A DNA stretch of 64,000 bases, from assembly GCA_903892355.1 (NCBI GenBank), contig CAITIE010000032.1, positions 62,001-126,000 on the forward strand, in the 5' to 3' direction. A model generated the notes under the pieces. The model ran no database searches. It worked only from the letters and a program-made list of their open reading frames with translations, and had not been told where the DNA came from. The translations under genes were made by a program, and so were the position numbers. The stretch is from an uncultured Pirellula sp. Its GTDB lineage: Bacteria; Planctomycetota; Planctomycetia; Pirellulales; Pirellulaceae. Shown in pieces: positions 1 through 64,000 of this stretch; within the stretch, counting starts at the first letter, position 1; each line of letters starts with the position of its first letter.

Positions 1-821
1 GCCAAAGTAGCGTGGTTGGTTTCGATGTTGAGCTTGAAGTAGGGGAGCAAGTCGTACGCACGAAGGAAGTTGATGCATGCCGCCGCGTCACTGTCGTATT
101 GATGCTTGGTCGGCTCCTTGGGCTTTGGCTCGATCAAAAACGGGCCGGTGAACCCGATCTTCTTCGCGTAATCAACCGCCATGTGGAGGAACAATCCGAG
201 GTGATCGATTTCACGTTTCATGTCGGTGTTGAGCAAGCTCATGTAGCCTTCGCGGCCACCCCAAAAAACGTAGTTTTCACCATCGAGTTCTTTCGTCACG
301 TCCAATGCGTTTTTGACTTGTGAGGCCGAGTAAGCGAATACATCGGCATTGCACGAGGTGGAAGCACCGTGCATGAATCGCGGGTTGCTAAACATGTTTG
401 CGGTGCCCCAAAGCAGCTTGATACCCGTCTTCTTCTGATGGGCTTTGAGCGACTCCGCAATCTTCTGAAGATTCTTGTGGGACTCTGAAATGGTCTTTCC
501 TTCAGGAGCCACATCGCGGTCATGGAACGCGTAGTAGGGCGCACCTAGCTTTTCGAAAATTTCGAAGGCCACTTCGACGCGACGGAGCGCGTTGTCCAGA
601 CTGTCGCTCCCGTCATCCCAAGGCCGCACAGCTGTTCCTGGTCCGAATGGGTCCGACCCGGCTCCCCGCATCGTGTGCCAGTAGACAACACTGAAACGAA
701 GGTGGTCTCGCATGGTGCGTCCCTCGATCACCTCGTCCGGGTTGTACCACCGAAATGCCATCGGATTCCTCGACTGGGGGCCTTCGTATTGGATTTTGGA
801 GATGTCAGGAAAGTAACTCAT
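1..821 (-). CDS. xylA: Xylose isomerase, partial (C-terminus beyond the left edge)
   Basis: Interconverts D-xylose and D-xylulose in the cytoplasm as a divalent-metal TIM-barrel enzyme. The first 273 codons are present, out of about 440 in the family, and the rest lies left of the window. The translation starts [15 protein letters not shown] and carries the family landmarks in order: the early RWYNPDEVI segment, the catalytic-histidine region [20 protein letters not shown], and the metal-binding glutamate in [16 protein letters not shown]. The ATG at 821 matches where the family normally begins. The next gene to the right is divergent, about 490 bases away. No frame break is seen. Confidence is high because several diagnostic motifs fall in order. 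Confidence 0.95.
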
Positions 822-1310
822 CGAGTCCTCAAGTAACTTTTTTACGAGTGAAACGGCTAGAGAGATCGCGGCCAAATCCGCGCCCTTAAAATTCGACGAC
901 GCTAGTTTAACGAGTCGCAGATTCCGCGGGAGGGTCAACTTTCGGTCGTGCGGCAGTGATCTAACCCTTTCCGACGGCGAGGTTCGTTCGGTGATCGGCG
1001 GTTGGTCTAAGGGCTCCTACGCTCGTCGGAAATCTCGATGTCCCGTAACGATTTTTCCGAAAGTAACGGTCTAGAATTGGCGGGGACTTTTTGGTGCCAA
1101 AAATATGAGGAAAAGATCGGGACTGGTTCGGGTACTCGATATTCTCCCCGTAGAATTCCATTACACTGGAGGTTGGTTTACACACACATTTCCCCCGAAA
1201 CGACTCGGGAGAAGCCGCGACAACCACGGGATTCCATAAGTCCTGAGAGTTTGCGGGAACCTATCAACCACGCGAAAAAAACACCAGTTTAGACGCGGAA
1301 TATTGTCGGC
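822..1310. other. Divergent intergenic region between xylA and the kinase gene
   Basis: These 489 bases separate two divergent genes and so must hold both promoters. Only short, protein-unlike reading frames occur here, on both strands. I found no convincing tRNA, riboswitch, repeat or strong terminator. No sigma-70-type box pair is clear enough to call. Confidence 0.4.
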
Positions 1311-2894
1311 ATGACGCAAATAACAGCGGAACGAGTATTCGAACTCATCGAAAAAAGTCGGCTTGTTGAGGCGGGTACGCTCTCAGCCAAGTTCGATGAA
1401 ATTCGTGCTGCACATGCGGGCGAACTTCCCGAGGACCCAGTCGTACTTTGCAAAGAGTTGGAGGCTGCGGGGGTTCTCACTCGCTGGCAGTGCGAGAAGA
1501 TCCTTCAGGGTAAATACAAGGGGTTCTTCCTCGGTAAGCACAAGCTGCTCGGTCACATTGGGACTGGCGGAATGAGCAGTGTGTATCTTGCGGAACACAC
1601 GGTGATGAAACACCGACGCGCGATTAAAGTGTTGCCGAAATCCAAGCTTGGCAATTCTTCTTACCTCGAACGCTTCCAGCGAGAAGCCAAAGCGATCGCC
1701 AGTCTCAACCACCCGAACATCGTCCGGGCCTACGATATCGATAATGAGAAGGACACTCATTACATCGTTATGGAATACGTCGAAGGTGCCGACTTGCAGA
1801 TTTTGGTGAAAAAGCATGGGCCGCTGCCCTACGGGATTGTCGCGGATTACATCGCACAAGGCGCCCGAGGATTGCAACATGCCCACGACCATGGCTTGAT
1901 CCATCGCGACGTAAAGCCCGCTAATCTGCTCATCAACAAAGATGGCTTGATCAAAGTCCTCGACCTGGGATTGGCGTTATTCCAGGACCAAGGGGACGCG
2001 TCGCTGACGATGGAATACAACGACAAAGTCCTCGGGACCGCGGACTATCTGGCTCCGGAACAAGCTCTCAACAGCCATACGGTCGACAATCGCGCTGATA
2101 TTTACGGGTTGGGGTGCACGATGTACTTCCTGCTGACCGGCCATCCTCCGTTCCCAGACGGCAGCATCGCCAGCCGTATCGTCAAGCACCAAAACACCAT
2201 GCCTCCCGACATCCGATCGGATCGTCCAGATTGCCCGGGTGAATTAGATGGTATCTGCGTGAAGATGATGCAGAAGGATCCGAAGTACCGTTACGCAAAT
2301 TGCGCTCAAGTCGCCGAAGTGCTCGAAGTCTGGCTTGCCAAGTACCGCAAAGAGCACCCAGAGGTTGCCATCAAGCCCGCCAAAGGGATGTCGATCGATG
2401 AGTTGCTCGAGGAGACCAAGTCGCGCAGCAATGCAATGACTGAAACCGTCAATAATCGAAGTGCGAAAACGATGGATGGGAACGCCGAGGTTGGAAGCGG
2501 CGTGATGAAATTGTCCGCATCCGATAGCGGAGTTCTCCGCGCGATCGCCAAATCGGATGGCTCGTCGGTCGACAGCCACATCGATCTGGTCCAAGATTCG
2601 AACCAACCCAACCCAAAGCGATCAAAAGCGAATGCCATCGCGACTGCCACCGGTGATTCCGCAGTCAGCCGCAGTGGCGCCTCGCCTTTGGTAAAGCCGA
2701 TCGACAATTCCGGGAAAGCCCCCAACCCAGCTGCGGCAAAGGGACCTGCTGCCCCTGCGAAGCCCTCGTCGCCCGCCAAAAACACACCAGCCGTTCCGAA
2801 ACGTAAATCCAATCAGTTGCTCCTGATCATCGCAGGGTGCATCACACTGCTTCTGTTCATCGCGATCCTCATCGCCGTTCTTTCGAACCGGTAA
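1311..2894 (+). CDS. Ser/Thr protein kinase with a C-terminal membrane anchor
   Basis: A Hanks-type (PknB-like) kinase of 527 residues. Visible elements are the Gly-rich loop GTGGMSSVY (84-92), the ATP-binding Lys in RAIKVL (K106), the catalytic loop HRDVKPANL (D200), a DLG metal-binding motif and APEQ in the activation segment. About 75 residues precede the kinase domain and resemble the helical lead-in common in planctomycete kinases. A Ser/Pro/Ala-rich linker (about 350-495) leads to a single hydrophobic segment in the last 27 residues that ends LLLFIAILIAVLSNR. There is almost no extracytoplasmic part, so this is tail-anchored rather than a sensor kinase with an outside domain. Substrates cannot be told from context. 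Confidence 0.93.
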   Translation: MTQITAERVFELIEKSRLVEAGTLSAKFDEIRAAHAGELPEDPVVLCKELEAAGVLTRWQCEKILQGKYKGFFLGKHKLLGHIGTGGMSSVYLAEHTVMKHRRAIKVLPKSKLGNSSYLERFQREAKAIASLNHPNIVRAYDIDNEKDTHYIVMEYVEGADLQILVKKHGPLPYGIVADYIAQGARGLQHAHDHGLIHRDVKPANLLINKDGLIKVLDLGLALFQDQGDASLTMEYNDKVLGTADYLAPEQALNSHTVDNRADIYGLGCTMYFLLTGHPPFPDGSIASRIVKHQNTMPPDIRSDRPDCPGELDGICVKMMQKDPKYRYANCAQVAEVLEVWLAKYRKEHPEVAIKPAKGMSIDELLEETKSRSNAMTETVNNRSAKTMDGNAEVGSGVMKLSASDSGVLRAIAKSDGSSVDSHIDLVQDSNQPNPKRSKANAIATATGDSAVSRSGASPLVKPIDNSGKAPNPAAAKGPAAPAKPSSPAKNTPAVPKRKSNQLLLIIAGCITLLLFIAILIAVLSNR

Positions 2895-2916
2895 ACCTCC
2901 AGGTAGCGGTACCACG

Positions 2917-3594
2917 ATGAGCAGGGAATCTAGGGGCGGGGAATCGATCGCACACCCCGAAAGTAAGTTGCACTCCGGAACCTCCAACATCGTTCTCAAG
3001 ATCGGTGGCTCCACCCTCTTCCACGGGCCCGTTCGCACTCTCCGCTCCGTCATTCATGCGTCGTCGAACGAACGGATCTATGTCATTATCGGTGGTGGGG
3101 AAACCGTCGAATCGATGCGGTTGCTCCACTCGGTTTACCCCAATCTTTCGGAACAGGACATGCATTGGCGTTGCGTGGAGTTACTCGATGCGACATGGCA
3201 AGTCGCCTGCGAACTGATGCCCGAGTGCGAGCCACTGGAATCATGGGATGAGATTCAGGCGAGCCGAAGTGAGCCCGGAGGTCGAATGTATCTCGTTCGA
3301 GTTCGAGGCTTTTACGACCAAGGGATCGAAGACGACCCAAGCGTCGAAAGCAACTGGATTCCAGCGGTCGGGTGGAAAACCACCACCGATGCGCTCGCGT
3401 GGTTGCTCGCAAAGCGCATTGGGGCTAGTCGCTTACGGATTGCGAAGCAGTGCCCGTGCGATACGATCCAAACGATCCATGATGCAGCAGCCGAGGGGAT
3501 CGTCGACGTGGAAATCAGCCGATTGGTTGCGTACGATCCAGAGGCAGCATCGCTATGCATCGAACTATTTAGACTCGAGGAAACTCCGACATGA
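2917..3594 (+). CDS. Amino-acid-kinase-fold protein, possibly MfnE-like
   Basis: 225 residues with the start of an amino acid kinase (aspartokinase/uridylate kinase) fold. IVLKIGGSTLFHG supplies the phosphate-binding Lys and Gly residues, and IYVIIGGGETVESM is the second glycine strand. The size fits the small archaeal and methylotroph kinases of methanopterin/methanofuran synthesis (MfnE type). Many planctomycetes carry tetrahydromethanopterin genes, so that role is possible, but no other C1 gene is in this window. The stop overlaps the next start as ATGA (3591-3594), indicating translational coupling. The superfamily call is firm and the specific function is inference. Confidence 0.65.
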   Translation: MSRESRGGESIAHPESKLHSGTSNIVLKIGGSTLFHGPVRTLRSVIHASSNERIYVIIGGGETVESMRLLHSVYPNLSEQDMHWRCVELLDATWQVACELMPECEPLESWDEIQASRSEPGGRMYLVRVRGFYDQGIEDDPSVESNWIPAVGWKTTTDALAWLLAKRIGASRLRIAKQCPCDTIQTIHDAAAEGIVDVEISRLVAYDPEAASLCIELFRLEETPT

Positions 3595-4778
3595 TCCGAC
3601 TTGGCCGTGTGCCTCCACTTCGCATCCTTGGGTTGCTTGTTTTCGTGGCTATTCTCTCTCCAGGCATCCAAGGGTCTGCGCAGTCTGAATCGACGAGCCG
3701 TGTAGGTTCCACCGAGGGTATCGACGAGCCAACCTTCTCCGCTGTCCCCAAACAAGGGGCCGAGCGCATCTCTCGGATTGTGGCTGCTCAAGACTGGCTC
3801 GGTCCCGTTTCGGCGATCGCCTTGTCCCCGTTTTTCGGCTTAGCATGTTTGTCAGGGATCGCGACCTATGGCCCTAGCTTTTTACGGGAGCATAGCTCGC
3901 TGCTAGGTATCACGGGGCCCATGAATAACCCTGCACTGTTCTGGAGTATGGCCGCGTTAGCCATCATCACCACGCTCCCACGCTGGACCAAGTTCACCAA
4001 ACCGATTTCGCTCGCCATTGAAAAGCTGGAGGCCTATTCGGCCATTATCATTTTGGTGGTGATGCGTCTGACGGTCGATTTCTCGGCAGCGTCTACCGGC
4101 ATCGCGGTGTTATCGCCCGGCAACGAGATTCACAATCCCGTGCTTCAGGCCGGCTTTACGACGTTGCCTCTCGATATCTTGTTGGCTCTCGCGATCGCAC
4201 TCAACATGATCGTGGTGAATACGATCAAGCTCTTCATCGACGTTTTGATTTGGATAACACCGTTTCCCGCGATCGACATCGTGCTGGATCTGATCGGAAA
4301 GTCTCTCTGCGCATTGCTTCTCGGGATTTACGCATGGAGCCCATGGCTGGCCTTGGTTTTGGATCTGTTGATTTTCATCGCCTGTGCGATAGTCTTTATG
4401 AAAGTGACTCGTCGATTGCGATACTACCGCGATTTGGTGTTGAAACCGATCCTAAGGAACGTGTTGGGGAGCGGTGGTGATTCCTCCAGAGCCAACCCTT
4501 CGAGCCAACACGCATCTGTGTTTCTCGCCAAACCCTACCGTGGGTTTCCGGCTCTTTCGCGGGCGACGTTGGAGATGGGCAAAGGGTCCGGAGTTCTGAC
4601 GCTTCAATTGCACGGATGGTTCACCAAGATCACGGTGAATGGTACTATCGATCCCTCGCTCGATTCGAGCGGAATCCTTTCGGATTCCATCACGATGAGC
4701 ACGGAATCGGACAAGGCGGTTTTGTTGATCCCCAAGGGATCGACCGCAAGCCCTGCGGAGATCGCATTGGCGAAGTAA
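3591..4778 (+). CDS. Polytopic membrane protein of unknown function
   Basis: 395 residues. It starts with a signal-like segment (LGLLVFVAILSPGIQGSAQ) and then has about five to seven hydrophobic helices between residues 65 and 275. These include a Gly-rich FFGLACLSGIATYGP stretch that recalls the DUF4126 type of membrane protein. The C-terminal 100 residues are soluble and beta-rich. I do not recognise a named family with certainty. It overlaps the upstream kinase-fold gene by four bases (ATGA), so the two are co-translated and probably act together. It converges with the ferrochelatase gene, 54 bases apart. Confidence 0.6.
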   Translation: MIRLGRVPPLRILGLLVFVAILSPGIQGSAQSESTSRVGSTEGIDEPTFSAVPKQGAERISRIVAAQDWLGPVSAIALSPFFGLACLSGIATYGPSFLREHSSLLGITGPMNNPALFWSMAALAIITTLPRWTKFTKPISLAIEKLEAYSAIIILVVMRLTVDFSAASTGIAVLSPGNEIHNPVLQAGFTTLPLDILLALAIALNMIVVNTIKLFIDVLIWITPFPAIDIVLDLIGKSLCALLLGIYAWSPWLALVLDLLIFIACAIVFMKVTRRLRYYRDLVLKPILRNVLGSGGDSSRANPSSQHASVFLAKPYRGFPALSRATLEMGKGSGVLTLQLHGWFTKITVNGTIDPSLDSSGILSDSITMSTESDKAVLLIPKGSTASPAEIALAK

Positions 4779-4832
4779 GTTTCGAACCTACTTCGCAGAT
4801 GATCCCGTAATGAGTCGGCGTTACGGTTCGCG

Positions 4833-5966
4833 TTACGCCGGGCGCCCAGGCCTTGCTGGTTGCGGATAGAGGCAGCAATTCGCCGGACACAAATCGTGGC
4901 TTGGTCCGTACGTCCCTACCGACGGTCGCGGAGTATCAGTGCTAAGCCGTTCGACGATCAAATCGACAATCATGGAAACGAATTGCGGGTGAGTGCCTAC
5001 GGTAGCTGCCCGTACGAAAAAGATTCCATGCGATTGGCAGGCTTCTGCCGCTTCATGGTCTAGATCGTACAGCACTTCCATATGGTCGGAGATAAAGCCG
5101 ATGGGTTGCACGATGACGGGGGGGGCATCGCCGGCCTGTGCGAGTTGGTCGATTCGATCGCAAACATCCGGCTCGAGCCACGGTTGTTGCGGTGGGCCTG
5201 ACCGACTCTGAAACACCAATTCCCAGTTGCCGTGCCCTGCCGCTTCGCAGACCAACCGCGATGCCTCGCGAAGCTGTTCTTCGTACCGCGAATTGTCAGC
5301 CATCGTCTTGGGGATGCTATGAGCGCAGAAGAGCACTTTGGTCTTCGCCCGCTCTTCCGCGGGTACTTTACCAAGTGCCTCCAACAAGCAATCTCTTTGG
5401 GCATTGATAAAGCCAGGGTGATTGAACCCCATTCGAACTTTCTCGACCAGTGGCGCCGTTTCGCCGACGTCGTTCATGGCAGCGGCGAGGTTTTCTCGGT
5501 ATTGGCGACATCCGCTGTAACAGCTGAACATGGAGGTGAAAAACGCAATCGCGCGTTTTCGGCCATCGTTGGCCATTTCGCGAAGGGTATCGGTCAGCAT
5601 CGGTTTCCAATTACGGTTCCCCCAATAGATGGGGAGATCTAGCCCCCTGGCGTCGCATTCCCTCTGAACCGCAGCGATCAAATCTCTGCACTGGCCATTG
5701 ATCGGGCTGACGCCCCCGAAATGCTGGTAGTGCTCGGCGACTTCCAACATCCGCTCCCTCGGGACATTTTTTCCGCGAAGCACATTTTCGAGGAACGGCA
5801 TAACGTCCTCGGGGCCTTCGGGGCCGCCGAAGGAAACGAAAAGGATCGCATCGATCGGCACATCCGCGAGTGGTGGCAAGGGGCCTAGGGGGGCGGCGGG
5901 AACAGTGGCTACCGGAGGAGCATTGCCTGGAGCGCTGCCCGCAGGTTGTGGATTCGCAGAAGACAT
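4833..5966 (-). CDS. hemH: Ferrochelatase (heme synthesis)
   Basis: Inserts Fe2+ into a porphyrin in the final part of heme synthesis. Core motifs are ILFVSFGGPEGPEDV at the start of the domain, HYQHFGGVSPINGQ, YWGNRNWKP, the catalytic-His segment LFCAHSIPKTM, and VQPIGFISDHMEVLYDLD near the C-terminus. The last resembles the actinobacterial/firmicute (coproporphyrin) type more than the E. coli type, so the substrate could be coproporphyrin III. The chosen ATG at 5966 gives a short Pro/Ala-rich leader before the domain. The frame is also open from an ATG at 6071 (35 more residues), and neither start has a strong Shine-Dalgarno. If coproporphyrin-type, cpfC would be the better symbol. Confidence 0.88.
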   Translation of the reverse strand: MSSANPQPAGSAPGNAPPVATVPAAPLGPLPPLADVPIDAILFVSFGGPEGPEDVMPFLENVLRGKNVPRERMLEVAEHYQHFGGVSPINGQCRDLIAAVQRECDARGLDLPIYWGNRNWKPMLTDTLREMANDGRKRAIAFFTSMFSCYSGCRQYRENLAAAMNDVGETAPLVEKVRMGFNHPGFINAQRDCLLEALGKVPAEERAKTKVLFCAHSIPKTMADNSRYEEQLREASRLVCEAAGHGNWELVFQSRSGPPQQPWLEPDVCDRIDQLAQAGDAPPVIVQPIGFISDHMEVLYDLDHEAAEACQSHGIFFVRAATVGTHPQFVSMIVDLIVERLSTDTPRPSVGTYGPSHDLCPANCCLYPQPARPGRPA

Positions 5967-6105
5967 GGAATGGTAAGATTCGTTGGAGTTTGGTTCGAGA
6001 AGCGATCCGTCCATTCCGGACGGAACGTTCAGTGCAAGGGAACAGTTTTCTTTGCCGGGAACACTTTGCATGGATCTATACGGCAGAGAGCTAGAGGGCA
6101 GGGAA

Positions 6106-7404
6106 CTATAGGGTACTGATCAAGCCCTCCCAGGCTGGATCGTATTCACGCCGCCAAAGCCCTGCGGGCAGATCGGGATCGGTGATGTGTCCATCCTCCG
6201 GTCGAGAATGAATCATGCGGTCCGTCCTGGAAGCGATGTTACCGAGATGGCACAGCAAGGTGCTTTTGTGGCCGCTGAGTACCGGTTGGTTCAATCGCGA
6301 CGGATCATTATGACGGGCTGCGTCGATGAAATTGGCGACGTGCTCGGATTGGCCCCACCCTGTTTTGGGTGAAGATTCGACCTTCTTGTCATCCGCATCA
6401 TAGATATCGAAGCCTCCGTCGGCATCGATATCCATGTAACCGTCATACCCGTAGAACGAGACAAAGGGACCATTGGGCCGCTTCACGCAGGAGAGGCCTT
6501 CGTAGGAAATCTGCTTACCCCCAGGAAACTCCCATGCTACATTTTGCGTGTCCGGGGTTTGTTGATCGTCGAGATATCGAAATCGGCCGGCGATCGATGC
6601 TGTTCGAATCGGGTAATCCGCTTGCAATCCCCAGCGACAAACGTCCAGCGAGTGCACACCGTTGTTGCCGAGTTCTCCATTCCCCCAGTTCCAGAACCAG
6701 TGCCAGTTGTAGTGGACCACATTCTCGCGAAATGGTCGACGCGGCGCGGGGCCTTGCCACAGATCATAGTCCAAATGTTCCGGGGGTGCCGAGTCTTGCT
6801 TGACTCCCGTGGGACCTCGCATCCGAGCGAAAAAAGCGCGCGCAAAGTACGGTTTACCGATCGCTCCCGCATGGAGCTTGGCGATCGCTGCTTGGAATCC
6901 TTTGCTGCTGCGGCGTTGGTTTCCGATTTGGACGCAGCGGTTGTATTTATCGGCCGCAGCAACCATCCATTCCCCTTCTTGTGGATTGTGGCACGCCGGC
7001 TTCTCCACATAGACATGCTTGCCCGCTTTGCATCCCAGGATGGCCGCCGGGCCATGCCAATGATTAGGAGCAGCGCAAAAGAATGCGTCTAACTCGGGAT
7101 CATCGAGCATGCGTCGCAAATCCTGAACGGCGATGGCGGAGCCACCTGCTTCGGCAACGCGTTTGACACCCGCCTCCCCTCGCTTCTTGTCGGTTTCGCA
7201 GATGTACTTGATTTTGACCCCAGGGATCTTCAACGCCTCGTCCGCCAAATCCCGGCCACGGCTGAAACCCATGATTCCAACGACGAGCGGCGGGGCCGAT
7301 TGCAGGTCCGATTGCTCTGGAGCAACCAATCCTTCGGCTGCGCGAGTGACTGAGGGGGAAAGTGCTGCGGCCGTGGTGCTGTGGAGAAAACGCCTGCGTT
7401 GCAT
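6106..7404 (-). CDS. Gfo/Idh/MocA-family oxidoreductase with Tat signal
   Basis: A 432-residue NAD(P)-dependent sugar dehydrogenase-like protein. The N-terminus MQRRRFLHSTTAAALSPSV is a twin-arginine type export signal, as is common for planctomycete members. The Rossmann part follows (VGIMGFSRGRDLADEAL; AVQDLRRML; DAFFCAAPNHWHGPAA). The family's EKP motif is in YVEKPACHNP, and the C-terminal domain contains GNGELGNNGVHSLDVCRW. It is divergent from the ABC exporter gene. A second, separate paralogue lies at 24494-25852. The substrate is unknown, probably a sugar or cyclitol, handled in the periplasm. Confidence 0.88.
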   Translation of the reverse strand: MQRRRFLHSTTAAALSPSVTRAAEGLVAPEQSDLQSAPPLVVGIMGFSRGRDLADEALKIPGVKIKYICETDKKRGEAGVKRVAEAGGSAIAVQDLRRMLDDPELDAFFCAAPNHWHGPAAILGCKAGKHVYVEKPACHNPQEGEWMVAAADKYNRCVQIGNQRRSSKGFQAAIAKLHAGAIGKPYFARAFFARMRGPTGVKQDSAPPEHLDYDLWQGPAPRRPFRENVVHYNWHWFWNWGNGELGNNGVHSLDVCRWGLQADYPIRTASIAGRFRYLDDQQTPDTQNVAWEFPGGKQISYEGLSCVKRPNGPFVSFYGYDGYMDIDADGGFDIYDADDKKVESSPKTGWGQSEHVANFIDAARHNDPSRLNQPVLSGHKSTLLCHLGNIASRTDRMIHSRPEDGHITDPDLPAGLWRREYDPAWEGLISTL

Positions 7405-7659
7405 GGTTGTCTGCTAAGGGAGGTTGGAAGTTGGAGGGTGCAAGTCGGAGGGTGGGCGGTTTGGAAGCACGGGATGGCGTCCCGAATGTGTCAAACTAGC
7501 CATCAAAAAGATTGGCTCGAATCGCCCCCTTTGTTGAGGAGATTGTACGCGATTTCGCAGGAAGTCGCATTTGGGGCGGCCAATGAAGCAGAGTTCGCTA
7601 AAATCGTGAGGTCTTCGCCGTATCCAGGACAAGCTCCCCAAGGACTTGAAAAGCCCATC

Positions 7660-9633
7660 ATGCCGACCAGCCGATTTCAGTTTCGCGATTACCTGCACGA
7701 GCAACGAGCGGCGAGCAAGCAGAAAAAGAAGCCGGAGTACGATTCGTTCCACTCCACCATGAGCAGTCGCGAGAAAGATGCCCTTGTCTCGCGCAGCCAC
7801 CGTTCTTTTTGGGTCTTGTTCCGAGAGTTTTGGGGGTTGCTGGCCGGCCATCGCGGCTCGATCTACCTTGGACTTGCAACACTGACCATTTCCACGCTGT
7901 TGAATTTAGTTCCGCCATTGGGGACCAAACTCGCTATCGACTACGCCCTCACGGAACCCCCGAAACCACTTCCGGAGTTGATGGTGACTTCTCTCGGATC
8001 GTCGAGCCCGTTTTACTTGCTGGTCTGGGTTGCGGTGGGAGTCGCGGCGGTCACATTGGTCCGTACCGTCTTCCATCTCTGGGGACGCTGGGCGTGCACA
8101 AAAGCGGTGAACCAAGTCCAGACATCGATTCGAAAGCGAGTATTTGAGCACATGCTGCAGATGCCGCTGCATAAAGTTCAGCAGCTCAAAAGCGGAGGCT
8201 CCGCGAGCTTGCTGCGAGAAGATGCGGGCGGCATTGCGGATCTGATTTTCAGCATGATCTACAATCCTTGGCAAGCGATCGTGCAACTGCTGGGTAGTTT
8301 TGTGGTGTTGGTGTTCGTGGATTGGCGATTGCTCGCGGCAGGGGTGCTGCTCTTGCCGATTGTGTACCTAACCCACCGAACGTGGATCTATTCGATTCGG
8401 CCACTCTATCGCGATCTGCGATCGACCCGGCAGCGGATCGATTCGAACGCAACCGAAACGTTTTCTGGGATCCGAGTCGTGCGGACATTCGCGCGGCAGC
8501 GAAGCGAGACAAAACGGTACGTGGGTGGTAACCATTTCTCGGTGAGGCAAACGCTGCTCGTATGGTGGCGAACGCGATTGATCGAAGTCATCTGGGAAGT
8601 CCTCATTCCGCTGTCATCGACGATGCTGCTTCTCTATGGCGGTTGGCAGATCCTGCAGGGAGAATTAACGCTCGGTGATCTCATGATGTTCCTGGTGTAT
8701 CTCGCGATGCTGCTGGGCCCGATAGCTACCCTTACCGGTAGCGCTGTTCAGTTCCAAAACAATCTTGCGGGATTGGACCGTACGCTGGATCTACTGGCGA
8801 CGCCCACGGAGACGCAATCCATGGCAAAGGATCGTACGACCGACGAACCATTGATCCAACTGAACCGAAATCAGGTTCGAGGTGAAATCCGTTTCGAGAA
8901 GGTCGGCTTTCGATACCCCGAATCCGACAACTGGGTCGTGAACGACGTGAGCTTTGTGGCATCGCCCGGTTCTACAGTGGCCATCGTCGGGCGAAGCGGG
9001 GCCGGGAAAACGACCCTTTGCAATTTGGTAGCTAGGTTTTTCGAGCCGGAACAAGGCATCATTTCCCTCGACGGGAATCCCCTTGCTCGTATTGATCTAG
9101 AATCTTACCGGCGCTGCCTAGGCATGGTTGAACAAGAGGTCTTCCTCTTCGATGGAACGATTGCAGAAAATATCTCCTACGGCCGACGTCACGCCAGCAA
9201 CGCAGAAATCGAAGAAGCGGCGATCGCCGCTGCAGCTCATGACTTTATTTTGCAATCGCCCAAGGGATACCAGACCCGCATCGGGGAACGCGGATTTAAA
9301 CTCAGCGGAGGCCAAAGGCAACGGATCGCAATCGCCAGGGCCTTGCTCGCCGACCCGAGGATATTAATCTTGGACGAAGCCACCAGCAATCTCGACAGCG
9401 AGAGCGAGCAGTTGATCCAGCAAAGCTTGGCCCGGCTCCTCAAGAATCGGACTGCCTTCGTCATCGCCCATCGACTGAGCACCATCAAAAACGCAGATAA
9501 GATTTTGGTGATGGACGCGGGTAGGATCGTCCAAGTCGGTACGCATGCCGAGTTGCTGGACTGTCCAGGAATTTATCAACAGATGGTCCGCTTACAAACC
9601 GAGAACCCCATAGCCAATTACTGCGATGAGTAA
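7660..9633 (+). CDS. ABC exporter, fused membrane and ATPase domains (MsbA/LmrA type)
   Basis: 657 residues from the ATG at 7660. The membrane domain has about six helices between residues 55 and 390. The ATPase domain carries Walker A GRSGAGKTT (K450), the signature LSGGQRQRIAIARAL, Walker B RILILDEATSNLDSES and the H-loop FVIAHRLSTI. The layout is that of a homodimeric exporter for lipids, peptides or drugs. The frame stays open upstream to 7381, overlapping the divergent oxidoreductase gene, but that part lacks protein character and AGGA precedes the ATG at 7660. An ATG at 7759 is a shorter alternative. It overlaps the YqgE gene by 8 bases. The substrate is not predictable. Confidence 0.9.
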   Translation: MPTSRFQFRDYLHEQRAASKQKKKPEYDSFHSTMSSREKDALVSRSHRSFWVLFREFWGLLAGHRGSIYLGLATLTISTLLNLVPPLGTKLAIDYALTEPPKPLPELMVTSLGSSSPFYLLVWVAVGVAAVTLVRTVFHLWGRWACTKAVNQVQTSIRKRVFEHMLQMPLHKVQQLKSGGSASLLREDAGGIADLIFSMIYNPWQAIVQLLGSFVVLVFVDWRLLAAGVLLLPIVYLTHRTWIYSIRPLYRDLRSTRQRIDSNATETFSGIRVVRTFARQRSETKRYVGGNHFSVRQTLLVWWRTRLIEVIWEVLIPLSSTMLLLYGGWQILQGELTLGDLMMFLVYLAMLLGPIATLTGSAVQFQNNLAGLDRTLDLLATPTETQSMAKDRTTDEPLIQLNRNQVRGEIRFEKVGFRYPESDNWVVNDVSFVASPGSTVAIVGRSGAGKTTLCNLVARFFEPEQGIISLDGNPLARIDLESYRRCLGMVEQEVFLFDGTIAENISYGRRHASNAEIEEAAIAAAAHDFILQSPKGYQTRIGERGFKLSGGQRQRIAIARALLADPRILILDEATSNLDSESEQLIQQSLARLLKNRTAFVIAHRLSTIKNADKILVMDAGRIVQVGTHAELLDCPGIYQQMVRLQTENPIANYCDE

Positions 9634-10189
9634 CGACTTCGGTAGCTTGCAAGGAAAAGTAGTGCTCGCATGCCCCACCATGGAGGATCCCAATTTTCAC
9701 CGCACCGTCGTTTATATGGTTCGTCATACGCCTGACGACGCGTTTGGACTAGTGATCAATCGCCCGACGGAGTTCGATATCTCCAAGGTCATGGAGTCGA
9801 TCACCGAACGGGAGTTCCATCGGGCCGAACCGATGTATCGTGGTGGACCCGTCGACGGCCCCTTGATCTTGTTGCACAACTTCAAGCCGCTCGGGGACTT
9901 TGAATGCCAAAGCGGCGTCTACTTGACCTCAGATCGAGAACGTGTCTTGGATATCTTAGCCTCCAAGGAAACAACTCTTAAGTTGTTCGATGGCTTTTCG
10001 GGTTGGGGGCCTGGGCAACTCGAGAATGAGATCGCCACAGGAAGTTGGATCGTATCACCCATCTCAGCCGATGAGGTTTTCAGCGATCAGGATAATCTTT
10101 GGCAGTCTCTTGTGCACCGCATCGGGCACGATGTGTTTCTAGCAAGTGGGTTTCCATTGGGTGACCGCGACAAAGCGAGGTGGAATTAG
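9626..10189 (+). CDS. YqgE/AlgH family protein (UPF0301)
   Basis: 187 residues with the family pattern: LQGKVVLACPTMEDPNFHRT near the start, VVYMVRHTPDDAFGLVINRP, YRGGPVDGPLILLHN, then FDGFSGWGPGQLENEIATGSW. The family is widespread and cytoplasmic, and its biochemical role is not settled. The start overlaps the end of the ABC exporter by 8 bases, so they are co-transcribed and probably translationally coupled. A strong terminator hairpin lies about 85 bases downstream. Confidence 0.92.
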   Translation: MSNDFGSLQGKVVLACPTMEDPNFHRTVVYMVRHTPDDAFGLVINRPTEFDISKVMESITEREFHRAEPMYRGGPVDGPLILLHNFKPLGDFECQSGVYLTSDRERVLDILASKETTLKLFDGFSGWGPGQLENEIATGSWIVSPISADEVFSDQDNLWQSLVHRIGHDVFLASGFPLGDRDKARWN

Positions 10190-10274
10190 AAGCCGCACAG
10201 GAGCAACAAGTGTCTATTCGGGGACAACGACTTGTGCTTCCATGCATGGCAGAACATGCATGTGGAAAACGAAC

Positions 10275-10306
10275 AAGGCCGCTTGGTGCTACCCAGCGGC
10301 CTTTTT
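10275..10306 (+). terminator. Rho-independent terminator, probably bidirectional
   Basis: A 9-bp perfect stem (AAGGCCGCT at 10275-10283 with AGCGGCCTT at 10295-10303) has an 11-base loop and runs into TTTTT on the plus strand. It sits between converging genes (yqgE-like and DUF1571). It clearly ends the ABC/YqgE unit and may also stop the minus-strand gene. Confidence 0.85.
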
Positions 10307-10342
10307 GTATTGAGGTCTATCTCGCGAATGCGGTCGAGCCGA

Positions 10343-11293
10343 CTATCGCTTGTGGAAGTTGTAGTCGGAGTTAGCCATATCAAAATCCTTCTCGGTCAAC
10401 CCAACGTTGATCTTGATGTTTTGATAGGTGTACTCTTCGATGACTTCAGGAGCTTCGTCCTTCGACTTTGGCCACCAATAAGCGGCGTATCGAACAGGAA
10501 TCTTCCACTCGTCATCCATGAAGATCTGAGCGATATGGAACTCGTAATGAGGCTTTTGTTCAGGGTGGGTGACTTGAAGGATCGAGCAGTCTCTTCCGCC
10601 AACCTTGGCACCTGGAATCAGGTCGACTTGGCAATGACCGTAGCCTTTATCGCGTTCCCCTTTTTCGATCAACTTGACAACTAAGTTCTCAAGTCCGATG
10701 TCGGTCATTGGATACTTTTGACCTGCCATCGCGAGGTAACCGTTCGGCTCGAGGAAGTGGGTCCCGAGCATCCGCTTCATGCCACCCTCGTGGGCGACCA
10801 GCTTGCCTTCGTTCTGATTTTCAATGTAAAGCACCTCACGCCCCTTCACCGAAGCCGGTTTCAGGAACGCCAAGTAGACTGAGAATGGGACGGTGATTTG
10901 GTTGTCTTGCTTCTTGCGATTCCGAACCTTGACGAACATAAATTCGTTCTCACCAAGATCGTCGCCAATCCGTTCCCGTTTGACCAGAACCGCGGTGTAG
11001 TCGCGAATTTCTGATTGCATCAAGGCGAGGGACTGCCGTGCCAACGCCAACGCAGGATCGAGTGGATGGGGTGCGGCTACGGGAGCTGACACCGGGGTCG
11101 CTGGCGAAGCGTCGTTCTTAGAAACCCGAAACACGGGTTCGGAGAGGTTACTACCGGCAGGGGGTGTTTGGGCCGCAGGAGTTCCTGGCGCTGGTGGCGC
11201 AGACTGCTGTGCCAAAACTCCCGAACCAGACACGGTGAGGAGTCCCAGTCCTAAAAATGCTGAACGCCACTTTGTTTGTCCGGCTCGACTCAT
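10343..11293 (-). CDS. DUF1571 exported protein
   Basis: 316 residues with a signal peptide (FLGLGLLTVSGSGVLAQ), a Pro/Ala-rich linker and the DUF1571 domain beginning near DPALALARQSLALMQSEI, then RDYTAVLVKRERIGDDLGE. The family is frequent in planctomycetes, exported and functionally uncharacterised. The fold recalls outer-membrane lipoprotein-sorting proteins. The ATG at 11293 sits just ahead of the signal peptide. It is a single gene that ends at a shared terminator with the converging yqgE-like gene. Confidence 0.8.
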   Translation of the reverse strand: MSRAGQTKWRSAFLGLGLLTVSGSGVLAQQSAPPAPGTPAAQTPPAGSNLSEPVFRVSKNDASPATPVSAPVAAPHPLDPALALARQSLALMQSEIRDYTAVLVKRERIGDDLGENEFMFVKVRNRKKQDNQITVPFSVYLAFLKPASVKGREVLYIENQNEGKLVAHEGGMKRMLGTHFLEPNGYLAMAGQKYPMTDIGLENLVVKLIEKGERDKGYGHCQVDLIPGAKVGGRDCSILQVTHPEQKPHYEFHIAQIFMDDEWKIPVRYAAYWWPKSKDEAPEVIEEYTYQNIKINVGLTEKDFDMANSDYNFHKR

Positions 11294-11459
11294 TGATCTC
11301 GTACTCCATTACCCTCAGACCGATACGCGTGTTGCGATTCCATCATGCCCCATTTTCGCGTTATCGATCTGTTCATCGATCGTTTCGAGAATCTTAAATA
11401 AATAAAAGGTTTGCCACCGTTACAATCCGAACTGCACAAGGAATGCATGCGGCAGCCTA

Positions 11460-12284
11460 TCATGCGGCACGGCGACCAAGTGAAATGCTAGCGGTGGGCA
11501 TGGCGTCGCTGGGTACGCCCGTTTTTTGCCCTCGGTTGTCGATTCCCAAAGCCATCCGTAGCCGCTCATGCGCCCACTCCGGATCCTTTGCTTCGCTACC
11601 CACCGATGCGACCATAGACAAACTGCTCATGGTTTCATTTCGGCGAGCGAGTGCATCGGCAATCGCGAATGCTAGCTCTGTGTTGTTGCCGGATGAAAAT
11701 CGTGGTAATCGGCGTGCACTGAGCGGCTTCACCACTTTGCGGCTTACCGGTATTTGGCTGGCAGGAATTTGGCTGGCAAAGGTTGGGAGACGAATCGCGT
11801 CAGCAACATCGATCAACGCTTCTGCTAGGACAATGCTTTCAGGGCAGGAGGGTGTTTCGATGAGGATCCAGGAATCCGCTGCGCAAAGGGATTCGAACAG
11901 CTGTGTCTCGGCCTCGACAACCTCGACGCTATCAAAGGTTGCACATAGCTTGGAAATGGGCGCCCTTGTGCCGTTGGGCAGATGAGCGATGATCCCAAGT
12001 TTGGTGCGAGGGATCTGCCATGACAGTTCTCGATGCAACGCGAGCAGATGGTGTACGGTTTGGTGGTTCTGCTGATCGGAGTCTGGATCGGCACCGGAAA
12101 AGGTGGCGGAAACTCCGATCCACGATTCGGCGTGGCCGAGCCCCATTTCTGCGCGGGCCGAGGCGCGGGTCCAGGCAAACTCCCTGCCTAAATCCAAGTG
12201 ATCGCGTTTCGTCGTGGAGGGGTGGGCGGAAAGGTGGTTGCCGTCGTAACGATGGCTGGCGCTTTTGTCGAAAGAATGACCCAT
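11460..12284 (-). CDS. Hypothetical protein
   Basis: 274 residues from the ATG at 12284; ATGs further upstream (for example 12377) are possible. I do not recognise a family. The middle has alternating strand/helix character (TKLGIIAHLPNGTRAPISKL; VEVVEAETQLFESLCAADSWILIE), suggesting a Rossmann-like fold of a cytoplasmic protein. A 15-base in-frame duplication encodes the repeated SQIPASQIPVS (about 11750-11780). The N-terminus is Ser/His-rich and of doubtful quality. It is divergent from pgi. The opposite strand also has an open frame (11443-11985), but its translation looks less protein-like. Confidence 0.5.
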   Translation of the reverse strand: MGHSFDKSASHRYDGNHLSAHPSTTKRDHLDLGREFAWTRASARAEMGLGHAESWIGVSATFSGADPDSDQQNHQTVHHLLALHRELSWQIPRTKLGIIAHLPNGTRAPISKLCATFDSVEVVEAETQLFESLCAADSWILIETPSCPESIVLAEALIDVADAIRLPTFASQIPASQIPVSRKVVKPLSARRLPRFSSGNNTELAFAIADALARRNETMSSLSMVASVGSEAKDPEWAHERLRMALGIDNRGQKTGVPSDAMPTASISLGRRAA

Positions 12285-12534
12285 GGTTTGGATTCCGGTC
12301 CTGGTGACTGCCTCAAGAGAGCGGCGCGATGGTAGCCTTTTGGGTTCACTGCCGTCTAGGTCATCCTCGGCGACCATGCCCGACGGACCCCATGAAAAAC
12401 GAACTGGGGCTACCGACAAAACGAGGTATTTTCTACGATGCTGCTTCGGCAAAAGCTATCTAAACCCCGATCCCGGTCGGTGGATACCCCCTTTGGTGGA
12501 CGCCCTTTGGTGAATCACCCTGTAGATCTGCTCC

Positions 12535-13950
12535 ATGAAACTGCGCAAGAACAGCTTGAAGCCACTTCGATTCGATCGTTCCGGAGCGATCGACGCAGCG
12601 TTTGGGCTTGAGGAACGAGACATCGCTGCGGCGATCCCGGAGCTCGAAGCGGTTCGCCAAGAACTGGGCGCGAGGGTGGCCGGAACCGCGGCCGGATCCG
12701 CGGATGGTGGATTTATCGGCTTGCCGGAACGATTGCTGCGAGAGTACCTCGAGGACCGCCAATCGAGCGACTTGGGACGGATTTTTCGTCGCGCGAATCA
12801 TATGCAATCGTTTGCAGATCGTGTGGTTGTACTCGGGGCGGGGGGCTCGACGTTCGGTGCGCGCGCCATCATGGATGCGTGCTGCCAACCCTACTGGAAT
12901 GAACTCTCGCGCGGTGACCGTGGCAGTAAGCCTCGGATGTACTTCGCGGGTGACAGCTTCGACAATGATGCGACTCAGTCACTCCTGTATTTGCTCGGCG
13001 CGCATCGGGATCACATCGCCACCGACGAAATCGAGCGTTGGGGACTCGTCGCTATCAGCAAGAATGGCGAGGCGCTTGAAACCTCCGTGGCCTTCCGGCA
13101 ATTCCTAAACGCCTTAGAAAAAAGCGTTGGTGGAGAGCGATCCCAACTTGCCGATTTGATCGTGTCGGTAACCCAAGAAGGCAGTTCGCTCCACGCGATG
13201 GCCGAAAGTGCGGGTGCCAAAGACCATCTACCAATCCCAACGGGGATCGGTGAACGATTTTCGGTCTTTTCCTCGGTGGGTCTGCTTCCGGCAGCGCTCA
13301 TCGGAGTCAATGTGATCGAGTTGCTCCAAGGTGCCGCATGGATGACAGACCACTTCTTTACGGCACCCGCCCATGAAAACCTCGTCCTTCAATACGTCTC
13401 AGTCAACCATCTGCTCGCAACGAAGCATGGCATCGATCAACGCGTACTAAGTGCGTGGAGCAATTCGCTCGCGTCTTTTGGACGATGGAACGACCATCTT
13501 TGGTCCGAGAGTTTGGGCAAGGACGGTCGTGGTGCCACTCCGATCACCGCGATCAATTCCGGTGATTTGTACACCCGTCATCAGCAGCATGCATGCGGAC
13601 TGGCAAACAAGCTCATCAACAACGTGATCCTCGACGAGTATCGCTTCGACGCATTACCCATCGGTTTGCGTTCAGAAAACACAGATGGTTTAAATAGCAT
13701 CTCTGAAATGGCATTGCCGGAGTTGATGCGCACTTCCATGGAGCTGACGAATCAATCGCTGCACACATGCGGTCGTCCCACCACGACGCTGCACGTCCCC
13801 TGCCTCGATGAGTTGCATCTGGGGCAGCTATTGCAAATGATGATGTTGTGCGCTGTCGTCGAAGGGGAGTGGGCTGGAATCGATCCTTGGAACCAACCTG
13901 AGCTAGACGCCCTTCAGACCCAAATCTCGAGGTCGCTCCGATACCGCTAA
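12535..13950 (+). CDS. pgi: Glucose-6-phosphate isomerase
   Basis: Interconverts glucose-6-phosphate and fructose-6-phosphate in the cytoplasm (glycolysis/gluconeogenesis). 471 residues. Sugar-phosphate isomerase landmarks are VVLGAGGSTFGARAIMDA, FAGDSFDNDATQSLL, WGLVAISKNGEALETSVAF, FSVFSSVGLLPAALIGV, and the C-terminal EGEWAGIDPWNQPELDALQ, which stands where QPGVE occurs in other PGIs. The ATG at 12535 directly opens the protein. It converges on the alpha-2-macroglobulin gene, with a hairpin terminator between them. Confidence is good, although the protein is divergent from the E. coli enzyme. Confidence 0.88.
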   Translation: MKLRKNSLKPLRFDRSGAIDAAFGLEERDIAAAIPELEAVRQELGARVAGTAAGSADGGFIGLPERLLREYLEDRQSSDLGRIFRRANHMQSFADRVVVLGAGGSTFGARAIMDACCQPYWNELSRGDRGSKPRMYFAGDSFDNDATQSLLYLLGAHRDHIATDEIERWGLVAISKNGEALETSVAFRQFLNALEKSVGGERSQLADLIVSVTQEGSSLHAMAESAGAKDHLPIPTGIGERFSVFSSVGLLPAALIGVNVIELLQGAAWMTDHFFTAPAHENLVLQYVSVNHLLATKHGIDQRVLSAWSNSLASFGRWNDHLWSESLGKDGRGATPITAINSGDLYTRHQQHACGLANKLINNVILDEYRFDALPIGLRSENTDGLNSISEMALPELMRTSMELTNQSLHTCGRPTTTLHVPCLDELHLGQLLQMMMLCAVVEGEWAGIDPWNQPELDALQTQISRSLRYR

Positions 13951-13989
13951 TCCATTCGCAGTTGTTCCAGTGGGTCGTTTGTAGCGGCG

Positions 13990-14033
13990 AAAAAAATCGG
14001 TGGCAGCGCTAGAAACGCGACGCCACCGATTTT
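13990..14033 (-). terminator. Bidirectional terminator between pgi and the alpha-2-macroglobulin gene
   Basis: A perfect 12-bp inverted repeat (AAAATCGGTGGC at 13993-14004 with its complement at 14022-14033) has a 17-base loop. Read on the minus strand, the stem is followed by a run of T, giving a strong terminator for the macroglobulin gene. On the plus strand the stem ends in TTTT and can serve pgi. Confidence 0.85.
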
Positions 14034-14073
14034 GGAACTATTAGACCTAGTGGATGAGCTAAAGCAGAACGTG

Positions 14074-17000
14074 TTACTTCGCTCGGAGTTGGATGCTCTC
14101 GGAGTGGCTATTGAACTCCGGCGCATACATGCATTGAATCGATGCATACCCCATCGGATAATCCCCCGCGTGCTGAACACGCAATGCATACTCGAACACG
14201 TATGTCCCTTTACGGAGGTAATCGATAAAGAAGTGGGTCGCGGTATCGCGGGTGCTCTCGTAGTAGAACAGCCCGTCTTGGAACTTGTAGCTACTGAGTA
14301 CGTTCACCGGTTCGGTACCACTGCCACGGTAGTCTTTCAGATGCACATATTCCATGTCGCGGTCGGTTCGGAGAACAACGCGACAAACGAGCTCCTCCCC
14401 CACGGAAACCGTTCCATCGGGATCTTTGCCATCGACTTCGACGAGGACGGGTCCGGTCTCCTTGAGAATCCGCTTATAAAGTTTCTTTTCGAGCTTGAGC
14501 GGGTTCCCTTCGGTCGGCGTGATCTTGTCGATCGATTCGAGGTATTGCCAATGCAAGCTTCCCCAACTCACGCCGGCATCTGGCTTGCTCACCGTTACGC
14601 GTCCCATCTCCGGCTTGATCTCACTTCCGGTGAACTTGTGCTCGTAGAAACCGGTGCCGGCCTCGACATCCTCGGGGACGATAGTCATGTCGGCAACTTG
14701 GACGGCAACCAAAGCATCGGAGGACAGCCAGTTATTGCCTCGCCTGAGCAGCGCGTACACGGCGTCCGCGGTTGCCTTAGTCGTCTTCCAATTCTGAGTC
14801 TGCTTTTGCTTGAGGAGCCAAACCTTGCACTCTTCGACGGCCCGTTGATCGTCAGATACTTCGTCGAATGCTTCGACCATCATGGCTTGCGTTTCGATCG
14901 GTGCATGGTACCACCACCATGATCGCTCGGTATCTCGCCAAAACATTCCCATCTCCTCGTTGGAAACCGAACGTTCATCGAGACTCTTTACAATCGCTGC
15001 AGGGACTTCTTTGTCCCCCATCCGCTTCAAGGCGACCGCGATGTGGGCTTGGGATTGGCGATTGAGCTGCAGCCAATGCTTGCGGGCTTGGTCTTGCCAA
15101 AACCGAAACGGAACGGAATGTTCTTCGGCAACGGCGCGATCGCCGAGGAAGAAGCTTCGTCCGTACAAGTACAAGGCGATGGTGCTCGAGAGATGGTTTT
15201 TCTCGACGGTCCGATCGACTGCCGGAATCCGATCGTACCATTCGTGCATCCAGGCATCGAGTCTTTCCAAGGCACGGATCGCCATCGACTCATCGATGCG
15301 CACACCCAAGTGACGGAGGCGACCAAATCCGGTCACGATGTAAAGCGATAGGTATTCGTTATCTGGTCCACCCGGGAACCATGGCCACATGCCGTTTTGC
15401 CGTTGCATTTGAGCGAGTTTGGTGATGGCGGAGTTCACTTCGGCGTCCAGCCGATTGTTATCGAAGAGGATGCCGACATTGCGTCGCGACTGGGATTCCT
15501 TCATCGCATCGCGCAGCCAAGGCGTCTCCTCGATCATGACACTCTTAAGATCCTCGTTCTTTTCTAAAGGTGACTTCAGTGCATCGGGTTGCACTTGTCT
15601 CCAAACATCGAAGACTCGCTGGATTTTTGGATCGCTTTGGGCGATATGCCGTGCAAGGCTATTCGCGTAGAGACGGTTGAATGTTTGTTCGCTGCAATCG
15701 TAGGGGTACTCCATAAGGTACGGCAGTGCGAGGACCGCATACCATGCAGGCTGCGAGGTCATCTGCACGGTGAGCGACTGATTGCGAATCGTTTTGGAAT
15801 CTCCTGACTCGAGCAACTTTTTCAGCTCGAATTCCTTCTTGGAGTTTCCGCGGATCGGGAGCGGGATCGACTCGGTAACCAAGACTCGGTTAGAAAGCAC
15901 AGGCAGCATGCCTTGTTCGCCATCCGACATCTTCTCGGTAGCCGCAATCGTGGTGTAGATGATGGGCTTGGCCCCATCAGGGACACTCAGCTTCCATCGG
16001 AAACTCTTCGATTGTTTCGGAGCGAGTTCAAATGGCTGTTCATTGGTTTCATTGCCGTACGCCCCATCGACGCTCGCTTCGGTGATCGCATCGGTCAACT
16101 TGAGCGCGACACGTCCCGACTGAGCGGATTCGGATTGGTTTGTTACCTTGGCAGAGAACTCGATCACATCCCCCTCTCGCAGGAATCGAGGTGGGTTTGG
16201 TTGAACCATCAAGTCCTTGGCCGAGATGACTTGGTCGAACAACCCGCCGCTTCGCAATTCCTTATCGTGCGCAAATCCGAGGAACCGCCACGTGGTCAAG
16301 GCTTCGGGCATCGTGAACTCTAGTTTCACTACACCGTCGCGATCGGTGGTCAATTGAGGGAAGAAAAATGCTGTTTCGTTTAGATTTTTGCGAGGAGCGA
16401 CTTTGGCAAGGGAGGCTGCTCCGGAATCTCCGCCGGGTGGTACCGTTTCAGCGGTACCCGCCAATCCAAGATCCGCGGTGACGGCCACTCCAACTTGAAA
16501 ACGGCCTGGCGCCGCCTCCGCATCGGCACCTGCAGCATTCTTCCGCATCGGTGCATCGTCCGCTAACATCGCGGCGGCTGGGGCCATGGCCATCTCGGGC
16601 ATGAGTCCTCCACCACCGGCTCCGAGACCACCGGCTCCGGGCATACCTCGCCGTTGCCTCATCCCAAAATAGGCCATCGGCATCATCCGGAGATCCTCCG
16701 GGAATTGCCGATACGACAGCATCACGGTTTTGTACTGCGCATTGAAGTTACCTCGCAAGTGGCTGAAGGGCTTTGCATAATTCTGAAACGCAAGGTACGA
16801 CGAATCGTATTCGGAATAAAACACATTGAACTGGCTGATCCAAGAATGGGGTGAAAACGCATCGAGGGACGAGTCATACATGGCTGCAGCGAATTCAGCC
16901 GCGGCAAGGGTCGCGTCAGGCCCGGAGATTTTTAGGCTCCAAGACTCCTTCGCACCTGGCTCGAGTTTTGAACGGAACTTCTCCCAACGCAGCTTGAGCG

Positions 17001-20000
17001 ATTTATTCGTCCACGGAACATCCACATGATGGTTGGTGGAATAGGCGCGATTCTCATGCACCATCGTTACACGGACCGAAACACCACCGCGCATCGACTC
17101 ATCGATTTGCTGTTCGATCGCGGCTTGGGTAGCATCGGCAGGTGTCCAGTATTTCTGCAGGACGTTGCCTCGATGAAGCACCTCGACGAATGCCCTCGCT
17201 TTATCGTAGCCTGAACCCCAGATTCCTTTCCATGATGTACCAGGCTCAACGGCTTTAGGCTGAGCTAAAAACAGGTAGGGAAGTTTGAGCCCGAGTGTTT
17301 TCGCGTCGTCTTCGATGACCTTGAGATTGAGTTCCGATTTGACCGGCTTGCCGAATGCGTCTTGCGACTCGAGCAGAATACGATAGGTTCCGCGTGGAAG
17401 CTGGAGACCAAACTCGGATTTGCCGTCCGGATCGGTCTTAAACGTGGAATCGAAGACCATGTCTGCGAGTGGCCAATTTCTGAAATCGGCCGGGTCTGGT
17501 GCGCCGATGGGAGGGATAGGTTTTAGGCCGCCTGCTCCCTGACGATTTCGTGCGCCCCCTTTGCCTCGCGTTGGACGTACCATCGCTGGGCCGAACAGAT
17601 TTGGCCGTTCGATGGTTGCAGGCTCCTTGAGTCGGTGCACTTTGATCTTTCCCTCGGCGGGCATGGAGGCACCACTTAAGTTCGACGTATTCACGCGTAC
17701 TTTGATCTCTTTACCGACCGATTGCCATTCGTCCGCAGCCAAGGATGCTTGAAGGGTGGTGTACCCGACCGAAACCGATGTGTTTCCGGTCCGAGTCTCA
17801 CCGGTACCGTCCGTGACGTCAGCGGTGATTGTGTACGTAAAGATAGGTTGATCCGACTCGGGAACCGATCGGTCTGGCTTCGCCACAAAATCGATCGAGA
17901 ACGAACCATCGTCCGAGGTATCGGTCCAACCATGGGCTATTTCTTGTGCTTGCCCCAGGTTAGGCGCGATTCGCCATGAGTAGCAGAACATGAACCAATC
18001 GGGCCATCGAACTTGGCGAGTCACCCGATACCGGACGCGGCCAGCTTGGATCGGTGCCCCGGTGTAGGCGATGGCTTTGCCAGTAACATGCACCGGTTGG
18101 TCGAGTTTGGCGACATCCCGCATGGGGTCGATGGTTACCTGGAATTTGGGGCGTTTGTATTCCTCGACGCGAACAACTTGGTAAGAATTTTGAACGTCCA
18201 GTACAGAGATGCTCATCGGACCCGTCCCTCGATCGCGAGGGGCGGTGAAGGTTCCGCTAAATGATCCGAAATCATTGCTTCGAACATCGAGCGTTTCGAT
18301 TTCCTTGCCGTTCATGTCCCGAAATTGGACTCGAAAAGCTCGCGAGGGAACCACTTCGTACTTGTTCGTTTTGGTGCTCGCGATCATAGCGACACCCTTT
18401 ACGTGGACCATTTGACCAGGCCGATAAATCGATCGGTCGGTAAACAGAGCAACATTGATTCCGGGCTCGATATTGGGTTGAGTGTAAGTCGCGTACTCTT
18501 GGCCCGTGGCCAGTTCTTGCCCATGGTGACTCGCGAGCAAAATCATCCCGCGATTCTGCGATGAGAACTCAAACATCCCATTGCTATCGGTGCTGAGCGT
18601 CTTTTCAAGCTTCAGCTTGTAGGTATTTTCATCACGGGTGAATGCACGCACCGAGGCATCGGCAAGTGGTTCGCCAGTTTGATTGTTGAGAACAAATCCA
18701 GAGATCAGCGAGCCATTGGAAACTTGACGCACGACCAACGCGAGATCGGTAACCCAAACCTCGCAGGCGCCGACCACGTTGTCGTTCTCTCTGAAATCCT
18801 CGCGAGCACTGTAAAGGATCAAATAGTAGCCACTTGGCAGATCGGCTGGTGCTGCGAAGTCTTTCGAATCCTCGTGGAAGTCGTCGGTGGGTTCCAGGTC
18901 GGCGGACCAATTGCGAGCCGAGGGTTTGGTCACCAGTTCCCCCATATCGTCCTGATTGAATTGTTCCGATTGCCAACGATCACGCGCAAATCGCCCCATC
19001 CAGTCTGCCCGCACTGCTCGGAAATAGACTTTGTCAATATTGCGGTAGCTAACTCGGATCGATGAGGATGGCTTGTTCCAGACTCGCTCCGTCTGGACCG
19101 ACACCGATTTGGCTTCAATGCTCTGGATCAAGTTGAAGCAAAGCTTGCCACCCGCGCTCTCCGGGAATGCGTTAGCCCCTTGCTGGGCAACTTCACGCGC
19201 TCCGACGAGATCGCTTTCTGATTGCAGGATCTCGGCGAGGCGATGCAGTGCCAGAGCCGACAACTCATGGTTGGAATACTTGTTCGCGAACGCCTTCAAG
19301 GCAGCTTTGGTACGACTCTTCCCTTCGTCCCCTTGGGCGTTGGCATATCCGAACTGCAATCGCCCTAACTCTGCATCGAGCCATGCACTTCGATCTGTAT
19401 CGGGCTGGTGGAATCGAAGAAGTTTCTGAAAAAGTCGGATCGCCTTCAGTTTGGGAGAATCCGAATCCGTGGTCTTCGGATCCCACGCGAGGAAATCATC
19501 CACGGTGCCCAGGATCGGGCTCGCGGCATCCAGCTCAAATGCATCCTCACGCTTTGCGCCAGCTTGTTCGCCCGATGCGTAAAAATCGATCGCGACGAAG
19601 GCGAGAAAATCATAAAGCGTAGGCCGATACGTGTCAGGTAAATTTCCCTTCTGTAGCAGCGCATCGTACACCTCGATCGGAGTCTTTTGCAGGCCGGCTT
19701 CGTCCTCGAGCGCTGCTGTGTAGTGCTTGTCGATCTCCGCAAAGAGCCTTTTCAAATCCCAAGTCGTGAAATCGTCACTGGGAGCCGATTCGGTAGCGGA
19801 TCGATTCGCAAACCGCCACCGGTTTTCTTGGAAGTAGCCCCAATACCAGTACCCCATCAACGCATGCATAGCCGATTTCATTTCTGGCGGGGCCGTCTCG
19901 AGCTCCTTCTTCATGCGTGTGATGCGCTCTGCGGGACTTCCTCCTTCGATGTCGCTTTCAATCGCAATCCGTTTCGCAATCGCCTTGATCGCCTCTGCAT

Positions 20001-20247
20001 ATTCTTTGTCGTGAAGAGCGCCCGCCAAAATCGGCTTGATCTCCTCGAGGGCGGACTTTGGTAGCCCTTTGTTCAAGGCTTCGTCAACTTTTTTCCACAT
20101 GGCCGCTCGTTCTTGGGCTGAGGGGGTTTGGTACGAAAGGAAAGCGGGTGCCTTTGCCGCCAAAGCTACGAGGCCGATCAAGAGGATCGCAAGGAGGGCG
20201 TTGCGGGCGAGCAACGATATCGCCGTGGGACGAATGCTGCGAAGCAT
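14074..20247 (-). CDS. Bacterial alpha-2-macroglobulin with thioester motif
   Basis: A 2057-residue broad-spectrum protease trap of the cell envelope. The N-terminus has a signal or anchor helix (SLLARNALLAILLIGLVALA), then about 350 helical residues, then macroglobulin-like domains. The MG2 hallmark is TDRSIYRPGQMVHVKG. Further on are PEALTTWRFLGFAHDKEL before the thioester domain and YDCSEQTFNRLYAN containing the thioester CxEQ (C1518, codon at 15694-15696). A Gly/Met-rich bait-like insert precedes the central part. The ATG at 20247 is preceded by AGGA; a TTG at 20286 in frame is less likely. No penicillin-binding protein 1C gene, the frequent partner, is next to it. Confidence 0.92.
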   Translation of the reverse strand: MLRSIRPTAISLLARNALLAILLIGLVALAAKAPAFLSYQTPSAQERAAMWKKVDEALNKGLPKSALEEIKPILAGALHDKEYAEAIKAIAKRIAIESDIEGGSPAERITRMKKELETAPPEMKSAMHALMGYWYWGYFQENRWRFANRSATESAPSDDFTTWDLKRLFAEIDKHYTAALEDEAGLQKTPIEVYDALLQKGNLPDTYRPTLYDFLAFVAIDFYASGEQAGAKREDAFELDAASPILGTVDDFLAWDPKTTDSDSPKLKAIRLFQKLLRFHQPDTDRSAWLDAELGRLQFGYANAQGDEGKSRTKAALKAFANKYSNHELSALALHRLAEILQSESDLVGAREVAQQGANAFPESAGGKLCFNLIQSIEAKSVSVQTERVWNKPSSSIRVSYRNIDKVYFRAVRADWMGRFARDRWQSEQFNQDDMGELVTKPSARNWSADLEPTDDFHEDSKDFAAPADLPSGYYLILYSAREDFRENDNVVGACEVWVTDLALVVRQVSNGSLISGFVLNNQTGEPLADASVRAFTRDENTYKLKLEKTLSTDSNGMFEFSSQNRGMILLASHHGQELATGQEYATYTQPNIEPGINVALFTDRSIYRPGQMVHVKGVAMIASTKTNKYEVVPSRAFRVQFRDMNGKEIETLDVRSNDFGSFSGTFTAPRDRGTGPMSISVLDVQNSYQVVRVEEYKRPKFQVTIDPMRDVAKLDQPVHVTGKAIAYTGAPIQAGRVRYRVTRQVRWPDWFMFCYSWRIAPNLGQAQEIAHGWTDTSDDGSFSIDFVAKPDRSVPESDQPIFTYTITADVTDGTGETRTGNTSVSVGYTTLQASLAADEWQSVGKEIKVRVNTSNLSGASMPAEGKIKVHRLKEPATIERPNLFGPAMVRPTRGKGGARNRQGAGGLKPIPPIGAPDPADFRNWPLADMVFDSTFKTDPDGKSEFGLQLPRGTYRILLESQDAFGKPVKSELNLKVIEDDAKTLGLKLPYLFLAQPKAVEPGTSWKGIWGSGYDKARAFVEVLHRGNVLQKYWTPADATQAAIEQQIDESMRGGVSVRVTMVHENRAYSTNHHVDVPWTNKSLKLRWEKFRSKLEPGAKESWSLKISGPDATLAAAEFAAAMYDSSLDAFSPHSWISQFNVFYSEYDSSYLAFQNYAKPFSHLRGNFNAQYKTVMLSYRQFPEDLRMMPMAYFGMRQRRGMPGAGGLGAGGGGLMPEMAMAPAAAMLADDAPMRKNAAGADAEAAPGRFQVGVAVTADLGLAGTAETVPPGGDSGAASLAKVAPRKNLNETAFFFPQLTTDRDGVVKLEFTMPEALTTWRFLGFAHDKELRSGGLFDQVISAKDLMVQPNPPRFLREGDVIEFSAKVTNQSESAQSGRVALKLTDAITEASVDGAYGNETNEQPFELAPKQSKSFRWKLSVPDGAKPIIYTTIAATEKMSDGEQGMLPVLSNRVLVTESIPLPIRGNSKKEFELKKLLESGDSKTIRNQSLTVQMTSQPAWYAVLALPYLMEYPYDCSEQTFNRLYANSLARHIAQSDPKIQRVFDVWRQVQPDALKSPLEKNEDLKSVMIEETPWLRDAMKESQSRRNVGILFDNNRLDAEVNSAITKLAQMQRQNGMWPWFPGGPDNEYLSLYIVTGFGRLRHLGVRIDESMAIRALERLDAWMHEWYDRIPAVDRTVEKNHLSSTIALYLYGRSFFLGDRAVAEEHSVPFRFWQDQARKHWLQLNRQSQAHIAVALKRMGDKEVPAAIVKSLDERSVSNEEMGMFWRDTERSWWWYHAPIETQAMMVEAFDEVSDDQRAVEECKVWLLKQKQTQNWKTTKATADAVYALLRRGNNWLSSDALVAVQVADMTIVPEDVEAGTGFYEHKFTGSEIKPEMGRVTVSKPDAGVSWGSLHWQYLESIDKITPTEGNPLKLEKKLYKRILKETGPVLVEVDGKDPDGTVSVGEELVCRVVLRTDRDMEYVHLKDYRGSGTEPVNVLSSYKFQDGLFYYESTRDTATHFFIDYLRKGTYVFEYALRVQHAGDYPMGYASIQCMYAPEFNSHSESIQLRAK

Positions 20248-20417
20248 GTTTCTGTTTCCTGTCCGAGGAGGAGTTTTGAGAAGCAAGGAGCGAGGGTGGA
20301 GCCCGCTGTATCCTTAGACGTTCCATCGCTGGATTTATTAGAGCAGATTTCGAAATTTTTTGGGATCGATCGGCACGGACAACTCGCCCGAACCGCGGTT
20401 TCGCCGTTGAATACCAA

Positions 20418-20482
20418 CGGTGATGCTGGGGGCTAGAAGCCCGGTGATGCTGGGGGCTAGAAGCCCGGTGTTGCTGGGGGCT
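20418..20482 (+). repeat. 24-bp tandem repeat, about 2.7 copies, with internal palindrome
   Basis: Two identical 24-base units (20418-20441 and 20442-20465) and a third partial, slightly changed unit run head to tail. Each contains GGGCTAGAAGCCC, a self-complementary core able to form a small hairpin. It resembles a REP-like intergenic element more than a coding or operator sequence. Confidence 0.8.
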
Positions 20483-20497
20483 TTTGGCCCCCTTTTT
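20476..20497 (+). terminator. Terminator-like hairpin at the end of the tandem repeat
   Basis: The stem GGGGGC/GCCCCC has a 5-base loop, followed by TTTTT. It points along the plus strand, where no gene ends nearby, so it may be a by-product of the repeat rather than a working terminator. Confidence 0.4.
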
Positions 20498-20589
20498 ATC
20501 GGTGAAACCGATTGGAACGCGAGGGGGGGTAGGCGGATTGGAGGCACCTGGGGGAGGCGGGGAATCGCTGCTCCGGGGACACGGATTGT

Positions 20590-21717
20590 CTATTGCAATT
20601 GATCGTCTAAAAACCGATAGGCGAGGTCGCGAGCTGCAGGTGGGAAATCGTGAGCGCTGTCCGGATAGATTGCTTGCAAGCGTCCATCCGCATTGAACAG
20701 CTTATAAACAAACTCCGCTTCCTTCATCGTATCTCGAACCCCATCGGCATCGAAGTTGTCGTCGCGCACCGGTGAACTTGTAAAGAACCCCCGCGGGGCG
20801 ATCCCCGCTATCAACTCTGGAAAATCGAACGGAACGCGATTCGGGTCATTGGCATACTCGCTGCTGATGCGAGGCATGTATCGATCGCTCGTCCATCCCT
20901 TCAATTCGCCGTTGTAGTATTTGTGAAACCGCGTGAATCCACAACTGGAAACCACCGCGCGAATCCGTTGGTCGAACAAGGACGTAAAGATCGCATTGTG
21001 ACCGCCGAGCGAGTGACCGATGCAGCCAATTTTTCCTTCATCGACCCAACCGAGTTGCAGCATCAAATCGATGGCTCGCATGTTATCCCAGATCGCCTTC
21101 ATCGAGCCACTTTTCCACTCGGGGTGCTTCGAGAAATCATAGGGATGGTCTCCGAAAGATGGATAATCGGGAGCAAGCGTAACCATACCCCGTTCGGCAA
21201 GTTCCTTTGCGTAATGCAGATTCGGACTCCCCCCGAGTCCTGTTGGCTCCTCTTTGCCAATGGGGATCGTTTGGTGCAAACAGAGAACACCTTTCTTCGA
21301 AAGGTTAAGGCCACGTGGCTCCTGGCCGACTAGCTTGGGGATCATCACGTAGGCATGTACCCAGTCATCGCCATCCGAAAGGAACCGAATTTCCTTTTGT
21401 TGAATCCCACTGTCGAGGACTCGCTCGTCGAGAACTTGCATCGTGACAGGGTTTAAATTATCGCGATTGGGGAGCGAGCCCATCACCGTTTGGACGTTCG
21501 CCAAAATAGCATCGCGTCGTACACGCCAGTCCTCCAGAGTTGCAATCGGCTTTGCTGTTCCATGGGTGTCGACGAAGTACCCGACGCGTGTGTGGTCGTT
21601 CGCCTGAAGAGCATCTTTTGCTGGACTAGCAACCGTCGATTTGGCTGCTTCCTGGGCCCATGCAGATGCTGTGATACCGATCACAACCAGGGTGTAGGTG
21701 AACGGGTAGCACTTCAT
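20590..21717 (-). CDS. Secreted alpha/beta hydrolase
   Basis: 375 residues with a signal peptide (TYTLVVIGITASAWAQ). The hydrolase fold shows the nucleophile elbow GCIGHSLGGHNAIF (S236) and a C-terminal PDSAHDFPPAAR carrying the probable catalytic His. In arrangement it resembles the planctomycete dienelactone-hydrolase/acetyl-xylan-esterase-like proteins that act on ester-bearing carbohydrates. The substrate is unknown. It is transcribed alone, following the ceramidase-like gene on the same strand after about 115 bases. Confidence 0.82.
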   Translation of the reverse strand: MKCYPFTYTLVVIGITASAWAQEAAKSTVASPAKDALQANDHTRVGYFVDTHGTAKPIATLEDWRVRRDAILANVQTVMGSLPNRDNLNPVTMQVLDERVLDSGIQQKEIRFLSDGDDWVHAYVMIPKLVGQEPRGLNLSKKGVLCLHQTIPIGKEEPTGLGGSPNLHYAKELAERGMVTLAPDYPSFGDHPYDFSKHPEWKSGSMKAIWDNMRAIDLMLQLGWVDEGKIGCIGHSLGGHNAIFTSLFDQRIRAVVSSCGFTRFHKYYNGELKGWTSDRYMPRISSEYANDPNRVPFDFPELIAGIAPRGFFTSSPVRDDNFDADGVRDTMKEAEFVYKLFNADGRLQAIYPDSAHDFPPAARDLAYRFLDDQLQ

Positions 21718-21834
21718 AATCTATCATCCACTTTTAAGGTTGAGGCCGACTATCCTCTATGACTTCCTGCCAGCAATATCTTGAGTGACATCGATTCACA
21801 GTGGAACCAAACGTACTCGTATTGCAATGCGTTT

Positions 21835-23394
21835 TCAACGCAGTTCGTTGAGCATCGATATCGCTTTTGTTTCGAAAATTTCTTGCCATTCCGGGGCGAG
21901 GATACAGTCGCTATCTTCTTGAGCTCCACCGAGATTCCGAAGTTGATCGGCGGTTGGGGCGTAGTAGATGTAACCATTGGTGTAACCTGAGACAAAAGTG
22001 TTCGGGTAGGGTGCCTGGGATTTGATATTCAATCCGATCTGTACGGTCAGTTCCCCCGGGAAGGTGATCCATCGAAAATCACCAATGCGTAGTGCGGAGA
22101 TTTCGACGCGGATCGTTCGGCCCGCCGCCGCGTTCTGACGCTCGTGCATGCGCAGCAGTTCCAAATTCGTTTGGACTCGCGAAAGATTTTCCATCGTGAG
22201 GATATTTTGGATATAGGCGTTCATGTTCTTGATGTTTTCGGCATCCATGCGACGGAGATCTTCTTTACCGATGGCTTGCTCTTGAAGGTAACGATGGGAG
22301 TAATAGGCGGGGTGTTCTGGGTCCATACGGTACTTCGCGACGAGCGGCAGAAACGTCTTTAAATTTAGGCTGGTTCCTTGGAGGGATGTTACAAGTCGCT
22401 TTTGTTCGGTTTCGAGTTCTAGGATCCGTTCCGCGAGGTTCGCGCGCGGAAGTTCTATAAACTCGGTCGTCAATCGCATCCCTTCGTTCGTTTTGCAATC
22501 GATGGATCGGACTGCTTGCAACGTGCTCAACCCCAGCTTGGTACCGTGCGGCTCCGCGTCTCGAGGATGGTTGACATCTTTGTAGAGGACTGGATTAATG
22601 TCTCCGCCGCAGCCTTGTATGAATAACGCCATCGCGCCTGGGGAGAGGTTGTCTTCGATCACCTTCGAAGCGAACCCCACCAGGTCGGCGGTATTACCAC
22701 CATTCGGGACTCCTTGGATGGGATGGCAAGCAAAGTTGTAAACGACGGCCAAGGTCTCACCGGAAAGCCGATTGATGCGCAGAACACCAATTTGTGGATC
22801 GATCGGCCCCACGCTTGCGACCTCATCGTCAGGGGGTAAGGAGTACGCGTGCCTAACATCGAGTTCGCGTCCATTTTTCAGACGCAATCGTCGATTCTCC
22901 ATGATCCGATTTTCGTGACCTGCTCCCGCGCCGACCGTAACCGGCGTCAACGTTGCGAGGGCTAGTTGGACAGCCTCGATGGTTCGGTCTTCGATATCAT
23001 CGCAAACGACGCCGTGGCAATGGCTCGCATTAACGATAAATGACTCGGCTGGGATTTGGTGTTCGCTTTGGAGTCGTGCGCGTACGTTTGGCAAATAGCT
23101 GTTCTTGATATGGCCGATTTCGCCGATAGCGACCGCGTCTACGGTTCCCAGAACCACCGTCGAATCGTCGTCCTTGAGCACGAGAATCTTGACGTAGAGC
23201 GGGTCATTGACCGGCCCCGCCTCACGTTTCGTGATGTCGACTTTCGCAATACCTGCCACGAGGGGCCCCGCCGCGATGCCGTTGATGCTGCTCATCGCGA
23301 CGAAAACGATCGCAAACCCGAGCCAATACATAGTCTTGGATCCCGAGCGGATCGCGGGCTGCATGACATTATCTCGCGAGGTTCGGCCTTGCAT
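21835..23394 (-). CDS. Neutral/alkaline ceramidase-like secreted protein
   Basis: 519 residues with an N-terminal hydrophobic export segment (YWLGFAIVFVAMSSINGIAAG). The N-terminal domain of the neutral ceramidase family is visible: AGIAKVDITKREAG, then VNASHCHGVVCDD with the His pair typical of its zinc site, CHPIQGVPNGGN, and LFIQGCGGDINPVLY. The usual C-terminal immunoglobulin-like domain is absent, as in many planctomycete members, which may hydrolyse other amides or esters. The ATG at 23394 follows TAGGAG with good spacing, which decides it over the in-frame TTG at 23400. Confidence 0.85.
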   Translation of the reverse strand: MQGRTSRDNVMQPAIRSGSKTMYWLGFAIVFVAMSSINGIAAGPLVAGIAKVDITKREAGPVNDPLYVKILVLKDDDSTVVLGTVDAVAIGEIGHIKNSYLPNVRARLQSEHQIPAESFIVNASHCHGVVCDDIEDRTIEAVQLALATLTPVTVGAGAGHENRIMENRRLRLKNGRELDVRHAYSLPPDDEVASVGPIDPQIGVLRINRLSGETLAVVYNFACHPIQGVPNGGNTADLVGFASKVIEDNLSPGAMALFIQGCGGDINPVLYKDVNHPRDAEPHGTKLGLSTLQAVRSIDCKTNEGMRLTTEFIELPRANLAERILELETEQKRLVTSLQGTSLNLKTFLPLVAKYRMDPEHPAYYSHRYLQEQAIGKEDLRRMDAENIKNMNAYIQNILTMENLSRVQTNLELLRMHERQNAAAGRTIRVEISALRIGDFRWITFPGELTVQIGLNIKSQAPYPNTFVSGYTNGYIYYAPTADQLRNLGGAQEDSDCILAPEWQEIFETKAISMLNELR

Positions 23395-23452
23395 GATCAA
23401 CTCCTAAGAAGCTTTGAATCGGCTCTAAACTCTGCCGAAAACGCGGCTCGAA

Positions 23453-24448
23453 TCACGGGGCGATTTCGAGCAATGAGCGGATAGCTTCGACCGGGACGCA
23501 TCGTCTCAAAATCTGTTCCGCAAAGGTTCCTTTGTTGTCACCGTTAGGCCCGTTGCGTCGAGCGTCACCAGGAACATTGTCGGTTCTAAACAGGGTGTGG
23601 ATGCGAGACACTAGAGCGACCAACTCTCCACGTTCGTTGAACACACCGGAACCGCTGGATCCCCCAGAGAACTCCGCCGTGATTTCCAACCACGTGGCAG
23701 AGTCACCCGACATGGTTGGTTTGGCGAGCCGACTAGCGATGCCCGTTGACAAGACATAGAACTCGTTATGGGGGTGACTGAGCACCAACACGCGATCGAG
23801 CGCCTTGGGGGAAGCGGGCGCGATGGGGACGGGCTTGAACGGAGTGTCCGATACGAGTCGAATCAGGGCGACATCGTCTTTCTTCGACGTGGCGAGTACC
23901 TCGGAAATAGCGAAGCACTGCCCCATGTGGTTCATCGCCGCGAGCCCTTTCACGGCAGAATCGTTTCGAGAAAGGACGTGGTAGTTGGTCAAGGCGAGTC
24001 CGTCGCTGGAGATGACAACACCTCCCGAGATATTCCCATGAATGTTGCTGCATCGACCGCAATCGTAGAGAGTCCCAACCATGAGCGAGGCTTGAGTCAT
24101 CCGCTCGAGGACTTCGTTGGGAGCAACGGGCGGTACATCGCCGATCGATACAGAGATATGTTCCGGAGCTGTTTTGAGCAGTTCAAACATTTCTTGATCG
24201 GTCACGATCCGGTCATCGTGTAGAAGCTCCTTCCCTCGATTGACGAAGGCATCATAGATGCGACGATTGTCGATCACACCTGCCGTGAGATCGCCGATCG
24301 GGCCGTTGTCGACCGAGATCCATTCCTTGCGATCGCTCGAGGCGGGCTCGTTCCCAGGAAGGACTGGAGCTTCTTGCGCCACGCAGAAAGAGGAGGCCAA
24401 CAACGCGGCCAAACTCAAGGCCGTAAGTGGATTTCGAAAGGACTTCAT
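23453..24448 (-). CDS. Secreted trypsin-like serine protease
   Basis: 331 residues with a signal peptide (ALSLAALLASSFCVAQ). The catalytic triad is visible: H157 in LTNYHVLS, D192 in KKDDVALIRL and S265 in GGSSGSGVF. No PDZ domain follows, unlike DegP/HtrA proteins. A CGRCSN pair of cysteines precedes the protease core. The ATG at 24448 follows GGTGAG; a GTG three codons upstream (24457) is possible. It lies 45 bases downstream of the second Gfo/Idh/MocA gene, so the two could share a transcript. Confidence 0.88.
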   Translation of the reverse strand: MKSFRNPLTALSLAALLASSFCVAQEAPVLPGNEPASSDRKEWISVDNGPIGDLTAGVIDNRRIYDAFVNRGKELLHDDRIVTDQEMFELLKTAPEHISVSIGDVPPVAPNEVLERMTQASLMVGTLYDCGRCSNIHGNISGGVVISSDGLALTNYHVLSRNDSAVKGLAAMNHMGQCFAISEVLATSKKDDVALIRLVSDTPFKPVPIAPASPKALDRVLVLSHPHNEFYVLSTGIASRLAKPTMSGDSATWLEITAEFSGGSSGSGVFNERGELVALVSRIHTLFRTDNVPGDARRNGPNGDNKGTFAEQILRRCVPVEAIRSLLEIAP

Positions 24449-24493
24449 AGGACTCACCGTAAGGTAAACGATATCGGATCGGATCTAAAGCGA

Positions 24494-25852
24494 TCAGGCC
24501 AACGACCAACCAGCCCGCGGTGCTCGTTCGATGAACTCCGTCGCCGCCGGACAGTTCGTGGCGCGGAGGGATACGGGATCCCATTCGAGCTTTTGGCCGG
24601 CGCGGTAAGCAACGTTTCCTAAGTGGTTTGCAATGGTCAGCAAGCCAGCATAATCGAACGGGCTGCCGGTAGGAGTACCATTGCGAATCGCGTCGAGCCA
24701 TTCTTGCTGGTGTCCAGGCGATTCGCGGAGGAACGGTTTCGGTCCTTCGAACGATTGGAACTTTGACTCGGGCAACAGCAGATGGCGTCCATAGTCGGAG
24801 AGGAGCATCCCGTCGCGACCGATGAACAAAATACCGTTCTCCCACGCCGGGATTCCTTTCTCCTTCCAAATCTGCGGCTTGTCGGCTCCTTGGTACCAAG
24901 CCACGCGACATGAGGGCAGATCACCTCTGGGGCCGTACTCGTAGAGAGCGGTCATCGATGCTGGCGCAAGTTCTTTATGTGGCGGTGGCCCGAACGCTTC
25001 CACCGTGCGTGGATGATCAAGCTTGAGCGCCCAAAACGGAAGGTCGTTGAAATGGCTCCCAAGATCGGACATCGTACCGTTGGCAAAGTCCCACCATCGG
25101 TACCATTTAGGCCCTGGCAGATAAACATCATGGAATGGCCGCGCTGGTGCGGGACCGATCCATAGATCCCAATCCACCTCTTTGGGCGGTGGCATTTCCT
25201 GGGTCGGGCGATCGGTTACGTAGACGATATCCCCATTTTTCTTTGAGTCTTCTTCGCTTTGCAAGCCCCATGCCCGCGACGTCCATACGTGCGCTTCGGA
25301 GACGGGACCGATGGCTCCCGATTGGATCAATTCCACCACGCGTCGATAGTTCGCCGTCGCATGGATCTGTGTGCCCATCTGCGTTGGGACCTTGGCAATC
25401 GCTGCCTCGTCCATGATCCGCTTGGCTTCTTGGATGTTGTATGTCAGTGGTTTTTCACAATAGACAGGTTTTCGTTGTTGGAGCGATGGTAACGTTGCGA
25501 ATGCGTGCGTATGTTCTGTGGAGCTAACCACCACCGCATCGATATCCTTTAACGCATCGCAGAGTCGTCGAAGGTCTACGTACTTGCGAGCTTTCGGAAA
25601 TCGTTCAGAGACTCGATCGAGGGTCCCTTTGTTGACATCGCAGATAGCGGCGACGTTGACTCCCGGATCCTTGATCATCTCTTCAAGGTTTCCGCCCCCA
25701 CGCCCACCCACACCGACAAAGGCAATGTTGAACTTATCATTGGCCGAACAAGCTCGGGCCAAGCGATCTGTTGCTAGGGTTGCTGTGCATGCGGTTGCGG
25801 TCGCAAGGAATTGTCGCCGGTCCAAGGAGCTTAGAGTAGGGTTGCGCTGCAT
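24494..25852 (-). CDS. Gfo/Idh/MocA-family oxidoreductase with Tat signal
   Basis: 452 residues. The N-terminus contains [16 protein letters not shown], a twin-arginine signal. The Rossmann domain shows [18 protein letters not shown] and [14 protein letters not shown], and the EKP motif is in [18 protein letters not shown]. The C-terminal domain carries [20 protein letters not shown]-like features. It is probably an exported NAD(P)-linked sugar oxidoreductase, like the protein at 6106-7404 but clearly a separate branch. The ATG at 25852 is chosen because the frame further upstream (to a TTG at 25906) is low-complexity. Confidence 0.88.
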
Positions 25853-26046
25853 GATTTGTGGGTGGCGTAAGAAAGGGGAGGGGATTAGGGATTGAGGAAC
25901 GACCAATCACGACTGGCGACTGGTGAGCATTTCGGCCATCAGTTTATCAGCAGGCGAAGCGGAAAGAAACGGACCACGAAAAAGAAGGCGCCGTGCCAAG
26001 CGACGTTCGATTCAATGAGACTGCCGATCTATTTTAACGAGACTTC

Positions 26047-26415
26047 TTATTGCAATGAGTCGTTGGCAATCGTGTCGATTGGTTGCCCGATCCAGAATCG
26101 ATTCCCGTCGGGGTCGTCGATTCGAAATTCGATCATACCATAGAAAGTTTTCTCGAGATCCGGGAGCTCTAGCCCTCGCGATTTGACCGCTTGATGGTAC
26201 TCTGCGATGTCGTCCGGATAGAGATAAAGGACCTGTAGTTTCGGGAGTGGGTGGGGGTGATGGATGGATTGGTCGAGCATGATACGGCAGTCGTCGAACC
26301 GGAGCATGGCCCATCCCCATTCTTTTCGAAACTGATCGACCGAGAACCCTAGTTGTTGATAGAACGTGAGGCTATCTTCCACGGATCGAACCGGTAGCAT
26401 CGGGATCAGTTTCAT
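26047..26415 (-). CDS. VOC (glyoxalase/bleomycin-resistance-like) protein
   Basis: 122 residues, one full VOC unit. It begins KLIPMLPVRSVEDSLTFYQQ, typical of the family, and ends with FRIDDPDGNRFWIGQP, the characteristic Asp-Pro-(Asp/Asn)-Gly segment followed by the metal-site strand. Members bind or modify small molecules such as dicarbonyls, aromatics or antibiotics. The ligand cannot be told here. The ATG at 26415 gives the standard N-terminus. It stands alone. Confidence 0.88.
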   Translation of the reverse strand: MKLIPMLPVRSVEDSLTFYQQLGFSVDQFRKEWGWAMLRFDDCRIMLDQSIHHPHPLPKLQVLYLYPDDIAEYHQAVKSRGLELPDLEKTFYGMIEFRIDDPDGNRFWIGQPIDTIANDSLQ

Positions 26416-26611
26416 CGTTTCGAGAATCAGCAACGAGGTTTTGCGCGAGGTGCGCAGGGGATAGTTTGCAAATGGATCCGTCCAGTTCCTATGGTATCAG
26501 GTTTTACAAACCGTGTTCATCGATAGCCAAACGATCCGTTAGCTTCTTTTTCCGATTGGATGTTGTGTGCAGCTCGTTGCTGGGCTGATTGGTAGCTATG
26601 CCAATTGGTAG

Positions 26612-27661
26612 CTAGGCCAATAGATCGATCAGATCCCGTCGGATGACGCGGATGAGATACAGCAGGTTCTTTGTGTATCTCGGAACCAAGCGGCGGGGAT
26701 CGTGGCAAGCTCGGTAGAGCCACTCAAGCCCGATTTTTTGGAATACTACGGGAGCTCGTTTCGCTTTGCCAGCCACGAAATCAAACGAGGCTCCAACTTG
26801 GATCGACATTGGGATCCCTAATTCTTGGTAATGCTCCTCGATCCAATACTCTCCTTTGGGTTGTCCTAATGCGACCAGCAGCACATCCGGTTTCGCCGCT
26901 TTAATCTTTTGCAACGATGCTTGGATTTCAGCGGAACTAGTAGCGCGAAACGGTGGGCACTGCACCCCGGCTATTTGCAATTTCGGATATTTCCGCAGCA
27001 AAACTTCTGCTGCCTTGTCTGCGATTCCGGGTGCAGCGCCGTACAAATACAATCGGAACCCGTTGGCTTGGCATAGTTCCGCCAAACGGTAGATCAAATC
27101 CGATCCAGCGACCCGGTCAGGTAGTTTCTGAGCGTTTGCAAAACTTCGCCATAGAATCGGCATCCCGTCGCATAGAACCAAAGCCGCGCGTTCGGTGAAC
27201 TTCGACAGCCTTGATTCTTTTCGGCAGAGCATCGAATAGTTCAGGTTCGAGGTGATGGCATAGCCTGGAATCCGACGGCGAATCCACGCTTCGAGATAGA
27301 GCAAGGCTTCTTGCATATCGACGGCGTGATAGTCGATTCCCCAAACACGCGATGCCTTTAATTGCGGTAGCACCACGGGATTGTTTCTTTTCGAGGACGG
27401 CGAGTCGCCTTTGTCAGCGTCCCCTTGCAACAACTCGGAATCCGATAGGACTCCGTTGAAGAACTCGCTTTCCTTTCGCACCCAAGCCGGAAGTTCGATC
27501 ACCGGCTTGGAACTTGGAAAGGTCGGAGAAGCGAAGGAGTTTGAATCAGGGGGCGTTCCGCCCGGTAGTTCTGCCATACGTACCTTGGGCTCGGCGCTCG
27601 TTTCGGAGAGAGGCAAGCGAATGGGGGTGGTAGGGTCTTGGCTCATAGGGTTTGTCGTCAT
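26612..27661 (-). CDS. WecG/TagA/CpsF family glycosyltransferase
   Basis: 349 residues. About 110 poorly conserved residues precede the GT26-type domain. That domain shows VDMQEALLYLEAWI, YAITSNLNYSMLCRK, ALVLCDGMPILWRS, LYLYGAAPGIADKAA and LVALGQPKGEYWIEEHYQE, and ends with the basic segment ACHDPRRLVPRYTKN. These enzymes transfer a sugar to a lipid-linked carrier during exopolysaccharide or wall glycan synthesis at the inner membrane face. No other polysaccharide-synthesis gene is adjacent. The ATG at 27661 is used; the ATG at 27646 is also possible. Confidence 0.9.
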   Translation of the reverse strand: MTTNPMSQDPTTPIRLPLSETSAEPKVRMAELPGGTPPDSNSFASPTFPSSKPVIELPAWVRKESEFFNGVLSDSELLQGDADKGDSPSSKRNNPVVLPQLKASRVWGIDYHAVDMQEALLYLEAWIRRRIPGYAITSNLNYSMLCRKESRLSKFTERAALVLCDGMPILWRSFANAQKLPDRVAGSDLIYRLAELCQANGFRLYLYGAAPGIADKAAEVLLRKYPKLQIAGVQCPPFRATSSAEIQASLQKIKAAKPDVLLVALGQPKGEYWIEEHYQELGIPMSIQVGASFDFVAGKAKRAPVVFQKIGLEWLYRACHDPRRLVPRYTKNLLYLIRVIRRDLIDLLA

Positions 27662-27842
27662 GCGGTCCAGGAGCGGGGAACTGCCGGTTCAACAAGAACG
27701 CGTATTGGACCCTAGGTTTTCCTGGCTGACGCAACCTCTCGGAGTGCAAACAATTCAACGTTTCATCCAGGCTGCTGCTGCTGTTTCTACCGGATGTAAC
27801 GATTGGAACGCGCCATCGTTTCTGATGCGGATGCGAAAGAAT

Positions 27843-29198
27843 TTAGCGCAGCTGTCGCTGCTCCAGACTCTTGGAGATTCGAGACCTCATCGGTGTGGGT
27901 GAGGTCGTCGACGTTAGATTCGGCCATGGCAGAACCGAAGTCAGATAGACGGTGTTCAAATCGACCGAGGGCAAGTTCGGGGAATCTCCGAGCGGAGTCG
28001 CTCGCAATGCAGCAACGATCGCATTGAGTGAACTTAAGTTCTCCGGCGCTACCGATGTGCAGATCGTCGAATCCTGGAGCTTTGCGGCGACGGGTGGCCA
28101 ATTGGAGGGCCCGGGCAACGCACCGGCGAGTCGCAAACCTGTGCTGTCTAGTATGAATCCGAAATCGATGGTATCGATCGCGATCGATTCGGGCGACGGC
28201 GTAGAGAATTGAGCTGGCAATTGCAGTTGTTGGCTGGTCCGCTCCATCCAAGACTTACTTGCGACTCCCCCCTCGCATCGAGCTTGCCCGATCGCTCGGA
28301 GGATCTTGCCATCGCGAATGTTGAGCTGCGCCAGGCTCAGCAGGCCCGAACTCCGAACTGGTGAGCCAAGCGAAGCGCTCATCGCTCCCCAATCCACGCG
28401 ATCGAATTCCCCGTTTAAGGATACGTCCCACTGTTGGCTAAGGACATTGCATTGGAGTTCCCCCCGAAAACGGGATTCGCGCCCCAGGTTCTTGAGGACG
28501 GTAAAGCGATCGCTGAGCACATCGCATGGTAACCAGGTTTTGGGGGATGATAATGTTACCGAAGTCGCCGTAGTCTCCGGATTGTGATCCCGAGATACTT
28601 GAATCGCCACCTCACCAAAGGGTTGGTCTTTCAAAATCATTTTGGCTTGGATGGTCGAAGTGCGTTCGGCTGGCCGGAGCAGAATTTCCATCCTTTCAAT
28701 TTCAGACACCCCCGATGGGCTATGCATCGTAAGGCCTTGCGGTATGCCAATGGCGAGCAAATGGGAGGACTTCTGCGGACGGCAGAGGAACGAATCATGC
28801 AAAACCTGCAGTCCGCTCTCGAGTTGCCCTGCATCGAGCTCTGGCGTTTCCAGCAAGATCGACCAGCCTTTATCCCGCATCAGTCCATTGAGCCGGGCGA
28901 TTCGAGCCAGGATCACATCGGTCTCCGGGTGTCGCAATTCGACACCCTCTGCATAGAACTGGTGCGGAGCCGTCAGCTTGAACACCTTCGTGCGCACGGT
29001 CACACCAAGGTTCTCGCTGATCCTCGCCTCCCAAGTTCCCCGTTGCCAGGACTGGTACCACGGCGTGGTGATAACGATCGACGCGATCACCACGCACACG
29101 AGTGGCGTGAGCGCAGCCAAAACCCACACGCATCGGCAAAGCAGTCGCTTGGTCGATTCGTGCATCGCGAATAGCTTTTTCGCTGGTGATAATCGCAT
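27843..29198 (-). CDS. Membrane-anchored protein of unknown function
   Basis: About 451 residues from the ATG at 29198. One signal-anchor helix near the N-terminus (VLAALTPLVCVVIASIVITT) is followed by a large, mostly beta-strand extracytoplasmic part with no cofactor motif. The arrangement recalls AsmA-like or lipid-bridge proteins, but I cannot name a family. Other ATGs occur at 29165, which puts positive residues right before the helix, and 29447, which adds 83 poorly structured residues. It precedes the glycosyltransferase gene on the same strand by about 180 bases. Confidence 0.55.
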   Translation of the reverse strand: MRLSPAKKLFAMHESTKRLLCRCVWVLAALTPLVCVVIASIVITTPWYQSWQRGTWEARISENLGVTVRTKVFKLTAPHQFYAEGVELRHPETDVILARIARLNGLMRDKGWSILLETPELDAGQLESGLQVLHDSFLCRPQKSSHLLAIGIPQGLTMHSPSGVSEIERMEILLRPAERTSTIQAKMILKDQPFGEVAIQVSRDHNPETTATSVTLSSPKTWLPCDVLSDRFTVLKNLGRESRFRGELQCNVLSQQWDVSLNGEFDRVDWGAMSASLGSPVRSSGLLSLAQLNIRDGKILRAIGQARCEGGVASKSWMERTSQQLQLPAQFSTPSPESIAIDTIDFGFILDSTGLRLAGALPGPSNWPPVAAKLQDSTICTSVAPENLSSLNAIVAALRATPLGDSPNLPSVDLNTVYLTSVLPWPNLTSTTSPTPMRSRISKSLEQRQLR

Positions 29199-29539
29199 CG
29201 TGGCCGTGCGCAAAAACTCGGTGCCCTCACTCTCCAACCGGTCTTGGTTCCGCTGGATTTGCAAGGAGGAAATAGTCTCTAGTAAACGTATCAAAACAGG
29301 TCGATCGAGGGCAATCCGACTTGTGGGTAAGTAATTATCCTTATGGTGCGGGATGTCGCGATTTGATATACCACAATGATCTACTTGGTTGGCTGTCGGA
29401 ACCTTAAGGCTTTCGAAGTTCGCCAACCGTCGTTTTTTGTTTTCCATCGCGCGACGGGTCGCTCCCGCGCAAGGTGGCTGCGGGCTCGGGTGATGCTAGC
29501 ATTCGCGCGAATGGGTATCAGGCTCTGGCAGGATTAAAT

Positions 29540-29545
29540 AGGAGG
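29540..29545 (+). promoter_or_regulatory. Strong ribosome binding site of mscL
   Basis: AGGAGG lies seven bases before the ATG at 29553. Perfect Shine-Dalgarno sequences are rare in this window, so this gene is probably translated efficiently. Confidence 0.8.
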
Positions 29546-29552
29546 TTATGAA

Positions 29553-30023
29553 ATGGGGTTGATCCAAGAGTTCAAAGAGTTTGCGATGCGGGGCAACGTC
29601 ATCGACTTGGCCGTCGGTGTGGTGATTGGAGGGGCATTCGGCAAAATCATCAGCTCCATGGTTTCGAACATAATCATGCCACCGTTGAATCTCTTGACAT
29701 CCAAGTACGGGGTCAACTTCACGGAGCTAGCGTGGAAAATTAAAACCGAATCTCCCAAACTCAAGCCGGACGGCACCATGGAGTTGGTGGATGGTAAGCC
29801 GGTGATGGTGTTGCAGGATTATCCGATCCTCAACTACGGACCTTTTATCCAATCTGTGGTCGATTTCCTTTTGGTTGCTGCAGCGATTTTCCTGGTGGTC
29901 AAGGCCATCAATACGGCGAAGGCTAAATTCGATAAGGCGAGCGCCGAAGCACCTGCAGCTGCGACGCCCGAGGATGTTTTGTTGCTTCGTGAAATCCGAG
30001 ATTCCCTGAAGAACGGCAAGTAA
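29553..30023 (+). CDS. mscL: Large-conductance mechanosensitive channel
   Basis: 156 residues forming the two-helix pentameric channel that vents solutes during hypo-osmotic shock. The N-terminus GLIQEFKEFAMRGNVIDLAV and the pore helix GVVIGGAFGKIISSMVSNII are diagnostic. The periplasmic loop (about residues 48-85) is longer than in E. coli. The second helix FLLVAAAIFLVVKAIN and a charged C-terminal helix (LLLREIRDSLKNGK) follow. A perfect AGGAGG fixes the ATG. Confidence 0.96.
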   Translation: MGLIQEFKEFAMRGNVIDLAVGVVIGGAFGKIISSMVSNIIMPPLNLLTSKYGVNFTELAWKIKTESPKLKPDGTMELVDGKPVMVLQDYPILNYGPFIQSVVDFLLVAAAIFLVVKAINTAKAKFDKASAEAPAAATPEDVLLLREIRDSLKNGK

Positions 30024-30110
30024 GCTGAACTCGACTCGAGCGCTCGGGATTGTCGTGTATACTACAGCGGCAACCCGAGTTCCCGACCCGTTCCTCATTT
30101 CGAAGTTATT

Positions 30111-30521
30111 ATGCCTAATCTCGTCCCGATGCAGCTTGCGAGGATCATCAAAAGCGACATCAGTGAGAATCAAGTTATTTACCTCAAGGAAGTCGATGGG
30201 GAGAGGCAATTTCCGATCCTGATCGGCTACTTCGAAGCTACCAGCATCGATTTACGGGTAACTCACGCCGAGCGCCCGGCGAGGCCCTTGACTCATGATC
30301 TGATCGTCGGTGTCGCTCAATCCCTCGGTGCGACGATCGAATCGGTCGTTGTTGCCGAGCTGAAGGACGAGGTCTACTACGCGATTTTGCGGCTCAAGCG
30401 GGACGAGCAAACGATCGATGTGGACGCTCGCCCCTCGGATGCGATCGCTGTCGCTGTTTCTTTCCAGCCACCCCTGCCGATCCTGGTGGCCGAAGACATC
30501 GTCGAACGACTCTCCCCTTAG
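30111..30521 (+). CDS. Bifunctional nuclease (BFN) domain protein, DUF151
   Basis: 136 residues covering one BFN/DUF151 domain. Family features are FPILIGYFEATSIDL near the start, RPLTHDLIVGVAQSLGATIE, YYAILRLKRDEQTIDVDARP and SDAIAVAVSFQPPLPI. Members have been reported to cleave RNA and DNA, and many bacteria carry one copy of unknown physiological role. It is cytoplasmic. It follows mscL by 87 bases on the same strand and converges on the SCO1 gene. Confidence 0.88.
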   Translation: MPNLVPMQLARIIKSDISENQVIYLKEVDGERQFPILIGYFEATSIDLRVTHAERPARPLTHDLIVGVAQSLGATIESVVVAELKDEVYYAILRLKRDEQTIDVDARPSDAIAVAVSFQPPLPILVAEDIVERLSP

Positions 30522-30589
30522 CGGGATTGTACGACCAAGTCACCGCGCGGATTTTCCTTGATCATCGGTGGCTGTTTCCTTTCGGCATA

Positions 30590-31321
30590 TTATTCATTGC
30601 TGCCGAGGATCTCTTCGATGTGCGCTACTAGCTGGTCGCGCTCGTCAGGATCGAGCCAAATGTACGAGCCGACCAGGGTCCCTTTGGCGTCCACCAAGCA
30701 GAATCGATCCGGGTGCCCACGTCTCTCGACGCCCGGTAGGTAGAACATTTCACTTCCGACCTTGATAATATTCTCGAGCTCCCCGGTCAGGAATAGCCAT
30801 TGATCAGGGTCGGCTCCGAATCCTTCGGCGTATTCTTTAAGGACCTCGGGAGTATCGATATCGGGATCGACTGAAATACTGACCAACTTGATCGGCTTCC
30901 CTTTGAACTTAGATTGGAGCAACCGCATTTCCCCGCTCTGCCGCTTGCATGTTCCCGGGCAGGTTGAAAAAAAGAAGCAGACCACATAGGGCTGGCCCAA
31001 AAGCTCCTCTGAGCGGACTGTTTTCCCACTTCGTTCCGTCAGTTCGAAACGACGGGTCCAGTTGGGTTCGCTCTGCGTGGCCGAAATCAATTCCCTCAAC
31101 TGATTTCGACGCCCCGGATCCGGCGGTGCGACTTGTTCCAGGTCCGACTCTTCCCCTTCCTTGACGCGATCTCCCAAACCTGCAGCCACGCCATCCGTTC
31201 CCCCGCCGTTGCGAGCGTCGGAGTTGCGACCGCGTTGGATCGCGATCGATACCATTGCGAGGATAGTTCCCAGCAGTAATCCCATAAGGATGCCGAGGAT
31301 TCGAATCCCTTTGAGCTTCAT
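30590..31321 (-). CDS. SCO1/SenC family copper chaperone
   Basis: 243 residues. One N-terminal membrane helix (ILGILMGLLLGTILAMVSIAI) anchors a thioredoxin-fold domain. The copper-binding CxxxC is C121 and C125 in FSTCPGTCKRQ, and the distant His ligand is in RRGHPDRFCLVD. SCO proteins deliver copper to the CuA centre of cytochrome c oxidase or act as thiol redox partners. The ATG (31319-31321) overlaps the stop of the upstream ABC-2 permease gene as ATGA, indicating coupled translation. No cytochrome oxidase gene is in the window. Confidence 0.92.
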   Translation of the reverse strand: MKLKGIRILGILMGLLLGTILAMVSIAIQRGRNSDARNGGGTDGVAAGLGDRVKEGEESDLEQVAPPDPGRRNQLRELISATQSEPNWTRRFELTERSGKTVRSEELLGQPYVVCFFFSTCPGTCKRQSGEMRLLQSKFKGKPIKLVSISVDPDIDTPEVLKEYAEGFGADPDQWLFLTGELENIIKVGSEMFYLPGVERRGHPDRFCLVDAKGTLVGSYIWLDPDERDQLVAHIEEILGSNE

Positions 31322-32298
31322 AGTGTTTCACCTTTCTGACGTTTTTGCACCATCCACGTCGCGATCGCGATCGCGACAATCGCAAACAAGCACGTCACGC
31401 CAACGCAGGTGCTGAGTTCAGGCACCCAAGCGGTATTCGCGATTCCTTCGGGTACCAGGTTGGTGTTCGGAGCGATGTTCGTAGAGTTCATCGCATTGAT
31501 CTCTGTCGATTTGGCTGCACCATGGAGCAAGTGTCGAATGCCGCCGACGATGTAGGTCATCGGATTGCAACGCATCAGCCAGTGAAATATCCATTGTCCG
31601 AAGGGTTGGTTTGCAGTAACCAACGGGATAGGGAAAAACGCACCGCTCAATAACCACATCGGTAGTAGCACCAAGTTCATCGCTGCATGGTAGCCTTGAG
31701 TGCTATCCATCGGCCAAGCGAAACAGACGCCGAGCGATGTGATTGCGGTGGCGGAAAGGAACAAGAACAGAACGAGAAGAAACCATTGGCTGTTCAGGGA
31801 TACAGTTCCGACGGCCAACGCCAAACCTAGAAACACCATAGCTTGTGCCCATGCGATGGCTGCCCCACCGAGTGCTTTACCGACCACGATGGACCAGCGG
31901 GCGGGTGGTGCCACCAGCACTCCTTGAAGGAATCCCTCCTTGCGATCTTCGATGATCGAAATGGTCGCAAAGATGGCTGTGAACAAAAGGATGAGCGCTG
32001 TAGTACCCGGTAGAAAGAACGTCATGAAGTCTTCGCCAGGCGTCGCACCCCGAAAGGCGCCATGCAACCCTGTACCGAACAAGATCCAGAAAAGGATCGG
32101 CTGGCCCAACGCGGCGATGACTCGGAAGGGTTGCCGAAAAAATCGGATCCACTCCCGATGTGCCAGCATCCACGCTGTGCTCAAGGATCGCTTCCATGCG
32201 ACATTTTTCGCCGCAGAGATAGGCTGCTGGAACGGAGTGGGCTCCATCGAATTCGCATTGGCGGCGGTGGCTGTCTTCATAGTTTTCACCGCAGACAT
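31318..32298 (-). CDS. ABC-2 type transport permease without an adjacent ATPase
   Basis: 326 residues with six membrane helices between about residue 45 and the end. ABC-2 features include AHREWIRFFRQPFRVIAALGQ at the amphipathic entry helix, FFLPGTTALILLFTAIF, the IIEDRKEGFLQGVLVAP loop and PMWLLSGAFFPI. It is coupled to the SCO1 gene by a 4-base overlap, which suggests a shared role such as respiratory oxidase assembly. No ATP-binding partner lies within the window's neighbouring genes. The ATG at 32298 is chosen; the open frame runs on to 32505 but overlaps the SUI1 gene. Confidence 0.85.
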   Translation of the reverse strand: MSAVKTMKTATAANANSMEPTPFQQPISAAKNVAWKRSLSTAWMLAHREWIRFFRQPFRVIAALGQPILFWILFGTGLHGAFRGATPGEDFMTFFLPGTTALILLFTAIFATISIIEDRKEGFLQGVLVAPPARWSIVVGKALGGAAIAWAQAMVFLGLALAVGTVSLNSQWFLLVLFLFLSATAITSLGVCFAWPMDSTQGYHAAMNLVLLPMWLLSGAFFPIPLVTANQPFGQWIFHWLMRCNPMTYIVGGIRHLLHGAAKSTEINAMNSTNIAPNTNLVPEGIANTAWVPELSTCVGVTCLFAIVAIAIATWMVQKRQKGETL

Positions 32299-32395
32299 CG
32301 TAGCGAAACGGCAGAAAATGCCAAGGAGTTTCCATCCCGAACAGAATTGGATCTGGCTAGGCCATCGGCGGAGATGTCGCCCGTGTCTATGGAGC

Positions 32396-32737
32396 CTAAC
32401 GGATCTTGTACCCGATTTTACGCAGAAGCTCCGACGCTCGCTCCAGGTGTTCGCCTTGGATTTCAACCGAATCGTCCGCAACGCACCCTCCAGCTCCACA
32501 GGCATTTTTTAGCTGTGTGAGGAGCGCCGGTAAGTCGTTGGCTGCGGCGGTCAAACCAGTGATCACCGTTACCATCTTCCCTTTTTTACGCTTCTCAAGA
32601 TGTAGCTTTGCGGTCTGCCGTTCAGGAGCGAGCCGCGATTTGATATTGGATGGGCACTTGCAGTCCGACTCGAGTTTCCCGCAATGGTCGCATTGAGGCG
32701 GGATGTCAAACGGTGTACCAGCGAACAAGCGTGTCAT
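32396..32737 (-). CDS. SUI1/YciH-type translation factor
   Basis: 113 residues. The N-terminal part has four cysteines in QCDHCGKLESDCKC, a likely small zinc site. The SUI1 domain follows: KGKMVTVITGLTAAANDLPA, then the conserved KNACGAGGCV and EIQGEHLERASELLRKIGYK. Bacterial members of the eIF1 family are thought to affect start-codon selection on the ribosome under some conditions. The ATG at 32737 gives the normal family length (about 110). It lies upstream of the ABC-2 permease by about 100 bases. Confidence 0.92.
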   Translation of the reverse strand: MTRLFAGTPFDIPPQCDHCGKLESDCKCPSNIKSRLAPERQTAKLHLEKRKKGKMVTVITGLTAAANDLPALLTQLKNACGAGGCVADDSVEIQGEHLERASELLRKIGYKIR

Positions 32738-32824
32738 TGAGTGGTCTCCAACGTTGGTACTGTGTTGGTTAAGCGATGCCCGGAGGCCAACTTCGGCAAT
32801 CACCTGCGGCACAATTCAATCGAG

Positions 32825-33922
32825 CTAATCGAGCCGTTTGGCTTCTTCGTTGACGAGATGGTCAAGTCGTTTCAGGATGCGGACTTCGAGTTCATCGATG
32901 GTGGGGCTGGCCTCGAGCGTCGCGCTGCTCGGCTCAGCGCTATTCGAAGCGCCTGCCGTGTGACCGACCGCGACGCTTGCAGGGGTATTGTTCATTTTCA
33001 ATTGCAATGACTTGCCATTCGATTCATAGCCATTTGCAGACCGGGTTACCACCATGTTGCGGCCGTTTTGTTTTGCGCAGTAGAGTGCTTCATCCGTGTA
33101 CCGAAAAAGATTGCCGACACGATCTCCGGTATGCAGTTGTGCGACACCACAACTGAACGTGACGCGGATTGACTTGCTCTCGGCCATCACTGGCTTGGCT
33201 GCAACACTCGCTCTCAACTGGTCCATGATGGTTGCAGCGTGGGCGAGTGATGCATTGAACACGACGGCGAATTCTTCGCCGCCATAGCGTGCGATCAAAT
33301 TGCATTGATCGGAGATCTCCCGCAGGCGCGAGCCAACCTCGCGAAGAACTTCGTCGCCGCTGGCATGACCATACGTATCATTGATTTTCTTAAAGTGGTC
33401 GATGTCCAGCAACGCGAGTGTAAACGGCTGCTGAGTCGATTTGAATTTTGCGAATTGCTCATCCATCCGTTGGTCGAAAACACGACGATTGGACAATCCC
33501 GTCAACGGATCGGTGCGCGCCTCGGTGAGGAAGCCTTCGAGTTGGTTGGTTTGCGATTCAAGCTTTTGCTCGGCGGCCTCGAGGCGAGACTGCAATTGGC
33601 GGTTGGCTGACAGGATTTGATCAAGCACCCGCTGGAACTCTTCGTTGTTACCATCGATCGAGTTCTTTTGGGCTTGCTCGGTCAGAGTGGTTAATTGCGA
33701 TTGGTATTTGGAGACATCGCCAGCGACGTCACTGGTCCAATTTGCCATCGAGCGGACCAGTGTCAGAAATTGCTGAGGGTCCATCGTTGGGGACGAAGGA
33801 CCAGGCGACGATGGGGCCGCAGTTCGTCGGCCCATCCAGAACCCAAGTGCGACGCCGAGCGAGAGAAGGGTTGTTCCGAAAAGGAGACCCGTCATGAGAT
33901 AGAGGACTGGCTGCGAGTTCAC
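32825..33922 (-). CDS. Membrane-anchored diguanylate cyclase (GGDEF)
   Basis: 365 residues. An N-terminal helix (YLMTGLLFGTTLLSLGVALGF) and a coiled-coil region (about 90-140) lead into a GGDEF domain. That domain has DPLTGLSNRRVFDQRM and the active-site loop RYGGEEFAVVF, so cyclic-di-GMP synthesis is expected. The inhibitory I-site (RxxD) is not conserved: the equivalent residues read DQCN, so product inhibition is probably absent. The start is a GTG at 33922; an ATG at 33895 is also possible. No sensor domain is seen apart from the helix and coil. Confidence 0.9.
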   Translation of the reverse strand: MNSQPVLYLMTGLLFGTTLLSLGVALGFWMGRRTAAPSSPGPSSPTMDPQQFLTLVRSMANWTSDVAGDVSKYQSQLTTLTEQAQKNSIDGNNEEFQRVLDQILSANRQLQSRLEAAEQKLESQTNQLEGFLTEARTDPLTGLSNRRVFDQRMDEQFAKFKSTQQPFTLALLDIDHFKKINDTYGHASGDEVLREVGSRLREISDQCNLIARYGGEEFAVVFNASLAHAATIMDQLRASVAAKPVMAESKSIRVTFSCGVAQLHTGDRVGNLFRYTDEALYCAKQNGRNMVVTRSANGYESNGKSLQLKMNNTPASVAVGHTAGASNSAEPSSATLEASPTIDELEVRILKRLDHLVNEEAKRLD

Positions 33923-33961
33923 TTTTGGGGCTCGGGTTGTCGGGCGGTTGAAGAGTCTTGG

Positions 33962-35287
33962 CTAGGTGATATCGCTCGAAGAGCGATTCTTGGCAACCCG
34001 AGAAAAGTATGGTGAATGTGCATTGGATTCCGCGCGAGCACCAGGACTGGATGGTTCAATTCCCGACAAGTCTTCGGTTTTGGCGACCGTTACGATGCCG
34101 TTCGGGGATATGGTGAACCCCCGTGCGCGATCCTCTTCCAAATCGTATCCAATTTCAATTCCGGGAGGGATTTCTACGTACTTGTCGATGATAGCCCGCC
34201 GGATCTTGGCATGCCGACCGACTTGTACTCCCTCGAACAGGATACTATCTGAAACGTGCGCATAGGAGTTAACTCGCACACTTGGACCAAGCACACTGCG
34301 TTGGACTTTTCCGCCGCTAACGATTGTGCCGTTGCAAACGATTGAATCGATTGCGATACCCATGCGGTCAGCATCGCCATTGGAGCCGAAAACGAATTTC
34401 GGGGGTGGTAGATTGGGTTGGTGGGTTCGGATCGGCCACGCATCGTCATAGAGGTTGAGTTGCGGGTCGATGGTGATCAAATCCATATTGGCTTCGAAGT
34501 AGGCATCGAGTGTGCCGACGTCCCGCCAATAAGCGTCCTGCTTGCGATTCTCATCTTTGAATGGAAACGCAAAGACGCGGGCTTTGTGAATGTTGGCTGG
34601 GATGATGTTTTTGCCAAAATCATGATGGCTCTTCGGGTCGTTTGCGTCCGCGCATAGTTGTTCGAATAGGAACCGCGTATTGAACACGTAGATGCCCATC
34701 GATGCCAACGCATGATTCGGATCGCTTGGGATCGGCTGTGGATCAGCAGGCTTCTCTTGGAATCCGATAATCCGCTGGTCGGAATCGATCTGCATGACGC
34801 CGAACTCCTTCGCGTCGGCGCGAGGTACTCGCAACGCACCGATCGTTAGATCGGCGTTCATCGCTTTGTGATAATCCACCATCGCACGGTAGTTCATTTT
34901 GTAGATGTGGTCGCCAGCCAAGATGACCGTGTACGCTGGCCGTTCCCGTTCGATGGAATAGATGTTCTGGTAGACCGCGTCCGCGGTTCCTTGGTACCAG
35001 TTTTCGTCAATCCGTTGCTGAGGGGGTAAAATGTCGATGAACTCCCCCAGTTCGCGGCTGAAGAAATCCCTCCAGCCCAAATCGACATGGCGATCGAGAC
35101 TCATCGCCTTGTACTGGGTCAGCAACAGCATCTTTCGCATGCCGCTGTTAAGGCAATTCGAAAGAACAAAGTCGATGATTCGGTAGTTGCCGCCGAACGG
35201 GACAGCCGGCTTTGCCCGATCCCGAGTCAACGGTTCCAAACGCGTTCCCCTGCCGCCTGCAAGTATCACCGCCAGTGTGTCGTTCAT
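33962..35287 (-). CDS. glgC: Glucose-1-phosphate adenylyltransferase
   Basis: Makes ADP-glucose for glycogen synthesis in the cytoplasm. 441 residues. The nucleotidyltransferase start is TLAVILAGGRGTRLEPLT with RAKPAVPFGGNYRIIDF; further on are GTADAVYQNIY, ILAGDHIYKMNY and GFQEKPADP. The C-terminal left-handed beta-helix is marked by SVLGPSVRVNSYAHVSDSI. The ATG at 35287 follows GAGGAG with five bases between, which is decisive over the open frame up to 35335. A neighbouring synthase or branching enzyme gene is not present. Confidence 0.95.
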   Translation of the reverse strand: MNDTLAVILAGGRGTRLEPLTRDRAKPAVPFGGNYRIIDFVLSNCLNSGMRKMLLLTQYKAMSLDRHVDLGWRDFFSRELGEFIDILPPQQRIDENWYQGTADAVYQNIYSIERERPAYTVILAGDHIYKMNYRAMVDYHKAMNADLTIGALRVPRADAKEFGVMQIDSDQRIIGFQEKPADPQPIPSDPNHALASMGIYVFNTRFLFEQLCADANDPKSHHDFGKNIIPANIHKARVFAFPFKDENRKQDAYWRDVGTLDAYFEANMDLITIDPQLNLYDDAWPIRTHQPNLPPPKFVFGSNGDADRMGIAIDSIVCNGTIVSGGKVQRSVLGPSVRVNSYAHVSDSILFEGVQVGRHAKIRRAIIDKYVEIPPGIEIGYDLEEDRARGFTISPNGIVTVAKTEDLSGIEPSSPGARAESNAHSPYFSRVAKNRSSSDIT

Positions 35288-35450
35288 GTCGCTCCTCGTT
35301 CTATTTCTTGCCGTGCGGGTTTTCCTAAAACCCAATGGGTGCTTTGACGGAGGCTCGGGCTCCTCTAATCTGGCCTTAATAGCCAGATGCGCACCTTAGC
35401 CGGATTGTAGCATATTTTAGCTATCGACAGTTAGCCTGCCGAATATCGAA

Positions 35451-36584
35451 TCAAAGATCCGATAGAGTCCGGTCGTAGAGTCGATAAGTTTTCGTTCGGT
35501 CCAGCCCACCCCGTTCCAGCGACCCGCGGGAAAGGTGATTGCTTTCTAAAACCCATGAGAACTCGGCGTCGGTAATTCCCTGGGCTAAACAGTCCGGGAG
35601 CATCCGGTTGAGGAGGACCAACCCCAGCCCCCAACGCTGCCATTCCGGGACAACGTTGGTGCTCATCACGCGGATCTTTTTGATTTTCTTGCGATCGAAC
35701 AAAATCCTTAGGAAACCGAAGGGGAATAGCTTTCCGTCGATCTTTTTGATGATCGGATTATAATCTGGCAGTCCGATGCCGACGCCGACAGGCTCGCCGT
35801 TTACCTCGATGATGCTCGTTACCGCCGGATCGATCAGGAGCTTAAGAGAGGCCCCGAGCGATTTGGACTCGGCGTCGCTCAAGGGGACGAATCCCCAGGT
35901 CCCCTGGAGGGCTTGGTTGTAAATGTTGAGAAAGAGCTGAACCTCTTCGGAGAATCGCTTGCGGTTCGCAGGTCGCACGGTCACATTGAATCGCTCCTGA
36001 ACCTGCTGAACGACTTGTCCAATTTTCGGGTCGAGAGTCTTGAGCATCTCGATATTTCCATCGAACGCGTACAGGTCTTGGACTTTGGTAAACCCAAAGT
36101 TGGTGATCAGTTTGTCATGGTAGGGCGGGTTGTAGGTCATCATGAAGGTTGGTGGGGTCGTAAACCCTTCGACCAACGTTCCGATCTCGTAATTCAGCGA
36201 AGGGTTGCAAGGCCCACGTGCGTCGGTCATTCCTTCGGACTTCAGGTATTCTCCGGCAGCCTTAAACAGGGCGTTGGCTGCCTGCTGGTCGTCGATGCAT
36301 TCGAAGAACCCAAAGAACCCACGCTGCTCATCGTACCGTTTGATGTGCCCGTAGTTGATAATGCCGACGATCCGTCCGACGACTTGGTCGTCCTTGCGCA
36401 CGAGGAAAGCGCGGCATTTGTTGGTCTCGTAGAAAGCATGCTTTCTGAAGCCGACCAGTTCCTCTTGGTTCATCCGCAAAGGAGGAATCCAGTTTGGGTC
36501 GTTTCGATAGAGTCGCCAAATGAGCTCCATGAACTCACGTCGATCTTTGCGGCTCTCCACCGGGGTAACTTGATAGTTTGGCAT
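35451..36584 (-). CDS. GNAT-like N-acetyltransferase family protein
   Basis: 377 residues of a two-domain GNAT-like protein seen in planctomycetes and Bacteroidetes. The N-terminal part has FMELIWRLYRNDPNWIPPLR, followed by a fold with AFLVRKDDQVVGRIVGIIN. The C-terminal part has VTSIIEVNGEPVGVGIGLPD and MSTNVVPEWQRWGLGLVLLN, the latter resembling an acetyl-CoA-binding segment. The substrate is unknown. The ATG at 36584 is the natural start. It is 163 bases upstream of glgC on the same strand. Confidence 0.75.
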   Translation of the reverse strand: MPNYQVTPVESRKDRREFMELIWRLYRNDPNWIPPLRMNQEELVGFRKHAFYETNKCRAFLVRKDDQVVGRIVGIINYGHIKRYDEQRGFFGFFECIDDQQAANALFKAAGEYLKSEGMTDARGPCNPSLNYEIGTLVEGFTTPPTFMMTYNPPYHDKLITNFGFTKVQDLYAFDGNIEMLKTLDPKIGQVVQQVQERFNVTVRPANRKRFSEEVQLFLNIYNQALQGTWGFVPLSDAESKSLGASLKLLIDPAVTSIIEVNGEPVGVGIGLPDYNPIIKKIDGKLFPFGFLRILFDRKKIKKIRVMSTNVVPEWQRWGLGLVLLNRMLPDCLAQGITDAEFSWVLESNHLSRGSLERGGLDRTKTYRLYDRTLSDL

Positions 36585-36730
36585 CGTGTGGTTGTTGGGT
36601 AGTCGTGCGGAGGATTGCGTGAATGGGTGGTTTTATGTTGGGTGTCTGTTTTACGGGTAATTTGCTTTTGCAGGTAATTCACGGGGACCATTTGAGGGAT
36701 GGTCTGGAACTACTTTGAGCCGCAGTCATA

Positions 36731-36770
36731 TCTCAAAAACCTCCGGACTATCTCAAAAACCTCCGGACTA
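36731..36770 (-). repeat. Perfect 20-bp tandem duplication
   Basis: The same 20 bases (TCTCAAAAACCTCCGGACTA) occur twice in a row with no mismatch. The second copy covers the last three bases, the stop codon, of the HEXXH lipoprotein gene on the minus strand. Confidence 0.95.
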
Positions 36771-37745
36771 TTCGCGGACTTGATACTCTAGCCGTTCGTC
36801 GTCGGAGATGTTTCCGTCCTCGTTCCCAAGGGTTGATTGCTCAACTTCGAGCTGGGGCTCGTCGTGTCTTCCTTCCCAATCATTACCTATTCTACGGGAT
36901 TGAAGCCTTCCTGCGAGGTGACCTGCGGCCACGCTGCCGTAGTATGCAGGAAAGGAAATCGGTGGGAAGATTGTCCCTGCAGCGCCACCCACATACGTCC
37001 CATAAGCTGGATAGAGAACGTTGTAGGCCTGACGTTGGAGTTCCGGATCGTGAAGGCTCGTCTCCCCGTAATCCATCACGTCGGAGGTCGCGATCGATTC
37101 GTGGTACAACGGAACAACAGGCAAGGCGTACAGCGCAGCATAAGTCCCTTGAAAACAACGCCTCGAGAAATCCTTGGCATGCGCGGCTTCATGCAACGCA
37201 ATCGCCGGCACATCGCTGTACAAATGGACGGTGTTGGTGAAGGGATTGAAGTGGTCGCCACCAAACAGTCGCCCAGGCACGATCGCTTCGCCCAGAACGC
37301 TGAATGTTCCAAACGTGTATCGCCATGGCCAAGCGACGCTTCGATTCTTGCTGAGCCGGCGAAAATCATCGAAGGGGCGATACTGATTCAGCCGAACCTT
37401 CACGTGCTGCAAGTGGTTCTCTTCGAGGTACCCCGCGAGAACCTGCTCGGTCTCGGCTGAGATAGCGTGGTTCTCGATCTTGCGGTTCCAAAAGAGCAGT
37501 TTTGAGGGGATACCAATCACCCAACCAATTGTGTCGATCACGGGGCGCGGTTTTCCTCGCTCGATCGGCAACGCATTGGCTTGCAGCAACTCAGGAGCGA
37601 CATACTGCCGAGTGATGTCGATTCGCTTTGGGGACAGCGGATGGCAACCGAGCGTTGGAAGCGTTGCGAATAAAACGAGAGCCAGCAGCCAGATTGATCG
37701 AAGATTGCTGCGCGATCGCGAATGGGCTGCTGCTTGTGTTTCCAT
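36768..37745 (-). CDS. Lipoprotein with an HEXXH zincin motif, family unknown
   Basis: 325 residues. The signal peptide WLLALVLFATLPTLGC ends at a lipobox cysteine, so the protein is membrane-anchored outside the cytoplasm. VPAIALHEAAHAKDF holds HEAAH (H185, E186, H189), the zinc-binding and catalytic motif of many metallopeptidases. Downstream acidic residues (for example in YHESIATSDVMDYGE) could provide the third ligand. Gly/Tyr/Ala-rich and acidic stretches fill the C-terminus. I cannot name the family. It lies about 60 bases downstream of a PEGA-domain lipoprotein on the same strand, probably one operon. Confidence 0.7.
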   Translation of the reverse strand: METQAAAHSRSRSNLRSIWLLALVLFATLPTLGCHPLSPKRIDITRQYVAPELLQANALPIERGKPRPVIDTIGWVIGIPSKLLFWNRKIENHAISAETEQVLAGYLEENHLQHVKVRLNQYRPFDDFRRLSKNRSVAWPWRYTFGTFSVLGEAIVPGRLFGGDHFNPFTNTVHLYSDVPAIALHEAAHAKDFSRRCFQGTYAALYALPVVPLYHESIATSDVMDYGETSLHDPELQRQAYNVLYPAYGTYVGGAAGTIFPPISFPAYYGSVAAGHLAGRLQSRRIGNDWEGRHDEPQLEVEQSTLGNEDGNISDDERLEYQVRE

Positions 37746-37804
37746 TATGCGCCTCGGCAATCGAAAGGCATCGAATCGATCGCCGTAAGTAGTGTTCTAG
37801 GGAA

Positions 37805-38524
37805 TTACTCACTAGGTGGTCGGAAGCCACCGCCTGGCGTGACCTCGGTCGATGGAAGGCTTAATGGTGCTCCGTAAGGGAAAAAGAGATCTCGAAGCCA
37901 TCCGCTTGTGCTTTGGGTACTGGCTGGAGCTGGGTACCCGCTGGCGACAGGAGGCGCATACGGTGGAACCACGACTGGGGTCGTCGGGACCAAGATCGGA
38001 GGTACCGGCTGTGTCGCCGTTGGCGGAGGCGTTACCGCGACCCCCTGGCTCGCCTGCAAACGCAGTTGTTCCCCGGTGGCGACCAGTGCATCGTTGGGGA
38101 CTTCCAGGTCGGGTGTCATCTGCACATCGATGATCCGCTCATCCCTCTGTTCAAACGGCCATACGGTATCCGAGATAAAGTCGAGCGGAGGTATCTGGTA
38201 CCACGGCGCATGGATTTTGCGTAGGAATTTCTCTGTCCTATACCCGTCTTTGACAACTTCGATGTTGCGTGTTCCGTAGTAAGTGAATCCGGTCGATACC
38301 GGTGTCAATCCAACGGGTTGCTTGTCGACGTACACCATCGCGCCCGATGGATTCGTTCGAAACGTCATCCGCTTCCGAACACAACCAACCTCGGACGCGA
38401 GCAAAAACGCCAGCGACAGGTATGCTCCGCATCGGGAGAGGCAACGCCAGTGGGGAAAGCACAGCCGCTCGCAACCGCGAATTTGGGAACCGCAAGTGTC
38501 GTGTTCTGAAGAAGGTCGTCTCAT
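37805..38524 (-). CDS. PEGA-domain lipoprotein
   Basis: 239 residues. The N-terminus is a lipoprotein signal (YLSLAFLLASEVGC). The PEGA domain follows: FRTNPSGAMVYVDKQPVGLTP and YYGTRNIEVVKDGYRT, the usual beta-hairpin repeats of about 60-70 residues. An aromatic stretch and a Pro-rich, low-complexity C-terminus follow (TPPPTATQPVPPILVP). PEGA domains are surface-associated and have no known enzyme activity. It heads a probable operon with the HEXXH lipoprotein gene downstream. Confidence 0.85.
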   Translation of the reverse strand: MRRPSSEHDTCGSQIRGCERLCFPHWRCLSRCGAYLSLAFLLASEVGCVRKRMTFRTNPSGAMVYVDKQPVGLTPVSTGFTYYGTRNIEVVKDGYRTEKFLRKIHAPWYQIPPLDFISDTVWPFEQRDERIIDVQMTPDLEVPNDALVATGEQLRLQASQGVAVTPPPTATQPVPPILVPTTPVVVPPYAPPVASGYPAPASTQSTSGWLRDLFFPYGAPLSLPSTEVTPGGGFRPPSE

Positions 38525-38824
38525 GGCTCGGGACTATAGGCTTTGCCCCGTCGCCGCATCAAGAGAGCTTCTGCCCCGGCGTCCTTCGAACCCGCTACGG
38601 TCTCCCTTTGGATGTGCCAACTTTTCAATTCTATGCGTCATAATTTCAAACGTAGAACATCTGTATTGGAGTCCGCCCGGGAATTGCCAACCCGCCTTTC
38701 CAAGCCTTTCGGTCGGCAACGGATTTACCGAAGTGCCGATTGATTTGATGGCACGACGGTTGCATAATGTCGGGCGGTGTGAAAAACTTACAAAACAGGT
38801 GCCGTTTGGATACGGTTCCCGCCT
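38525..38824. other. Divergent spacer between lipoprotein and acyltransferase genes
   Basis: These 300 bases separate divergent genes and should hold two promoters. An open frame crosses it on the plus strand (38283-38891) but it also overlaps the PEGA gene in antisense and has no protein-like composition. Nothing else is seen. Confidence 0.35.
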
Positions 38825-39553
38825 TTGGATTGCCTCGCTGAGCGATTCAGGGCATTTACCTATCGCTGGAGCGCACGCTTGGCCGTTTTAACCAACCTTA
38901 CCGCCCGAAAGCTATCGCCGAGCCATCTGGATGCTCAGTCTCCGATGTGCAAGCTGACCGGCCAGAGCTTGGCTTTGCTGGCTAAGCTGGTCAGTGGATT
39001 CACCGTGCGTTGGATCGGATCCGAGCCTGATATTTGCCAGCGTGTTTACTTCGCGAACCACACAAGCCACCTGGACGCGGTCGTTCTTTGGGCGAGTCTA
39101 CCCGGCCAGCTTCGCCAATGGACTCGACCTGTGGCAGCCGAGGATTACTGGGGCCAAGGTGCGGTGCGCAGGTTCCTCGCCCGATCCTTCAATGCGATTT
39201 TAATCGATCGCAAGCAAATCAAGGTCCATCAGAGCCCGGTCGACCTGATGCTGCGTGAGATAGGGGACTCCTACTCATTGATCGTTTTCCCCGAAGGTAG
39301 CCGGGCTGTCGATGGCGAAATGGGTGAGTTCAAAAGCGGGCTCTACTACTTGGCAAAAAAACGCCCCGACCTTGAATTGGTCCCTGTGTACATGGACAAC
39401 ATGAATCGGATCCTGCCTCGAGGTGAGTTCATGCCGGTCCCTCTGCTGAGTTCCATCTCGATCGGTGCTCCGATTTTTCTGGAAAGCGGTGAATCCAAGC
39501 ACGACTTCCTCGAGCGTGCGATGCGCGCCGTCAAAGTACTCAAAGAACGCTAG
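38825..39553 (+). CDS. PlsC-type lysophospholipid acyltransferase
   Basis: 242 residues of a glycerolipid acyltransferase. Motif I is NHTSHLD (N78 to D84, with the catalytic His-Asp) and motif III is FPEGSR (155-160). These place it in the 1-acyl-glycerol-3-phosphate acyltransferase superfamily, active at the cytoplasmic membrane face. The start is uncertain: TTG at 38825 gives the full length, while ATG at 38945 would remove the first 40 residues. No strong Shine-Dalgarno distinguishes them. It is a single gene, upstream of the formylglycine-generating enzyme. Confidence 0.85.
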   Translation: MDCLAERFRAFTYRWSARLAVLTNLTARKLSPSHLDAQSPMCKLTGQSLALLAKLVSGFTVRWIGSEPDICQRVYFANHTSHLDAVVLWASLPGQLRQWTRPVAAEDYWGQGAVRRFLARSFNAILIDRKQIKVHQSPVDLMLREIGDSYSLIVFPEGSRAVDGEMGEFKSGLYYLAKKRPDLELVPVYMDNMNRILPRGEFMPVPLLSSISIGAPIFLESGESKHDFLERAMRAVKVLKER

Positions 39554-39606
39554 TCGCTTGCCTGAAAGCTACTTTCAACGGCATGCGTCCGCACCGCGAG
39601 CCGCGG

Positions 39607-39656
39607 GTTGAGTAGCACAAGGCCGATAGACGTTGAGTAGCACAAGGCCGATAGAC
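39607..39656 (+). repeat. Perfect 25-bp tandem duplication
   Basis: Two exact copies of a 25-base unit that starts GTTGAGTAGCACAAGG (39607-39631 and 39632-39656) sit between the acyltransferase and formylglycine-generating-enzyme genes. No inverted repeat of note is within the unit. Confidence 0.95.
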
Positions 39657-39733
39657 ACAGTCGAACGACCTGTTCAAAAAATCGTAGCGGAATGGCGCGA
39701 GCCATCCGGTGATCCCGTATCCTTGAGAGTTCC

Positions 39734-41023
39734 ATGCCGAAACCTTCGCAATCGAAATCGCGACCCAATCCATCATCGCGAGCTGCAAACGCCGGAGCAC
39801 CGAGTGCTACCGTTCCCAGCTCCCTGTTGCGAACGTGGGGCCCGTGGCTCGCCATCGCCGCAGCGATCGGACTGGCAGTTCTCTTGCTGTCGATGACCAG
39901 TCCATCCGACTCGGCTCGTTCAAAATCGGAAACCGAAAAAACAGTCTCGAACCAAACGAACCCCGCTCTCAATAACCCGTCGTCCGAAACCGTCGATGCT
40001 GCGATGTTGTCCGGGTTTCAGCCGACAAAGGAAAACATCGATAGGCCCAAAGACTCGGCACCCCTTGGAATGGTGTGGATTCCCGGTGGCGAGTTTTCAA
40101 TGGGGAGCGACCATCGCAGCGAGTCGCTGTGCGGACTCCCCGGTATCACCAATGATGCCGTGCCGATTCATCGTGTGTACGTCGATGGATTCTGGATGGA
40201 TGCAACCGAAGTGACCAACGCGCAGTTCCGTGAATTTGTCGAAGCCACCGGCTATGTCACCGTCGCCGAGATCAAGCCGACCGCCGAGGAGTTCCCCACG
40301 GCCCCACCCGAGAACCTCATCGCTGGATCGACGGTATTTCGGCCCACCAATGGTCCGGTAGAATTTGACAACTACTTGCAATGGTGGAGTTATGTACCCG
40401 GTGCTGATTGGCGTCACCCGACCGGTGTCGATAGTTCAATCGATGGCCGCGATGAGTACCCTGTCGTCCAAGTCGCTTACGAAGACGCGGAGGCTTACGC
40501 GAAGTGGGCTAAAAAACGTTTGCCAACCGAAGCCGAGTGGGAGTTCGCTGCCCGGGGTGGGAAATCGGGCCAGCTCTATGCGTGGGGGAATGAGATCAAG
40601 CTGGATGGCGAGTACCAAGCCAACATCTATCAAGGTCGCTTTCCCGTGTCGGGCGGCGATAGCGCGCTCGATGGCTTTGCCGGGATCGCGCCCATTCAAA
40701 AATACCCAGCGAATCCCTACGGGCTCTTCGATATGGGTGGAAACGTATGGGAGTGGGTTAGCGATTGGTACCGGCACGACTATTACGCGAGGCTTCATTC
40801 GACCGGCAAAGTCACCCGCAATCCAAAAGGCCCCGAGGATTCTTTAGATCCAATCGAACCAGACCAAAAGAAACGGGTCCACCGCGGTGGCTCGTTCCTC
40901 TGCAGCGATCTCTACTGCACCCGCTATATGGTCGGCACGCGAGGCAAAGGTGAAGTCCGCACTGCGAGCAATCACTGCGGATTTCGCTGCGTCAAGGATA
41001 GGGCCGCAACCGGCACCCGTTGA
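39734..41023 (+). CDS. Formylglycine-generating enzyme (sulfatase activator)
   Basis: 429 residues. A short membrane segment (WGPWLAIAAAIGLAVLLLSM) near residues 35-55 anchors it; the FGE domain begins at MVWIPGGEFSMGSDHRSE and ends at SNHCGFRCVKD. Other landmarks are YVDGFWMDATEVTNAQFREF, KRLPTEAEWEFAARGG, GGNVWEWVSDWYRH and RGGSFLCSDLYCTRY. The two active-site cysteines needed for copper-dependent oxidation are present as C390 and C395, with the same five-residue spacing as in human FGE, so this is probably a true sulfatase-activating enzyme rather than an EgtB or ergothioneine relative. No sulfatase gene lies in the window. Confidence 0.93.
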   Translation: MPKPSQSKSRPNPSSRAANAGAPSATVPSSLLRTWGPWLAIAAAIGLAVLLLSMTSPSDSARSKSETEKTVSNQTNPALNNPSSETVDAAMLSGFQPTKENIDRPKDSAPLGMVWIPGGEFSMGSDHRSESLCGLPGITNDAVPIHRVYVDGFWMDATEVTNAQFREFVEATGYVTVAEIKPTAEEFPTAPPENLIAGSTVFRPTNGPVEFDNYLQWWSYVPGADWRHPTGVDSSIDGRDEYPVVQVAYEDAEAYAKWAKKRLPTEAEWEFAARGGKSGQLYAWGNEIKLDGEYQANIYQGRFPVSGGDSALDGFAGIAPIQKYPANPYGLFDMGGNVWEWVSDWYRHDYYARLHSTGKVTRNPKGPEDSLDPIEPDQKKRVHRGGSFLCSDLYCTRYMVGTRGKGEVRTASNHCGFRCVKDRAATGTR

Positions 41024-41228
41024 CTCTTGGATTCTGAATCATCGATTCGATTTGCAGCGATTCGATTTGCATCGATTGATGCACCTCGACTTCGATCGAT
41101 TCAAAGTCCCAAAACGCGTTCTCAAGGCCTGTCGAAACGTTGTGTCTCGTCTCACTGCGATTATCATAAAATCCACAACTGGTGGCTTCGGTGGCCATAT
41201 TCTTCTTGATTCATGAAGGCAACCTTTG

Positions 41229-42791
41229 ATGAAACCCACGATCGCATCCTTGGCTTTGAAGGGCTTGTTGCTAGCGAGCCTCGGTACCGTCTCCGCTCCA
41301 GCCAGAGTTACCGCCCAAGACGCTGCGCAAGGGGCTCCGGCGGACACGCCTCCCGCTGAAAAGGTCGTGGATAATCGTCCTGAAATCAAAAGCAGTATCA
41401 CTGAGCACAAGATCACCATCGCGGGCCAGTCGGTCTCGTACCGCGCGGAAGCGGGGAAAATGCCGCTCAAGGACGATGCAGGAAAATTGAAGGCCGAGGT
41501 CTTCTTCGTCGCCTACACCAGAACCGGGGTGCCCGCGAAAAACAGACCGGTCACCTTCTGCTTCAACGGAGGACCTGGCAGCAGCAGCGTCTGGCTGCAC
41601 TTGGGCATGTTGGGTCCCAAGCGGATTCGGTTCCCGGATGATGCCAAGCCATTGACTCCTCCTTACACGCTCGAAGAGAACCCATGGAGCCTCCTCGATG
41701 TCACGGATCTGGTGTTCATCGACCCAGTGAGTACGGGTTACTCCCGCCCCGCCGAAGGTGAAGGCAAAGAGCAGTTTCATGGCTTTGAAGAAGATGTCCG
41801 CAGCGTCGGTCAGTGCATCTACGATTGGACCAGCCGGAATCAACGCTGGGCCAGTGCCAAGCTCCTCCTCGGTGAAAGCTACGGTGGAATTCGCGCTGCT
41901 GGACTCGCTGGGCATTTGCAAGACCGATATTTCATGGAACTCAATGGTATCGTCGTGGTATCCGGCGCGATCAACTTTCAAACATTGCGATTCGGGCCCG
42001 GCAACGATCTTCCTAACATCGCTTTCTTACCCACCTACACAGCAACCGCATGGTACCATAAAGCCCTCGCGCCCCAGTTGTTGGCGATGCCAGTCGCCGA
42101 GGTCGTAAAACGGGCCGAAGCTTTTGCGAAAGGCCCCTACGCGTCGGCCCTCTTCCAAGGGACCTCGCTCTCGGCGGAAACGGCAAACCAAATTGCCGAC
42201 GAACTAGCTCTCCTCACGGGATTGTCCAAAGATTTTGTGACCAAAGCCAACCTGCGAATCGATATGGACCGATTCGCGAAAGAATTGCTGCGACCGCGAA
42301 GTCGCACCGTGGGACGTTACGATAGCCGCTATCAAGGGATTGATCGCGATGACGCGGGTGATGGCTACGAATACGATGCCAGCGGCGCTGCGATCTTCGG
42401 GCCCTTTACCGCCACCTTCAATGATTACGTACGCAGCGAACTAAAGTACCAGGATGATCGTGTCTATGAAATTTTGACGGGTAATGTGCAGCCCTGGAGC
42501 TACAAGCGATTCGAAGGGCGATTCGTGGACGCTACCGAGACGCTGCGCAAAGCCATGACGCAAAATCCGTTTCTGAAGGTTTTTCTTGCATGCGGGTACT
42601 ATGATCTCGCCACACCCCACTTCGCGATGATGTACACCGCCGATCATTTGCAGCTCGATGAAAGCTTGCGAGCGAACGTGAATTTCGGATTCTATGAAGG
42701 GGGACACATGATGTATGTCCATCAGCCCTCTCTCGAAAGTCTGCGCAGCGATCTGTTAAAGTTTTATGAGACCGCCGTCCCCAAAAAGTAA
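41229..42791 (+). CDS. Secreted serine carboxypeptidase-like protein (peptidase S10)
   Basis: 520 residues with a signal peptide (GLLLASLGTVSAPARVTAQ). S10 motifs are FCFNGGPGSSSVWLHLG, the nucleophile elbow LLLGESYGG (S217), the catalytic Asp region CGYYDLATPH and the His region YEGGHMMYVHQPS. It removes C-terminal residues from peptides in the periplasm or outside. A TTG immediately before (41226) is in frame, but the ATG at 41229 is the natural start. It is a single gene. Confidence 0.92.
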   Translation: MKPTIASLALKGLLLASLGTVSAPARVTAQDAAQGAPADTPPAEKVVDNRPEIKSSITEHKITIAGQSVSYRAEAGKMPLKDDAGKLKAEVFFVAYTRTGVPAKNRPVTFCFNGGPGSSSVWLHLGMLGPKRIRFPDDAKPLTPPYTLEENPWSLLDVTDLVFIDPVSTGYSRPAEGEGKEQFHGFEEDVRSVGQCIYDWTSRNQRWASAKLLLGESYGGIRAAGLAGHLQDRYFMELNGIVVVSGAINFQTLRFGPGNDLPNIAFLPTYTATAWYHKALAPQLLAMPVAEVVKRAEAFAKGPYASALFQGTSLSAETANQIADELALLTGLSKDFVTKANLRIDMDRFAKELLRPRSRTVGRYDSRYQGIDRDDAGDGYEYDASGAAIFGPFTATFNDYVRSELKYQDDRVYEILTGNVQPWSYKRFEGRFVDATETLRKAMTQNPFLKVFLACGYYDLATPHFAMMYTADHLQLDESLRANVNFGFYEGGHMMYVHQPSLESLRSDLLKFYETAVPKK

Positions 42792-43199
42792 AGGGGCTAT
42801 GCGATCACGCAGCTGGTGGTTGCTCGTTACAACAGTCCGTCGCCAAGCGAATCGGGCTGGAACGCATGCTCCACCATTTACCCCTCGAGCGCTCGCCGGT
42901 AGGAAATGAATACCATCGGAGAATGCCTCGTTAGGTCTCCATTTTTCGCAATCAAGCATGTCAAAATAATGCTTGGTTTCGTTGCGGATTTATAGTTTGC
43001 GAATTGTCTAAGGATTTCTTGCAACCAGGGTCGCAGCAGCATTGACGTGGTGTGTTGCAGGTCCGATATTGAGGGGATCTGTCTATCACATTCACGTTCC
43101 ATGTGCGTGTCCTAAACAGCTGGACATCGATCGGCGGGTCGAACGTGTGCCACGCTCTTTCATGTCGGTACCATCCTCCTATCCAAGGAAGCTTAGGCC
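42792..43199. other. Gene-free region of 408 bases before the subtilase gene
   Basis: It must carry the subtilase promoter. A 7-bp inverted repeat (CAAGCAT/ATGCTTG, 42953-42975, 9-base loop) is the only local structure noticed and it lacks a T-run. Short open frames on the minus strand here look non-coding. Confidence 0.35.
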
Positions 43200-46100
43200 A
43201 TGTCGAGCAAGCGTAAATTAAGCACCGGTCGTTCGCTGAGAAATGGCTCTGGCCGAAGTTCGCTTCAGCTCCGAAGGCTCTCGCAGGGATTCGAGCAGCT
43301 TGAACTACGGCGGTTGATGGCGGCGGACCTGAACTGGTCTACACGTCCGATCGTAGGAGAGTACACCCCGAACGAAATCTTGGTTCAATACTTACCCGGC
43401 GCAAACGCGGCCCAACGCGGTATCGCCCGCGCAGCGACGAACGGTTCCGTCTCGGAACAAATCTTTACCAAGACCATGCAGGCAGCTGGCCTCGGGCAGA
43501 TGGAAAGAGTGACGCTCGGCAACGGCGTGGCCGTACCTCAAGCGATCGCGGCTCTCGCGAACAACCCTTTCGTGGCGTACGCAGAACCCAATTACCTTTA
43601 CAAGCCCGCTCTCGTAAGCAACGACACGTACTACACCAATGGTTCCCTTTGGGGGATGTACGGGGACGACACACCATCGGCGGTCGGACCAGCCGGAACG
43701 ACCAACACGTTCGGCAGTCAAGCGGAGAAAGCATGGAGCGACAATATCGTTGGCAAATCGAGCGTGGTCGTGGGAATCATCGATGAAGGCGTCCAGGTCA
43801 CTCACCCCGATTTGGTGAACAACATCTGGGTTAATCCCTACGAGACACCCAATGATGGCATCGACAATGACGGAAATGGCTATGTCGATGACACCAATGG
43901 ATGGGACTTTGTGAACAACGACAAGACGGTTTACGACGCGGGCGGAGACTCTCACGGCACGCACGTGGCTGGCACCATCGGTGGCGATGGCGGAAACGGA
44001 GCTGGTGTCGTAGGTGTCAACTGGGATGTAACGATGATCTCAACCAAGTTCCTTGGAACCAACGGTGGATCGACAGCCAACGCAGTCAAAGCCCTCGATT
44101 ACTTGACCGATCTCAAATCGCGTCATGGTCTCAATATCGTAGCGACGAATAATTCATGGGGTGGAGGAGGGTACTCGCAATCACTCCACGATGCGATTAT
44201 CCGAAGCGCGAAGAGCAATATCCTCTTCGTGGCTGCAGCCGGAAATTCGACGACGAATAACGACACCACCGCTTCCTACCCGTCAAACTACAGCACGGCC
44301 GTAGGCACAACCACCCAAACGGCTGCAGCTTATGATTCGGTCATCGCCGTTGCGGCGATCAGCAATACGGGGGCTATTGCGAGTTTTTCGAGCTATGGTG
44401 CCACGACGGTGGATATCGGTGCCCCAGGTGTGAGCATCAATTCTTCAGTGCCAACAAATACGTATGCGAGCTACAACGGCACATCGATGGCCACGCCCCA
44501 CGTGACCGGTGCTGTAGCACTTTTTGCGTCCGTTCAGCCTGCGGGTGTCAGCGCATCGAGCATCAAATCGGCCATCCTGAATAGCGCGGTACCTACTGCG
44601 TCGCTCGCGGGCAAAACACTGACTGGTGGGCGGCTCAACGCCTATGCAGCCTTGCAACAGGCAAGTTCCATCGCGCTCGACAGAAGTGTTTACGGAGCCC
44701 CTGCGACCGCCAGCGTGACCGTCAATTACTCGGCTGCCAATTTGAACGCATCCGTTGCTGACACCATTCAAATCACAGTTCAAAGCTCCAGCGAACTTAC
44801 TCCGGAAGCGATCACCCTAACGGAAACTGGGATCAACACAGGGGTTTTTTCGGGCAGCTTCGGGTTGCTAACGGCTTCTCCCGCAGGGGATGGTCAATTG
44901 GCTGTCTCCAACGGCGACACCATCACGGCGACTTGCACGGCCATCAGTAAATCCACCAGCGCAACCGTGGATTTGATTGCCCCAACGCTATCGAGTGTCA
45001 GCGCAACGCCCCAGCGATTGACCAGTAAAATTGACTGGAACACCAACGAATCCTCGACCACCGTTGTCTTGTATGGGACAAACGCTAACAACCTCGATAA
45101 ATCATCTATCAACACCACTCTCTCGACGGCTCACAGCGCCACTTTGATCGGGTTGCAACCGGGAACTACATACTATTATCAGGTCCAATCTGCGGATGCC
45201 GCGGGGAACACTTCCACATCCTCGGTACTTTCCTTCGCGACCCTTGCCCCCGCAACGCTCTTGTTCGTCGACGACGATCTAGGAGCTGCATACGATGTTT
45301 ACTTTAAGAATGCACTGGCTGCAAATAGCCTCGATTTCGATGTGTGGGATTCGTCGGCAATAGGAAACACTCCCTCATCAACCCAGTTGTCATCGTACCA
45401 AACCGTGATTTGGAATACGGGCTACGATTATTCGACCTCCACCGCAACCCTCGCCGCCGGTCTCTCACCGAGCGAGCAATCGCAAATAGCGGGATACCTC
45501 AATGGCGGTGGCAGGATGCTTATCTCCGGTCAAGACATCTTGTACAACTTTGGTTCCGACGTAAATTCGGCAACGTTTCGCCAGAATTATCTAAAAGTTA
45601 CCGCATTTACCAATGATGCAATCACCGCGAATCATACGGAGGCAGGCGTTGCAGGGGATGCAATCACCAATGGGATGAGCTTGGCCATCGCGAAGCCATC
45701 TGACTATCCATCTCTTTATATCGATGCGTTGTCCCCGGCAGCGGGGGCTACTGGCTTATTGACCCACGGACTCACGACAACCACCAACCCGTTCACCGCG
45801 GTATCGTATCGGGGTGATTACAGCGCTGGCGGTTTCGGAATGGTTTTCCTGTCGGTACCCTTCGAATCGATCAGCACGACGGCCGCAAGTCCGAATAACC
45901 AAACCGTGTTTCTCAAACGGACCCTTGATTTCCTTGCCGGAACCGCGGGTGTCAATGTGTCCGCCCCAAGCGCCCCTGCGACGACCGAAGCGGGCGGCAC
46001 CGTGACCATCCAAGTCTCCTTGCTAGTCCCCCCCACCGCAGACGTTATGATTCCAGTCGCTTCGAGCAATCTTGCGGAAGGAACCCTCAATGTCAGTAGC

Positions 46101-47720
46101 GTGACCTTCACCCCATCCAATTGGAATGTACCGCAAACGGTGACGGTCACTGGTGTGAACGACGACATCGACGACGGGAACATGGGTTACACCATTCTTT
46201 TTGGTGTCGCTAGCTCGACCGATACGCGTTACAACGGAATCGATCCGTCGGATACGACGCTCACCAACACCGACAACGACACCGCTGGAATTACAGTTAG
46301 TGCGTTGTCCGGCCCGGCAACCTCGGAAGCAGGTGCCAGTGTCACGTTTACCATCAAGCTCAATTCACAGCCTACCGCCAGCGTAACGGTACCTCTGTCC
46401 TCCAGCGACATCACGGAAGGAACGGTCAGCCAAAGCCAAGTCGTCTTCACTGCGGCCAACTGGAATCAGCCGGTCACCATCACCGTCACAGGCGTCGATG
46501 ATACGATTTTGGATGGCAATATTGCGTACACCGCGGCGATCGCTGCCGCGACATCGACCGATCTTCTCTACAACGGCATCAACCCAGCCGATTTCTCCCT
46601 CACGAACTTGGACAACGAAGTTGAGCCGCCAACCAAGTTCTTTGTAGTCGATGATGGTGCGACGGATCGGAACTACCACTACGACAGCAATGGTGGTGCT
46701 ATCAGGAACTACGCCATCAACAGTGCCAATACGGCGCCACGAGGAATTGCGACGACCAGTGCTGGTACCAAGCTTTGGGTGGTCGACAACAATAAGAAGG
46801 TTTACGTCTACACCAATACCGGCACGCTTCTTGGTTCTTGGACTGCCGGCTCGCTCGCGTCGAACGCAACCGTAGAAGGGATTGCAACGGACGGCACCAA
46901 CATCTGGATTGTCGATTCCCGCGCGGATCGGGTCTACTACTACGCCAATGCTGCGGCCCGCACTTCAGGCACAGCGACAGCGACGTCGTTTGTACTTGCC
47001 GCAGGAAATACGACACCGAAGGATGTGGTTTTTGGGGTCACGAATAACATTCGGTACCTTTGGGTCGTCAATGACGCGACCACCGACACCGTTTACAGGT
47101 ATGCTTTGGGCACCAACGGGTTGGTTACCGGTAGCGCAACGTCCTGGACGCTGAACTCGGCAAATTCGCGTCCAACGGGAATTACGGTGGACCCGTCGAA
47201 TGCAACTCAGGATATCTGGGTTGTCGATAGCGGAACCGATCGCGTCTACAAGTACGCAAATGGACGTACAGGCGCAGCAGCACTGACCAGTTCCTTTGCT
47301 TTAGCAACCGGTAACACCAATCCTCAAGGCATCGCGGATCCTCCGCCGGCGTGGGCAGCCGGGTGGGTCGACGAGACTGCATCGCCTGCCGCTCATCGAT
47401 CGGTTTCGGCGCCTCTGCCAAACCAACCAAGCGACGCATCATCGCGTTCACGAACCGTCGTCTCGGTACAGGCCGGAGCGACGTCGACCGAAATCGTTTC
47501 CAACCGTGATATCCAAAGAGGCCCCGACTCGACGATGTCTTCGCGACATCCTCGAACAACATCGGCAGCGTTTACGATCTCGTCCCGAGGAGAGCGTTGG
47601 TCCGGAGCACTGTCGGAAATCCGTTCGAAATCCCCTGGAATACGCAGCCAAGGGGATCGAGCCCGTCTCGCCGATTTGGCCATTGCCGATCTTTTAATAA
47701 CCGACGGATTCGAAACCTAG
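43200..47720 (+). CDS. Giant secreted subtilase with Calx-beta-like repeats and a C-terminal propeller
   Basis: 1506 residues. The N-terminus has a planctomycete export-type motif, FEQLELRRLMAAD (31-43), instead of a normal signal peptide. The peptidase S8 domain follows: D195 in VGIIDEGVQVTHPD, H252 in SHGTHVAGTIGG and S429 in YNGTSMATPHVTG, complete and in order. Then come a fibronectin-like part, a segment beginning LLFVDDDLGAAYDVY, two tandem Calx-beta-like repeats (each with TEAGxxVTxxIxL and TVTGVNDD-type ends) and NHL-like repeats (IWVVDSRADRVYYY, DIWVVDSGTDRVYKY). The last 130 residues change to a Ser/Arg-rich composition, possibly a frameshift. It is cell-surface or secreted. Confidence 0.9.
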   Translation: MSSKRKLSTGRSLRNGSGRSSLQLRRLSQGFEQLELRRLMAADLNWSTRPIVGEYTPNEILVQYLPGANAAQRGIARAATNGSVSEQIFTKTMQAAGLGQMERVTLGNGVAVPQAIAALANNPFVAYAEPNYLYKPALVSNDTYYTNGSLWGMYGDDTPSAVGPAGTTNTFGSQAEKAWSDNIVGKSSVVVGIIDEGVQVTHPDLVNNIWVNPYETPNDGIDNDGNGYVDDTNGWDFVNNDKTVYDAGGDSHGTHVAGTIGGDGGNGAGVVGVNWDVTMISTKFLGTNGGSTANAVKALDYLTDLKSRHGLNIVATNNSWGGGGYSQSLHDAIIRSAKSNILFVAAAGNSTTNNDTTASYPSNYSTAVGTTTQTAAAYDSVIAVAAISNTGAIASFSSYGATTVDIGAPGVSINSSVPTNTYASYNGTSMATPHVTGAVALFASVQPAGVSASSIKSAILNSAVPTASLAGKTLTGGRLNAYAALQQASSIALDRSVYGAPATASVTVNYSAANLNASVADTIQITVQSSSELTPEAITLTETGINTGVFSGSFGLLTASPAGDGQLAVSNGDTITATCTAISKSTSATVDLIAPTLSSVSATPQRLTSKIDWNTNESSTTVVLYGTNANNLDKSSINTTLSTAHSATLIGLQPGTTYYYQVQSADAAGNTSTSSVLSFATLAPATLLFVDDDLGAAYDVYFKNALAANSLDFDVWDSSAIGNTPSSTQLSSYQTVIWNTGYDYSTSTATLAAGLSPSEQSQIAGYLNGGGRMLISGQDILYNFGSDVNSATFRQNYLKVTAFTNDAITANHTEAGVAGDAITNGMSLAIAKPSDYPSLYIDALSPAAGATGLLTHGLTTTTNPFTAVSYRGDYSAGGFGMVFLSVPFESISTTAASPNNQTVFLKRTLDFLAGTAGVNVSAPSAPATTEAGGTVTIQVSLLVPPTADVMIPVASSNLAEGTLNVSSVTFTPSNWNVPQTVTVTGVNDDIDDGNMGYTILFGVASSTDTRYNGIDPSDTTLTNTDNDTAGITVSALSGPATSEAGASVTFTIKLNSQPTASVTVPLSSSDITEGTVSQSQVVFTAANWNQPVTITVTGVDDTILDGNIAYTAAIAAATSTDLLYNGINPADFSLTNLDNEVEPPTKFFVVDDGATDRNYHYDSNGGAIRNYAINSANTAPRGIATTSAGTKLWVVDNNKKVYVYTNTGTLLGSWTAGSLASNATVEGIATDGTNIWIVDSRADRVYYYANAAARTSGTATATSFVLAAGNTTPKDVVFGVTNNIRYLWVVNDATTDTVYRYALGTNGLVTGSATSWTLNSANSRPTGITVDPSNATQDIWVVDSGTDRVYKYANGRTGAAALTSSFALATGNTNPQGIADPPPAWAAGWVDETASPAAHRSVSAPLPNQPSDASSRSRTVVSVQAGATSTEIVSNRDIQRGPDSTMSSRHPRTTSAAFTISSRGERWSGALSEIRSKSPGIRSQGDRARLADLAIADLLITDGFET

Positions 47721-47787
47721 CTATCCCTGGCTCCGCGGCAGGTAGTACAATGGAAACTCCCTACCTGCCAACGCTCCGGAGTCGATC

Positions 47788-50703
47788 ATGCAGCGTTTCC
47801 CTCCTGCCATACCTCTCATGCTGTGGATCCTCGGATCCATGGTGGCCTACGCCGATGAGGGGACGGATTTCTTCGAATCCAAAGTCCGCCCGCTGTTGGT
47901 AAAGCATTGCTACGAATGCCATAGCGGTGAAAAGACCAAAGGGGGATTGTCGCTCGATTCGAAGACAGGATGGGAAAAAGGTGGTGAATCCGGTTCGGCA
48001 ATCACGACGGGGGAACCTGACAAAAGCCTTCTGATCGCCGCTATTCGCTACCAAGACTTGGAAATGCCTCCCTCGGGTAAACTCCCAGAAGAGGAGATCC
48101 AAGTTCTCGAAACATGGGTGCGGATGGGTGCCCCAGACCCTCGCATCACACCCGCGAAGATTGGAGGCATGACTGCCGAACAAGCCCAATCGTGGTGGGC
48201 CTTTCAACCCCTGCCACCTGTCGCCAGTGACTTCACTTCAAACTCGATCGATCGAGCGATCGACGCGGTCCTTGACGAACGCGGAATCGCCGCCAGTTCT
48301 CCTGCCGATAAACGAACTTGGTTGCGCCGCGCTACGTACGACCTGACCGGCCTGCCTCCAACAACGGAAGAGATGGACGCGTTCCTCGCTGATTCCTCGA
48401 CGGACTCAGACAACCATGTCCTCGAACGACTCCTCGCATCGCCTCAATATGGAGTGCAATGGGGTCGCCATTGGCTCGACGTGGTCCGGTATGCCGACAC
48501 CGCCGGAGAAAATACCGATCGCCCACTCGTGCACGCCTGGCGGTACCGGAACTGGGTCTTTGATGCGTTCAATCGAGACTTGCCGTACAACCAGTTTGTC
48601 CAAATGCAAATCGCTGGGGATATCCTCTTCGCGAACGCTCCGGACACGCAGCGCAGCGAAGGGATCATCGCAACAGGCTATCTCGCTATTGCACGACGAT
48701 TCGGCCATGATATCGATAAAGATATCCACCTGACCTACGAAGACATCATCGACAATCTTGGTAAAAACTTTGTCGGGATCACCACTGGTTGCGCTCGATG
48801 CCACGACCATAAATACGATCCGGTTACCGCCGACGACTACTACGGGCTGATGGGCTTCCTTGCCAGCACGAAATTCTCGTTCCCCGGTTGCGAGCCTAAA
48901 GGACAACCGAAGGACATGGTCCCACTTCTCGCCCCGAAGGAGGTCGAGTCGCTGATGCAGCCATGGAAGGAACGTAATGCGATTTTCGAGGCGGAAAAGA
49001 AGAAACGCCAAGAAGTAGCGGATCTCGCGCGTAAATCGTTGAAAGAGCAACTCTCTACCGCAACGCATCTCCTCGCTCACGGAAAAATCGCTGAGGGGGC
49101 TTCCGTACCGATCGCTACGAACTCATCTCAATCGCTCGAATCGATCTCTGTTCGAAAAGGCGAAGTCCTCCAATTGACAGTGTTACCAAACGACAATCAT
49201 GGTGCCGACTCCACCTTCGTCGACTGGACGATACGTTCCCAAAACGCTCCGGACCAAGTTTGGAGCACTTCCGAGTTGATTTCGGACTTTTTGCAGTCCA
49301 ACCCTCATCCAGGTGCCCACGGTGCAACTTGGTTCTTGTTAGACGCAACGGATGGTCCGACTCCGCTCCTCGAGAAACGCAAATCGAACGGAGGTAGCGA
49401 GGCTATTCAATCCTGGAGTATCGGCAGCGAACCGTCTGTTTTCGTGAATACCGCAGAGGGTCCAACGAACGTATGGACCTCGCTAAGTGCGAAATCGCTC
49501 TTTGTGCATCCAGGCCCAAGCCGCACTGTCGCGATCGCTTGGACCAGCCCCATCGATGGAATGGTAAGCATCGAGGGTCGAGTCGCGGATGCTCATCCCG
49601 CTGCCCTCGATGGAGTTTCGTTTCGACTGGAGCATTTCGCGTCCACCGACATCGGCGAAAAACTCCTTGCGATCGCCGATGAGAAACTGGCTCCTCTGCA
49701 ATCGCCTGGGCCAGCACCTGAGATCCCGGTTGCCTATGCGGTCGCGGAAGCCTCCCCGGTCCACTCGAAGGTGCACCTCCGAGGTGATCCGGAAAAGCTA
49801 GGAGCAGAGATTCCGCGTCGGTGGATTTCTGTGCTCGGCGGAGATCCCTTGCCTGAAAATGCAGGTAGCGGACGCAAGCAGCTCGGGGATTGGATCGCCT
49901 CCGAACCCATCGCCGCCCGAGTGATGGTGAACCGCGTATGGCAGCTCCATTTCGGACAAGGCCTCGTGCGTACCCCAAACGATTTTGGTTCCCGAGGGGA
50001 TCTTCCCTCGCATCCAGAACTGCTCGACCAACTCGCAGCGTATTTCGTCCAGCAAGGATACAGCATCAAATCGCTTCACCGACTCATCATGAACACTGCA
50101 GCCTACCACCGCAGCAGCGAAGCCAAGGAAGAAGCCGCACAACGAGATCCAGAAAATAAATTTCTCTCGCATTTCAATCGACGCAGACTCACTGCCGAGG
50201 AAATGCGCGATAGCCTCCTGGCGGTTAGCCAGCAACTGGATCTGACTCCATCGCAATCCCATCCATTTCCACCCGAAGCGAGCTGGACATTCACGCAGCA
50301 TGATCCGTTCAACGCCGTGTACGATACCAACAAAAGAAGTGCCTACTTGATGGTGCAACGCCAACGGCGACACCCATTTTTGGCACTCTTTGATGGAGCG
50401 GACCCCAATGCCAGCACCCCGGTACGGCAGTCCACCACAGTCCCTACCCAAGCGTTATATTTTCTCAATGACCCCTTCTTCCATACTCAAGCAACCCAAG
50501 TGGCGACCGCCTTGCTCAAGCAGCCCGACGACGAAACTCGGATCCGAAATCTTTTTCAGCGAAGCCTTCTGAGAGACCCGACTCCGAGCGAACAAAGTCG
50601 ATTGGTGGATTTCGTGAAGCTATATGGCGCTAGCCCTGAGGAAAACTGGGGAGCCGCCGCGCGTATCCTGCTCGCATGCAATGAATTCCTCTATCTGGAC
50701 TAA
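47788..50703 (+). CDS. Planctomycete cytochrome-c-like protein (PSCyt1, DUF1549, DUF1553)
   Basis: 971 residues with a signal peptide (LMLWILGSMVAYA). It opens with a heme-binding CxxCH (CYECH, 41-45) of the PSCyt1 domain. The DUF1549 domain holds WLRRATYDLTGLPPT and the second CxxCH, CARCHDHKYDP (335-339). The DUF1553 domain holds VNRVWQLHFGQGLVRTPNDF and NRRRLTAEEMRDSLL. Such proteins are planctomycete-specific, exported, and usually adjacent to a DUF1501 gene, as here, 15 bases upstream of it. The role is not established; extracytoplasmic polymer breakdown or electron transfer is proposed. Confidence 0.93.
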   Translation: MQRFPPAIPLMLWILGSMVAYADEGTDFFESKVRPLLVKHCYECHSGEKTKGGLSLDSKTGWEKGGESGSAITTGEPDKSLLIAAIRYQDLEMPPSGKLPEEEIQVLETWVRMGAPDPRITPAKIGGMTAEQAQSWWAFQPLPPVASDFTSNSIDRAIDAVLDERGIAASSPADKRTWLRRATYDLTGLPPTTEEMDAFLADSSTDSDNHVLERLLASPQYGVQWGRHWLDVVRYADTAGENTDRPLVHAWRYRNWVFDAFNRDLPYNQFVQMQIAGDILFANAPDTQRSEGIIATGYLAIARRFGHDIDKDIHLTYEDIIDNLGKNFVGITTGCARCHDHKYDPVTADDYYGLMGFLASTKFSFPGCEPKGQPKDMVPLLAPKEVESLMQPWKERNAIFEAEKKKRQEVADLARKSLKEQLSTATHLLAHGKIAEGASVPIATNSSQSLESISVRKGEVLQLTVLPNDNHGADSTFVDWTIRSQNAPDQVWSTSELISDFLQSNPHPGAHGATWFLLDATDGPTPLLEKRKSNGGSEAIQSWSIGSEPSVFVNTAEGPTNVWTSLSAKSLFVHPGPSRTVAIAWTSPIDGMVSIEGRVADAHPAALDGVSFRLEHFASTDIGEKLLAIADEKLAPLQSPGPAPEIPVAYAVAEASPVHSKVHLRGDPEKLGAEIPRRWISVLGGDPLPENAGSGRKQLGDWIASEPIAARVMVNRVWQLHFGQGLVRTPNDFGSRGDLPSHPELLDQLAAYFVQQGYSIKSLHRLIMNTAAYHRSSEAKEEAAQRDPENKFLSHFNRRRLTAEEMRDSLLAVSQQLDLTPSQSHPFPPEASWTFTQHDPFNAVYDTNKRSAYLMVQRQRRHPFLALFDGADPNASTPVRQSTTVPTQALYFLNDPFFHTQATQVATALLKQPDDETRIRNLFQRSLLRDPTPSEQSRLVDFVKLYGASPEENWGAAARILLACNEFLYLD

Positions 50704-50718
50704 GGCGAACAACTCCCG

Positions 50719-52125
50719 ATGTTACCCCCGATCCTTACCAATCGCCGATCGATTTTAAGTTCTGTCGTCGGTTCGACATTGCTCTTCCCTGCTATCGTCG
50801 ATCAACTGCTCGCCGACAATCGCGAACTCGGGACGGATCCGTTGATGCCGCGAGAACCCCACTTTCCCGCGAAAGCGAAACGGGTCATCTTCCTGTTCAT
50901 GACGGGCGGGGTTTCTCACGTCGATACTTTCGATCCCAAACCCGCGCTCACCAAGGATCATGGGAAAGAGATTAAAGCAGACCACCCTGAGATCAAGGAT
51001 CGACCGGGATACGAACGCATTTTCCTCAAAAAGCCTCAATGGGAATTTGCCCCGCACGGACAATGCGGTACAGAGGTCAGTACCCTTTTTCCACACGTTG
51101 CCACCTGCGTCGATGATATCGCTCTCATTCGATCGATGCACACCTCGCACTCCAATCACTACAACGCAACACTCGGAATGCATACGGGCTCGTTCGCTCA
51201 ATCGCGACCGAGCATAGGCTCATGGATGACCTATGGACTCGGAACGATCAATCGCAATCTCCCGGGGTTCATTGTGATCGCTCCCAAACAGACGTATGCC
51301 GGTACACAGGTCTACGCGAATGATTTTCTTCCAGGAGCTTTTCAAGGCACGCTGGTCGTTCCTGGTTCCGAGCCGATTCGCAACGTCGCCCCCCGAACCC
51401 CAGCCGCGAAACAACGGATGGAACTCGAAGCGTTGAAAGCCATCAACCAAGAGCATCTCGCAGCCCGCCCCATGGATGGATCCTTGGCGGCCCGTGTGCA
51501 ATCCTTCGAAACAGCCTTCGGGATGCAGACAGCCGTTCCAGAGGTGTTCGATTTGAGTGGTGAAAGCGACGCAACCCTTGAAAGCTACGGCCTAAAACGT
51601 GGACAAACGACAGGATTTGGTTGGCAATGCCTCGCCGCGCGGCGACTGGTCGAGCGCGGCGTTCGCTTCGTGGAATTGATCGACACTGGTTCCTCAGGCA
51701 ATTGGGACGCTCATGGTGACATGATGACCCACGAACCGCTGGCAAAGAATGTCGACCAACCGATCGCCGCACTCCTAAAGGATCTCAAGCAACGAGGCAT
51801 GCTCGACGACACACTTGTTGTTTGGACGACCGAGTTCGGTCGAACTCCGTTCAACAACACTGCAGAAGCGAAAGGGCGTGAGCATCATCCATGGGCGTTC
51901 AGCTCCTGGCTAGCTGGGGCTGGAGTCAAGCCCGGTACTGTCTACGGAGAAACCGATGAACATGGCGTCCGCGTCGCTAACAACGGGGTCCACGTCCATG
52001 ACTTCCATGCCACAATCCTACACCTCATGGGATTCGATCATGAAAAACTTACCTTCCGCCACAGCGGCCGCGACTATCGACTCACCGATGTCGAAGGCAA
52101 TGTCGTCCAAGCTGTATTAGCATAG
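50719..52125 (+). CDS. DUF1501 exported protein
   Basis: 468 residues of the sulfatase-like, alkaline-phosphatase-fold DUF1501 family. The N-terminus RRSILSSVVGSTLLFPAIV is a Tat-like signal. The typical FLFMTGGVSHVDTFDPKP, the RSMHTSHSNHYNAT segment, RRLVERGVRFVELID, VVWTTEFGRTPF and REHHPWAFSSWLAG are all visible. It follows the PSCyt1/DUF1549/DUF1553 gene by 15 bases, the usual planctomycete pair, and converges on the sialate esterase gene. The enzymatic activity of the family is not proven. Confidence 0.92.
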   Translation: MLPPILTNRRSILSSVVGSTLLFPAIVDQLLADNRELGTDPLMPREPHFPAKAKRVIFLFMTGGVSHVDTFDPKPALTKDHGKEIKADHPEIKDRPGYERIFLKKPQWEFAPHGQCGTEVSTLFPHVATCVDDIALIRSMHTSHSNHYNATLGMHTGSFAQSRPSIGSWMTYGLGTINRNLPGFIVIAPKQTYAGTQVYANDFLPGAFQGTLVVPGSEPIRNVAPRTPAAKQRMELEALKAINQEHLAARPMDGSLAARVQSFETAFGMQTAVPEVFDLSGESDATLESYGLKRGQTTGFGWQCLAARRLVERGVRFVELIDTGSSGNWDAHGDMMTHEPLAKNVDQPIAALLKDLKQRGMLDDTLVVWTTEFGRTPFNNTAEAKGREHHPWAFSSWLAGAGVKPGTVYGETDEHGVRVANNGVHVHDFHATILHLMGFDHEKLTFRHSGRDYRLTDVEGNVVQAVLA

Positions 52126-52153
52126 TCGCGACTCTTTCATTCGCGTTGTGCAA

Positions 52154-53782
52154 CTACCAGTCGTCGGTCCGAAACGGGGATGCAGGGAGTCCATCACGAT
52201 TGTAAAGATTAGCGCCATCGGGGTTCATGGTGAATGCGTACCGGACGGCGACCGGGTTTTCAATATCTGGGTGGCTGCACACGACGGTATCTCCTTCGAT
52301 CGTGGCTTGGGCCCATTTCCAATCACGATCCGATCCAGCGATCGCGAATCGCTTCAGTGGCTCACCCTCAGCAGACGTTGCTACGTCGCGTCCATGTTTG
52401 CGACCGACCATCAGCCCCGCGCCGACGTGATCAAATTCAAGAACCGCTTTGTTTCCTGAGACACTGAGTCCACGGTACAAAGGCCCGGATACTTCGATCT
52501 TTTTCCCGTACTGATTGGCGAGCGCCCATCGTGCTAAACGTTCCCCCACGTCCAATTTGTTCTTTGGGTGAATGTCCTCTGCGTCACCGATATCGATGGC
52601 AACCGCCATGCCCGTATTGGGCAAACTCAAGCATCGACGTTGGGCATCCCGGAAAAACGCCCACCCCTCCGCATTTGCTGGATCGTTGGAGGGTTTTTGC
52701 CATGATGCCAACTGAACAAAATAAAACGGGAGTTCTGGGTCGCCAAACCAATTCCTCCAATCGGTAATCATGGCGCGCTTTTTCTCAAGGTATTGAATGC
52801 CGTCGGCAGCGCTACCAGCGTTGTTCTCGCCCTGATACCACAATACTCCGCGCATCGCAAACGACTTCAGTGGATGGATCATCCCATTGTGGAGCGTTAC
52901 ACAACGTGGCCGGAACATCTTTTCACCGAACGGAAAATCAGGGACAGCTGGAGGCATGGGAATCTCTCGTCCCTCATCCATCGCCCCCTTGGCCTCGAGC
53001 GTCCATTTCTCCACCGAAGGAACGACGCCTGCGAGATCCTTTTGATACTGCGCGAGGGAATCTCGCATCATTTTTGCGTACGGTTCGAGGACTGGCGTGT
53101 TCATCAAGGTATCTTGCGACATCCAACACTCGATGTTGGTTCCACCGACACTCGATCGAAGCAGTCCTATGGGAACCCCCGTCTCTCGATGAACCCGCCG
53201 TGCGAAATAATATCCCACCGCTGAAAACCCGTGAGATGTCTCTGGCCTAGAAACGAACCACCTTCCTTTCACATCTTTTTGAGGCGTCGAAGCAAAATGG
53301 TACTCGACTCCAAAATGGCGAATCAGAGGGTAGTCCGACGCGCGAATGTCCTCGGCCGCGTCGCATCCACCCAACGCCCATTCCATATTGGACTGACCAC
53401 TGCATAACCACACATCACCGAGCACTACATCTCGAATGCGTAGTTCATTGCTCGCGGAGACGATCAAGTCCCTCCCCTCGCGCGATACGCCTTGTGGACC
53501 CAACGTGCATTCCCAGCGCCCACCCTCGGACACGATTGCCTCCGACGTTTCCCGTCCAAACGCAACGCGTACCTTCTCCCCAGGTTCCCCCCATCCCCAT
53601 ACCGGCAGAGGACGATCCCGTTGCAGAACCATATGATCCGAGAAAATCGCCGGTAAACGCACCTCAGCGCGTGCAACGCCGTTTCCGAATTGCAGAACGA
53701 GACCAGTCCAACATGCAGTGAAAAGCACCTTGGTCAAAAGCGTTCTGGTCAAAAAAGCTCCGCTAACACCATTGATTCGCAT
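52154..53782 (-). CDS. Sialate O-acetylesterase-like exported protein
   Basis: 542 residues with a signal peptide region (LFTACWTGLVLQFGNGVARA). It opens LPAIFSDHMVLQRDRPLPVW, typical of the family, with an SGNH-type esterase domain: WLCSGQSNMEWAL (S131), SVGGTNIECWMSQ, and MIHPLKSFAMRGVLWYQGE. It removes acetyl groups from sialic acids or other acetylated sugars such as xylan. The ATG at 53782 is chosen; the frame extends by a TTG to 53800. It lies 97 bases downstream of the CotH-like lipoprotein gene, possibly in one unit. Confidence 0.9.
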   Translation of the reverse strand: MRINGVSGAFLTRTLLTKVLFTACWTGLVLQFGNGVARAEVRLPAIFSDHMVLQRDRPLPVWGWGEPGEKVRVAFGRETSEAIVSEGGRWECTLGPQGVSREGRDLIVSASNELRIRDVVLGDVWLCSGQSNMEWALGGCDAAEDIRASDYPLIRHFGVEYHFASTPQKDVKGRWFVSRPETSHGFSAVGYYFARRVHRETGVPIGLLRSSVGGTNIECWMSQDTLMNTPVLEPYAKMMRDSLAQYQKDLAGVVPSVEKWTLEAKGAMDEGREIPMPPAVPDFPFGEKMFRPRCVTLHNGMIHPLKSFAMRGVLWYQGENNAGSAADGIQYLEKKRAMITDWRNWFGDPELPFYFVQLASWQKPSNDPANAEGWAFFRDAQRRCLSLPNTGMAVAIDIGDAEDIHPKNKLDVGERLARWALANQYGKKIEVSGPLYRGLSVSGNKAVLEFDHVGAGLMVGRKHGRDVATSAEGEPLKRFAIAGSDRDWKWAQATIEGDTVVCSHPDIENPVAVRYAFTMNPDGANLYNRDGLPASPFRTDDW

Positions 53783-53879
53783 CCGTTGTTTCCTATTCAA
53801 GCAGACTCAGTGAACACCGTCGACAGTTTTGTGGACGGAGCGTTTCGCCGAATAGTGTCGGCATCGGGAGGAGAGCGAT

Positions 53880-55571
53880 TTATTCTAGTCGCTCGAGGCG
53901 CATTGACTTTCTATCGATCACCAAATTTCCTGCTGCTCCCCGGACTCCCACCAAAACCTCGACGCTCGCTCGATCCTCAAGCACCGTGATCTCCATGGCG
54001 ATCTCTTGCCACATTGCATCTCCCTCCCAACGCAACCAGCGTTCGTCGCGTTGCGTACCGTAAACGATCGTTTCCAGATTCTCAGCATCCAACGGCTGTA
54101 ATTCCGAAACGCGAAACCGCCCTCGCAGAAAGTACTTGCCTCGCGAAAGCAACATCGGGCACCGCCACGCTCCCATTCCCGATTGCTCTCCTAAGAAATC
54201 CACTTCCAAACGTTCATCGCTGGTCCCCTCTCCTGAGACTGTCGCCGCGATCCTGTCACCGTCGGTGCTTGGATACCACGAATCCAACGGAACAGAACCT
54301 TTTAAAGGTATTTCTACTGGAACGGGATCTTCATCTTCCAATTGCGCGAGCATGTTTTCCGCTCGCTCGCGAATCCGTTGCTTGAGATCCTCAACCTTTT
54401 GCCGGTGTTGATCCTGAAATTCTCCGCCTAATTCTCCAATACTTTCCTGCAATTGCACCGATTTCTCTTCGATCGCTTCTAGAAGTTCGTCCGGTGGGTA
54501 AAAGATCGGCATCAGTTCGCGCACTTTTTCGCGGTATTGGTTCCTCAAGGTGTCGGAACTCATTACCACACGTGCAACCAACGCCCCGTTGGGATCAAAC
54601 AGAGGCATCCCAATGTCGCCGAAGATCTGGTCCATCCCGTGGGGTAGAAATACCGCCCGATTGGAATCCGGGTCCAAGTACAACCGGTAATTATTGGCGC
54701 TGTTGCAATAGCCGTCCCAATGCGCCACCATCCTCTCCAACGCGAAAAAGGTCAGAAACCGATCGAGATCGATCAGCTCCGAGAACCCCTCTACGCGTGC
54801 CTGAAAATCTCCACTCCCCAATCGTGTTGCGATCGTACGGAGATCGCTGTGATCGTCGACGCCATCACCTGCATCCTTTTCGAGTTCCGCATCCAGATCC
54901 TGCACAAATCCGCCATCGTATAGATTTCCCTTTGCCTCAGTAAAAAAACGCTGGATCAGGATCTCATCGTATCCCTCGCGAAGCACATACAATTCGGGCG
55001 GCCGGTCGTTGATCGTAAGGACCGCATGGGCCACACGAGGTGCGGGATAATGGGCCCGCCGAAAGACTTCGCTTCCCAACCACTCGTTCAAATACGTGTC
55101 ATCCTGAACTGAATTGTTCAAGTGGAATTTGTCGAGAGAATGGAAACGCACTCCCTTCTCGTACTTGTCCATGTTGATCGTAAAGCCAGGTTTCCCATCG
55201 AACCCCTGAAAACTACCGGCTGCTCCTTTTAACTTGATACCGATGGTCGAAAAAATCGCCCGCCCCGATTCCTCCAACGACGCTCGTACATAAGGCCTGT
55301 CGTCCCGCTGCAGTTTACCGATGTTGCTCTCGGAAATGCCGAGCTTCAAGGCATGCACCCCACGGTAGGAAAATACCTCGGCACTCGCATCGGAAGTCGC
55401 AGCGTTGGGAAGAGACAGTTCTGAACGGGGCGATTCTGAACGCCCCCCGATCACCCCAGGGACCGAATCGGTACCCAGTCGTGGCTTGGATCGGTCACAC
55501 CCCACCCCCGATACTATGCCCACGGCAACGAAGATTACGATCCAAAAATAACTTGGATGGACACAATCCAT
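53880..55571 (-). CDS. CotH-like protein-kinase-fold lipoprotein
   Basis: 563 residues from the ATG at 55571. The N-terminus MDCVHPSYFWIVIF leads to a lipobox, VSGVGC, so it is a lipoprotein. The CotH domain (about 75-370) shows KFHLNNSVQDDTYLNEWL, VLREGYDEILIQRFF, MVAHWDGYCNSANNYRLYLD and FLPHGMDQIFGD, matching the CotH kinase-like pattern. A coiled coil and a beta-rich module of about 130 residues follow. Family members include spore coat kinase CotH and bacterial polymer-binding proteins. The longer frame to 55679 would hide the signal peptide and is less likely. Confidence 0.85.
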   Translation of the reverse strand: MDCVHPSYFWIVIFVAVGIVSGVGCDRSKPRLGTDSVPGVIGGRSESPRSELSLPNAATSDASAEVFSYRGVHALKLGISESNIGKLQRDDRPYVRASLEESGRAIFSTIGIKLKGAAGSFQGFDGKPGFTINMDKYEKGVRFHSLDKFHLNNSVQDDTYLNEWLGSEVFRRAHYPAPRVAHAVLTINDRPPELYVLREGYDEILIQRFFTEAKGNLYDGGFVQDLDAELEKDAGDGVDDHSDLRTIATRLGSGDFQARVEGFSELIDLDRFLTFFALERMVAHWDGYCNSANNYRLYLDPDSNRAVFLPHGMDQIFGDIGMPLFDPNGALVARVVMSSDTLRNQYREKVRELMPIFYPPDELLEAIEEKSVQLQESIGELGGEFQDQHRQKVEDLKQRIRERAENMLAQLEDEDPVPVEIPLKGSVPLDSWYPSTDGDRIAATVSGEGTSDERLEVDFLGEQSGMGAWRCPMLLSRGKYFLRGRFRVSELQPLDAENLETIVYGTQRDERWLRWEGDAMWQEIAMEITVLEDRASVEVLVGVRGAAGNLVIDRKSMRLERLE

Positions 55572-55766
55572 AGAGACCTTGGCGGGCTCCGTTGATGGGG
55601 CTTTAAAATCAATAGGATCCATAAAATATTCCGCTAGCGCATCGCCTGTGATACCCATACGCCCAAATGCACTGACCACTTTCCAGTGAGTTCCTTGGCA
55701 ACTACAAACACGCCTTGTTTCACGCTACAGTATCATCCTCCTTCGTGCGTTACTTCGCAATTGGGT

Positions 55767-55804
55767 AAAGTCAGCACAAGAGGTCAGCACTAGAGGTCAG
55801 CAAG
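55767..55804 (+). repeat. Imperfect 13-bp triplicated GTCAGCA sequence
   Basis: A GTCAGCA-containing unit of about 13 bases occurs three times in tandem before the SDR gene start (AGTCAGCACAAG, AGGTCAGCACTAG, AGGTCAGCAAGG). Mismatches separate the copies. It may be slippage remnants or a weak operator array. Confidence 0.55.
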
Positions 55805-55821
55805 GATACTTGCGAGTTATT

Positions 55822-56658
55822 ATGAGTCAGCAACCAACGAACCATGGACATGCATCGCAAGCCGTAAAACGCCGACAAGGAACCGTCCAGTACGACCATT
55901 CGGGACGAGTCATTTTGGTTACCGGTGGGTGCAATGGGATCGGAAGAGCTATCTGTGACGGGTTTGCAACATCAGGTGCCACTGTGGTCTGTGCCGACAT
56001 CGATACGAACCTTGCCGAGAGCTTACCTCCAGGGATTCATTTTCGGAAAACCGATGTGGCACTCGAAGCTGATTGCCAATCCGTCGTGGACTGGACGGTA
56101 TCCCAGTTTGGGGGCCTCGACGTTTTGGTCAACAACGCGGCGATCCAGCCAGCGTCGTCCTATGTTCGGATCGAGGATGTGAGCCGAGACGATTACAATC
56201 GCATGGTTGCTATCAACCTGACGGGATTTGCGTTCATGGCCAAGTATGGGCTCAAGGCGATGCGGCAGCAACAGTCGGGAGTTTTAGTCAACATCGCGAG
56301 CGGTCAAGCGCACCGAACCTCCCGCGGCGTGCCCGTGTACGGGCCCATCAAAGCTGCCAACGTCCTTCAAGCGATGCAGTGGGGCGTTGAATACGCGCGC
56401 GACGGAATCCGAGTCGTCAGCGTCTCACCCGGAGCGATCAACACCCCATTGGTCCAAGCGATCCTGGAACAGCAAGGAGGTGAAAAGGAACTCGCGAATC
56501 GCCATCCGCTAGGACGCCTCGGCCAACCCGAAGAGATTGCGCACGCCGTACTATGGCTCACCAGCAGTGCGGCATCATTCATCACCGCTACCGACCTTGC
56601 TGTCGATGGTGGATTGGGTGGTTTCGGTTCTTTTGCAGACCCCTATCCCAAGCAGTAA
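55822..56658 (+). CDS. Short-chain dehydrogenase/reductase (SDR)
   Basis: 278 residues of a classical SDR, cytoplasmic and NAD(P)-dependent. The cofactor motif is VTGGCNGIGRA (about 34-44), followed by CADIDTN with acidic residues favouring NAD. The NNAA motif is in VLVNNAAIQP; the catalytic residues are S160 in NIASGQAH, Y173 and K177 in YGPIK. The C-terminus ends LAVDGGLGGFGS as in glucose-1-dehydrogenase-like members. The ATG at 55822 is preferred over the in-frame TTG at 55810. The substrate is unknown. It lies in a cluster of carbohydrate- or ester-active genes. Confidence 0.92.
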   Translation: MSQQPTNHGHASQAVKRRQGTVQYDHSGRVILVTGGCNGIGRAICDGFATSGATVVCADIDTNLAESLPPGIHFRKTDVALEADCQSVVDWTVSQFGGLDVLVNNAAIQPASSYVRIEDVSRDDYNRMVAINLTGFAFMAKYGLKAMRQQQSGVLVNIASGQAHRTSRGVPVYGPIKAANVLQAMQWGVEYARDGIRVVSVSPGAINTPLVQAILEQQGGEKELANRHPLGRLGQPEEIAHAVLWLTSSAASFITATDLAVDGGLGGFGSFADPYPKQ

Positions 56659-56751
56659 TCATCCCGCGCAGTAGCGTGCGGCTTTGGCGATCCTCGAATA
56701 ACCGCAATCCTCGTACCACCAATCGCACGAACACCCATTCAAAATTGATCC

Positions 56752-57924
56752 ATGAACGACGCATCTCTGCTTATGGGCGCCCGACGACTTCGAATCGCGG
56801 TCTTGATGGTTTCTATTCTCGCCATTAGTACAACCGCGCAGCAGTTATTCGCACAAGACTCAATTCCACGCGATGCGTCTGAGCACGCGTTGCGTCATCC
56901 CGCATGGACCAGTGATGTTGTCTACTGGGAAAGTAGTGTGCTGCTTGACGCTGAGGATGGGGCATCTCCGCGAGCTAGGCTAGCGCGCGGAGCTCTCGAA
57001 ATCCTAGCCATTCGCTCCGCGGATCGCGCAAAGACCTTGGACAAGGACTTCCGGCTAGACCCGAGCGAAAAAAACATTTTGCTGCAACAAGCTCCGAGTG
57101 TCACGACGATCAAACTATCAGAGCTCTATAAATCCCCGAATGCGCCGCAAAGTTATCGCCATCGGATCGGCAATGAGAATCAGTGGTTACTCTACGCACC
57201 CGGACGTTGGTTCCATGACCGAAACATCGAAGTCACCTACCGCGCTGAGAAAATCAAAGATGCGACTCCCATTAAATCCATTCTTGGTTACCTACCAAGG
57301 ACGCGTCAGCGTCTTCTCGATCGTGTGCCAGTCCGTATCGCGATTAGCGGGGACAGCATCTCAACAGGATTGGACGCATCGAAAACAGCCGACGCCGATC
57401 CCCTACAGGAAGGCTATGTCGAGCTACTCGCACAACAACTCAGAAACGACTTCCAATGCGAAATTATGGTCAACAACCGTTCGGTGCCTGGTTGGAGCGT
57501 TGCCAATGGGAATGATGATGTGCATAACCTGCTCGCTGACCAACACGATCTCGCTATCATCGCTTACGGGATGAACGATGTCGGCCGCCGCGATCCAAAA
57601 TGGTTTCACGACCAACTCCAAATACTGACCCAAAAAGTGCGCACACTCTCCCCGGATGCCGAGATTGTGCTGGTCTCGCCCATGCTAGGCAATAGCGAGT
57701 GGATCCATACACCCCCAGAAATGTTCGCAAAATACAGCGATGAAATGAAGAAGCTCGTCGGACCGGGGATCGCCATGGCAGATGTTACCGCCGTATGGAC
57801 CTGGATGAATCAACGCAAGCATTTTTTTGACATGACCGGAAACGGACTGAACCACCCTAATGATTTCGGGCACCGAGTCTATGCGCAATGCATCCTTCAA
57901 TTACTACCGCCACCCCCTGAGTGA
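56752..57924 (+). CDS. SGNH/GDSL hydrolase, secreted
   Basis: 390 residues with a signal peptide (VLMVSILAISTTAQQLFAQ). About 150 residues of beta structure precede the SGNH domain. Block I is ISGDSIST (S202), later blocks are IIAYGMND and the catalytic NDFGH (D371 and H374). It probably removes esters from carbohydrates or other polymers. The start at 56752 is a clear ATG. The last 21 bases overlap, tail to tail, the HTTM gene on the opposite strand. Confidence 0.9.
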   Translation: MNDASLLMGARRLRIAVLMVSILAISTTAQQLFAQDSIPRDASEHALRHPAWTSDVVYWESSVLLDAEDGASPRARLARGALEILAIRSADRAKTLDKDFRLDPSEKNILLQQAPSVTTIKLSELYKSPNAPQSYRHRIGNENQWLLYAPGRWFHDRNIEVTYRAEKIKDATPIKSILGYLPRTRQRLLDRVPVRIAISGDSISTGLDASKTADADPLQEGYVELLAQQLRNDFQCEIMVNNRSVPGWSVANGNDDVHNLLADQHDLAIIAYGMNDVGRRDPKWFHDQLQILTQKVRTLSPDAEIVLVSPMLGNSEWIHTPPEMFAKYSDEMKKLVGPGIAMADVTAVWTWMNQRKHFFDMTGNGLNHPNDFGHRVYAQCILQLLPPPPE

Positions 57925-58890
57925 CATTTCAGGTAGCGACCGGTTTCTAATCGCATCGGCGTGGCCTTCCATCGCGGGTACCGAGTGGGGCCCTTTGCGA
58001 CTCGCAATTCCCCATTCGCTTGGAATTACAAACGCCAATAACCCCAGCATCATCACCCATTCGAACAAGAATAGATTCATCGATAATTCAATACCCATGT
58101 GCAACGACACCCCAGCAAAGATCGCCAGCTTTCGCGTCCCACGAAACCATAGCGCCACCGGCAAGGTAGCTTCAATGAAGAGTGCTCCCCACGTTAATCC
58201 CGCACTGACCCAGAAGTGATCGAAGTAGACCGAGGGTACCAACCGCCCAAAGTTATCGGTCATCCGGGAAACGTACCACATCGCAGTCCCATTCTGCCAT
58301 GTCTCGCCCGAAAGCTTGCTTAGCGCCGCCGAAGCGTAAATCGCTGCCATTTCGATTTGGATCAACCGCAACCCCCAAGCCGATGCGTGTCGCCGGGCCC
58401 TTGCGACAGACTCACTGGAGCGTCGAAGAATCGACCAATACGCATCGAGTGGTAACCAAATCATCATGAAAGCAAAGATCCTGAAGACGGTATCCTCGCC
58501 ATCATTGATCAATGGATTGCGATTCTGGAACGAAATGAGCCACACAAAGATCGCCGCAGCCTGAACCCGTGAAAACACTCCGAAGAGCATCAACGTGGCA
58601 TGCAGTAGCAACGCCAGGAGCGCTCCGCGAATCACGAAGGGCGTGGAAGGTATCAGATAAAACAAAGACCATCCTACGGGCCTCGTCGTAAGTTTCGCCG
58701 TGCTGACACTCATGACGCCGGTGTCGCTGAACCACCTATCAGCATCATCCCACACTACCGCAACTTGAATAAGGATGAGGGTGGCAAACCCAATCCTGAA
58801 TAGCGAAGCGATGCGAGGATCGCAGCCTTCGAACAAGAACCGATCCCAGGCATCCATGCATCTCGAGGAAAAACGAAGCCATCCGCTCAT
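57904..58890 (-). CDS. HTTM-domain membrane protein (vitamin-K-dependent carboxylase-like)
   Basis: 328 residues with several membrane helices. The HTTM (horizontally transferred transmembrane) domain, related to vitamin-K-dependent gamma-glutamyl carboxylase, shows DPRIASLFRIGFATLILIQV at the start, WLISFQNRNPLINDGED and FRIFAFMMIWLPLDAYWSI, and later RLIQIEMAAIYASAALSKLSG. Bacterial HTTM functions are largely unknown. The ATG at 58890 overlaps the stop of the upstream gene as ATGA (58887-58890), so the two are coupled. It also overlaps the SGNH gene tail to tail. Confidence 0.88.
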   Translation of the reverse strand: MSGWLRFSSRCMDAWDRFLFEGCDPRIASLFRIGFATLILIQVAVVWDDADRWFSDTGVMSVSTAKLTTRPVGWSLFYLIPSTPFVIRGALLALLLHATLMLFGVFSRVQAAAIFVWLISFQNRNPLINDGEDTVFRIFAFMMIWLPLDAYWSILRRSSESVARARRHASAWGLRLIQIEMAAIYASAALSKLSGETWQNGTAMWYVSRMTDNFGRLVPSVYFDHFWVSAGLTWGALFIEATLPVALWFRGTRKLAIFAGVSLHMGIELSMNLFLFEWVMMLGLLAFVIPSEWGIASRKGPHSVPAMEGHADAIRNRSLPEMSLRGWR

Positions 58891-59534
58891 TTCGAATACT
58901 CGCGACGAAGCAAGAAACGATTTTGATTGCTCCAAACTGTCTCGGACTGCTTGGGCATCGGATTTTTTCCACTGAGTACCATGCGTTGCTGATACTGATA
59001 GAGCTTGATATCGAGTATCGGTGGAACCAGATCTATACCAGGAATCAATTCGTTGGCCTCACTCCACCTCATCGCGGGCACCGCATGCTCTTTGGCGGGA
59101 ATCGTACGGTGAAGGTAGGCCGCTAAATCGGAGCACGCGTAATGATTCTGCCCAACACGTTGGTAGTAGTTCATGTGGCGAAAGCGATAGAATTTGTCCC
59201 ATGCGGTGGCTCGTGCCCAATCGGGAGAACTCCAAGTTCCCTGCTGACGGTCGCCATCGGTAACCTCCGCGACGATGGTTCCATTTTTCAGGATCGGATT
59301 CGGCGCAAACAGCGGCCAATCTCCTTGAGACAGCCCAATCGAACCAAGGACTGGAAAAAGAGATTTCTTGATCGGATTCAAAAACTCAATATTCGCTGGC
59401 ATCGTGTCGATCGCGATCACGAGTGCACACAGACATACAAAACCACGGATCGCGATACGATGCTCTTTATCGTTGGGCAACTTAGATCCAGAACAGGTCG
59501 ATTCTGTTTCCGTCGCGTGGTTTAAAGGTTCCAT
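58887..59534 (-). CDS. HTTM partner protein, uncharacterised (possible DUF5819-like)
   Basis: 215 residues with one N-terminal membrane helix (IRGFVCLCALVIAIDT). The body contains GLSQGDWPLFAPNPI and TIVAEVTDGDRQQGTW, a pattern seen in small proteins encoded beside HTTM genes in other bacteria. I cannot confirm a named family. The coupling with the HTTM gene (a 4-base ATGA overlap) strongly suggests a two-protein membrane complex, with this protein as the soluble part outside the membrane. The ATG at 59534 is the start. Confidence 0.6.
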   Translation of the reverse strand: MEPLNHATETESTCSGSKLPNDKEHRIAIRGFVCLCALVIAIDTMPANIEFLNPIKKSLFPVLGSIGLSQGDWPLFAPNPILKNGTIVAEVTDGDRQQGTWSSPDWARATAWDKFYRFRHMNYYQRVGQNHYACSDLAAYLHRTIPAKEHAVPAMRWSEANELIPGIDLVPPILDIKLYQYQQRMVLSGKNPMPKQSETVWSNQNRFLLRREYSK

Positions 59535-59974
59535 CGATCTGTCCGTCTTTGTGGTACCGAATCTGCCCGTCGCTCCAGAAATCCAGAGGAATGAATGTGC
59601 GAAAGGGTGATAGCACTCAAGTTTGATCGCTGAAAGGCAGGTCGGTAACGCAAACGAACAGGATTACGTCGCGTCCCCAATTTCAAGGGCGGTACAACTC
59701 CTACGAACCGTGCATTCGCCCTGCGTCTTCGCGACAAACCAACAAGCGTCCTAGGCTGTCGTCGATTCCGGAATCGATTCGAACTCGTGCGTTGAACGTT
59801 TGAATTTCACAAGAATCCGAGACCTTGGGTGCAGAGAGGGCAAATTGATCGGTTTTAGCCTTCGAAACACTTCTTTTTACGAGCATTCTATCGGAACAGG
59901 CTGTTTTTTCTTGCTTCCAAATTACCCTCAACGACCATAAAGGGAATCCCGCCTGATGCCTGAATTGTGCTCCG
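59535..59974. other. Divergent spacer upstream of the Wadjet operon
   Basis: 440 bases separate the HTTM-partner gene and jetA. It contains a perfect 16-bp palindrome, TCGATTCCGGAATCGA (59762-59777), about 200 bases before jetA, that could be an operator; ATCGAT-like sequence is common in this genome, so chance is possible. No protein-like frame is found here. Both promoters must lie in it. Confidence 0.4.
59762..59777. promoter_or_regulatory. 16-bp perfect palindrome, candidate operator
   Basis: TCGATTCCGGAATCGA reads the same on both strands and lies between divergent promoters (HTTM partner and jetA). It could bind a dimeric repressor. No regulator gene is adjacent, and similar TCGATT strings occur elsewhere in the window. 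Confidence 0.3.
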
Positions 59975-61459
59975 ATGAGACGCGAAGAACTCCTTTCGTT
60001 TTTTGACAACTCCCCAACCGCTCGGTTGCTCCGATCCGATCTCGGTGCTTGCGTAATCGCATTCCTCTACGACACCTTCAAAGCCTCCTCGCTCCTCTCG
60101 ATTTCGCAATCGGATCTAAAAGCTCGACTCAAAGAGTTTCAGAGCGAGGTCCATGCCTCAAATCCTTCCATCATGCCGGGTTCGCCGGAGCGGTATCTCA
60201 GCCAATGGACGCAATCCCAATGGATCTGCCGCTTCGTCGATTCGAACTCCTTGGAACCGCAGTTCCAACTCTCGCACCATGCGGAAGAAGCGATTCGTTA
60301 TGTCGAAGATTCCATCACGCGACGCCAGCAATTGGTCGGTACCGAAAGCCGATTGCGATTAATCATCGATACGCTGAACGACATCGTCCGTGGATCCTCC
60401 GATGACCCTGGAAGACGCTTGGCATCCCTTCATTCCCAAAGAGATGCCATCCAACGCGAAATTGATGCTATTGAGTCCGGGGATCGATTTCATGTCTACA
60501 AGCCAAGTCAGATTCGCGAACGGTTTCAAACAGCTATCCACCTGCTGCGCGAATTGCAGTCCGATTTTCGAAATGTCGAAGATCGATTCCAACAAATCGC
60601 CCGCCGCGTCCAGCAATTAAAAGCCTCTGGCCTGGACAATCGGAGCTCGATCCTCGGATATGCACTCGATGCGGAGGAAGCCTTGAAGCACGAAGATGAA
60701 GGAGTCAGCTTCTACGCATTCGTTCGTTTCCTCCTCTCCCCGACGGAACAAGCTACCCTCAGGAAGCAAATCCAGGAAGTCCAGGAATTAACACCATTAG
60801 CGGACCAAAAGGAGTCACTCGATCGATTGGGAAAAATGGTCCCGTCTCTGTTAGCCGAAGCGGACAAAGTGATGCGTACCACAGCTCGCCTATCCTCGTC
60901 TTTGAGACGGTTGCTCGATTCGAAATCAGAAGCCCACCGCACGCGACTGACCCAAGTTCTTTCCGAGATCCGCGACGCAGCCGTGTTGCTGCGCGATTCC
61001 CCTCCCAACGGCATCTCGATCAAACTCGATACGGACGCTTCCCTGCAATCACCCTTTGCTCGCCCATTTTGGGTCCCCGAAGCTGGCTTTCAATCCCTCC
61101 CCGTCGAACCCCAATCCATCGCCCCCGAACAAATCAGTCTCCTTGCCTCGGCGTTTTGCAAGCTGGTCCGTTTGGACATGCGCAAACTCCGAAACAATAT
61201 TCGAGAGGCTACGTTCGAGGGTAACGTCTGCTCATTGAAAGAACTGATCGAACACTCTTCATCGGACATCGGAATCGCCCAAGTCCTCGGGTACCTGCAG
61301 ATTGCTCACGATGACGCGCACGAAATCGACTTCATGCACCACGAATGGATCGAACTGCCTGCAGATCAGCATCCGATCTCGCCAAAACGAATTAGGGTAC
61401 CCAAGGTCCTCTTCACGGCCAAAGCAAAAAATAGAGCATTCGCAAGGAAACCACGTTGA
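59975..61459 (+). CDS. jetA: Wadjet type I component JetA (DUF3375)
   Basis: 494 residues of the DUF3375/JetA family, the kleisin-like subunit of the Wadjet SMC complex. The N-terminus ELLSFFDNSPTARLLRSDLG and the following SQWTQSQWICRFVD, then AEEAIRYVEDSI, match the family opening. A long helical middle (about 150-330) with coiled-coil pattern and YAFVRFLLSPTEQATLRKQI follow, and the C-terminal winged-helix-like part (about 400-480) is less conserved. The complex extrudes DNA and directs cleavage of circular plasmids. The stop overlaps jetB by one base in TGATG. The ATG at 59975 is used without a strong Shine-Dalgarno. Confidence 0.9.
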   Translation: MRREELLSFFDNSPTARLLRSDLGACVIAFLYDTFKASSLLSISQSDLKARLKEFQSEVHASNPSIMPGSPERYLSQWTQSQWICRFVDSNSLEPQFQLSHHAEEAIRYVEDSITRRQQLVGTESRLRLIIDTLNDIVRGSSDDPGRRLASLHSQRDAIQREIDAIESGDRFHVYKPSQIRERFQTAIHLLRELQSDFRNVEDRFQQIARRVQQLKASGLDNRSSILGYALDAEEALKHEDEGVSFYAFVRFLLSPTEQATLRKQIQEVQELTPLADQKESLDRLGKMVPSLLAEADKVMRTTARLSSSLRRLLDSKSEAHRTRLTQVLSEIRDAAVLLRDSPPNGISIKLDTDASLQSPFARPFWVPEAGFQSLPVEPQSIAPEQISLLASAFCKLVRLDMRKLRNNIREATFEGNVCSLKELIEHSSSDIGIAQVLGYLQIAHDDAHEIDFMHHEWIELPADQHPISPKRIRVPKVLFTAKAKNRAFARKPR

Positions 61460-62139
61460 TGGACACCATCCCCAATCTTTCCGAACCGGAATCGTCACGG
61501 TCGATTATTGTCGGTCGCCAAGACTGGAGTGGAGTGGCGGTAAGGCTGCTGCAGGGAGTCGTCTACCAAGATGATCACGCCGTCGCATGGGAAACGTTGC
61601 TTAACTCCCACGCTGAGTTGAAGAACTATTTTGCAACGATCGGGCTTTCCGTCATCGTCGATGAAGTTAATGCAATGGCGTATCTACGGCAGAACGACGA
61701 GCCGATCGAAGGCACCGCGGAGACTAGCCTTCCGAGACTCTTTCGCCGACAGCCACTCTCCTACGAACAAACGCTCCTGTGTGTGCTACTTCGCGAAGAA
61801 CTCCGGCAATTCGAAGAAAACGATGTGCAAAACGAACGCTGCATCGTCCAACAAGTCAACTTGCTCAGCGTTTGGCAGGCATTTTTTCCGGATTCAAGCG
61901 ATACCGTCAAACTGAATCGGACTCTAAATGCCACATTGCGTAAATTGGAAGAACTCAGGTTCGTAAAGCAGTTTGAAAAGGATCCCCCGTCCTGGGAAGT
62001 ATGCCGCATTCTCAAAGCCCGATTGCCACTTGAAGAGCTTGAAAACCTCCGGAAAACCTTGCTCGCAGAGGTTTCCAAAAAACAGATGCGACAGAGTTTC
62101 GATCGTCCTTCCCTCAGCCCATTGAGCCATGAGGAATAA
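61459..62139 (+). CDS. jetB: Wadjet type I component JetB (DUF4194)
   Basis: 226 residues of the DUF4194/JetB family, the kite-like subunit. Typical features are AVRLLQGVVYQDDHAVAWE, the beta-strand LSVIVDEVNAMAYLRQ, and RRQPLSYEQTLLCVLLREEL, followed by a helical C-terminus (LNATLRKLEELRFVKQF). The ATG at 61459 shares its A with the jetA stop (TGATG), with AAGGAA upstream. It is the second gene of a tight operon and lies directly before jetC, the order known for type I systems. Confidence 0.88.
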   Translation: MDTIPNLSEPESSRSIIVGRQDWSGVAVRLLQGVVYQDDHAVAWETLLNSHAELKNYFATIGLSVIVDEVNAMAYLRQNDEPIEGTAETSLPRLFRRQPLSYEQTLLCVLLREELRQFEENDVQNERCIVQQVNLLSVWQAFFPDSSDTVKLNRTLNATLRKLEELRFVKQFEKDPPSWEVCRILKARLPLEELENLRKTLLAEVSKKQMRQSFDRPSLSPLSHEE

Positions 62140-62146
62140 CGAAACC

Positions 62147-64000
62147 ATGAAATCTGTCAAAAAGCCAAACCGGGCTCCCTCCACCGTGGAACCCGAAGCG
62201 CGGAAAATTTCCATGCAACCAGGATATCGACTGTCCCTCTTGGAAATCTTCAATTGGGGAACGTTTGATGGCGCTGTTTATAGTATTGAACCTGATGGCC
62301 ACGCGACCTTATTGGTCGGTGAAAACGGATCCGGGAAATCGACAGTCATCGACGCCCTCTTAACACTGCTCGTACGCCCACAGACACGGAACTACAACGT
62401 AGCCGCCGGCGCGGGCAAGCAAGAGCGCGATGAACGCACCTACTGCCGCGGTGCCTATGACAGCACGATCAGCGCCGAAGGCAAATCACAAGTACAGTAC
62501 CTGCGCCCGAGCACCGGAACATACACTGCTCTCCTTGCCGTATTCTCCAAAGGCGTTGCAGATGCCCCACTACGAACCACCCCCGAGGAAAATGCGTTTA
62601 CAGTTGCCCAAATCCTCTACATGAATGCCGACAACAGTTGCCAGCGAATTTATGCAACGAGCCTCGGCAGGCGCACCATCAGCAAGGACCTGAACGGTTT
62701 GCAATCGGGCGCTTCGATGGTGAAACAGCTCAAGGAACGAGGCTTTGAGATCCATACGAGCTACCAGCAATACTTTCAGTGGCTGCAACGTCGAACAGGG
62801 CTCCGGTCCAAAGCGATGGATATCTTCAACCAAACGGTCGCTGTCAAAGACGTTCAAAGGCTGGACTCGTTCATCCGCCAGCACATGCTGGAAAAGCATT
62901 CCTGGAGCGACAGACTTGCGAAATTGTTGACTCACTTTCATGAATTGTCTGAGGCGCATCGGCATCTCTTGAGGGCTCGCCAACAGGTGGAGTTGCTCGA
63001 GCCAATCGCGTTGGCCGGCGCAGGCTACCAGCAACAACTTCACGATGTCTCGAACGCCCGAGATCGACTCGAAGCGTTGCCGTACGCGATCGCTGAATCG
63101 ACGGTGAAATTGCTTTCTCCCATGTGCGACGAATGGGAAAAGTTGATTGAAATGTCTCGCGAAAATGCCGAGCTTATCGACCATACGCTCGAAAAGAAAA
63201 GACGGGAAATCGCGCGTCTCGAAGTTCAACTCGAGGGCAACGTCCCTCCCTCGCATGCATACGCGCAATCCAGAATCGAGCAACTGCATCGATGGATCGA
63301 GGCCTCTGAAAGCAATTCGCAGCGCAGGAAGGATCTGCTCCAACGCCTCGGGTTACTTACCCATCGACCCTCCGAAGCGGATCCCCAACAACTTCGCGAG
63401 AACCTTTCAGAACGCAAGTCCTCCATCACCCAGAACCGTCACTCATTGCTCAGGCAAAGGGACGATACCAACCGCTCTATCTCTACACTTCAGCATCAAT
63501 TGCGTAACGACCGCGATTCCGTTGAGTTTTTAAAAACCAGCCAATCAAAGCTTCCTGAGTCACTGATTTCCGTTCGCGATGCACTTTGCAAAAAATTGCG
63601 CATCCGCAACTCGGAACTACCGTTTGTCGCTGAACTGATCGCAATATCTCCCGACCAACAGGCTTGGGCCGATTCCGTGGAACATGTGCTTCATGGTTTC
63701 GCTCGAAGCCTTCTCGTACCGGAGGCCCACTACGAACGTGTCACCAAATACATCGAGCAAAACCGTCTTGTCGACTCCAAGGGCCAAGGGCAACGGATGG
63801 TCTATTTACGTATACCTTCAACATCCTCCCCGTCGGTCGCTATAACCAGCACCACGAAGCCGAATGTTTCACAGCTTCCCGGTAAGCTCCAATTCCGCGA
63901 GCACCCTTTGACCCCATGGCTCCAAACCGAGATCAATCATCGTTTCAATGTGAAGGCGTGCGACTCGATCGAAGATTTTCAAAAAACTCCCCCACCTGCG
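62147..64000 (+). CDS. jetC: Wadjet type I component JetC, SMC-like ATPase, partial
   Basis: 618 codons are present and the frame is open through the right edge; JetC proteins are about 1100 residues. The N-terminal ATPase half has Walker A GENGSGKST (K64), preceded by SLLEIFNWGTFDG, a pattern shared by MukB/SbcC-like ATPases. A predicted coiled-coil arm rich in Glu, Arg and Gln begins about residue 270 and a hinge-like part (about 470-600) contains PFVAELIAISPDQQAWADSV. The ATG at 62147 follows GAGGAA that overlaps the jetB stop; an ATG at 62129 would overlap jetB by 11 bases. JetC binds ATP and drives DNA loop extrusion. Confidence 0.92.
   Translation, partial: MKSVKKPNRAPSTVEPEARKISMQPGYRLSLLEIFNWGTFDGAVYSIEPDGHATLLVGENGSGKSTVIDALLTLLVRPQTRNYNVAAGAGKQERDERTYCRGAYDSTISAEGKSQVQYLRPSTGTYTALLAVFSKGVADAPLRTTPEENAFTVAQILYMNADNSCQRIYATSLGRRTISKDLNGLQSGASMVKQLKERGFEIHTSYQQYFQWLQRRTGLRSKAMDIFNQTVAVKDVQRLDSFIRQHMLEKHSWSDRLAKLLTHFHELSEAHRHLLRARQQVELLEPIALAGAGYQQQLHDVSNARDRLEALPYAIAESTVKLLSPMCDEWEKLIEMSRENAELIDHTLEKKRREIARLEVQLEGNVPPSHAYAQSRIEQLHRWIEASESNSQRRKDLLQRLGLLTHRPSEADPQQLRENLSERKSSITQNRHSLLRQRDDTNRSISTLQHQLRNDRDSVEFLKTSQSKLPESLISVRDALCKKLRIRNSELPFVAELIAISPDQQAWADSVEHVLHGFARSLLVPEAHYERVTKYIEQNRLVDSKGQGQRMVYLRIPSTSSPSVAITSTTKPNVSQLPGKLQFREHPLTPWLQTEINHRFNVKACDSIEDFQKTPPPA

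Follow-up and report, generated by a model that had tools for sequence, protein, structure and literature searches.

The genome of an uncultured Pirellula sp. carries an operon encoding the JetABC motor but, as judged from its sequence, falls short of a complete type I Wadjet, since no JetD lies next to it and none was detected elsewhere in the genome. We consider it rather probable that the operon encodes an SMC motor that has no nuclease, acts in the same way as MksBEF or MukBEF and derives from Wadjet through the loss of JetD. The window, that is, the whole stretch of DNA analyzed, spans 64,000 nucleotides (G000:C32:62001-126000; a position on locus L002 plus 57000 gives the position in the window) and belongs to a genome (G000) of 6.18 Mb in 158 contigs, which is 96.93% complete and 0.56% contaminated.

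At the right edge of the window jetA, jetB and jetC overlap in one operon, with jetC cut by the edge. jetA (59975..61459, forward strand) encodes an intact mksF-like kleisin (DUF3375) of 494 aa, which matches PF11855 across the entire protein (E 3.7e-87) and has JetA1 as its best PADLOC model (E 1e-93). jetB (61459..62139, forward strand) encodes an mksE-like KITE subunit (DUF4194; PF13835, E 1e-33), with JetB1 as the best PADLOC model (E 2e-49) and a match above cut-off to the MksE family PF21980 (E 2.1e-9). Its ATG overlaps the jetA stop codon in a TGATG at 61457-61461, as noted in a preliminary description of this DNA; the mechanical list of open reading frames puts the start at TTG 61456 instead. 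jetC (62129..64000 in the window, forward strand) encodes an mksB-like SMC ATPase, of which the window contains the first 624 of 1148 aa (PADLOC JetC1, E 1.2e-286). Its start codon is either ATG 62129, in which case it overlaps jetB by 11 bases, or ATG 62147, which is preceded by GAGG, and it ends on its own contig at G000:C32:127575, 1,575 bases beyond the window. The full protein contains Walker A (GENGSGKS), signature (SGGE) and Walker B (FVMVDE) motifs. The Pfam families matched by the trio are DUF3375, DUF4194 and P-loop/SbcC Walker B, so that both Pfam and PADLOC models bear out the earlier reading of the DUF3375, DUF4194 and SMC-like ATPase genes as jetA, jetB and jetC. By these matches the identities of the three proteins are confirmed and all three are intact; their frames are open in G000 as well as in G421 and in one of the two copies of G437 (G437:C143).

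The preliminary description also expected JetD to come next, perhaps in divergent form. Extending the contig, which reaches 131240, 3.7 kb beyond the end of jetC, gave a different picture: jetC is followed by 63 bases and then by the end of a convergent DUF4332 gene (139 aa), beyond which lie genes for a protein that weakly matches cytochrome c', for a Gfo/Idh/MocA oxidoreductase and for a protein of 306 aa. Family searches of these neighbors found no JetD adjoining jetC, and with 63 bases to the DUF4332 gene and a 76-row JetD model blank on L002, a divergent or hidden JetD right behind jetC is ruled out. In the whole G000 genome, Pfam JetD_C gave a best E of only 0.578, an 18-row JetD profile gave nothing at E <= 1, and the best match to the JetD of G430 had E 0.10 and covered 51 residues with 24% identity. 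As positive controls, the 18-row profile retrieved real JetDs at E 1e-168 to 1e-170 (G437, G427), and the single G430 JetD found its match in G437 at 2.3e-94; about 3% of the G000 genome is missing, where an unlinked JetD could escape notice. The Wadjet call therefore stands for the proteins JetA, JetB and JetC and falls for the system, since JetD is absent and PADLOC defines Wadjet by all four genes, JetABCD (accessible text of PMC9252829). Of the two findings that the preliminary description had named as speaking against type I Wadjet, the next gene does lack a JetD, but the three proteins do match the JetA, JetB and JetC profiles. A stretch behind jetC that resembles a jetD start (MIR..., with an ATGA overlap, ATGATTCG) did not reach significance (P 0.056; 0.029 for the sister copy).

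The nearest JetC copies, G437:C143 (95% identity) and G421 (69%), also have no JetD beside jetC, and the DUF4332 neighbor is common to these two and G000 only, so that a single ancient loss would explain them most simply. In G421, a congener with 652 bases available after jetC, neither JetD_C nor the JetD profile found a match genome-wide.

The absence of JetD from G000 is no oddity of one assembly. In a sample of 343 genomes of the phylum, DUF3375 was above cut-off in 11 (12 loci), eight of which have JetD_C; the three without are G000, G048 and G069. In the family of G000, JetC was matched in 67 of 241 genomes. For 13 of these the only JetC is a distant one (22-25% identity), and each of them has a JetD_C match; the remaining 54, which have the same JetC type as G000, are the basis of the sorting by JetD. 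JetD lies beside jetC or within 3 kb in 29 of the 54 (counting G402, with JetD in two frames, and G412 and G413, with JetD cut by the contig end) and on another contig than jetC in seven (G362, G427, G428, G433, G437, G441 and G442). It is absent from 14 (G000, G349, G351, G352, G355, G357, G360, G421, G423, G434, G438, G443, G444 and G446), ten of which are at least 90% complete, and four (G350, G358, G361 and G439) were left unclassified owing to short or broken contigs. Among the genomes without JetD, the JetD profile gives merely E 0.127 in G423, in G446 short pieces resembling JetD are scattered over a contig other than that of jetC (E 3.8e-5 and 0.003), and G352 has jetC with jetA and jetB unmatched on the stretch examined. 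G437, a bin with 6% contamination, has two JetABC copies and one JetD (C73), which is nearest to the JetD of G427 (85%); the JetC of G427 is a near-twin of the other G437 copy, and for this reason G437:C143 is counted as lacking JetD.

A contig scan, whose figures are loci rather than genomes and were chosen by likeness to planctomycete JetC, also contained both states. Among the best 80 loci listed, 59 fall outside L077-L097, with JetD in 53, none in three despite room, and three too short; within L077-L097, which are 20 records titled planctomycetes plus one titled 'bacterium' and which include several duplicates of contigs from our genome set, JetD is found in 10, absent in nine, and two are too short. 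Blastopirellula marina DSM 3645, a cultured planctomycete, has the full JetABCD set (loci L094 and L195). A replacement gene common to JetD-less loci is ruled out, since no gene next to jetC is shared among them in a comparison of 25 loci of mixed state.

In a tree built from 61 JetC rows, the presence of JetD in cis requires at least seven changes of state; the tree is a quick one with some long branches and only 119 columns for row G430, and such changes alone cannot separate gain from loss. Three lines of sequence evidence speak for JetD having been lost or moved. First, the congeners G433 and G444 have syntenic flanks 86-91% identical, between which G433 carries a 1,670-base JetD segment that is cleanly absent from G444, a difference compatible with deletion and with insertion alike. 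Second, G048 and G069, class-level relatives with one contig each, have in common a short in-frame piece behind jetC that resembles the JetD start of their congener G238 (P 0 of 3000 and 0.001), and JetD_C and profile searches of these two genomes found no JetD. Third, G423 has a piece like a jetD start whose GTG overlaps the jetC stop codon (P 0.001). A remnant test on 20 loci without JetD beside jetC gave P < 0.05 in four (G437:C143, G423, G442 and G355) and P < 0.005 in two (G423 and G355), with a model that failed to detect the remnants of G048 and G069 (P 0.76 and 1.0); comparison with G238 alone revealed these. The remnant-like stretch of G355 lies in frame ahead of a gene that we take to be mnmE and may be due to chance.

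Where JetD is separated from jetC, its reading frame is open. Such JetDs occur in no fewer than three different gene contexts, and they retain the residues that are invariant in the 18-row alignment (E262, D305, D307, E374 and E376 in its numbering). In G433, JetD apparently lies about 9.6 kb upstream of jetA, as judged from synteny with G444. The seven of 54 family genomes with JetD and jetC on different contigs, G433 among them, indicate that motor and nuclease can be encoded apart in the genus, and they lend some weight to an explanation in which JetABC of G000 still restricts plasmids with a nuclease whose gene lies elsewhere, be it a JetD in the missing part of the genome or an unrelated nuclease acting in trans. 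We nevertheless regard this as unlikely, given the three blank searches of G000, the equally blank search of G421, a congener that lacks JetD at the same junction, and the lack of any jetC neighbor common to the JetD-less loci.

The dN/dS of jetABC was compared between pairs of genomes. Pairs without a JetD of their own at the locus gave 0.135 (G000/G437:C143), 0.119 (G048/G069) and 0.083 (G434/G438, jetB and jetC only), seven pairs with JetD adjacent gave 0.048-0.122, three whose JetD and jetC are on different contigs gave 0.024-0.078, and G433/G444 gave 0.047; flanking genes ranged from 0.014 to 0.30. All 17 JetC rows classed as JetD-less retain the Walker A, signature and Walker B motifs, including, over long branches, those of four genomes that form a JetD-less clade (G349, G351, G357 and G360) and three of which are only 73-85% complete. 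By these measures jetABC is under purifying selection in the absence of JetD, slightly less so than in most JetD-bearing pairs. The least credible explanation to us, in which the operon is a decaying and functionless Wadjet relic after a recent loss of JetD, is improbable despite the jetD scraps at the JetD-less copies of G423, G048 and G069 and the fragments of G446, because the three frames are open in each of G000, G437:C143 and G421, the per-gene dN/dS of G000/G437:C143 is well below 1 (0.12-0.15, with bootstrap upper bounds of 0.17-0.28), and the ATPase motifs are kept, also in the four-genome clade.

The dN/dS values of the JetD-less pairs, at or just above the upper end of the range of the JetD-adjacent pairs, together with the long stem of the JetC lineage of G000 (0.74 changes per column), leave room for a degree of relaxed selection or for a change of function. 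JetC columns with at least three changes, all of them in JetD-less branches, numbered nine against a null mean of 3.9, a figure reached by 7.1% of 1000 relabellings, and columns with at least two such changes numbered 23 against 13.9 (3.3% of relabellings). In this comparison, meant to map a putative JetD docking site from columns freed in JetD-less lineages, ten of the 61 rows were dropped and the unclassified G361 was counted as JetD-less. Section 7 of a review describes an IFDR motif at the JetB N-terminus that contacts JetD (PMC10586767); a loose pattern for it in the first 60 residues was found in none of 51 rows, with or without JetD alike.

Nuclease-free complexes of kleisin, KITE and SMC subunits that bind DNA, hydrolyze ATP and extrude loops are established among the relatives of JetABC. 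Intact JetA, JetB and JetC with their ATPase motifs, no detectable JetD, and selection after the loss favor a functional motor without nuclease. According to this proposal, an ancestral Wadjet operon would have lost jetD and kept the kleisin-KITE-SMC motor, which would load on DNA, hydrolyze ATP and extrude loops in the manner of MksBEF or MukBEF, and might help to organize or segregate DNA or compact plasmids without cutting them. Loop extrusion by JetABC and its choice of DNA target we infer by analogy. Each of the 20 genomes checked, G000 among them, also encodes a canonical SMC hinge protein, so JetABC would be a second condensin, and a role as the sole condensin is ruled out. More tentatively, it is possible that the type I Wadjet motors of planctomycetes are dual-use, that is, that JetABC has a selected job independent of the nuclease even where JetD is present, and that JetD is an optional, movable and repeatedly lost effector.

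The operon has the same three motor proteins as type I Wadjet (JetABCD, or MksBEFG), in the same order, in overlapping genes and with JetA1, JetB1 and JetC1 as the best models, but it lacks the Toprim nuclease JetD, which, as the review puts it in the part accessible, Bacillus subtilis needs alongside the other three for the suppression of plasmid transformation (PMC10586767). Like MksBEF of Pseudomonas aeruginosa, it is a nuclease-free kleisin-KITE-SMC operon in a genome with canonical Smc, and its JetB matches the MksE model; unlike MksBEF, it belongs to a different lineage and is type I JetABC by best model. A chromosome role has been shown for P. aeruginosa MksBEF (available portion of PMC7485682); the Pirellula motor might act on the chromosome or on plasmids. 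With MukBEF it shares the subunit plan and the lack of MksG/JetD, but the match of JetC to the MukB N-terminal model PF04310 (20.8 bits) is under the cut-off of 23, and JetC1 is the far better model. In its section 7 the same review proposes that MukBEF and MksBEF stem from Wadjet-like ancestors, and it views MksBEF as having arisen through the loss of JetD (PMC10586767).

Wadjet-group members without JetD are already in print: the accessible text of PMC7617805 names MukBEF and 'several other' members without MksG/JetD. That study checked the genes directly upstream and downstream by structure prediction, as its accessible part states, and a dispersed JetD would escape an approach limited to adjacent genes. 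In the portions of the open-access literature available, we came across neither dispersed JetD nor JetD loss in planctomycetes, though a report of either may exist.

For annotation, finding jetABC does not mean that a working Wadjet is present, and the lack of a JetD neighbor does not mean that JetD is absent from the genome. The useful part of these results is the repeated loss and dispersal of JetD within one family, which provides natural pairs with and without the nuclease. The passage of SMC motors between defence against plasmids and folding of chromosomes is a standing question. In this single bacterial family complete, dispersed and JetD-less versions occur together, and the congeners G433 and G444 differ by a clean JetD segment of 1.67 kb, so that the change can be tested directly.

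In two congeners, the locus of G433 (contig C39, L241) and that of G444 (contig C10, L237) differ by a 1,670-base segment bearing JetD and found only in G433; the flanks are 86-91% identical. These genomes are a clean natural pair with and without the JetD segment, arisen by insertion or deletion. A possible remnant was detected in G355, a genome of the same family as the window without detected JetD. There, a stretch 3' of jetC (L183) resembles the start of jetD (P = 0.0045) and lies in frame ahead of a downstream protein which, we presume, resembles the GTPase MnmE. This stretch is possibly a deletion junction, and possibly a chance resemblance. Outside planctomycetes, the JetC loci of Selenomonas (L120) and Accumulibacter (L135) had no JetD match within ~10 kb downstream.

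A comparison of 51 JetB N-termini shows the motif LPPPxxW ahead of a conserved AVRLLQG in many JetD-bearing rows. It is missing from JetB of the clade of the window's own genome and of G355, and also from G411 and G412, although JetD is present in these two. At most, LPPPxxW is a lead towards a JetD contact.

Upstream of jetA, and divergent to it, the window carries genes for an HTTM-domain protein and a partner (57904-58935 and 58887-59534, both minus strand; HTTM E = 1.1e-13). The pair is likewise upstream of jetA in G421 and was not found there at the G437 copy on C143. Elsewhere the window encodes a bacterial alpha-2-macroglobulin of 2070 aa (14074-20286, minus strand; domains A2M, MG2 and bMG10), a CotH-kinase family protein (53880-55679, minus strand; E = 8.9e-24) and a kinase-like protein of 527 aa (1311-2894, plus strand). 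The last matched many PADLOC models of PD-T4-6 and other kinases (best E = 3.1e-105), and is probably an ordinary planctomycete Ser/Thr kinase.

Finally, intact jetD genes occur away from jetC (L197, L200, L198, L201, L202, L199 and L204), and their gene neighbourhoods are of three or more kinds. JetC of G427 and of the second G437 copy are near-identical (L165/L166; branches of 0.003-0.006), but the JetDs of these genomes (L197/L200) share only 85% identity, and therefore motor and nuclease may have had separate recent histories.
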